Shown: piece after piece, positions 1 through 23,552 of the stretch
Layout of the letters: every line of letters begins with the position of its first letter
Position numbering within the stretch: position 1 is the stretch's first letter
Source: a virus
Reading direction: 5' to 3' (one strand)
DNA length: 23,552 nucleotides
IMG/VR virus record: IMGVR_UViG_3300032006_001365
Coordinates: 1 to 23,552 of that record
Translations under genes and position numbers: made by a program
Notes under the pieces: model-generated
Seen by the model: the letters and a program-made list of their open reading frames with translations, nothing else
Database searches by the model: none
Told to the model about the DNA's origin: nothing

Positions 1-114
1 GTACCCTCCAGAGAGATCATCTATACCTATTACTTCATGTCCATTTTGTAATAGATGCCGTGTATAATTAGCACCTAATAATCCAGCACACCCAGTTACA
101 AATACTTTACTCAT
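1..114 (-). CDS. NAD-dependent epimerase/dehydratase, N-terminal fragment (cut by window edge)
   Basis: Only the first 38 codons are in the window; the gene runs off the left edge. The start is the ATG at 114, which overlaps the stop of the upstream SDR gene by 8 bases. The protein opens with MSKVFVTGCAGLLGANY, a Rossmann beta-alpha-beta start with a GxxGxxG dinucleotide-binding loop, followed by an acidic end of strand 2 (GIDDLSGG), typical of extended short-chain dehydrogenases that act on nucleotide sugars (UDP-glucose 4-epimerase, dTDP-glucose or GDP-mannose dehydratase types). Which sugar it uses cannot be told from this fragment. It is the third SDR in a row after GDP-mannose 3,5-epimerase, so it probably belongs to the same sugar-nucleotide pathway. 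Confidence 0.85.
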   Translation of the reverse strand, partial: MSKVFVTGCAGLLGANYTRHLLQNGHEVIGIDDLSGGY

Positions 115-958
115 AATCTTTTTTCATCTCAGCAAAGACTTTGGCAATCCCTTGATCTATAGCAGTCTTAGGAGTCCACCATCCTGTTATATAAGTGTCT
201 GCCTCATTTCTTTTATCCATCTGCACACTATCTTTTGCAAGACCTGGTTTGATCTTTACATCATATCTACCAATCAAATTAAACTGTCCTTGAATAAGAG
301 CAGCAATCTTAGCAATACAAGTAGAATTAAATGATGTGATATGAAGAGGATCTTCTGGTTTGAAATCCGAATAACATTCCATTACAGTCTCTAATGCCTC
401 ACAACAATCTTCTGCATATAGGAACTGCCTTTCTTCCGTACCATCAGTCAACATCTCAAACTCACCTTCTTCAAATCCTCTACGGATAAAATCAGTAATC
501 ACATGAGCCTTTTCCATGTCCTTCTCTATACCATAGACATTCCAGAACTTAACAATCAGTCCCTTCAATGCAGTAGTATGAAGTTCCCCTACTCTTTTCA
601 TAACACCATATGGAGAGTAACTCATATTACTCATCTGAGATGAGGCAAAGATAAATCTTTTATTATATTTTTTCAATAAACGGAAAGTGTTTGCCATCAT
701 CCGAGTATTGTTATTATTAAACTCAAAAGTATGTTGATACTTCTTCAGATAACGTGAACCACCTACATCAAATGCAAGAAAGAATACAAAGTCAGCATTC
801 TCAATCTTAGATTCAACATAGGTGTTTGGAGTTACACGTAAATCATTTTCAGGACCATAAACTACATCAATACCTGTTACTTCATGTCCCTTTTTCTGAA
901 GATACTCTGAAAGGTATGCCCCAATCTGTCCTTCTGATCCTAAAATAGTTACTTTCAT
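107..958 (-). CDS. Extended SDR family NAD-dependent sugar epimerase/reductase
   Basis: A 283-residue extended short-chain dehydrogenase. The N-terminus has the nucleotide-binding loop GSEGQIG (7-13) and an Asp at 31 at the end of strand 2, which favours NAD(H). A Ser-rich active-site strand (SSQMS, about 106-110) precedes the Tyr117-xxx-Lys121 catalytic pair (YGVMK). The C-terminal half carries the conserved substrate-domain phrases GTEERQFLYAEDC and the like, typical of nucleotide-sugar epimerases and reductases. Its ATG overlaps the stop of the GDP-mannose 3,5-epimerase gene as ATGA, so the two are translationally coupled and probably act in sequence on the same sugar nucleotide. The exact substrate is not determinable here. 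A role in phage or host surface glycan, or in virion glycosylation, is inference. Confidence 0.85.
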   Translation of the reverse strand: MKVTILGSEGQIGAYLSEYLQKKGHEVTGIDVVYGPENDLRVTPNTYVESKIENADFVFFLAFDVGGSRYLKKYQHTFEFNNNNTRMMANTFRLLKKYNKRFIFASSQMSNMSYSPYGVMKRVGELHTTALKGLIVKFWNVYGIEKDMEKAHVITDFIRRGFEEGEFEMLTDGTEERQFLYAEDCCEALETVMECYSDFKPEDPLHITSFNSTCIAKIAALIQGQFNLIGRYDVKIKPGLAKDSVQMDKRNEADTYITGWWTPKTAIDQGIAKVFAEMKKDYE

Positions 959-2043
959 TGGTTTTTAATCTGTTGCTGTATCCACTTATAAGTTTTACGA
1001 ATACCCTCTTCAAGAGGTTGTGAATAATCCCAACCCAACTTCTCACGAATGAGATCGTTGTTTGAGTTACGTCCACGAACACCAAGAGGACCATCAATAT
1101 GATTCTTTTCTATATCTTTCTTAGCAACCTTAGCAGCAGTATCAACTAACTGATTGATTGAAACCATCTCTTCCGAACCAATGTTAACTGGTCCAAGGAA
1201 GTCTGAATCCATTAATCTTCTAGTTGCTTCGATGCATTCATCAATGTACAGGAAGGAACGAGTTTGTAAACCGTCTCCCCACACCTCGATGGATCCACCT
1301 TTCTTCGGAGCATAAGCGACTTTGCGGCAGATTGCAGCTGGTGCTTTCTCTCTTCCACCGTCCCAAGTTCCTTCGGGACCAAAGATATTGTGATAACGGG
1401 CAATCCTAACAGGAATGCCATGATTACGATTGTAAGCCAAGTACAATCTCTCTGAAAAAAGTTTCTCCCATCCATATTCGGAATCTGGTGCAGCTGGGTA
1501 TGCGGAATCTTCACGGCAATTAGGATCGTCAGGGTCAAGTTGATTGTGCTCTGGATACATACATGCTGATCCAGAATAGAATATCTTAGTGGGATTATCT
1601 AACTTAGGTCTATTACATTCTGTCCAATCTTTCTTCTCTCCATCAAATGTCTCATTCAATAATCTCTGCTGTTCTAAGACGTTAAGATTAATGGTAACTG
1701 AGTTCTGCATGATCTCAGCATCATTCTCACCAGTGAATACAAATCCTGCACCACCCATGTCAGCAGCAAACTGATAGATCTCATGAAAAGGTAAGATGTA
1801 TCTATAAGGAACTGAGTTATAAAAGTTACCTGCCTCTCCTTTATATTCTAATACTCTCTTTACAAAATTTGGATCACGCAAATCTCCTTGAATAAATTCA
1901 TTAGCTTCAGTAGCAGAAAACTCTGGATACTTTAAGTCTACACCACGCACCCAGTATCCCTCGGAGCGAAGTCTCTTGACCATGTGACTTCCTATAAAAC
2001 CACCTGCACCTAACACCAGTGCAGTCTTTTTATATTCACTCAT
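955..2043 (-). CDS. gme: GDP-mannose 3,5-epimerase-like SDR
   Basis: A 362-residue SDR closely resembling GDP-mannose 3,5-epimerase, which turns GDP-D-mannose into GDP-L-galactose (and GDP-L-gulose). Rossmann loop GAGGFIGSH begins at residue 12. The hallmark segments AADMGGAGF, SGSACMYPE, AYPAAPDSEYGWEK, RYHNIFGPEGTWDGGREK and APAAICRK are all present. Cys161, Tyr190, Lys194 and Lys233 have the same spacing (29, 33, 72) as catalytic C145, Y174, K178 and K217 of the Arabidopsis enzyme (recalled numbers). The start was set at the ATG at 2043: a longer reading begins with TTG at 2076, inside the terminator U-tract. No good Shine-Dalgarno sequence is visible. It heads a three-SDR cluster and lies just behind a terminator and a possible new promoter. 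Confidence 0.88.
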   Translation of the reverse strand: MSEYKKTALVLGAGGFIGSHMVKRLRSEGYWVRGVDLKYPEFSATEANEFIQGDLRDPNFVKRVLEYKGEAGNFYNSVPYRYILPFHEIYQFAADMGGAGFVFTGENDAEIMQNSVTINLNVLEQQRLLNETFDGEKKDWTECNRPKLDNPTKIFYSGSACMYPEHNQLDPDDPNCREDSAYPAAPDSEYGWEKLFSERLYLAYNRNHGIPVRIARYHNIFGPEGTWDGGREKAPAAICRKVAYAPKKGGSIEVWGDGLQTRSFLYIDECIEATRRLMDSDFLGPVNIGSEEMVSINQLVDTAAKVAKKDIEKNHIDGPLGVRGRNSNNDLIREKLGWDYSQPLEEGIRKTYKWIQQQIKNQ

Positions 2044-2067
2044 AATAAAACAATAGTTATAGTATGT

Positions 2068-2096
2068 ATTATACAAAAAAATAGGGGTTTATGCAA
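2068..2096 (-). promoter_or_regulatory. Candidate sigma-70-like promoter for the sugar-nucleotide cluster
   Basis: On the minus strand a perfect TATAAT (2073-2068) lies 17 bases after a weak -35 (TTGCAT, 2096-2091). It sits inside and just past the terminator hairpin of the upstream gene and about 25 bases before the epimerase ATG. The -10 is strong and the -35 poor (3 of 6), so it is a candidate only. Confidence 0.45.
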
Positions 2097-2102
2097 CCCC
2101 TA
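2075..2102 (-). terminator. Rho-independent terminator after the 76-aa late gene
   Basis: On the minus strand TAGGGGTT, a 5-base loop and AACCCCTA form a perfect 8-bp stem (2102-2082), followed directly by seven T residues (2081-2075). It lies five bases beyond the stop codon at 2107. This is the clearest terminator in the window. Confidence 0.9.
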
Positions 2103-2106
2103 AACG

Positions 2107-2337
2107 TTAAGAAAATTTTCTTACTCCTTCCGCATCTTTAGGAAGATTCGATACAAAAGCATCATTTGCATTAAGAGCAGCGATCAATCTATCTAATTTT
2201 TCCTCTACTCCACCACCATCATTACATCTATCTGGATGTGCTTGTGCTTCAAGTGCCTTTAACCTTGCCTCTACTTCTACATCATACTTTGACATAGATG
2301 CTCCACTGGCAGAAAGACCTGCTTTTCCTTTAGCCAT
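2107..2337 (-). CDS. Small conserved-type phage protein, 76 aa, probably late-expressed
   Basis: A 76-residue protein of unknown function. The N-terminus is Gly/Ala/Ser/Lys-rich (MAKGKAGLSASGASMSKYD), followed by a heptad-like helical stretch (VEVEARLKALEAQAH) and a second helix (VEEKLDRLIAAL), consistent with a small coiled-coil protein. No signal peptide, membrane segment or cysteine motif is seen (one Cys only). It has its own late promoter (GATAAATA, 2369-2362) and its own strong terminator, so it is a one-gene late unit. Late timing suggests a virion or assembly part; that is inference from regulation, not from the protein. The Shine-Dalgarno sequence is weak. Confidence 0.8.
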   Translation of the reverse strand: MAKGKAGLSASGASMSKYDVEVEARLKALEAQAHPDRCNDGGGVEEKLDRLIAALNANDAFVSNLPKDAEGVRKFS

Positions 2338-2361
2338 GATAATTTTACTAAACTCTTCAGT

Positions 2362-2369
2362 TATTTATC
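2362..2369 (-). promoter_or_regulatory. T4-type late promoter (GATAAATA)
   Basis: GATAAATA on the minus strand matches the NATAAATA late promoter element of T4-like cyanophages. It lies 25 bases before the ATG at 2337 and overlaps the stop codon of purS. Position and context make it a good candidate for driving the 76-aa gene alone. Confidence 0.7.
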
Positions 2370-2688
2370 AATCAAAGATGGCATGTTTTGAAGTACCAGC
2401 ATTATCATTGGATATGTTTCCTATACCAGTCTCTTCGGTTTCCTCTAATTCATAACTCCAATCTTCTATCACAGTATTAGCAAGCATCCTATCAGACAGA
2501 AGATCCATTTCTTCCCTTGCTATCTCTTCAGTCTCTGCATCAAACCAAAAATCAATTGCCTTACCAATCCTCAACAAATGTGGTTTAAGATTGGGAGCAA
2601 CTAAATGCGTATTTTTCATCACTGCATTACCAGCAGCATCAGATACAGATCCTCTAAGTCTTACAAAGACTAGTGCTTTAAATCTCAT
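2368..2688 (-). CDS. purS: PurS, small subunit of phosphoribosylformylglycinamidine synthase
   Basis: PurS is the small subunit of the FGAM synthase complex (PurS-PurL-PurQ), which carries out step four of purine synthesis. The first ~82 residues match the family from end to end: FKALVFVRLRGSVSDAAGNAV at the start (beta strand and the phrase V.D..G.AV), RIGKAIDFWFDAE in the middle, and LLSDRMLANTVIEDWSYELEE at the end, like the usual LLANPVIEDYEIE. The protein has 106 residues, while free-standing PurS usually has about 80-85; the extra 24-residue tail (ETGIGNISNDNAG...) is unrelated to the fold. Its ATG shares one base with the stop of the 49-aa gene (TAATG). It would need host or phage PurL/PurQ, not seen here. 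Confidence 0.82.
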   Translation of the reverse strand: MRFKALVFVRLRGSVSDAAGNAVMKNTHLVAPNLKPHLLRIGKAIDFWFDAETEEIAREEMDLLSDRMLANTVIEDWSYELEETEETGIGNISNDNAGTSKHAIFD

Positions 2689-2837
2689 TAGAAGTTTTTA
2701 GGATGGGTAGTAACGTCACCATGAATCTCACCTATATCATCTATATGGGCATGATCAATATCAACATGGAGACCCTTTTCATAAAAGTCTGCAATTCTCT
2801 CTAGTGCATTTGCTATGCGTCCTAGTTCATCACTCAT
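2688..2837 (-). CDS. Very small protein, 49 aa, unknown
   Basis: A 49-residue reading frame starting MSDELGRIANALERIADFYE, an amphipathic helix, then a His/Asp-rich part (HVDIDHAHIDDIGEIHGD) and the end TTHPKNF. The His/Asp cluster could bind a metal, but no known motif is recognised. Support comes from its packing: its ATG overlaps the upstream stop as ATGA and its own stop overlaps the purS start as TAATG, so it exactly fills the only gap in the run. A nearby strong Shine-Dalgarno sequence (GGAGGATGAAGAATG) precedes it. Function unknown. Confidence 0.75.
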   Translation of the reverse strand: MSDELGRIANALERIADFYEKGLHVDIDHAHIDDIGEIHGDVTTHPKNF

Positions 2838-3313
2838 TCTTCATCCTCCATAGGGGTTGACCAACATTCTTCTATCTTACCATCTTTATAATAATATCTT
2901 TCTGGATTAGAATCACCCATATCCTCTACACACCATTCAAAGTTTCCATCTTCATAATCTTCTTTCTTAAAAATAGCATATCTTCTCCAGTGAACTATGA
3001 AATAAAATTCATCCTTAATCCACTCCTTATCATTACAGAATTCTAATAACCATTCCTCAACATTAGTAGTATCAATACCATTCATTCCTGGTGTAAACTC
3101 TTCATCTTCACAATCAACATACTTATAGTCATCAGTCTCTTCTTTATAAAAGTCTTTAAATGTTTCCCAGTCATACTGATAAGCATCAAATTCTTTAGGA
3201 GATGTCCACAGTTCTACAGTTGCCATCTGCCATTTACCATAAGAGAAAGTGGTGTCATTGTAATCACCAACTTCTTCACCCTCTACAATAAGGGGTTTAA
3301 ATTCATCACTCAT
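2834..3313 (-). CDS. Acidic, aromatic-rich protein of unknown function, 159 aa
   Basis: The start was set at the ATG at 3313 (MSDEFKPLIVE), because a very strong Shine-Dalgarno sequence (AAGGAGGAGG) lies just upstream. A longer reading to 3373 begins in hydrophobic, low-quality sequence within the upstream gene. The protein is strongly acidic and rich in Trp, Tyr and Asp/Glu, for example YQYDWETFKDFYKEE, EEWLLEFCNDKEW, RRYAIFKKEDYEDG and ERYYYKDGKIEECW. It has no membrane segment and no motif that I recognise. Such acidic, aromatic small proteins are common early phage products, some of which act as DNA mimics or host inhibitors; that is speculation here. It overlaps the upstream stop by 8 bases. 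Confidence 0.75.
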   Translation of the reverse strand: MSDEFKPLIVEGEEVGDYNDTTFSYGKWQMATVELWTSPKEFDAYQYDWETFKDFYKEETDDYKYVDCEDEEFTPGMNGIDTTNVEEWLLEFCNDKEWIKDEFYFIVHWRRYAIFKKEDYEDGNFEWCVEDMGDSNPERYYYKDGKIEECWSTPMEDEE

Positions 3314-3539
3314 CTTCCTCCTCCTTAATATAACAAGGTACACCAGCAGGATCAAGCCACTTAGTGTATTCAAAATCCTCCATAGCTTGAGTCAACTGCA
3401 TACCATTGTCACATAGATACATATCCTTCCATCTAGGAGAATATCTATCCATTTTCTGAATACGGAAATCAGGTTTACCATTCTCTAGAGTTCCAGCCTC
3501 TACATAACGATAAGGGAATCTTTCAAGAAGAACATTCAT
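3306..3539 (-). CDS. Small protein of unknown function, 77 aa
   Basis: A 77-residue protein with no recognised domain. Visible features are MNVLLERFPYRYVEAGTLEN, a central RIQKMDRYSPRWKDMYLCDN, and an acidic tail (YIKEEEDE). No membrane segment or metal-binding cluster is present. Its ATG shares a base with the stop of the upstream 84-aa gene (TAATG), which makes coupling likely. It is the second gene behind the early promoter at 3815-3843. Confidence 0.72.
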   Translation of the reverse strand: MNVLLERFPYRYVEAGTLENGKPDFRIQKMDRYSPRWKDMYLCDNGMQLTQAMEDFEYTKWLDPAGVPCYIKEEEDE

Positions 3540-3793
3540 TAGCGATACCCATCAAATTCAGAGTTTGTTGCATTAGGATTAGCAGTTTGTCTATAAACTA
3601 AATCTTCTGCAATACACTCCATAATAACATTGTAGTCGGCATCAGGGTCTTCCCCAGTAAGAACCACTTCATTTTGATAATATCTTTTTACTTTCTTATA
3701 AAGTTTTGGATTCTTTACATCAAGGAAAATTTCCTTGTTAGCAGCAGCTCTAAGAGTGCTTAAGTCTTTCTTAAACTTTGAAGTAAGCGTCAT
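3539..3793 (-). CDS. Small basic/acidic mixed protein of unknown function, 84 aa
   Basis: An 84-residue protein, first gene behind a near-consensus sigma-70 promoter. It begins MTLTSKFKKDLSTLRAAANK and includes a Lys/Tyr-rich helix (PKLYKKVKRYYQNEVVL) and a helical C-terminal part (YNVIMECIAEDLVYRQT). No recognised motif, signal peptide or membrane segment. Its place right after the promoter suggests early expression. Role unknown. Confidence 0.74.
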   Translation of the reverse strand: MTLTSKFKKDLSTLRAAANKEIFLDVKNPKLYKKVKRYYQNEVVLTGEDPDADYNVIMECIAEDLVYRQTANPNATNSEFDGYR

Positions 3794-3814
3794 TGCTTTT
3801 GAGTGAACGTTAGT

Positions 3815-3843
3815 AGTATAGGAACAAATGAATAAAAAGTCAA
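3815..3843 (-). promoter_or_regulatory. Near-consensus sigma-70 (early) promoter
   Basis: Minus strand: TTGACT (3843-3838), a 17-base spacer, then TATACT (3820-3815). Five of six match in each box with ideal spacing. It overlaps the stop codon of the 69-aa gene and lies 22 bases before the ATG at 3793. It should drive the run 3793 to about 2368 with host RNA polymerase early in infection. Confidence 0.8.
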
Positions 3844-4049
3844 GGGTTTGAATCCCTTTTCCTTTCTATCTCAGCATCTACAATGTCTTGCAACTTCTCA
3901 AATTCCCTAACCCGTTCAATATCCATAAGCAATTGAGATAGTTGAGTAACCACTATAGGTTTTTCATTCATAGACGCAGATCTAACTGCTGCTCTAAGAC
4001 TTCCTTCTGCTTCTAGTAAATGATCTTTTGTTTGTTGTGATAGTGCCAT
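3840..4049 (-). CDS. Small helical protein of unknown function, 69 aa
   Basis: A 69-residue protein predicted to be almost all helix: MALSQQTKDHLLEAEGSLRAA, then PIVVTQLSQLLMDIERV and EFEKLQDIVDAEIERKRD. It may form a helical hairpin or dimer. No catalytic motif or membrane segment is seen. The ATG at 4049 follows a good Shine-Dalgarno sequence (GGAGGGG) lying at the end of the upstream membrane-protein gene. Function unknown; it closes the small membrane-protein run. Confidence 0.75.
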   Translation of the reverse strand: MALSQQTKDHLLEAEGSLRAAVRSASMNEKPIVVTQLSQLLMDIERVREFEKLQDIVDAEIERKRDSNP

Positions 4050-4050
4050 G

Positions 4051-4335
4051 TTAGCCCCTCCATATTAGATCTGGCATTTGTTGAGGTTCTCCTCTAAGTA
4101 AGAACATTAAAATAAAATAACATAAAAACCAAGAAAAATTAAGAAGTAAGTTCTGTCGCCAGAGAAACTTCCTTACTTTCATCGCAGTCTCTACTTTTTT
4201 TACCGCTACAGGATCATATTGATTACCTGTTGCCCTGATGATTTGTTCTATAACAATAGAAACAATAAGCATAATAATAAATGGCAAGAACCAAAAGTCT
4301 AAGAAGTTTGCCATGAAAAATAAAAATTCTTTCAT
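4051..4335 (-). CDS. Small membrane protein with two transmembrane segments, 94 aa
   Basis: A 94-residue protein with two hydrophobic stretches at about residues 14-33 (WFLPFIIMLIVSIVIEQII) and 63-80 (LLLNFSWFLCYFILMFLL). Between them is a charged loop (DPVAVKKVETAMKVRKFLWR). The positive loop implies a hairpin with both ends on one side. Size and topology fit holins and also superinfection-exclusion proteins, but no family is recognised. Its ATG overlaps the stop of the upstream membrane-protein gene (ATGA). It is part of a run of four adjacent small membrane proteins. Confidence 0.75.
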   Translation of the reverse strand: MKEFLFFMANFLDFWFLPFIIMLIVSIVIEQIIRATGNQYDPVAVKKVETAMKVRKFLWRQNLLLNFSWFLCYFILMFLLRGEPQQMPDLIWRG

Positions 4336-4670
4336 CTTCTTACAATAGCAGGAACATCACCATCATCATCGTCATCATCCTCCCAAGGATCTTCCAACTC
4401 AGATTTTAACTCTTCTATTCTATCTTGTAAAGCTTTATATTCTTCTAAATCACAACTAGTCTTTTTATCAAAGGTAACACCCATCAATTGCTCACCAGGT
4501 TTTACATCCATCATCTCTGGATGAATCCTTTTAGTTACTTCTGTAGTCCATGTATCAGCATTATAATTCCTTACAGTCTGAGATCTTGCTCCTGAAATAA
4601 CAGAACGCACTGCCCATACTAAAAGAAATATCCATGTTAATGAAAAAACGATGTCCGTAATAGGATTCAT
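4332..4670 (-). CDS. Small membrane-anchored protein with acidic tail, 112 aa
   Basis: A 112-residue protein with one N-terminal transmembrane helix (about residues 6-25, IVFSLTWIFLLVWAVRSVI) and a soluble part. The soluble part holds a short coiled-coil stretch (LEEYKALQDRIEELKSELED) and an Asp run (WEDDDDDDGD) before a basic end (VPAIVRR). An N-terminal anchor with a C-terminal coiled coil would leave the tail on one side of the inner membrane. No family recognised. Coupled at both ends by ATGA overlaps with other membrane-protein genes. Confidence 0.75.
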   Translation of the reverse strand: MNPITDIVFSLTWIFLLVWAVRSVISGARSQTVRNYNADTWTTEVTKRIHPEMMDVKPGEQLMGVTFDKKTSCDLEEYKALQDRIEELKSELEDPWEDDDDDDGDVPAIVRR

Positions 4671-4771
4671 TTACTTTTATCCTCGAAAGAATCTACTAAC
4701 AGGTAAAACCATAAAGCAGTTAATATCATAATCAGTAAAACTCTCAATGAACTGAAAGAAATATCAATCAT
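4667..4771 (-). CDS. Tiny single-span membrane protein, 34 aa
   Basis: A 34-residue frame that fills the gap between two genes with ATGA overlaps on both sides (ATG at 4771 over the upstream stop; stop TGA at 4669-4667 over the next ATG). The product is MIDISFSSLRVLLIMILTAL followed by WFYLLVDSFEDKSK, that is one transmembrane helix (about 9-26) with a short charged tail. The double coupling in a packed operon is the main support, since the length alone would not be convincing. Role unknown; small single-span phage proteins often modulate host membrane complexes or lysis. Confidence 0.7.
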   Translation of the reverse strand: MIDISFSSLRVLLIMILTALWFYLLVDSFEDKSK

Positions 4772-5097
4772 CGATTAAGTAATTTTTTAATTGGTACTTG
4801 TCTTACCTTATCTATAACATCATCTAGTATATCAGTCTCTACCTGATCCTTAATTTGGTCAATAACATTCACATCAAGGTGCATAAACGGTGGAATAATA
4901 CCAAGTATACGAAGCAATCCATCAAGAAATAATGCAAGAGCAGTGAACCCTAGAATCATACTGATGATAGTTGCTTCTCTATTATGCTTTGCCATTGAAG
5001 CTTCATCAATTCTTCTTGCCTCTTCCACAGCAAACTCAATCATAGAGTCTACCTCTTCTTTAGTATAGCAAATTTGCTTGATGGTTTCTTCTGTCAT
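4768..5097 (-). CDS. Membrane protein with central hydrophobic segment, 109 aa
   Basis: The start was set at the ATG at 5097 (MTEETIKQICY), because it overlaps the upstream stop as ATGA; a longer reading to 5151 would overlap that gene by 58 bases. The N-terminal 40 residues are acidic and helical (TKEEVDSMIEFAVEEARRID). One or two membrane segments follow at about 43-70 (ATIISMILGFTALALFLDGL and LRILGIIPPF). The C-terminal half (VIDQIKDQVETDILDDVIDK) is amphipathic and helical and ends in basic residues. No family is recognised. It is the first of four consecutive small membrane proteins. Confidence 0.75.
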   Translation of the reverse strand: MTEETIKQICYTKEEVDSMIEFAVEEARRIDEASMAKHNREATIISMILGFTALALFLDGLLRILGIIPPFMHLDVNVIDQIKDQVETDILDDVIDKVRQVPIKKLLNR

Positions 5098-5342
5098 CGA
5101 ACCTCGAAGTTTAGTTTGCGTACTTTTCGTTTGCGTCGTTGCTCCTGCCATGCAAGATCTTGTGAAGTGAATCCGTCAGGTTTATGTTCTTCGTTAGAAC
5201 TTATCATGACTACCTTATTTAAGTCAAGTGCGGTCAATTTATCCCCATTTAAAGTGGCCATGTTAGGACAACCACATGATACAGTCTTTCCTGAGTTTGA
5301 ACTAAGTTCCTTACCACACTCTTTACATCTTACCTTGATCAT
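5094..5342 (-). CDS. Small zinc-ribbon-like protein, 82 aa
   Basis: An 82-residue protein with four cysteines arranged as C6-xx-C9 and C23-x-C25 (KCKECGKEL-type start and VSCGCPN), which can form a small zinc site. The middle part (LNGDKLTALDLNKVVMISS) is unassigned, and the tail is strongly basic (QEQRRKRKVRKLNFEVR), as expected of a nucleic-acid or nucleoprotein binder. It overlaps the end of the cytidylyltransferase gene by 20 bases. Such short zinc-ribbon proteins occur widely in cyanophages; a regulatory or DNA-binding role is inference. Confidence 0.75.
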   Translation of the reverse strand: MIKVRCKECGKELSSNSGKTVSCGCPNMATLNGDKLTALDLNKVVMISSNEEHKPDGFTSQDLAWQEQRRKRKVRKLNFEVR

Positions 5343-5835
5343 TTTCTTTAAGCGAATACTTTTCTAAAAGTTTGGGTGAATATTGTTCTACATTACTCTC
5401 TACCTTCTCATCTCTCTTTTTCTTTTCTAATGTATACACTCTGTTCCTTAATTCTGTGGAGGAATACTGGTGTCTTCGGAGATGAAAAAATAATTCTATA
5501 CCATTATCTATACAATATTGCTTTCCTGTGAAGTCTCTGTCTTTATATTCTTCACTCAAAAATCTTACATCAATGTTCTGGGTCTGAAGTAAATTAAGGA
5601 GATCAGCCTCTGTCTCATAGACTAGAATCTCATCAACATACTTACATCCTTGGAGTTGTACATACCTTTCATAGACTGATTGAACTGGTTTATTCTTCAC
5701 ACCAGGTCTATCAATAGTAGGATCCACCTGAAGTGCAACTATAAGATAGTCACACAACTGCTTCTCCATCTTCATCATTGTAACGTGTCCTGCATGAAAT
5801 AGATCACAAGAACTACAATTAAATCCTATCTTCAT
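5323..5835 (-). CDS. Cytidylyltransferase-like nucleotidyltransferase (HxGH family)
   Basis: A 170-residue protein of the HxGH nucleotidyltransferase superfamily, closest in layout to glycerol-3-phosphate cytidylyltransferase (TagD type), which transfers a nucleotide from CTP to a phosphorylated alcohol. It shows CDLFHAGHVTMMK with the HxGH motif at 14-17, YERYVQLQGCKYVDEI (55-70) of the family, and the second signature SSTELRNR at 125-132 (ISSTxLR type), which binds the triphosphate. About 35 residues of charged tail (TLEKKKRDEKVESN...) follow the domain. The substrate is unknown; glycerol-3-phosphate, ethanolamine phosphate or a sugar phosphate are possible. It starts 17 bases inside the 64-aa gene. 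A link to the sugar-nucleotide cluster downstream is inference. Confidence 0.82.
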   Translation of the reverse strand: MKIGFNCSSCDLFHAGHVTMMKMEKQLCDYLIVALQVDPTIDRPGVKNKPVQSVYERYVQLQGCKYVDEILVYETEADLLNLLQTQNIDVRFLSEEYKDRDFTGKQYCIDNGIELFFHLRRHQYSSTELRNRVYTLEKKKRDEKVESNVEQYSPKLLEKYSLKENDQGKM

Positions 5836-6013
5836 TTTCAGGTTCCTTTTCTATAGAAATAATTTCAATGTTTTCCACGTCATCCAATTCAATCCAATCT
5901 TCAAACTCTGCATAGATTGCTATCTTATCACCTACCAATTTTGCTGATTCTAATTTATCAATAGCCCATTCTCTATTGTGAGCAACGATCTTATCAGTGT
6001 CATCAAGTTTCAT
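5819..6013 (-). CDS. Small acidic protein of unknown function, 64 aa
   Basis: The start was set at the ATG at 6013 (MKLDDTDKIVAHNREWAIDK). The frame stays open upstream to 6229, but that part lies opposite the well-conserved GIY-YIG coding frame and has biased, unlikely composition, so it is taken as a shadow. The protein is acidic (EFEDWIELDDVENIEIISIE) with alternating hydrophobic and acidic residues, suggesting a beta-rich fold. No motif is recognised. It overlaps the nuclease gene's stop by 11 bases and the cytidylyltransferase start by 17, which fits a packed operon. Confidence 0.65.
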   Translation of the reverse strand: MKLDDTDKIVAHNREWAIDKLESAKLVGDKIAIYAEFEDWIELDDVENIEIISIEKEPENEDRI

Positions 6014-6428
6014 AATAATCTTTTCTGAAGTATCGGGAGAGGATGTTACTATTGTAGTACTTTGGCGTTCCGTCGTCAAGCGATTCGGTGAGGACTCCAT
6101 TAACAAAGAGTTGTCTCGTTTCCTCGAAGTTTGTTTTGCCAGCTGTTTTATGTAAGCTGAGCATAGTTCTGCTAAAGTTCTGTCTACCCAATTGTTGAAT
6201 TTCTTCTTTAAGTTCTGGACAAGACCCATAGTACTTCTTCCAATCAGATTCCGATTTTACTTTTCGTTTCTTACCCTTTGGGGTTCTAAACTTCCAGAAA
6301 TATTTTCTACCGATGTATTGCCTACCATTTTGATTATTTGTAATGCGGTAGACGAAACCGAAGAAATCATCAATATCGTCAGAAGTGAAATTTGTACCTT
6401 GATATAACCAGGGATTTTCATAATCCAT
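6003..6428 (-). CDS. GIY-YIG nuclease-like protein
   Basis: A 141-residue protein with a GIY-YIG-type core: FVYRITN at 25-31 stands in for the GIY strand and RQYIGRKYFWKF for YIG (38-40), with Arg41 just after YIG as in the catalytic helix of the family. A conserved-type basic stretch (KGKKRKVKSESDWKKYYGS, 51-69), an acidic helix start (NFEETRQLF, 100-108, candidate metal-binding Glu) and an Asn-containing end (YYNSNILSRYF) complete the domain. Single-domain GIY-YIG nucleases are typical of T4-like phages (T4 endonuclease II, DenA, is one), where they cut host DNA. Cutting of host DNA is therefore the likely role, by analogy. It lies between glgP and the 64-aa gene, with no clear promoter of its own. 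Confidence 0.78.
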   Translation of the reverse strand: MDYENPWLYQGTNFTSDDIDDFFGFVYRITNNQNGRQYIGRKYFWKFRTPKGKKRKVKSESDWKKYYGSCPELKEEIQQLGRQNFSRTMLSLHKTAGKTNFEETRQLFVNGVLTESLDDGTPKYYNSNILSRYFRKDYYET

Positions 6429-6456
6429 CCTAAAAGTGTCATGTCATTCACTTTAT

Positions 6457-8832
6457 TTAGATCCCCCAAATATTTTTACAATATTCCCTAATAGAACGAT
6501 CTGATGAGAAGAAACCTGAACGGGCAGTATTAATTAAAGACATTCTATTCCATCTATCACGATCTGTCCATGCACTACTGACTCTATCTTGAGCATCACA
6601 GTAATCAGAGAAGTCAGCCATCACACAGAAAGGATCATGGTTAAGTAAGTTATCAAGTAAGGGTCTGAATAATTCTTTATCACCCTGACTAAAGTGACCT
6701 CCCTTAATAAGATTAATAGTTTCCCAAAGTTCAGGACTCATATGACTCTGAGGATTGTATCCATTCTGCCATAGATCTGCTATACCTTTCTCATCATGAC
6801 CAAAGAGGAAGAAGTTTTCTTCACCAACTAACTCACGTATCTCTACATTAGCACCATCTAATGTACCAATGGTAAGAGCACCATTCATTTGGAACTTCAT
6901 ATTACCAGTACCAGATGCTTCTTTACCAGCAGTGGAGATCTGCTCAGATAAATCAGCAGCAGGGTATACAAGTTCCCCTAACTTAACACTATAGTTTGGT
7001 AAGAATATTACACGCAACTTACCATCCATATCAGGATCATTATTAACCACCTCTGCAATATGACAGATGAATTGGATGATTAACTTTGCCATATAGTAAC
7101 CTGGTGCTGCTTTACCACCAAAGATTACTGTGCGAGGAACAAAATCTCTACCATTTTTAATGCGAAGGTATTGAGATACTACCCAAAGAGTCATCAAATG
7201 CTGTCTCTTATACTCATGAATCCTTTTAACTTGTATATCAAACATGCTTGAAGGATCCACAGATATTCCTAAATGATTAAAAATATATGTGGCAAGGTTA
7301 TGTTTACCTACTACCTTTGCTTCACCAAACTTCTCTAATAATTCTGGATTATCTTCTAACTTTTTTAAAGACTCCATATTAGTCATCCAATCTTCACCAA
7401 CATACTCATCTAATACTTCTGTCAGTGCAGGATTGCATGAGGCAACCCATCTTCTTGGAGTAACACCATTCGTGACATTAGTAAACTTATGAGGCCATAG
7501 ATCATAGAACTCTGGCATCAATTGAGTCTTAACTAATTCAGAGTGGAGTGCTGCAACACCATTAACATGATGAGATCCTACCGTGGCAAGATGTGCCATA
7601 CGTACTGATTTATTACCACGTTCATCAATAATAGACATCTTCTCTAACATGGATTCATCACCAGGATAATGAAGTCTTACTACCTGTAAGAATCTTCTAT
7701 TGATCTCATAGATGATCTCCATGTGTCTTGGAAGAAGAGTCTTAAACAATTTAAGATCCCATTTCTCTAAGGCCTCTGGAAGAAGAGTATGATTAGTATA
7801 TGCAACAGACTTAGTTACAATCTCCCATGCCTGTTCCCACTCCATATGCCTTTCATCAACAAGAAGTCTCATCAACTCTGCTACCGCAATAGCAGGGTGT
7901 GTATCATTTAACTGAACTTGCCAATACTCAGGGAATTGTTCTATAGGAATCTCTCTTCTATCAAGACTATTAAGCATATCCTGAAGAGATGCACTCACAA
8001 AGAAATGTTGTTGCTTTAATCGAAGTATCTTACCCTGATCTGTACCATCATTAGGATAAAGAACCTTAGAGATAGTTTCAGAAGACACACTCTGTTCTAC
8101 TGAACCAAGATAATCTCCTATATTAAATGCATAGAAATCAAATGTTTCAGTAGCATCTGCTCTCCATAACCTCAATCTATTACAAGAGTTTACTTTATAT
8201 CCTAACTGCAAAACATCATAAGGAACTGCTATAACCTGCTCATCAGGAACCCAACGTACCCTATAATTTCCTCTATCTGATACATAATTTTCTACTCTCC
8301 CACCAAATCCTACTAATACCGACTCATCTGGTTGACATAATTCCCAAGGCCATTCTCCATGTAACCAGTTATCAGTAACTTCTATCTGCTGATTATCCCT
8401 TATTTGCTGCTTGAAGATACCATACTTATATCTAATACCATAACCAGTAGCAGGGACTTCTAACGTTGCTAGAGAATCCATATAACATGCTGCTAGTCTC
8501 CCTAATCCACCATTACCCAAACCAGGTTCTTCTGCTACATCAAGAATCTCATCTATGGTATAGTCATATTCAGATAATGCCTGAATTGCTTCCTCTCTTA
8601 TACCTAAACTGATAAGATTATTATTTAATTGCGGTCCAATTAAAAACTCTGCTGATAGATATGCAACCTCTTTCTGTGGAGATTTTTGAGTATCCAACCA
8701 ATAGGTCATCATCTGATCTCTCACAGCATAGCATAATGCCATATAGAAATCATGTTTGGTAGCAATCTCAGGTCGTTTACCTAATGTATAGTAAAGACGT
8801 TCCTTAATACCATTATAAAGATTGTTTTTCAT
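6457..8832 (-). CDS. glgP: Glycogen (alpha-glucan) phosphorylase
   Basis: A 791-residue, full-length GT35 phosphorylase (E. coli GlgP and MalP have about 800-815). It cleaves alpha-1,4 glucan with phosphate to give glucose-1-phosphate. All main segments are intact: GLGNGGLGRLAACYMDSLA and TGYGIRYKYGIFKQ in the first third, FTNVTNGVTPRRWV in the middle, SSMFDIQVKRIHEYKRQH, IFGGKAAPGYYMAKLI, LPNYSVKLGELVYPAADLSE and EASGTGNMKFQMNGAL, whose Lys646 is the expected pyridoxal-phosphate lysine. The regulatory phospho-serine segment of animal enzymes is absent, as in bacteria. A strong Shine-Dalgarno sequence (GGAGGATA) precedes the ATG, which shares a base with the stop of the 38-aa gene (TAATG). 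Placed directly behind nrdAB. It is not among the cyanophage metabolic genes commonly reported (my recollection). Confidence 0.96.
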   Translation of the reverse strand: MKNNLYNGIKERLYYTLGKRPEIATKHDFYMALCYAVRDQMMTYWLDTQKSPQKEVAYLSAEFLIGPQLNNNLISLGIREEAIQALSEYDYTIDEILDVAEEPGLGNGGLGRLAACYMDSLATLEVPATGYGIRYKYGIFKQQIRDNQQIEVTDNWLHGEWPWELCQPDESVLVGFGGRVENYVSDRGNYRVRWVPDEQVIAVPYDVLQLGYKVNSCNRLRLWRADATETFDFYAFNIGDYLGSVEQSVSSETISKVLYPNDGTDQGKILRLKQQHFFVSASLQDMLNSLDRREIPIEQFPEYWQVQLNDTHPAIAVAELMRLLVDERHMEWEQAWEIVTKSVAYTNHTLLPEALEKWDLKLFKTLLPRHMEIIYEINRRFLQVVRLHYPGDESMLEKMSIIDERGNKSVRMAHLATVGSHHVNGVAALHSELVKTQLMPEFYDLWPHKFTNVTNGVTPRRWVASCNPALTEVLDEYVGEDWMTNMESLKKLEDNPELLEKFGEAKVVGKHNLATYIFNHLGISVDPSSMFDIQVKRIHEYKRQHLMTLWVVSQYLRIKNGRDFVPRTVIFGGKAAPGYYMAKLIIQFICHIAEVVNNDPDMDGKLRVIFLPNYSVKLGELVYPAADLSEQISTAGKEASGTGNMKFQMNGALTIGTLDGANVEIRELVGEENFFLFGHDEKGIADLWQNGYNPQSHMSPELWETINLIKGGHFSQGDKELFRPLLDNLLNHDPFCVMADFSDYCDAQDRVSSAWTDRDRWNRMSLINTARSGFFSSDRSIREYCKNIWGI

Positions 8833-8948
8833 TATCCTCCAACAAGTTTGTCATAATCATCAGCACCATCCAGAATGGCTTTTTTCATATCTTCCAAGTC
8901 CCACTCTATCTCAGAGTTTGAATCCTGAGAAGGTGTCTTTTTTGACAT
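8832..8948 (-). CDS. Tiny acidic protein between nrdB and glgP, 38 aa
   Basis: A 38-residue frame starting inside the 3' end of nrdB at the ATG at 8948, preceded by a perfect GGAGGAA Shine-Dalgarno sequence (8964-8958, 9-base spacing). The product, MSKKTPSQDSNSEIEWDLED then MKKAILDGADDYDKLVGG, has a basic start and an acidic amphipathic helix. Its stop TAA shares a base with the glgP ATG (TAATG), so it links nrdB and glgP translationally. No motif is recognised. The perfect ribosome site and exact coupling are the reasons to call it real. It could be only a leader that couples translation, or a small regulator. Confidence 0.68.
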   Translation of the reverse strand: MSKKTPSQDSNSEIEWDLEDMKKAILDGADDYDKLVGG

Positions 8949-10047
8949 CTTGTTTGATTCCTCCGACGACATAAGACTCTACCTCCGTCTCTTGTGGTGC
9001 TACTTGAAGTCCCTTAGAACTAATCCAATGCTCTGTCCAAGGAAGAGGATTATTTTTAGCAGGAATATTATATGTAGGTTTTAAACCAATAGATCTTAAT
9101 CTACGATTTGCAATCCACTCAACATACTGATGTAAAAGTTTATCATTCAATCCTATCATACTTCCATGTTTAAACAAATAATCAGCCCATTTTTTTTCTT
9201 CATTCACACACTTATCAAACATATTATATGTCCACTCCTCTTCTTCTTTTATAATCTCAATCATGTCTGAATCATCACCCTTTCTCCAGTTGTTTATTAT
9301 ATTCTGCGTCAAAGCAAGGTGTTGGTTTTCGTCACGAGCAATAAGGGATATGATTTTTGCTGATCCTTCCATGAGTTTAAGCTCACCAAATGCAAAACTA
9401 CAAGCGAAAGACACATAAAAGCGGATACCTTCAAGAATGTTGACATTTGCTACTGCCCTATAAAGTTTACGTTTAATTTCTTTCATCTCTAAAACAGGTA
9501 GAGATGTATTTAATGAGGAATCCATATCTTTCCATAAAGAACTTTGACCCCACTGTTGTGCTTCATTTATAAATTCATCATATGATTCTGTTACACTAGC
9601 AGCACGTTCTAGAATACGATCATCTTTAATAATAGTATCAAATACCTCAGATGGATCTGGATATACATTCTTAATTACATATGTATATGATCTACTATGA
9701 ATCATCTCCATAAAAGACCATACCTCCATACATGCTTCTAACTCAGGTAGAGAACAGTAAGGTAGGAAAGCCATACCAGGAGCACGGCCTTGTACGCTAT
9801 CAAGCATGATCTGGTATTTAAGATTGCTCGTATAGATGTGCTTCTGTTCTGGACGCAATTTTTGATAGTCTCCACGATCTTTTTGTAATGATACTTCTTC
9901 TGGTCTCCAAAAATATCCTAACTGTTGTTTAGTTAAATTTTCAAACTGAGGATACTTAAAATTATCATATCTTTGAACTCCCAAAGGAGCACCAAAGAAC
10001 ATTGGTTGCTTCTTAGTGTTCACGTTTGCGGTATTAAATACCGTCAT
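8911..10047 (-). CDS. nrdB: Class Ia ribonucleotide reductase, small (beta) subunit NrdB
   Basis: A 378-residue R2 subunit, holding the diiron-tyrosyl radical used by NrdA to reduce ribonucleotides to deoxyribonucleotides. The start was set at the ATG at 10047 (MTVFNTANVNTKKQPMFFG), which matches the T4 NrdB start (MSTVFNT...NEPMFFG); a longer reading to 10095 only overlaps nrdA. Diagnostic segments are FWRPEEVSLQKD, QGRAPGMAFLP, WSFMEMIHSRSYTY (iron-ligand Glu and His) and FYVSFACSFAFGE, IARDENQHLALTQ (second Glu/His set). The C-terminus ends GGIKQDVKKDTFSGFKL, the tail that docks on NrdA. An internal promoter at 10094-10122 may give separate nrdB transcription. Ten bases separate it from the nrdA stop. 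Confidence 0.97.
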   Translation of the reverse strand: MTVFNTANVNTKKQPMFFGAPLGVQRYDNFKYPQFENLTKQQLGYFWRPEEVSLQKDRGDYQKLRPEQKHIYTSNLKYQIMLDSVQGRAPGMAFLPYCSLPELEACMEVWSFMEMIHSRSYTYVIKNVYPDPSEVFDTIIKDDRILERAASVTESYDEFINEAQQWGQSSLWKDMDSSLNTSLPVLEMKEIKRKLYRAVANVNILEGIRFYVSFACSFAFGELKLMEGSAKIISLIARDENQHLALTQNIINNWRKGDDSDMIEIIKEEEEWTYNMFDKCVNEEKKWADYLFKHGSMIGLNDKLLHQYVEWIANRRLRSIGLKPTYNIPAKNNPLPWTEHWISSKGLQVAPQETEVESYVVGGIKQDVKKDTFSGFKL

Positions 10048-10057
10048 TCCTTTCACG

Positions 10058-12358
10058 TTAGATGGCACAGGATTCACACTCCTCTTCATTAGCATTATCT
10101 AATTCGGCAAGCAAATTGTCAAGCTTAGATTTATCATCATCCACTTCATCAGTCTTCATATCATGAGTGTTCTGATAGTAAGATGTTTTCCAACCATACT
10201 TATAGGTTGTCAACAAATCATTTGCCATAACAGTTGTTGGAACCTCATTATCAGGATAATGCTCTGGATTATAACTCCAGTTACCACTGATACCTTGATC
10301 AAAGAACTTCTGCATAACTGCAACTACATTAATATACCCTTTATTATCTGGCATATCCCACAATAAAGTATAATTATTCTTTAAAGACCCATAAGACGGA
10401 ACCACTTGCTTAAGAGGCCCTTGCTTTGATTTCTTAATGGACAAGTAATCTCTAGGTGGTTCAATTCCATTGGTTGCATTTGACACAACGGAACTGCTCT
10501 CCGATGGCATCTGTGCAGACAATGTTGAGTGCCGTAAACCGTGTTTAAGGATAGATGCTCTAAGAGATTCCCAGTCATGTTGTAGTGGTTGAGAACAAAT
10601 CTCGTCTACGTCTTTCTTATATGTATCTATAGGTAAGATTCCATCCGAATACTTCGTGCGTCCAAAATTCTCACACCATCCTTTCTCCTCTGCCAGTTTA
10701 TTTGATGCCTTTAAAAGATAGTACTGAAATGATTCAGCAAGTCCATGAACAGCATCTGTTGCCTCTTGAGAGTCATATTTAAATCCAAGTTTAGCAAGAT
10801 AATGTGCAAGACCAATAAACCCTACTCCAAGACTTCTACGTGCCTTTGTGGCTCTTTCTGCTGCAATCACAGGGTAATCTTGGTAATCAATCAATTCTTC
10901 TAACCCACGGACTGCAAGATCACATAAGTCCTCTAATTCTTCATCCGATCTCACCTTACCTACATTCACTGCACTTAGAATACAAAGAGCAATCTCTCCT
11001 GTATGATCATCAATATGCTGAATAGGATAGGTAGGTAGAGTAATCTCCTGACAGAGGTTACTCATCTCAATCTTATCTTTAAATGATGAGTGCTCATTAC
11101 AGTGGTCTATATTCATGATATAGATACGACCAGTCTCTGCTCTCTCCTTTAATAAGTCGAGGATAAGTTCTTGGGCTCCAACTGTGGTTCTTGGGATGGA
11201 TTCATCTGATTCGTAACTGCAATATAAGTCATCAAACTTATCGGTCCCAAAACTCGCATACAAGCCAGGACAATCATGAGGGGAAAATAACGTGATTTCC
11301 TTATTTTGGATAAAACGCTCATAGAATAATTTACTTAACTGGATGGAGTAGTCGAGTTTTCTGACTCGGTTGTCTTCTGTTCCTTTGTTGTTTTTGAGGA
11401 CGAGGATGTCTTGGATTTCCTGATGCCAGATAGGAAAGTGGACAGTAGCTGATCCTCCTCTGATACCGTTTTGCGTACAGCATCTGACAGTTGACTCAAA
11501 TTTTTTAAGGAAGGGGACCACACCTGTGTGCTGAACTTCTCCACCCCTGATTTTAGAATTGATTCCCCTGATTCTACCTGCGTTAATACCGATACCAGCC
11601 CTCTGTGCGACATATTTGCCAATAGCCATATCACTGCTAAAGATACTATCGAGGGTGTCATCAGCATCAACCAGAACACAAGATGCAAATTGACGAATGG
11701 GTGTTCGTACTCCCGCCATGATGGGTGTTGGGATGTTGATTCTGTGTCTACTGATTGCGTCGTAGTATCGTCTGACATAATTAAGCCTCGTTTCTTTTGG
11801 GTATTCTGCGAAAATTGTTAATGCGATCAACATATACATGAACTGAGGTGTTTCAAACACCTGTCCTGTACTGCGATCTTGTACAAGATATTTATCTACG
11901 ACCTGCCTAAGACCAGCATATGTAAACAAAAAATCTCTATTATGATCAATGTATCCATTTGCTTTTTCGATATCCTCTTTGGAATACTTTGAATAAATGT
12001 CACCATCATAAACCTCCTGAGTAACACATTTGACAATATGGTCTTCTAAATTAGGAAGTTCTCTACTTCTTCCATAAAGACTCTTTCGTATAGAAAATAA
12101 TAACAGTCTTGCAGCAACAAACTGGTAATTAGGATGATCTAAATCAATAAGATCACTAGCACTCTTAATAAGGATCTCTTGAATCTCTGCAGTAGTAATA
12201 CCATCATAGAATTGAATCCCTGATTGAATCTCTACTTGACTCGCAGAGACTCCTGCAAGACCTCTGGTGGCATCCTCAACCATCTTATGCATCTTTTCAA
12301 GGTTAAGGGCCTCAGTCCCTCTTCCATTTCTTTTTTTGACTTTAATGCCGTTACTCAT
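10058..12358 (-). CDS. nrdA: Class Ia ribonucleotide reductase, large (alpha) subunit NrdA
   Basis: A 766-residue R1 subunit that reduces NDPs to dNDPs together with NrdB. The start was set at the ATG at 12358 (MSNGIKVKKRNGRG), which overlaps the primase stop as ATGA; the longer reading would start at TTG. An ATP-cone-like regulatory domain occupies the first ~95 residues (VKKRNGRGTEALNLEKMHK). Active-site residues are visible: Cys227 (RQFASCVLV), the N434-C436-E438 motif in SNLCQEITLP (radical Cys and its partners), and Cys459 (ALCILSAVN). The C-terminal redox pair is ECESCAI. The arrangement matches T4-like NrdA. Probably expressed from the promoter at 13349-13377 with gp61. Confidence 0.97.
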   Translation of the reverse strand: MSNGIKVKKRNGRGTEALNLEKMHKMVEDATRGLAGVSASQVEIQSGIQFYDGITTAEIQEILIKSASDLIDLDHPNYQFVAARLLLFSIRKSLYGRSRELPNLEDHIVKCVTQEVYDGDIYSKYSKEDIEKANGYIDHNRDFLFTYAGLRQVVDKYLVQDRSTGQVFETPQFMYMLIALTIFAEYPKETRLNYVRRYYDAISRHRINIPTPIMAGVRTPIRQFASCVLVDADDTLDSIFSSDMAIGKYVAQRAGIGINAGRIRGINSKIRGGEVQHTGVVPFLKKFESTVRCCTQNGIRGGSATVHFPIWHQEIQDILVLKNNKGTEDNRVRKLDYSIQLSKLFYERFIQNKEITLFSPHDCPGLYASFGTDKFDDLYCSYESDESIPRTTVGAQELILDLLKERAETGRIYIMNIDHCNEHSSFKDKIEMSNLCQEITLPTYPIQHIDDHTGEIALCILSAVNVGKVRSDEELEDLCDLAVRGLEELIDYQDYPVIAAERATKARRSLGVGFIGLAHYLAKLGFKYDSQEATDAVHGLAESFQYYLLKASNKLAEEKGWCENFGRTKYSDGILPIDTYKKDVDEICSQPLQHDWESLRASILKHGLRHSTLSAQMPSESSSVVSNATNGIEPPRDYLSIKKSKQGPLKQVVPSYGSLKNNYTLLWDMPDNKGYINVVAVMQKFFDQGISGNWSYNPEHYPDNEVPTTVMANDLLTTYKYGWKTSYYQNTHDMKTDEVDDDKSKLDNLLAELDNANEEECESCAI
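10094..10122 (-). promoter_or_regulatory. Near-consensus sigma-70-like promoter inside the end of nrdA
   Basis: Minus strand: TTGACA (10122-10117), a 17-base spacer, GATAAT (10099-10094). The -35 is perfect and the -10 is five of six. It lies 47 bases before the nrdB ATG and inside the NrdA codons, so chance is possible, but the spacing and match are good. Confidence 0.5.
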
Positions 12359-13326
12359 ATTCGTTTCCAAGTGTTAAATTGAAGTTTTGCTTTAAGTCCA
12401 TCATATACATTTGATTCTACTATGCTTTGAACATCATGTCCAGCAAGAACCATGTCATTTATATCTTTTTCGGGGATATTTTTTGGCCAGATGACCACGG
12501 ATCCTCCACTTGAGATGGTGTTGGAGATTCTTGTCGTAATTTCTTTAGACCTTGGTTCGTTATCATAAACCCAAACAGGATTGCTAACACCCCACTTCCC
12601 AACATCACCGTCTGCACCGCACATAGCGATGCTATTGCAAAGGAACGTACTGTCGAACGGTCCTTCTGTAACGAAGACTGGAGCATCTCTTCTGATGTTA
12701 TCCAGTCCGTAGATCTTTGGTGAGTCATCATTAAACATTACGGTGAGATATTTAGGTTGGATCCAAGGGTCTAAACTTCTTCCTTGAAATCCAATAAGGG
12801 TATCCTCATAAAAAAGAGGAATTACAATTCTAGCATGATCCTTATCAATATTGTCAAATGTTTTCTTCTGTGAGTTAGTCCATGACTTAAATTTATCCGC
12901 ATAATAAAATTCAGTTGGATTTAATTTTCTCTTTTTAAGATAATCACTTGCTCGTGAATTTGTTGAAGCCTTTGGAAGATCTAATTTTGGTTTGAACTTA
13001 GGTGTTTCAAACTTAAAGACAGGTTCTTCTACTACACTTCCTCTGCCTGTGCTACCTTGTTTAAATCTTTCAAAAACGTATTGTTTATGAACAACAGGAT
13101 CTATCTCCTTTAGAAAATTACTAAAGGTCATAGAAGCACCACAGTTGTGACATCTATAATTTACATCTGCCTTTACAGTATAAAGATATCCTCTAGTCTT
13201 GGTCTTATTTTTCTTAGAATCACCACAAATAGGGCATCGAAAATTATATAAATCCGACTTAACCCTTTTGAATTTTACTAACCTAGAAGATATTAATCCA
13301 ATATATTTGGAATCAATGAGATTCAT
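12355..13326 (-). CDS. gp61: DNA primase, T4 gp61-type
   Basis: A 323-residue primase of the T4 gp61 type. The N-terminal zinc-binding domain has C31-xx-C34 (RCPICGDS) and C59-xx-C62 (YRCHNCGAS). A linker with prolines and lysines (about 95-125) leads to the TOPRIM core: QGRSLDPWIQ (181-190), VFVTEGPFDSTF with Glu221 as the metal-binding acid, and VYDNEPRS with Asp255. It makes RNA primers for lagging-strand synthesis and works with the gp41 helicase, whose likely C-terminal end is at the right edge of the window. Overlap with the nrdA start (ATGA) couples primer and precursor supply. A near-consensus promoter lies just upstream. Confidence 0.93.
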   Translation of the reverse strand: MNLIDSKYIGLISSRLVKFKRVKSDLYNFRCPICGDSKKNKTKTRGYLYTVKADVNYRCHNCGASMTFSNFLKEIDPVVHKQYVFERFKQGSTGRGSVVEEPVFKFETPKFKPKLDLPKASTNSRASDYLKKRKLNPTEFYYADKFKSWTNSQKKTFDNIDKDHARIVIPLFYEDTLIGFQGRSLDPWIQPKYLTVMFNDDSPKIYGLDNIRRDAPVFVTEGPFDSTFLCNSIAMCGADGDVGKWGVSNPVWVYDNEPRSKEITTRISNTISSGGSVVIWPKNIPEKDINDMVLAGHDVQSIVESNVYDGLKAKLQFNTWKRI

Positions 13327-13335
13327 TCAGAAGGA

Positions 13336-13710
13336 TTATTCTGCAACCATCATACTCGTTGTAGGTGTTGGTGTCAAGGATGCTCCTATAACTCTCTGAC
13401 CAACTGGACTAACTACAAAACTTATTATACTTAACGCACCAAAAATACTCCACATCTTCTTCTCCATAACTCGAAGACGTTGATCTACCAAGCGAATATC
13501 TCTCTCACATCCTGCTTTAATCTCCGCACTTTGACGGTTAACTTCCCTGTGAAGCGATTCCACTTTCTCAAATAATACTGCATCTATTCTATCCTGCTTA
13601 TCTAATTTTTCATCATGGACAGCAAGCATCTGGCCCATCTTAATTGAATTATCACTTAGCGTTTCTATTACACGTTCTAATCTTTCTACTATGGCATCAC
13701 TGGTTCTCAT
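13336..13710 (-). CDS. Coiled-coil protein with C-terminal membrane anchor, 124 aa
   Basis: The start was set at the ATG at 13710 (MRTSDAIVERLERVIETL), which overlaps the upstream stop as ATGA. Residues 1-85 are a long heptad-rich helix (IVERLERVIETL, VHDEKLDKQDRIDAVLF, VESLHREVNRQSAEIK) that is expected to form a coiled coil. A hydrophobic stretch at about 86-101 (MWSIFGALSIISFVV) is a probable membrane anchor near the C-terminus, followed by a Thr/Pro-rich tail (SLTPTPTTSM). The layout resembles XhlA-like and other coiled-coil holin-associated proteins, but no family is confirmed. The promoter for gp61 is buried in its end. Confidence 0.72.
   Translation of the reverse strand: MRTSDAIVERLERVIETLSDNSIKMGQMLAVHDEKLDKQDRIDAVLFEKVESLHREVNRQSAEIKAGCERDIRLVDQRLRVMEKKMWSIFGALSIISFVVSPVGQRVIGASLTPTPTTSMMVAE
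13349..13377 (-). promoter_or_regulatory. Near-consensus sigma-70-like promoter before gp61-nrdA
   Basis: Minus strand: TTGACA (13377-13372), a 17-base spacer, TATGAT (13354-13349). The -35 is perfect and the -10 is five of six. It lies in the last codons of the upstream 124-aa gene and about 23 bases before the primase ATG. It would separate the primase-nrdA unit from the late genes upstream. Confidence 0.6.
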
Positions 13711-13922
13711 TTTTTCTTCATCCAACGCTTTCTAGATCCCACTCCTAACGATACATACTTCTTCCTTCTCTTCATCATCTTACCCATAATAGGATCAAAT
13801 CCTGCAGTAGGGCCTTTAGCATTTGCCTTGCTACTAAAACCAGCAGCAGTAGGAGTACTACCTGTGGTCATCATCTCTTCCCTGATGATATCGATTATGC
13901 GATCAAGTTTTTTCTTTTCCAT
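13707..13922 (-). CDS. Small basic protein, 71 aa (start uncertain)
   Basis: A short basic protein with a helical N-terminus (MEKKKLDRIIDIIREEMMTT), a Gly/Pro/Ala linker (STPTAAGFSSKANAKGPTAG) and a Lys/Arg-rich end (KMMKRRKKYVSLGVG...RKRWMKKK). The ATG at 13922 was chosen as giving the smallest overlap with the upstream gene; ATGs at 13934 and 13961 are alternatives and none has a good Shine-Dalgarno sequence. It sits beside the conserved 130-aa gene and among structural genes. The basic tail suggests binding to DNA or acidic capsid parts. No family is recognised with certainty. Confidence 0.65.
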   Translation of the reverse strand: MEKKKLDRIIDIIREEMMTTGSTPTAAGFSSKANAKGPTAGFDPIMGKMMKRRKKYVSLGVGSRKRWMKKK

Positions 13923-14295
13923 CTTGGATCCCATCCAATTGAGAGAGACAATACTCATCAATTTCTACATCATGTATAAAACAATGAGGATATTCAGGCA
14001 ATTTATCTAAGAAAATAACAAATGTTTTCATAACACTCCATAACTCTTCCTCTATTTTAAAGAACAGCATTGGAGTAGTTGCTTCACCAAATATATTATA
14101 AAGAATAATAAAGTGATTAAGAAGAAGGTGAGTTTTAAGCTCACCTGTATTCTTATACCTTTTCAATAATCTTTTAATATATTTAAAATGATTTAAGTCT
14201 TTTTCAAAATCTTCTTTAGTTACTGCCTGAGGATTTTCATAATTTTTTATAGCAAATAATGGAAAATTTTGAGCATTCAATTCATTGAAAATCAT
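13903..14295 (-). CDS. Conserved-type phage protein of unknown function, 130 aa
   Basis: A 130-residue soluble protein. Key phrases are MIFNELNAQNFPLFAIKNYE, FKYIKRLLKRYKNTGELK, LLLNHFIILYNIFGEATTPM and LPEYPHCFIHD. From memory, very similar small proteins recur in many T4-like marine phages near structural genes, with no established function. The protein is mostly helical with a hydrophobic core and no membrane segment or catalytic motif. It lies right after the 433-aa structural gene, so it may be late-expressed with it. Its start has no obvious strong ribosome site. Confidence 0.75.
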   Translation of the reverse strand: MIFNELNAQNFPLFAIKNYENPQAVTKEDFEKDLNHFKYIKRLLKRYKNTGELKTHLLLNHFIILYNIFGEATTPMLFFKIEEELWSVMKTFVIFLDKLPEYPHCFIHDVEIDEYCLSQLDGIQDGKEKT

Positions 14296-14321
14296 ATCAT
14301 ATTATGCAGTTTAAAGAAAAT

Positions 14322-15623
14322 TTAGAAGGTTGTATCAGCAAAACCAACTAAGAGTGCAGTAGTTCCAAGTCCAACGATACCTGAACCATCTACAGATCCT
14401 GTAGATTCATTGGGTTCAAAGGATCCACTCATGTATGTACCAGCACCACCAACCTGTCTATCAATACCTAGCGGTAAAGCAGCACCAGCAGCAGTACCAA
14501 CACCAGGATTTATAAATGTCTTAATAGCAGCAGTTCCATCATAGAATGAAGTAACTGTTCCCACTATACCATAATCCATATTGACTTTAAGTTTGGTAGC
14601 CGCAGTTAAATTACTGAACGTAATTGTAGCACCCACACCTACTGGAATTTGATCACGGATAGTAGAGAATCCAGCAGTTGTAACACCTGGTCTACCAACA
14701 GTGAAGGAAGTACTTCCTACAGAAGCAATTGGTGCGTTGGTCTTACCTATTCCCTGATTAGTGTTAATAGTAACAGAACTTACACCTGCAACGACTCCTG
14801 TTAGATCAGATTCGGCAACAAAGAAGGTTGTAGTACCTACACCAACACCACCATCGGCAACCTTAGTTGCTGATGTAAATGCTGCACTAACTTGTGCAAA
14901 TACATTATTCGCAGTTTTTAACGCAGTAGCTGCAGGAGCAGTAAACGCAAATGCTACTCTGTTAGTAATTTGTCCAGCAAAGTCAGCACCAGCAAGTCCA
15001 GTCAAACTATAAACTTCTTGTATACCTCCTGCACTACCACTAGCATATCCACCAGGACCACCAGTAGATGCAATACCAACATTAGTATAAGCGTTTATAT
15101 CACCAACGGCAGAAACAGCATATCCAGTAAGAACACTACCCTCATCTCCATTATTAATATTAAATGGAGTGACACCAATTGTTGTTCCAGTAGAAACGAA
15201 AACATTTTCGTTGTAAACTAGATGGACATATGCAGTAGCGGCAGGTGCAACTTTAGTTGTACCACCAGCAGAAACAGTAATATTACTTGCTTGATTAGGA
15301 TCTTCAAAGAATACTGCGACTGGAGTTGCAGGAGCAATACCTGTATGGTGTGTTGCATTTGCTGCTGCAACAGTAGTACCATCAAAATTAATTGATAGAT
15401 TAGGAACAGTGTTAAGACCAGCAATTGGAACTAACACTTCATCGGTATAGATCGTACCTAAACCTGAATGTTCAGTTGTTGCATAACGTCTGTATATCCA
15501 TCCACGATCATCAGCAAAACAGTTCCAAGGAGTGTTATTCCTATCTGTATCATTTAAGAACTTAGGTATGGCATAATTATTAGCCCAGTTCTCCGAGTTC
15601 GTTGAAATACCCCAAAGTGCCAT
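14322..15623 (-). CDS. Virion structural protein, Ala/Gly/Thr/Val-rich, 433 aa
   Basis: A 433-residue protein with a conserved-type start (MALWGISTNSENWANNYAIP, then NCFADDRGWIYRRYATTEH) and a long body with almost no charged residues. The body is made of loosely repeated beta-type phrases, such as GVGTTTFFV, SVGSTSFTVGRPG, TGTTIGVTPF and VGVGATITF, as in beta-sandwich fibre or decoration proteins. It has no cysteine beyond one near the start. Its own late promoter and a strong Shine-Dalgarno sequence (AGAAGGA) indicate high late expression. A structural role is likely; whether it is head decoration, tail or fibre cannot be told. From memory, proteins with this start are common in cyanomyoviruses. 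Confidence 0.8.
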   Translation of the reverse strand: MALWGISTNSENWANNYAIPKFLNDTDRNNTPWNCFADDRGWIYRRYATTEHSGLGTIYTDEVLVPIAGLNTVPNLSINFDGTTVAAANATHHTGIAPATPVAVFFEDPNQASNITVSAGGTTKVAPAATAYVHLVYNENVFVSTGTTIGVTPFNINNGDEGSVLTGYAVSAVGDINAYTNVGIASTGGPGGYASGSAGGIQEVYSLTGLAGADFAGQITNRVAFAFTAPAATALKTANNVFAQVSAAFTSATKVADGGVGVGTTTFFVAESDLTGVVAGVSSVTINTNQGIGKTNAPIASVGSTSFTVGRPGVTTAGFSTIRDQIPVGVGATITFSNLTAATKLKVNMDYGIVGTVTSFYDGTAAIKTFINPGVGTAAGAALPLGIDRQVGGAGTYMSGSFEPNESTGSVDGSGIVGLGTTALLVGFADTTF

Positions 15624-15656
15624 TCTTTTATCCTTCTGAAAATTTTTTCGTAAAAT

Positions 15657-15664
15657 TATTTATA
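15657..15664 (-). promoter_or_regulatory. T4-type late promoter (TATAAATA)
   Basis: An exact TATAAATA on the minus strand, 33 bases before the ATG of the 433-aa structural gene. It matches the T4 late consensus bound through gp55-type sigma. It overlaps the U-tract of the possible terminator upstream. Confidence 0.82.
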
Positions 15665-15691
15665 AAAACTAGAGACCCAAGATTTGCCTCT
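15662..15691 (-). terminator. Possible weak terminator after the 67-aa gene
   Basis: Minus strand AGAGGC (15691-15686), a 9-base loop and GTCTCT (15676-15671) pair over six positions, one a G-T wobble, followed by AGTTTTTAT. It lies three bases after the stop at 15695. The stem is short, so confidence is modest. Confidence 0.4.
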
Positions 15692-15694
15692 GAT

Positions 15695-15898
15695 TTACAA
15701 GTATGCTTTAGATATATTAGTAGCAAATCCTATGACTGTAGTAGCTGCTGCCAATACTGCGGCTGCTCCTACTACCCATTTTTCTACTACTTTTAATCGC
15801 TCACGAAGCTCATCTTGCTTCTCTTCCAATCTCTCAATTTTTAATTGCATTACAGTGATACGTGTCTCCTGAGAGGCATCAAGTCCCAAATCAGTCAT
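15695..15898 (-). CDS. Small coiled-coil protein with C-terminal membrane helix (holin-associated type), 67 aa
   Basis: A 67-residue protein: an N-terminal helix with heptads (ETRITVMQLKIERLEEKQDE then LRERLKVVEKW) and a single hydrophobic segment at about 41-57 (WVVGAAAVLAAATTVIGFA), ending in ISKAYL. The order, coiled coil then membrane helix then short tail, is that of XhlA-like hemolysin/holin accessory proteins; this is a similarity in layout, not a proven match. The 124-aa protein downstream has the same plan. It lies among late virion genes, so a role in lysis is plausible. Weak ribosome site. Confidence 0.72.
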   Translation of the reverse strand: MTDLGLDASQETRITVMQLKIERLEEKQDELRERLKVVEKWVVGAAAVLAAATTVIGFATNISKAYL

Positions 15899-15927
15899 CT
15901 TTTTAATTAGATCTCAACTATATATCC

Positions 15928-16449
15928 CTAAACTTTACTCATAAAATTTTGAAAGGAAATTCCCTCTTTAAAAGCAGGTTTATTATGCTTCTTTTTACTA
16001 CCAATCTTCTTCTTTAAAGTGGCATAAGCATCACCAAAAAGATTGTTATCCTGCATAGTCGTGTCTTCTTTTTGATATTTTTTATATTTCTTATCAGTAC
16101 CAGGTTTGTAATGTGGTTTATCCCCTTTCTTTTTCATAGACCACATTAACTTAAACATATCAGCAGTCTTTTCCTTCTTGGTTTTACTACCAGGAAGTCC
16201 TTTGAATCTACCATCATCTAATGCTCTCTTAAAGGCAGCAGCAGTTCCCCCAATCTTTGACTTAGGTTTCCAAGGTTTTGTCTTTTCTTTCTCTGCCTTC
16301 GTATGACCCCAACCAGGAGGTGAGACTTCCTGAATATCCTGAGCGAAATCCTTTGCTGCTTTTTTACTAATACCCTTTTTCTTTCTCTCCTCTGGATTAG
16401 ACAAGAGATATCCAAAATATCTTTGTTGCTTCTTAGAGACGGCTGGCAT
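15928..16449 (-). CDS. Very basic DUF3008-like protein, 173 aa
   Basis: The start was set at the ATG at 16449 (MPAVSKKQQRYFGYLLSNPE), because a perfect AGGAGG lies 8 bases upstream; a longer frame starts at 16473. The first ~40 residues (KKQQRYFGYLLSNPEERKKK then GISKKAAKDFAQ) resemble the DUF3008 family, small basic bacterial and phage proteins of unknown function. The remainder is Lys-rich with PGWGHTKAEKEKTKPWKPK and a distinct end part (QDNNLFGDAYATLKKKIG). The strong positive charge and late block position suggest a head or DNA-associated protein. It overlaps the 96-aa gene by 17 bases. Confidence 0.78.
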   Translation of the reverse strand: MPAVSKKQQRYFGYLLSNPEERKKKGISKKAAKDFAQDIQEVSPPGWGHTKAEKEKTKPWKPKSKIGGTAAAFKRALDDGRFKGLPGSKTKKEKTADMFKLMWSMKKKGDKPHYKPGTDKKYKKYQKEDTTMQDNNLFGDAYATLKKKIGSKKKHNKPAFKEGISFQNFMSKV

Positions 16450-16723
16450 TTTCAGATCCTCCTTGGAAGTCATGAATACTTTCAGATCCCCCTACAGCAA
16501 AAGGATTATACTTTGCTGTAGCAATTTCATACATTTTTTCATGTATATTATCCTCAACTACCTCTTCAATTACTTCTTCTTTAGAGTATTGGGGATTGTA
16601 TGCATCATCTGCATCGGATGATCCATACATATCAAATCTATCATTAGTAGCTATGGGCATATCATCATGGGGATGAGGGATATCATCAAACCATTCATCA
16701 AGTGGGAGTCTATGTAAAAGCAT
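16433..16723 (-). CDS. Acidic protein of unknown function, 96 aa
   Basis: A 96-residue acidic protein, opposite in charge to its neighbours. It contains LPLDEWFDDIPHPHDDMPIA at the start, an acidic stretch SKEEVIEEVVEDNIHEKMYE, and a C-terminal AKYNPFAVGGSESIHDFQGG. No membrane segment, cysteine or known motif is present. It is coupled to the upstream basic 173-aa gene (TAATG) with a Shine-Dalgarno-like AAGGA, and overlaps the DUF3008-like gene. Pairing of an acidic protein with basic partners suggests a complex, which is inference. Confidence 0.72.
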   Translation of the reverse strand: MLLHRLPLDEWFDDIPHPHDDMPIATNDRFDMYGSSDADDAYNPQYSKEEVIEEVVEDNIHEKMYEIATAKYNPFAVGGSESIHDFQGGSENASRL

Positions 16724-17244
16724 TATCCTTTGGGATAGCGACCCTGTGATGGGTCTTTAGCACGTTCTGCAGCATTTTCTTGGTCAACTTTTGCTTGATG
16801 AGCACGGACCTTTGCTTTTTCTGCAGGACTTTGTGGTTTAATTTTATCACGTTTTGTCAAGACCCCATCACCATGTTGCTTTTTAAGTTTAGCAACAACG
16901 TAATCAAAGGCTTTGTCTTCCCTTACACCTCTCTTTGCTTGATGCTCTGCAGTTCTTGCTTTCATTGCATCTAAACCAGGAGCACCTTTCATACCTTTCT
17001 TATCCATCCACTTCTTAGTTCTCTTCTGGATCTTTTCCCCTTGTCCTGAATGCACATCACTTTCTCTAATATCATCAGGTACTAAGTCTTCACTACCAGA
17101 AACATACTTTGCATGTGCCTTTCTTGCTAATTTTCTCTTTGCTCTTGCACCAGCATCCATTGCCTTCTCAGCTTTCTTCTCTGGTTTCTTTTTACCGATA
17201 AAAGTGAAAGACCTTTCATTTAAAAATTGATTAAGATTTTTCAT
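16723..17244 (-). CDS. Basic head-type protein with T4-like capsid-targeting N-terminus, 173 aa
   Basis: A 173-residue, very basic protein. It begins MKNLNQFLNERSFTFIGKKK: residues 1-10 resemble the capsid-targeting sequence of T4 internal proteins (MKTYQEFIAE), and NFLNE|R-type Leu-x-Glu fits the T4 prohead protease cleavage rule (Leu/Ile-x-Glu). The body is rich in Lys, Ala and Arg (AGARAKRKLARKAHAKYVSG, KRTKKWMDKKGMKGAPG, AKVRAHQAKVDQENAAERAK), as in DNA-binding core or internal proteins. Its ATG shares a base with the stop of the 412-aa gene (TAATG). Encapsidation and cleavage are predictions from the N-terminus, not shown. Confidence 0.75.
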   Translation of the reverse strand: MKNLNQFLNERSFTFIGKKKPEKKAEKAMDAGARAKRKLARKAHAKYVSGSEDLVPDDIRESDVHSGQGEKIQKRTKKWMDKKGMKGAPGLDAMKARTAEHQAKRGVREDKAFDYVVAKLKKQHGDGVLTKRDKIKPQSPAEKAKVRAHQAKVDQENAAERAKDPSQGRYPKG

Positions 17245-18482
17245 TAATCTGCTATCAGAGTGTAAAAGAGTTCTTCAACATCTTCCTTCTTCATTGAAGC
17301 AAAGGTCTGAGCAAGATTTGCTTGCTTCTTAGTCCTTGTACTGTACTTATTAGGATTATCATCAACAGTTTTTGCAAATTGTTGAACACTCTGACCTGCT
17401 GCCTTGGCTTTTCTAGTAAATGCACCTGGTCTCTTCACTGCTTTCTGAATCCAATCCTTTTCTTCAACTGCTGCTACTTGTGAAGCAGGAGCTTTCTTTA
17501 CTCCAAACTTATTACCTTTGTAATTAGGAGTGTCAGTCTTGTCTGCATTTACTACTGGAGTATCCTTCATGGTATAATTTGCTTTTTCAAGTTCCTTAAC
17601 TTCTTTACCGACTATACCCTTAGCTTTTGTACCAAGTACCCCTTCTACTGCATAAGAATCCTTTATGTAAGCATGTGTTTCACTCTTCTTACCTTCTTTC
17701 TCCCTAGTAGATCCCTTAGCATGTTTCCAACGATGACCTGATTTCTGTGCATCTTCTGCTCCCTTGTCACGTTGCCACTTAGCATAGTCACGTTCTTTCT
17801 TAGCTTGCTTCTTCTTACCATGCATACTGTCATAAGTAGCATCTCTAGTACCTTTTCTTGCCTTATCAAAAGCAATAACTGCCTTTACCTGATCAGGAGT
17901 GTCTTTTTGCTTCTCTTGAAGATCTACTTCTCTCTCAGAAATTACTCGACCACCAATTGATGCAACTGCTTCAGTCATCTTAGGATTAATAACAACCTTA
18001 TTTTTAACCTTTTTCTCCTTAACTACTTTCGCTGCTTCCACATCAGTCATTGGAACATCATCAGCAATTTCAATGAGATCATGTCTCCAATTAGAGAAGG
18101 ATTCTTTTTTCACGTTCTTTTTTGCAATAAGTTTTTCTCTTTCTCTACCAAGTCTACTCATATTAAATCTTGCATGACCAGATGCCTCACCCTCGTCTCT
18201 GGCAAAATCCATTGCCTTGCGGGTTGTTTTCTTCATAAGTTTATTCTTTCTATCCAATCTATCATCAATACTTCTTTCTGCTTCATCGAGTTCTACTTCT
18301 TCCTTAGATAACGGAGCTCCCAAAGTTGCTAATTCCTTAGTTGATGTCTCCATCTGCTTGTCAAGAGCACTGTTACCCTGCTCCCATCTCTTTATATCCT
18401 TCTCTTCTTCTTTCTGATTAGCATTAGCAACATGATCCAAATATATTCTAGATATATCATTCAATGGATTTAAAGATGACAT
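17244..18482 (-). CDS. Lys-rich virion-type protein, 412 aa
   Basis: A 412-residue protein, highly charged and Lys-rich throughout, with few hydrophobic stretches. It starts MSSLNPLNDISRIYLDHVAN, a form I recall from other cyanophage virion-type proteins, followed by a helical acidic/basic region (ERSIDDRLDRKNKLMKKTTR), then DAEAA-type helices, a basic part (HGKKKQAKKERDYAKWQRDK), and WIQKAVKRPGAFTRKAKAAG near the end. No catalytic motif is seen. It is probably disordered or an elongated scaffold/core protein. A late promoter lies 31 bases before its ATG. It has candidate Leu/Ile-x-Glu sites, but these are too common to mean much. Confidence 0.75.
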   Translation of the reverse strand: MSSLNPLNDISRIYLDHVANANQKEEEKDIKRWEQGNSALDKQMETSTKELATLGAPLSKEEVELDEAERSIDDRLDRKNKLMKKTTRKAMDFARDEGEASGHARFNMSRLGREREKLIAKKNVKKESFSNWRHDLIEIADDVPMTDVEAAKVVKEKKVKNKVVINPKMTEAVASIGGRVISEREVDLQEKQKDTPDQVKAVIAFDKARKGTRDATYDSMHGKKKQAKKERDYAKWQRDKGAEDAQKSGHRWKHAKGSTREKEGKKSETHAYIKDSYAVEGVLGTKAKGIVGKEVKELEKANYTMKDTPVVNADKTDTPNYKGNKFGVKKAPASQVAAVEEKDWIQKAVKRPGAFTRKAKAAGQSVQQFAKTVDDNPNKYSTRTKKQANLAQTFASMKKEDVEELFYTLIAD

Positions 18483-18490
18483 GGTAAGCC

Positions 18491-19744
18491 CTAACTCTTC
18501 TTTTTCTTATATTTATTTATAAACTGTCTTCCGTAAGACTGACCAGGAACCATCGATTTAGCAAAATTAAGATACGCATTTGTACCTACTAAGCGTTGAT
18601 CTGAGTTATTTTGACCTGGTTTTACTGCTTCCATCACATCTTTTACCCATGATTTGAACATATAGTCCTCTTTTGTCACACATATAAGGTGATTTGTACC
18701 TCTCCGAATGATTTCACCTATTAATCCTGTGTTTAAATTCTCTACAATGTCACCAATCTTATAAATTAATCCCTTTACATAGTTCTCTCTGAGTCCTTTT
18801 TGATCATCTCTTGGTGCAATTTCCCATAACTCATAAGACTCTTTTACTTTTTTCTTCTTACCTTTCATTCCAGTACGAACAGCATCAAAAACTGCTTGTG
18901 CATCCGCATCTTTCAATCCTTTAGGGGTTCCACGTCTAAATGAGTCAAAATCATCGTCTTGAACTGCTTTTCTCATCTTAGATGCAGACATTCCTTCCAC
19001 TCCTTCTGCATCAGAGTCCCTTACACCAGCTGAAATAACCCTAATTTGGTCAAAATCATAGAGTTCACCGTTGTATTTGACCGCTAAATTCTCAAATTCT
19101 GCTTGTCTGTCTGCTCCAACAATAATATTCACACTATCAAACCCATCTGCATCCGCAGTTTTAAGTACATCAAAGATAGATTTCATCTCTGCATCATTAA
19201 CAATCTCTTCCTCATAATCAGGGAACATCTTCTTCATATAAGAGATCTTCATATCAGGATCAAGAGGATTTTTCTTTGGATCATGCGATCTAGAAGGATA
19301 AATCTTCAATGGACCACCTGCGGCTGCCTTTCTTGCTGCTCCTAATAACTTTTCATGACCTACAGTTGGTGGATTAAACCTACCAAATGCAGTTGTAAGA
19401 GTCTTACCTTCCTTTTTATCCCCTTCTTCCTCTGGTTTTTTCTGTAAAGGTGCTCCTGCAAGGTCATCATCCTTCCGACGTTTCAACATTTGTTGAACTG
19501 GACCTTTAGGTTGCTTCTTCCCATTCACAGGAAGATGGGATGGACGACCTGGAGTTTGATCTGGATCTCTACCTGGTCTCTGATTCTTATTGAAAAATCT
19601 TAACTTATCTCCTTCTGTTTTTGCTACAAATTCTCCACTACGATCCAACCAACCACCATGGCCATCGCTCTTGAGTCCTAATTTCCGTGCCTGTGTTCCT
19701 GCCTTAGACTCAGTTTCAGTTAAAAATTGGAAAAAACTCTTCAT
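18491..19744 (-). CDS. Nucleotidyltransferase with T4-like capsid-targeting N-terminus, 417 aa
   Basis: A three-part protein. Residues 1-10 (MKSFFQFLTE) resemble the T4 capsid-targeting sequence, with a Leu-x-Glu cleavage site after Glu10. Residues 22-55 hold a short module (GLKSDGHGGWLDRSGEFVAK then TEGDKLRFFNK). Residues ~115-270 form an HxGH-superfamily nucleotidyltransferase: AFGRFNPPTVGHEKLL (TVGH, 127-130), SVNIIVGADRQAEFE (205-217), and MSASKMRKAV (252-261) at the ISSTxLR position, with AlaSer in place of SerThr. A Pro/Lys-rich linker separates the module from the domain. The C-terminal ~110 residues, with LIYKIGDIVENLNTGLIGEI (329-348) and NAYLNFAKSMVPGQ, are unassigned. The substrate is unknown. 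Inferred: packaged in the head and injected. Confidence 0.8.
   Translation of the reverse strand: MKSFFQFLTETESKAGTQARKLGLKSDGHGGWLDRSGEFVAKTEGDKLRFFNKNQRPGRDPDQTPGRPSHLPVNGKKQPKGPVQQMLKRRKDDDLAGAPLQKKPEEEGDKKEGKTLTTAFGRFNPPTVGHEKLLGAARKAAAGGPLKIYPSRSHDPKKNPLDPDMKISYMKKMFPDYEEEIVNDAEMKSIFDVLKTADADGFDSVNIIVGADRQAEFENLAVKYNGELYDFDQIRVISAGVRDSDAEGVEGMSASKMRKAVQDDDFDSFRRGTPKGLKDADAQAVFDAVRTGMKGKKKKVKESYELWEIAPRDDQKGLRENYVKGLIYKIGDIVENLNTGLIGEIIRRGTNHLICVTKEDYMFKSWVKDVMEAVKPGQNNSDQRLVGTNAYLNFAKSMVPGQSYGRQFINKYKKKKS
18514..18521 (-). promoter_or_regulatory. T4-type late promoter (TATAAATA)
   Basis: An exact TATAAATA on the minus strand, inside the last codons of the 417-aa gene and 31 bases before the ATG of the 412-aa virion-type gene. 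It fits late expression of the head-type genes 18482-15695. Confidence 0.78.
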
Positions 19745-19763
19745 ATAATTTACTGTTATACTA

Positions 19764-19771
19764 TATTTAGC
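19764..19771 (-). promoter_or_regulatory. Degenerate late-promoter-like element (GCTAAATA)
   Basis: GCTAAATA differs by one base from NATAAATA and lies 20 bases before the ATG at 19744, in the short gap between the 461-aa and 417-aa genes. The position is right for a late promoter of the nucleotidyltransferase gene; the mismatch keeps confidence low. Confidence 0.3.
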
Positions 19772-19774
19772 ATT

Positions 19775-21160
19775 TTAGAAAGATGTAATATCAGCAGCCT
19801 TCCAATGAGGAGAAGAACTCGCTGACCTAGAACCTGCATACAATATCATATTAGTAACCATTTCATTGGCCTTAGTTTTATTTTTTTCAAATATATCAAT
19901 CATAGATCCTCCCAAATATTTTCCAAAAATAAATTGTGCTCTTGCTCTTACTTTTAGATTACGTGAGTCTAATTTAGTAGAAAAATTAGGATGATCATAT
20001 AAAGCATTAAATAATTCTTCCTTTGATTCAAAAGATTGATTAGTATATCTATTTACAAATTGAAAAACTTTATTACAGATAGGATCCTTAATTGCCTCAT
20101 CCATATCATCATCCATTTCCTCAGAAATTCTTACTGCTTTATCAATAACTGCTTTTTGATTAGTAAGAGAAAAAATAGTCCCTGCTGATGAATTTACTTC
20201 ACCCAAAACATCTCCAATAGATTTTCCTGCTAAACCACCATCAAGAGCTTTTGTACCACCAGTAATTATACCTTGATAGGAATACGTTGGTGCTTTTCCT
20301 TTACTTTCTCCCGAAGAACCTTTATCTCTAAACTGCAACATAATATTTCCTTTATTTGTAAACTTTATATAAACATCTTTTGAACTAAACACATCCTTTG
20401 TTTTACTAAAAATATATCCATGATATCCAATCTGCTGACTCTTTAATGCCTTTGCCACATCCCCTTCAATAAAATTAATGGTTTTTATAATTGTAGTTTT
20501 CCTATCAGGAGATTTCTTAAGCGATAATGGAAGCAATTCTCCTTTATTAATCAAATCTTTTATAAAAGCATTTAACACTGAAAAATCTTGAAAATTTTCT
20601 ATGGATGTAAGTGTGGTTCCATTACTTCCTAATTTATATTTAAAATTCTTTCCTGCGGCTGCAGTCTTTAACAATCTTTGTGCATATACGGAAGCAAGAT
20701 AGATATCTGCAGGACTCCATTTATTAATATTATTAAATACTAAAGAATTTTTTCCTTCTAATAAATTTGCTTTCTTTGTAGCATTATTAGTATGCTTCCA
20801 AAGTTTATCAAGACTTCCAAAAACATTAACATCTCCTCTTACATAATATAAATCTATACCTTTAGGTTTTATTTTATTATAAGTTTTCTTTGATAGAGTT
20901 TTCGTAGCAGATAAAAGTTTATTGGCTATATTGATTGATGATTTATACCAATCATTATCTTTAATTAAAAAAGTCTCTATAGACTGAAGGGACACACCTG
21001 GAGTGACTACCTTTCTAGAGACTGCTCTTATTTCTCTTTTATATTGTTCTTGAAATTGAATATAATTATCTATAGTATAAGGTAAAGGAGCACCTCTATA
21101 ATCCACAATTGCACTAAAGAGGGCCTGTGCTGCTTCTGCTTGTTTGGGGGAATCGGCCAT
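19775..21160 (-). CDS. Unknown late protein, 461 aa
   Basis: A 461-residue protein with no domain that I recognise with confidence. It begins MADSPKQAEAAQALFSAIVD and contains a Lys/Asn-rich middle, INKWSPADIYLASVYAQRLL (about 145-165), HGYIFSKTKDVFSSKDVYIK, GNIMLQFRDKGSSGESKG and GKSIGDVLGEVNSSAG. The last third is helical with KVRARAQFIFGKYLGGSMID. There is no signal peptide or membrane segment. The phrase about a Trp-Ser-Pro-Ala-Asp-Ile-Tyr in a Lys-rich context reminds me of uncharacterised large-phage proteins, possibly nucleases, but I would not assign that. A late promoter directly upstream suggests a virion or head component. It is more Asn/Lys-rich than its neighbours. Confidence 0.78.
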   Translation of the reverse strand: MADSPKQAEAAQALFSAIVDYRGAPLPYTIDNYIQFQEQYKREIRAVSRKVVTPGVSLQSIETFLIKDNDWYKSSINIANKLLSATKTLSKKTYNKIKPKGIDLYYVRGDVNVFGSLDKLWKHTNNATKKANLLEGKNSLVFNNINKWSPADIYLASVYAQRLLKTAAAGKNFKYKLGSNGTTLTSIENFQDFSVLNAFIKDLINKGELLPLSLKKSPDRKTTIIKTINFIEGDVAKALKSQQIGYHGYIFSKTKDVFSSKDVYIKFTNKGNIMLQFRDKGSSGESKGKAPTYSYQGIITGGTKALDGGLAGKSIGDVLGEVNSSAGTIFSLTNQKAVIDKAVRISEEMDDDMDEAIKDPICNKVFQFVNRYTNQSFESKEELFNALYDHPNFSTKLDSRNLKVRARAQFIFGKYLGGSMIDIFEKNKTKANEMVTNMILYAGSRSASSSPHWKAADITSF

Positions 21161-21177
21161 CCTTCACACTTTCTAGT

Positions 21178-21185
21178 TATTTATT
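21178..21185 (-). promoter_or_regulatory. T4-type late promoter (AATAAATA)
   Basis: AATAAATA on the minus strand fits NATAAATA and lies 18 bases before the ATG at 21160. It overlaps the stop codon of ycf35, so it marks the border between the early-type genes upstream and the late block. Confidence 0.72.
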
Positions 21186-21564
21186 ATACCCACCTAGTAA
21201 CTGTGAGTTCAATACTATTATCCTCCATCTCCCACTCTTCTTCTACTTGAAATCCCATTTCCTTAACAGTATTATACACTGTCATTCTTGCATATTGTTG
21301 AGTAACCTTCTCAACAAACCTCTTTGGAGGAACTGGATCTTTCCAAGTTTGTATATCAGCAACTAATTCATACTCTCCATTACTATTCAAACGAAATCCA
21401 ATATCGTTCCCTATAGAAACATCTACCTTTACCTTTTCATGTTGATGATCAATAGGATTAACTAACTCTTGATCCTCTTGAACATCATATTGTAAAAGTT
21501 CTAAAGCCTCAATTAGTTGTGGTTTGTTCCTCAGTTTGGTCTTGATTGTGCTGAAGTGCGACAT
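21184..21564 (-). CDS. ycf35: Ycf35 / DUF1257 family protein
   Basis: A 126-residue member of the Ycf35 (DUF1257) family, found in cyanobacteria, plastids and cyanophages. The start MSHFSTIKTKLRNKPQLIEAL is the diagnostic family opening, followed by LELLQYDVQEDQELV, VDVSIGNDIGFRLNSNGEYE and QQYARMTVYNTVKEMGFQVE. The family function is not established. It starts 56 bases inside the DUF2997 gene in another frame; the two families occur together in cyanobacteria. Late promoter sequence overlaps its end, but its own expression seems tied to the upstream purH-mazG-pebS run. Confidence 0.9.
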   Translation of the reverse strand: MSHFSTIKTKLRNKPQLIEALELLQYDVQEDQELVNPIDHQHEKVKVDVSIGNDIGFRLNSNGEYELVADIQTWKDPVPPKRFVEKVTQQYARMTVYNTVKEMGFQVEEEWEMEDNSIELTVTRWV

Positions 21565-21730
21565 TGTTAGAGTAAAATTCTGGTTTAAATTGACGAGTTT
21601 CTAATTCTCCAAGTTTATTATCTATTTCTCTAGTGAGTTCTACACACTCATTAGATGTTGCTCCCATAACTTCTTCGGTTACTCTACCATCTTGTCGGAT
21701 AGTAAACTTAAGTGTTTGTTGTCTAGGCAT
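21509..21730 (-). CDS. DUF2997 family protein
   Basis: A 73-residue protein; the first 55 residues match the DUF2997 family (MPRQQTLKFTIRQDGRVTEE, then VMGATSNECVELTREIDNKL and FKPEFYSN), which is linked to Ycf35 in cyanobacteria. The start was set at the ATG at 21730, 8 bases before the purH stop; a longer frame reaches back into purH but has no family match. The C-terminal 18 residues (QHNQDQTEEQTTTN) are coded in the region that overlaps the ycf35 start, and are probably unconstrained. Function unknown. Confidence 0.85.
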   Translation of the reverse strand: MPRQQTLKFTIRQDGRVTEEVMGATSNECVELTREIDNKLGELETRQFKPEFYSNNVALQHNQDQTEEQTTTN

Positions 21731-22349
21731 TAGTCTCCCTTTCAATGAGATTGAAGATCTCTGGAGGTGCGGTTGGTAAGTCCCGCATCCATTCGTAAAT
21801 TGCTGCATCATATTCAGCACTATGTTTGAATGCTTCCATTGCAAACTCAGTTTTTAGTTCTACTTCTCTATTATCATTCAATGCATCTAAAAACCTTTCA
21901 TACTGATTAGGATTAGTTAGTAGAGAAACATACTTGTAATTTTTTGCTGCTGACCTTATCATACTAGGACCACCAATATCAATATTTTCTATAGCTTCAT
22001 CAATAGTTACATCTGGTCTACGAACTGTTTCTTTGAATGGATATAAGTTTACTACCACAATATCAATTAATTTAATATCATTTGCATTACGATCTATATC
22101 ATGTTGAGGATTACCACGTTGAGCAAGAATGCCACCATGAATCTTTGGATGTAATGTCTTTACTCTTCCATTCAAAATCTCTGGTGAACCAGTATACTCG
22201 GATACTTTCATTACAGGAATACCTGCTGCCTGAAGAACAGCATGAGTTCCACCACTAGATATAATCTGATATCCAGCACGAACTAATCCTTCTGCCAAAT
22301 CTACAATACCTGTTTTATCCGAAACACTTAGTAATGCGTAATAACTCAT
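21723..22349 (-). CDS. purH: PurH, IMP cyclohydrolase domain only
   Basis: A 208-residue protein holding only the N-terminal IMP cyclohydrolase (MGS-like) domain of PurH, which closes the ring to give IMP. Signature segments are ALLSVSDKTGIVDLAEGL, ISSGGTHAVL, GRVKTLHPKIHGGILAQR, VVVNLYPFKETV and NIDIGGPSMIRSAAKNYKYV. Bacterial PurH has about 510-530 residues; the AICAR transformylase part is absent and the frame ends at a clean stop that overlaps DUF2997, with no trace of the missing domain downstream. The formylation step would then have to come from the host or another phage gene. The ATG overlaps the mazG stop (ATGA). Confidence 0.9.
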   Translation of the reverse strand: MSYYALLSVSDKTGIVDLAEGLVRAGYQIISSGGTHAVLQAAGIPVMKVSEYTGSPEILNGRVKTLHPKIHGGILAQRGNPQHDIDRNANDIKLIDIVVVNLYPFKETVRRPDVTIDEAIENIDIGGPSMIRSAAKNYKYVSLLTNPNQYERFLDALNDNREVELKTEFAMEAFKHSAEYDAAIYEWMRDLPTAPPEIFNLIERETNA

Positions 22350-22753
22350 AGGTCTCCCTCTGCACGGTTTTCTGATTGATGGACATCAAATTCTCCACCA
22401 GGATATCTTGCTTTAAGTTTATCTACATTCATCTCAATAATTTCATCGAATGTAGTATCTAGTGCCATACAAGCTTGTGCCAAATACCAGCATATATCTC
22501 CCAACTCTCTCTTCATATGGAAGATATTCTCTTCATTATAGGGTTTACCTTGGAGAATGATTTTCTTTACTACTTCAGTAAACTCACCTGACTCAGCAGT
22601 CAATCCAAGTGCAGCAGTTAACAATCTAGGAACATCTGCATCATTCTCAATATCCAGTTCAGTGATACGAGAAAGTAATGCTGCTAGATCTGTACTAGGA
22701 AGACTAGTAACTTCAGTAACAAAATCTAGATATTTATTGGTGTCAACAGTCAT
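22346..22753 (-). CDS. mazG: MazG-type nucleotide pyrophosphohydrolase
   Basis: A 135-residue MazG-like NTP pyrophosphohydrolase of the all-alpha NTP-PPase superfamily. The metal-binding motif is E54-xx-E57 (TAESGEFTE) and E83-xx-D86 (KRELGDICWY), spaced as ExxE-25-ExxD. The LNAALGLTAE-type start of the helix and PYNEENIFHMKRE fit phage MazG proteins. Cyanophage MazG was long thought to lower (p)ppGpp; other work supports hydrolysis of dGTP/dCTP, so the substrate is open. It is ATGA-coupled both to pebS upstream and to purH downstream. Confidence 0.93.
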   Translation of the reverse strand: MTVDTNKYLDFVTEVTSLPSTDLAALLSRITELDIENDADVPRLLTAALGLTAESGEFTEVVKKIILQGKPYNEENIFHMKRELGDICWYLAQACMALDTTFDEIIEMNVDKLKARYPGGEFDVHQSENRAEGDL

Positions 22754-23370
22754 TGATAAGAAAATAAAAAATCATTTACAAGACTATCTGCTTTTTCTTT
22801 ACCAAACTTACCAGTCAGAAATCCTCCCACTGGATCTAGTTTAGTCATATAAGCATCAAAATCTTTATATACACTGGTATCAGTTCCAGTTGGTTTTTCC
22901 AATTCTATCATATCAACATAACATTGTAAATACTTTTTAAACATATCAAGATGATCATCAACATCTTCAGGTGTACAATAGCGAATGTAAATATTTTCAG
23001 AGAAATGATTACCTGGTTCAAAGAACCGATACTCACCTTCATGTTTTGGTAACCCATCCACAGAGAACAAATAGTTTTCCGTGGGATGTTGGAAGTCAAA
23101 TACTATAATGATTTTCTTTTCAGAAAACTTCATTAAATCCATCCCAAAACAGGGAAGGTTACTTCCAGTCTTGGGATATGCTATACAGTTAAAGATATCA
23201 ACATTCTTCCCATCAGTTATATCCACCTGTCTTGATTTAAGAAAGTGTGGATGCGAATGAGTGATAGCATTCAAATAAGTTCCTTTACCTTCCCAACCTG
23301 CCCATAGACCTTCTATCTTCATAGGCAACATGGATCTATAAGTACTAATATAGTTTTGCCAAATAGTCAT
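22750..23370 (-). CDS. pebS: Phycoerythrobilin synthase PebS (ferredoxin-dependent bilin reductase)
   Basis: A 206-residue ferredoxin-dependent bilin reductase of the PebS type, which reduces biliverdin to phycoerythrobilin in two steps. Close resemblance to P-SSM2 PebS is seen in YPKTGSNLPCFGMDLMKFS, IIIVFDFQHPTENYLFSVDG, GEYRFFEPGNHFSENI and NDFLFSYQ. Asp78 (FGMDLM) and Asp179 (TKLDPVGG) match the PebS catalytic Asp105 and Asp206 (recalled numbers) with a constant offset of 27, so both are kept; the N-terminus is about 27 residues shorter than in P-SSM2. The ATG shares a base with the upstream stop (TAATG). PcyX is an alternative member of the family. Confidence 0.93.
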   Translation of the reverse strand: MTIWQNYISTYRSMLPMKIEGLWAGWEGKGTYLNAITHSHPHFLKSRQVDITDGKNVDIFNCIAYPKTGSNLPCFGMDLMKFSEKKIIIVFDFQHPTENYLFSVDGLPKHEGEYRFFEPGNHFSENIYIRYCTPEDVDDHLDMFKKYLQCYVDMIELEKPTGTDTSVYKDFDAYMTKLDPVGGFLTGKFGKEKADSLVNDFLFSYQ

Positions 23371-23552
23371 TAGAATTTAAAGTCATTAAAAGATTTTTTA
23401 GGTTTATCTTCATGTACATATTCTTCTTGTCCACTATCAACAATATCTTCTTGGGCTTTCTGTTCGCAATCATATAATCTCATCTTTGCACGGTCAATAC
23501 CTACAACAAATCTTTTATTCATTGTAGGATCATTATACCTATTCTTCAATTG
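23370..23552 (-). CDS. C-terminal fragment of a replication-type protein, possibly gp41 helicase (cut by window edge)
   Basis: Only the last 60 codons are in the window. They encode QLKNRYNDPTMNKRFVVGID, RAKMRLYDCEQKAQEDIVDS and an acidic-basic tail ending KPKKSFNDFKF. A KNR-xx-D then FVVGID pattern near the end is reminiscent of the last strands of RecA-fold replicative helicases of the T4 gp41/DnaB type. That family has a KNR motif followed by such strands, but the rest is outside the window, so the assignment is tentative. The stop TAA overlaps the pebS ATG as TAATG. Confidence 0.55.
   Translation of the reverse strand, partial: QLKNRYNDPTMNKRFVVGIDRAKMRLYDCEQKAQEDIVDSGQEEYVHEDKPKKSFNDFKF

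Follow-up and report, generated by a model that had tools for sequence, protein, structure and literature searches.

A ten-residue start common to two unrelated cyanophage proteins is a probable capsid-targeting sequence of the T4 type

Results and discussion

The first ten residues common to a 417-aa nucleotidyltransferase (NTase) and a 173-aa basic protein very probably represent a T4-type capsid-targeting sequence (CTS), which would load the attached protein into the phage head, be cleaved there by the prohead protease and probably allow delivery of the cargo with the DNA. Both proteins are encoded in a viral DNA stretch of 23,552 nucleotides (IMG/VR record IMGVR_UViG_3300032006_001365), which was analysed in its whole length and is called the window here. 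A preliminary description had proposed a common capsid address on these otherwise unrelated proteins, which is supported by a chance control, by virion data from relatives and by the fit to the protease motif. Metabolic enzymes recur in cyanophage virion proteomes, whose authors, in the sections of their reports available to us, were unable to separate cargo from contamination. A T4-type address on those enzymes would supply a mechanism together with a rule by which cargo could be predicted from genome sequence alone, would open the head cargo of marine phages to direct tests, and would offer a candidate role for many small genes of no assigned function. Such an address on cyanophage virion enzymes was not found in the literature searched. 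The coordinates of the features are given in Table 1.

Table 1. Features of the window discussed in the text, in order of position (the arrow marks a putative cleavage site in the text).
Feature	Position	Strand	Remarks
C-terminal tag-like end (ISFQNFMSKV) of a 181-aa MPAVSK-type protein	15931..15960	-	suggestive only
173-aa basic protein	16723..17244	-	ORF; starts MKNLNQFLNE, then R
Tag of the 173-aa protein, MKNLNQFLNE	17215..17244	-	cleavage predicted after E10
412-aa gene	17244..18482	-	segments in common with S-SCSM1 gp280 (annotated virion protein)
417-aa NTase, tag and whole gene	18491..19744	-	ORF; starts MKSFFQFLTE, then T
Adenylyl/cytidylyltransferase domain, residues 115-300	18845..19402	-	motifs GRFNPPTVGH, MSASKMR
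Folded cassette behind the tag, residues 12-50	19595..19711	-	pLDDT about 78
Tag of the NTase, residues 1-10, MKSFFQFLTE	19715..19744	-	cleavage predicted after E10
461-aa untagged gene	19775..21160	-	homologue of S-SCSM1 gp282 (annotated virion protein)

The shared start and its T4 counterpart

In BLASTP, the likeness of the two proteins is limited to residues 1-10, of which 6 are identical, as expected for unrelated proteins with the same start. The strict motif ^MK.[hydrophobic]..F[LIMVFT].E selects exactly these two of the 35 likely genes of the window, no further instance of the peptide pattern being seen among the 35 proteins, and both tags contain the L/I-x-E ending (LTE↓T and LNE↓R). 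That two N-termini resemble each other by chance, given that only ten residues are involved and 6 of them are identical, is the least credible of the explanations considered. When residues 2-25 of the 35 window genes were shuffled, a mean of 0.00065 motif matches was obtained, with at least one motif start in 13 of the 20,000 rounds and two motif starts in no round; moreover, the start is repeated in independent genomes.

The concept of such an address is known from T4, and the window extends it to cyanophage virion enzymes. In the T4 record, IPII and IPIII start with MKTYQEFIAE↓A and IPI with MKTFKEFTST. The T4 CTS of these three proteins is likewise N-terminal, reads M-K-x-aromatic-x-x-F-L/I-x-E, is carried by unrelated proteins and has the gp21 motif L/I-x-E at its end, followed by A as residue 11 in IPII and IPIII. 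Published T4 work, as far as its text was available, assigns targeting to residues 4 and 7 and processing to residues 8 and 10, and the window tags match IPII and IPIII at positions 4, 7, 8 and 10 in the same register. Unlike in T4, the tags of marine phages occur on large enzymes and across many families, some with a folded cassette directly behind, and targeting and cleavage in cyanophages are predicted. T4 Alt, an injected ADP-ribosyltransferase with terminal propeptides, is comparable as an enzyme packed in the head, whereas the window enzyme is a nucleotidyltransferase; a link exists in an Alt-like ADP-ribosyltransferase (L361), which has both the tag and the cassette of the window enzyme. 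For DarB of phage P1, the N-terminal 30 residues are described, in the part of the report available, as sufficient to deliver a reporter to the capsid, a signal comparable with the cyanophage tag in its described function. The preliminary description did not cite the T4 precedent.

Tagged proteins in virions and the prohead protease

In S-CREM2, the strict motif is present on 4 of 219 proteins, and all four (a SAM hydrolase, a kinase, a cytidylyltransferase and a 78-aa protein) belong to the published virion proteome of 52 proteins (p = 0.0029). The motif is N-terminal at every occurrence in the 54,874 residues scanned, and the Cas9-like virion nuclease of this phage has an offset copy of the tag. 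One of the two tagged proteins of S-SCSM1, the NMNAT orthologous to the window enzyme, is an annotated virion protein; the other, gp30 (MKTFKQFMSE), is not marked as virion-detected, so that S-SCSM1 alone gives no enrichment (1/2, p = 0.31). The S-CRM01 kinase, stated in the literature passage available to be present in virions, starts with MISFDQFLSE. The presence of marked proteins in virions, on which the preliminary description had made its proposal depend, is thus borne out in relatives as far as the proteome reports could be consulted. From the same partly available literature, an NTase is reported in S-SZBM1 virions, and kinases and an NMNAT in those of S-CBWM1, where the ORFs at the kinase match showed no tag. 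The NMNAT-like cytidylyltransferases of S-SCSM1, S-CREM2, S-SZBM1 and S-CBWM1 virions belong to phrog_395, as does the window enzyme; the consulted portions of the corresponding papers mention no signal for packaging and leave room for contamination, carry-over in CsCl purification being considered possible.

The tag had also been expected to list all injected proteins of a genome. This expectation has to be given up, as many virion proteins are without a tag and strict scans miss shifted forms and those lacking K. A tag on every cargo protein was likewise rejected with S-SCSM1 gp89, gp282, gp280 and gp279, which are virion-annotated members of the same cluster without a strict N-terminal tag.

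Peptidase_S77 and T4_CASP are both present in S-SCSM1 and S-CREM2, and the major capsid proteins of these two phages contain FLAE↓AP and LTE↓AP near residue 56. The protease specificity, which had been named as a check, agrees with the proposal in that the tag residues fit the L/I-x-E of the T4-type protease as given in the accessible literature. Genes for gp21 and gp22 are absent from the window, which is a fragment of 23.5 kb and does not contain the cluster of head genes.

Conservation in the nucleotidyltransferase family

The window NTase was assigned to the phage cytidylyltransferase family phrog_395 by a profile match (E 5.3e-100, residues 110-411), while its match to Pfam CTP_transf_like is under the cut-off, and it is 66% identical to its S-SCSM1 orthologue (alignment A1). 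Since PPAT, NadD and NMNAT structures score about equally in Foldseek, an NMNAT identity was considered and not assigned. Among 26 aligned NTases, the catalytic motifs are invariant or nearly so; M1, K2, F7 and E10 of the tag are invariant, and the next invariant residue is F120. The model of the NTase tag has a pLDDT <50 for residues 1-11 and a short helix at residues 4-9.

Targeting signals are often short N-terminal peptides, and a destination other than the capsid (for example the membrane of the host, a chaperone of the phage or part of the tail), or a role in N-terminal stability, would also accommodate this helix and the 3 of 14 phage records without a match. It is nevertheless improbable: the tag falls exactly in register with the T4 capsid signal, critical positions included, tagged enzymes occur in virions of relatives, and the site agrees with the motif of the protease as well as with the site in the capsid protein, insofar as the T4 sources were available.

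All 80 of 80 NTase loci are tagged, which is not independent evidence because they were partly found via the peptide MKSFFQFL; the gene after the NTase was readable in 59 of the 80. Among the phage-search hits that aligned without the N-terminus, four loci of divergent NTases were opened: S-B68 is tagged, S-SZBM1 carries a tag shifted by one residue (MRFRQFIIE↓A), DLP_6 is doubtful, and the N-terminus of the Syn1 NTase shows no tag. In 89 distinct tags, the codons for F7, L8 and E10 vary synonymously, and conservation therefore acts at the protein level. An MK start encoded with AAA or AAG is frequent and promotes initiation, and a constraint on DNA or translation (an A-rich start, ribosome binding or a recombination site) might be considered on this ground. 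It is very unlikely given the free synonymous variation and the rarity of a reversed pattern of the same composition (see below).

The cassette of the window NTase (consensus LGLxxxGHGxxxDxxGxxVAxTxxGxLxF) recurs on a Cas9-like nuclease, a kinase and the Alt-like ADP-ribosyltransferase. Tag and cassette thus travel together on several enzymes, and copying of an N-terminal piece therefore does happen. An inherited start, derived from a common ancestor or a copied piece whose residues have no targeting role, is nonetheless about as improbable as another address: the similarity of the window pair ends at residue 10, and few tag positions of the NTases are conserved, ahead of about 100 residues that are variable or absent. 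Two further observations against inheritance come from the environmental contigs.

Occurrence in phage genomes and environmental contigs

In 14 phage records, 32 DNA matches were found as opposed to 2 for the reversed pattern, which places the pattern above chance, the level at which the preliminary description would have been contradicted. Of these matches, 24 lie at plausible ORF starts; the locus of one, at 249208 in P-SSM2, was left out of the reading. HTVC008M, P-SSP7 and S-CBWM1 have no match. In S-TIM5, a 372-aa ORF is the only one found with a tag-like start, and no homologue of the S-CREM2 kinase was found.

In environmental phage contigs from IMG/VR, at least 233 distinct tagged proteins in at least 77 clusters were counted; these totals are lower bounds, and the cluster counts leave out ORFs <40 aa. 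Among the matches listed, 238 of 250 stand at the start of an ORF with a length of 40 aa or more, and the 77 clusters carry the tag without detectable similarity to each other from residue 12 on. Residue 11, which is outside the search pattern, is A or S in 34 of these 77 clusters, compared with a background of 14.1% (p = 1.7e-10). Both the mutual dissimilarity and this bias argue against inheritance, and the bias resembles the gp21 cleavage site. One tagged ORF (L037) is an HK97-type capsid protein, which counts against a cargo tag.

Proposed mechanism

The same tag is found on enzymes inside the particles of related viruses and is therefore probably a readable label for virus cargo. For the capsid-targeting sequence favoured here, we infer that the detachable N-terminal peptide would form a short amphipathic helix with residues 4, 7 and 8 on one face, which would bind the prohead scaffold core of the gp22/T4_CASP type and so load the attached protein into the head ahead of DNA entry. 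A gp21-type prohead protease would then cut after E10 (F-L-x-E↓A/S/T), releasing the cargo within the head, which it would probably leave together with the DNA. The phage of the window is presumed to behave like its relatives.

Tentatively, and with somewhat less than even confidence, T4-type phages from marine and other environments may use one peptide address code that is pasted onto any shipped protein, as an N-terminal helix, sometimes with an adaptor cassette and sometimes at the C-terminus, with a freed gene piece gaining its own tag. Putative cargo would include nucleotidyltransferases, kinases, Cas9-like nucleases, ADP-ribosyltransferases, acetyltransferases and SAM lyases. If true, a shared address code would make it possible to list hundreds of proteins for host takeover.

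Neighbouring genes

A tag-like C-terminus (e.g., TFKEFLENI) is present in 9 of 28 distinct members of the MPAVSK-type family at the loci examined. A C-terminal tag as a general rule was rejected: the proteome-wide C-terminal regex shows no enrichment (4 matches versus 2.6 in shuffled sequences for S-CREM2, 4 versus 3.2 for S-SCSM1), and the C-terminal tag is therefore a suggestion only. A 433-aa gene (14322-15623) gave no significant match to S-SCSM1 gp277.

The 412-aa gene lies between the two tagged genes, so that the range given in the preliminary description spans three genes, and its stop overlaps the ATG of the 173-aa gene (TAATG). In its C-terminal 67 residues, the 173-aa protein matches the end of a longer gene in relatives. 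At three loci (L176, L178 and L199), a separate second piece is without any tag. Five further homologues of the 173-aa protein exist as free-standing second halves; they start with MKT[YLF]xxF, in which K2 and F7 are kept, and lack the L-x-E ending.

Shared N-terminal start in the window and its T4 precedent

Judged on gene content, the window, a virus record of 23,552 bases, is a fragment of a T4-like cyanophage; in the region of cytidyltransferase, primase and nrdA/nrdB its gene order agrees with that of Synechococcus phage S-SM2. The preliminary description held that a nucleotidyltransferase (NTase) and a basic protein, otherwise unrelated, closely share their first ten residues, which was confirmed: the two can be aligned over residues 1-10 only, with 6 of 10 identical. 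Only these two of the 35 likely genes carry the strict motif (^MK.[hydrophobic]..F[LIMVFT].E), referred to here as the tag; with shuffled N-termini, such proteins numbered 0.00065 on average, and two together occurred in 0 of 20,000 trials. An overview of the features is given in the table.

Features of the window and of compared phages
Record	Feature	Positions	Strand	Start	Remark
Window	417-aa nucleotidyltransferase	18491-19744	-	MKSFFQFLTE	
Window	173-aa basic protein	16723-17244	-	MKNLNQFLNE	
Window	170-aa cytidylyltransferase-like protein	5323-5835	-		PF01467; second of its kind, no tag
Window	791-aa glycogen/carbohydrate phosphorylase	6457-8832	-		PF00343, 1040 bits; possible auxiliary metabolic gene
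Window	208-aa short PurH-like protein	21723-22349	-		MGS domain, beginning of AICARFT
Window	Ferredoxin-dependent bilin reductase	22750-23370	-		PF05996
T4 NC_000866 (L234)	54-aa ORF (beginning)	19101-19130	-	MKTFKEFIKE	possible further small tagged protein
S-SCSM1 (L007)	gp70, RegA translational repressor	25146-25580			annotated virion protein
S-CREM2	gp6, SAM hydrolase			MKDFDSFLEE	in virion list
S-CREM2	gp13			MKDLHSFLTE	in virion list
S-CREM2	gp14, APH/ChoK-like kinase			MKRFDAFLTE	in virion list
S-CREM2	gp154, cytidylyltransferase			MKNFSSFLTE	in virion list

Published T4 work assigns targeting to residues 4 and 7 and processing to residues 8 and 10; at precisely these residues the window tags agree in register with the T4 capsid-targeting sequence. 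In the T4 record, IPII and IPIII start with MKTYQEFIAE/A (the slash marks the predicted cleavage) and IPI with MKTFKEFTST. Our literature search, which covered few subscription journals, brought up nothing about this tag in cyanophages, nor did a query with its peptide letters, so an earlier mention in such journals is possible. Fusions and gene context have led the authors of a survey on NAD-ADPr systems to infer that phage ADP-ribosyltransferases are packaged in the head (PMC9503650).

Tagged proteins in virions and a probable head-cargo locus

The suggestion that tagged proteins are found in virions held for S-CREM2 (OR473000), with a published virion proteome of 52 proteins (PMC10665884). 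When all 219 annotated protein genes were translated, four had the strict motif, as opposed to a shuffled expectation of 0.007, and all four appear in the virion list (hypergeometric p=0.0029); elsewhere in the 54,874 residues of this phage the strict motif was not found. The Cas9-like gp12, a fifth virion enzyme, contains the shorter motif at residues 19-25 (RFASFMAE/AA), so that, together with the SAM hydrolase, the kinase and the cytidylyltransferase, all four non-structural, non-endolysin enzymes in the authors' list are tagged. In S-SCSM1 (NC_070962) the suggestion held only in part: two of 282 proteins fit, of which the NMNAT gp281 is an annotated virion protein and gp30 lacks this annotation (p=0.31). 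By our count 47 genes of this record are marked as virion, and the paper describes the NMNAT among 45 virion proteins (PMC9602691). The S-CRM01 kinase, which adjoins a tagged 78-aa protein, begins with MISFDQFLSE, and a nearby NTase is likewise tagged, while the S-SZBM1 NTase starts with MRFRQFIIE/A, i.e. with the tag shifted by one residue. A kinase is reported in S-CRM01 virions, and the S-SZBM1 NTase is likewise reported in virions.

S-SCSM1 gp89, gp282, gp281, gp280, gp279 and gp277, all annotated as virion proteins, form a syntenic cluster upstream of the primase. The 461-aa protein of the window is homologous to gp282 (E 1e-10), and segments are shared by its 412-aa protein and gp280 and by its 181-aa protein and gp279. 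The window therefore contains a probable head-cargo locus that is marked only in part by the tag.

Both S-SCSM1 and S-CREM2 encode a Peptidase_S77 of the gp21 family (gp40 and gp143, respectively) and a T4_CASP scaffold (gp41 and gp144). Near residue 56 their major capsid proteins read FLAE/APTNAVG and LTE/APTQAVG, and these sites and the tag ends are consistent with a single protease specificity, the cleavage being predicted from sequence. Tagged 142-144-aa proteins of S-SM2 (91376, L231) and of two other loci (L062, L085) have their own FLxE followed by a capsid-protein-like PTNxVGxxGY; they resemble the capsid stretch just past the predicted cleavage site (PTNxVGxxGY...GFD).

Relatives of the 173-aa protein

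In two loci (L139, L140), a single ORF of 396-397 aa resembles the 412-aa protein of the window at its start and the 173-aa protein at its end. The second part stands as a gene of its own in the window, L133, L134, L136, L137 and AG-345-E15, beginning with MK[TN][YLF]xxF in 6/6. L-x-E at residues 8-10 is confined to the window version; the other five, like T4 IPI, keep only the targeting residues. Where the break is placed differently (L176, L178, L199), the second piece is untagged. Downstream of the NTase in L205, a MPAVSK-type protein has MKTFKEFI... fused ahead of AVSKAQQRFFGM, and LKEFLGNI is the C-terminus of the ORF that follows.

Distribution among phages

The expectation that the pattern exceeds chance was also borne out in other phages: M-K-x4-F-[NTN codon]-x-E gave 32 matches in 14 whole phage records as opposed to 2 for the reversed pattern, with none in P-SSP7, S-CBWM1 and HTVC008M. 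They comprise 24 plausible ORF starts, 7 chance-like matches and one without a locus read. Two stricter patterns gave at least 250 matches in IMG/VR; among the matches listed, 238 stand at the start of ORFs of at least 40 aa, and BLAST comparison from residue 12 on sorts their 233 distinct proteins into 77 clusters. At residue 11, which the search patterns leave free, 22 of these 77 clusters from the matches listed have Ala and 12 have Ser (background 7.6% and 6.5%; p=1.7e-10 for Ala or Ser). Family searches of chosen clusters (20 in Pfam, 10 in PHROGs) identified ADP-ribosyltransferases, one of them Alt-like (phrog_802), zeta-toxin-like P-loop kinases, a helicase domain, a lysozyme, DUF6267 and a T4 IPIII homologue, while several had no family match. 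S-CRM01 yielded a GNAT acetyltransferase. One tagged ORF, an HK97-type capsid protein, is at odds with the cargo idea.

Conservation and structure of the NTase

In 26 aligned NTases (down to 40% identity), M1, K2, F7 and E10 are invariant, and the next invariant residue is F120; the S-CREM2 and S-CRM01 NTases keep the tag and lack most of the stretch between. F7, L8 and E10 are encoded by differing synonymous codons across 89 distinct NTase tag DNAs, so selection acts at the peptide level. The AlphaFold2 model, built from 24 sequences and with a mean pLDDT of 64.6, gives residues 1-11 a pLDDT <50 and a short helix spanning 4-9; residues 12-50 make up a small domain (pLDDT ~78), residues 56-112 are mostly below 50, and the catalytic domain spans 115-300. 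Foldseek groups the latter with phosphopantetheine, nicotinate and nicotinamide nucleotide adenylyltransferases. The 170-aa cytidylyltransferase-like protein of the window is a natural untagged counterpart.

A profile of the cassette behind the tag (NTase residues 11-58), searched against 33,166 ORF segments of the collected loci, matched the Cas9-like gp12 and, in two copies, the kinase gp14 of S-CREM2, as well as S-CRM01 g128, L336, L260 and the Alt-like ART in L361. Independently, a whole-kinase search reached the S-CREM1 and P-SSM2 NTases through the first 53 and 47 kinase residues (E-values 6.6e-6 and 7.3e-4, respectively). Thus, tag and cassette are common to at least four unrelated enzymes. 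The ORF in L260 (- strand) carries the cassette twice, with an internal tag-like LTFRQFISE ahead of the second copy.

Follow-up and report, generated by a model that had tools for sequence, protein, structure and literature searches.

A T4-like capsid targeting sequence as the probable address of a conserved cyanophage nucleotidyltransferase

Does the nucleotidyltransferase gene described here encode an enzyme that a phage loads into its head and delivers together with its DNA? The window, which is the whole 23,552-nucleotide stretch analysed from IMG/VR record IMGVR_UViG_3300032006_001365, is a genome fragment, and no head genes were found in its 23.5 kb. In T4, the internal proteins IPI-III and Alt are directed by a capsid targeting sequence (CTS), cleaved by gp21 and injected. 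The T4 sequence MKTYQEFIAE had been compared with the start of the window protein in a first-pass annotation of this DNA.

The gene and its N-terminus

The interval annotated as the nucleotidyltransferase is filled entirely by one minus-strand open reading frame of 417 aa (19744..18491). It matches PHROG 395 with E=5e-100 and is a direct, full-length orthologue of T4-GC190, which carries the GenBank-type name 'cyt(it)idyltransferase' and is named NMNAT in S-SCSM1. Full-length identity is 61-66% to the nearest records, 64% to the S-SM2 orthologue and 63% to the S-SCSM1 orthologue. In all, 533 phage records match the window enzyme, and cyanophages are the majority. The genes around it are replication genes, despite the late-promoter motif in front of it (Table 1).

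Table 1. Positions of the nucleotidyltransferase gene, its parts and associated features. Positions refer to the window except where a locus is named.
Feature	Position	Strand	Basis
CTS-bearing nucleotidyltransferase (T4-GC190 / PHROG 395 orthologue), 417 aa	18491..19744	-	full-length orthologue identities
Late-promoter motif of T4 type, CTAAATA, 26 nt before ATG	19764..19770	-	motif counts upstream of orthologues
Capsid-targeting-like N-terminus (MKSFFQFLTE, residues 1-10) with a predicted cleavage site behind E10	19715..19744	-	conservation, pattern match, AF2 helix 4-10
'GHG' module, residues 13-53, helix + small beta sheet	19586..19708	-	profile search, AF2
Variable low-confidence linker, residues 54-112	19409..19585	-	alignment entropy, pLDDT mostly <50
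Nucleotidyltransferase domain, residues 113-297	18854..19408	-	AF2 pLDDT >90 over most, fold matches
TxGH motif, T127-V-G-H130 in FGRFNPPTVGH	19355..19366	-	sequence, family alignment
MSASKMR motif (ISSTxxR equivalent), residues 252-258	18971..18991	-	sequence, family alignment
C-terminal SH3/KOW-like barrel, residues 312-375	18620..18811	-	phrog_4808, AF2, profile and fold searches
Basic low-complexity 412-aa protein directly downstream of the enzyme	17244..18482	-	conserved stretch shared with S-SCSM1 gp280
Very basic 173-aa protein, pI 10.1, CTS-like start MKNLNQFLNE	16723..17244	-	pattern match, composition
Relatives with CTS, directly behind it the nucleotidyltransferase, then P-loop kinase	L105 11230-12507; L139 8262-9539; L149 2505-3809	- (all)	domain matches

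The N-terminus of the enzyme reads MKSFFQFLTETESKAG. Its first ten residues, MKSFFQFLTE, align with the T4 sequence without gaps, with F4 corresponding to Y4, L8 to I8, and F7 and E10 to their identical counterparts. The Leu-x-Glu site that the first-pass annotation placed at residue 10 is present as L8-T9-E10, in exact register with T4. Mutants of the T4 CTS indicate that targeting depends mainly on residues 4 and 7 and processing on residues 8 and 10, and gp21 cleavage follows the Glu in L/I-x-E (PMC9026906). The window protein has hydrophobic or aromatic residues at positions 4 and 7 and L/I-x-E at positions 8-10. Across 70 sequences, F7 and E10 never change, position 9 accepts six residues (S/T/N/G/K/A), and residue 11 is A in 58, T in 8, S in 3 and V in 1. 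F/L4 and L8 are near-invariant in the N-termini of the family, and residue 11 of the window enzyme is T rather than A. An invariant E10 next to a variable position 9 and a residue 11 that is mostly Ala is, at the level of sequence, as expected for a gp21 site. The string MKSFFQFL was among the seeds used to retrieve loci L004-L083, so residues 1-8 were partly selected in these loci; E10 and residue 11 lie outside that seed.

We searched the starts of the 35 window genes with a pattern derived from the T4 sequence, and two matched, the enzyme and the 173-aa MKNLNQFLNE protein. Shuffling the first 60 residues of the same genes gave a mean of 0.006 matches. The likeness to the T4 CTS that had been noted at first pass is thus beyond chance, and the search it proposed for the same start elsewhere adds this one gene. 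The T4-derived pattern plus Ala was then used on the IMG/VR collection, with E10 and A11 being part of the pattern. Among the matches listed, 79 of 80 lie at the starts of open reading frames and 51 have a nucleotidyltransferase domain, although nothing of the enzyme had entered the pattern. Scrambled patterns of equal stringency, scanned against the entire IMG/VR, fell at open reading frame starts in 7/74 and 6/46 cases, and in neither scan with a nucleotidyltransferase domain. Chance resemblance of the N-termini was ruled out based on the shuffle test, the conservation pattern and the scrambled-pattern scans.

The start varies within the family. It is one residue shorter in S-SZBM1 (MRFRQFIIE↓A, where the arrow marks the predicted cut; MRFRQFIIEA), and a branch that includes S-RSM4 and S-PM2 has versions without a CTS. 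The enzyme thus has some role without a CTS or one that it reaches by a different route.

Proposed packaging, cleavage and injection

The motif [CA]TAAATA occurs upstream of 61/61 distinct orthologues, mostly 26-31 nt before the ATG, compared with 33% of the other open reading frames of the same loci and 9.7% of shuffles. One base separates the CTAAATA of the window from the cyanophage late promoter as published, NATAAATA (PMC2984593). L-x-E↓A also occurs in the major capsid protein of each of three related cyanophages, S-CREM2 (LLTE↓A), S-SCSM1 (FLAE↓A) and S-SZBM1 (ILTE↓A). A Peptidase_S77/gp21-type prohead protease, which probably cuts the major capsid protein at this site, is encoded by S-CREM2 and S-SCSM1, the two genomes checked.

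Orthologues of the enzyme have been found in the virions of four cyanophages. In 2010, T4-GC190, a cyanophage core gene, was found in purified S-SM1 virions and classed among the virion proteins determined by experiment (PMC3037559). Later reports found the orthologue in S-SCSM1 (PMC9602691), in S-SZBM1 with 2 peptides (PMC9146016) and, as gp154, in S-CREM2 with 3 unique peptides (PMC10665884). Given these relatives in published virion proteomes, the phage very probably carries the window enzyme in its head.

In both the S-SCSM1 and the S-CREM2 study, the authors themselves left open whether the protein is cargo or an abundant contaminant of CsCl-purified virions (PMC9602691, PMC10665884). In the latter case it would be a soluble late metabolic enzyme that co-purifies with virions, and its N-terminus would be a family signature with another role. 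The low peptide numbers in S-CREM2 and S-SZBM1 and the existence of the CTS-less branch are compatible with such contamination. To compare CTS and virion content directly, every genomic start codon of S-CREM2 was scanned for the CTS pattern. All four genes with the MK-type form (gp6, gp13, gp14 and gp154) are in the virion list (4/4, p=0.003). Another two genes fit the pattern only when it is relaxed to M[KRN], and neither is in the list. In addition, the core recurs at residues 19-25 of gp12 (FASFMAE↓A), a protein that its authors describe as Cas9-like. The same ten-residue start is found on unrelated S-CREM2 proteins, E10 and residue 11 behave as a cleavage site does, and detection was repeated in four phages and different studies. 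Based on these results we consider co-purification quite improbable.

The association between CTS and virion is not uniform. When S-CREM2 (4/4), S-SCSM1 (1/2) and S-SZBM1 (0/2) are pooled, 5/8 MK-type genes are detected compared with ~17% of other genes (p=0.006). The undetected genes are gp030 of S-SCSM1, which has a CTS-like start, and two S-SZBM1 genes with perfect CTS-like starts that are absent from a virion proteome of 30 proteins; the latter two count against the rule that a CTS predicts presence in the virion. The CTS-bearing enzyme of S-CREM1 is absent from a virion proteome in which only 14 proteins were recovered. The CTS-less version of S-PM2 is absent from virions in an early, shallow proteome, which fits an address function of the CTS. 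The proteomes of S-PM2 and S-CREM1 are too shallow for these phages to serve as clean controls in either direction, and we did not retain them.

The proposal of the first-pass annotation that a T4-type CTS addresses the enzyme to the capsid is supported by the conservation, the scan with scrambled controls, the promoter motif, the L-x-E↓A of the major capsid proteins and the four proteomes. We favour an explanation in which the enzyme is loaded by its CTS, cleaved, resident in the head and injected, and as a whole we consider it fairly likely. Expression would begin late, at a T4-type promoter belonging to the gene itself. The first ten residues, which judging from their sequence quite probably are the address for packaging, would act as the CTS by which the enzyme is taken into the core of the assembling prohead. 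During head maturation a gp21-type protease would cut after E10 (FLTE↓T), a step that is likely by analogy with T4, and would leave a head-resident enzyme beside the DNA, made up of the GHG module, a flexible linker, the HIGH-superfamily domain and the SH3-like barrel. Upon infection the enzyme would enter the host with the DNA, for which the T4 analogy makes a somewhat better than even case, and would act at once, most likely as an ATP-dependent adenylyltransferase. Adenylyl transfer to NMN/NaMN would serve NAD+ upkeep.

The likeness to IPI-III and Alt of T4 comprises the ten-residue N-terminus with the same key residues, the L/I-x-E site, the late-promoter motif, the gp21-type protease in related cyanophages and the orthologues in virions. 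The cargo differs, being a HIGH-superfamily nucleotidyltransferase, whereas Alt is an ADP-ribosyltransferase and IPI an anti-restriction protein. The window enzyme also has an extra GHG module after the CTS, and its cleavage and injection are proposed by analogy.

Fold, active site and candidate substrates

The nucleotidyltransferase domain that had been described behind the N-terminus was recovered at residues ~113-297 of the AF2 model, with pLDDT mostly >90. Its closest structural match is PPAT (Z 14.5 over 150 residues, 2.8 A, 13% identity), followed by NadD (13.4) and NadM (12.9), and the modelled fold is that of an adenylyl/cytidylyltransferase. Consistent with membership in the HIGH superfamily, the fold is of Rossmann type and TVGH and SASKMR are invariant or nearly so. 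The window enzyme scores 18.5 bits against Pfam PF01467 (CTP_transf_like), for which the gathering score is 21 bits; 46/65 aligned members match at E<=0.01, the best at 2.6e-11. A search of the window record for PF05636 (HIGH_NTase1) gave no match.

The active-site motif had been given as HxGH but is TxGH (NPPTVGH), with T in 139/144 distinct relatives and H in 5/144. The second motif, MSASKMRKA, is present as annotated, but it is not peculiar to this protein. The form GMSASKMR occurs in 110/144 distinct relatives; S-RSM4 has SGTKMR instead, and the jumbo phage PBECO4 has SSTQMR. MSASKMR is thus a variant of ISSTxxR that is common in the family. Since TxGH and SASKMR are the family norm, they provide no argument for an unusual substrate, and this earlier reading of the motifs was dropped.

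An alignment of 65 diverse sequences shows no variation at the active-site residues R122, N124, P125, P126, G129, H130, D212, R213, S253, S255 and R258, a pattern that speaks for selection acting on catalysis. This bears on the alternative that the protein is packaged as a head-core or structural component whose enzyme activity plays no part in the host. Such a role has a precedent in T4 IPIII, which functions in head assembly (PMC9026906). It would also suit the adjoining basic low-complexity proteins, the S-SCSM1 relatives or positional counterparts of which are virion proteins, and a 144-aa protein (locus L116, 3797-4228, plus strand) that retains the CTS, the GHG module and the SH3-like barrel without the nucleotidyltransferase domain. 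The latter has either lost the domain by an in-frame deletion or is a carrier without cargo. Given the invariant active site, we regard a purely structural role as unlikely.

The most likely reaction is the transfer of an adenylyl group from ATP to a small phosphate compound. Out of 65 members, 57 match the NCBIfam model TIGR00482, 44 match nadR and 16 match coaD, all below cut-offs. For the window enzyme the score against TIGR00482 is 12.1 bits, compared with an equivalog cut-off for NMN/NaMN adenylyltransferase of 112.45 bits, and no member reaches the cut-off of the curated NMNAT models (TIGR00482, TIGR01526). The family resembles NadR, NadM and NadD in its fold and in its T/HxGH and ISSTxxR-like motifs, and differs in that the window enzyme lies, by sequence score, far under every curated NMNAT cut-off. 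NadR combines a nucleotidyltransferase with a P-loop kinase, and a P-loop kinase of the AAA_33/zeta-toxin type has been added behind the nucleotidyltransferase in three CTS-bearing relatives (Table 1). Phages are known to rebuild NAD+ against NAD+-depleting defences (PMC12774641, PMC13232231). For this reason an NMN/NaMN (NAD-type) substrate is our leading guess from the sequence models, although a tentative one that we rate slightly under an even chance.

The names in GenBank imply a phosphopantetheine- or glycerol-3-phosphate-type nucleotidyltransferase that would act in CoA or surface-polymer chemistry. TxGH is the PPAT form of the active-site motif. CoaD (PPAT) shares it and heads the structure list with the top Z of 14.5; it differs in having fewer sequence-model matches and in the 13% identity. 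However, the Z gap to NadD and NadM is only about 1-1.6, coaD matches 16/65 members compared with 57/65 for TIGR00482, and the 25 NCBIfam families listed for the alignment include no model of a glycerol-3-phosphate cytidylyltransferase. This chemistry is therefore unlikely in our assessment. A firm name, whether NMNAT, PPAT or glycerol-3-phosphate cytidylyltransferase, was not adopted because these alternatives are not separated by searches against NCBIfam, PDB sequences and known folds.

A further possibility is that the enzyme is packaged and injected but acts on RNA/tRNA or protein, with the SH3/KOW-like barrel recruiting a nucleic-acid or ribosomal target. Among known structures, the barrel comes closest to KOW/Tudor-type domains (Z ~8), but a Z of 7-8 is unspecific for a small barrel. 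A profile search gave a weak, two-part match to MJ0951 (UPF0348), which at E=0.19 is not significant. DUF6267 is fused or adjacent to the nucleotidyltransferase in PHROG 455 and S-PM2, and in several phages the DUF6267 protein has a KWDGAP motif, which recalls covalent nucleotidyltransferases. NMNAT-type models match more members, and we consider an RNA or protein target doubtful.

Another nucleotidyltransferase gene lies at 5323-5835 of the window (minus strand); its product is of the RfaE-II/TagD type and has no CTS.

Targeting-like sequences on other proteins

In addition to the enzymes, a profile of the GHG module (residues 13-53) matches the kinase-like gp14 of S-CREM2 and a kinase-like S-H34 protein, with two copies in each, as well as two nuclease-like proteins, gp12 (S-CREM2) and gp182 (S-H34). 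No structural match was found for the module, as the two fold searches were filled by nucleotidyltransferase and SH3-like domains. We give about even odds to a broader reading, in which marine T4-like phages use the CTS, often combined with the GHG module, as a general label to address unrelated proteins. The candidate labelled set comprises the nucleotidyltransferase, a protein-kinase-like protein, a SAM lyase, a nuclease-like protein, DUF6267, P-loop kinases and small basic proteins. If the label is general, the cargo injected at the first moment of infection would be predictable from gene starts alone.

Earlier work had already described the gene, its conservation and the presence of its product in virions. 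The CTS as the reason for this presence seems new. In the literature searched, which covered few subscription journals, we found no report that ties T4-GC190 to a capsid targeting sequence, and neither the CTS explanation, its predictive value within a proteome nor the shared module. A review of T4 (PMC9026906) is the only paper in that literature that names both 'cyanophage' and 'capsid targeting sequence'. The word 'cyanophage' is absent from the main text of a survey of polyvalent proteins.

Virion proteome papers since 2010 have left cargo versus contamination undecided, and the CTS supplies a mechanism. If the explanation is correct, a cyanophage core gene encodes a pre-loaded enzyme that is present at time zero and is no ordinary auxiliary metabolic gene. 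The same pattern points to more cargo, for example the SAM lyase and the kinase-like protein of S-CREM2, and suggests that T4-style loading of effectors is widespread in marine phages.

Several further proteins with such ends were noted. In S-CREM2, gp6 (locus L092, 3837-5081, minus strand) is detected in virions and starts with the CTS MKDFDSFLEE, and its body matches Pfam S-AdoMet_lyase (E=2e-19); based on its sequence, it is a candidate packaged anti-restriction enzyme. A copy of the DUF6267 protein (locus L121, 6418-7623, minus strand) has a CTS of its own (MKSFQTFLNEAK). The 173-aa protein of the window, a companion of the enzyme, is similar in make-up to the basic internal proteins of T4, and its relatives are partial only, in four marine single-cell virus records. 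For the 412-aa protein, the gp280 of S-SCSM1 that shares its conserved stretch is annotated as a virion protein. A basic 181-aa protein (15928-16473, minus strand) has a CTS-like sequence at its C-terminal end, ISFQNFMSKV, and the S-SCSM1 virion protein gp279 ends similarly (TFKEFLEYIE).

Elsewhere in the window, a gene near nrdA/nrdB encodes a 791-aa glycogen phosphorylase-like protein (6457-8832, minus strand). Its sole match in a cultured cyanophage is in S-SCSM2R (72%), and its other matches are mostly bacterial or from gut phages.
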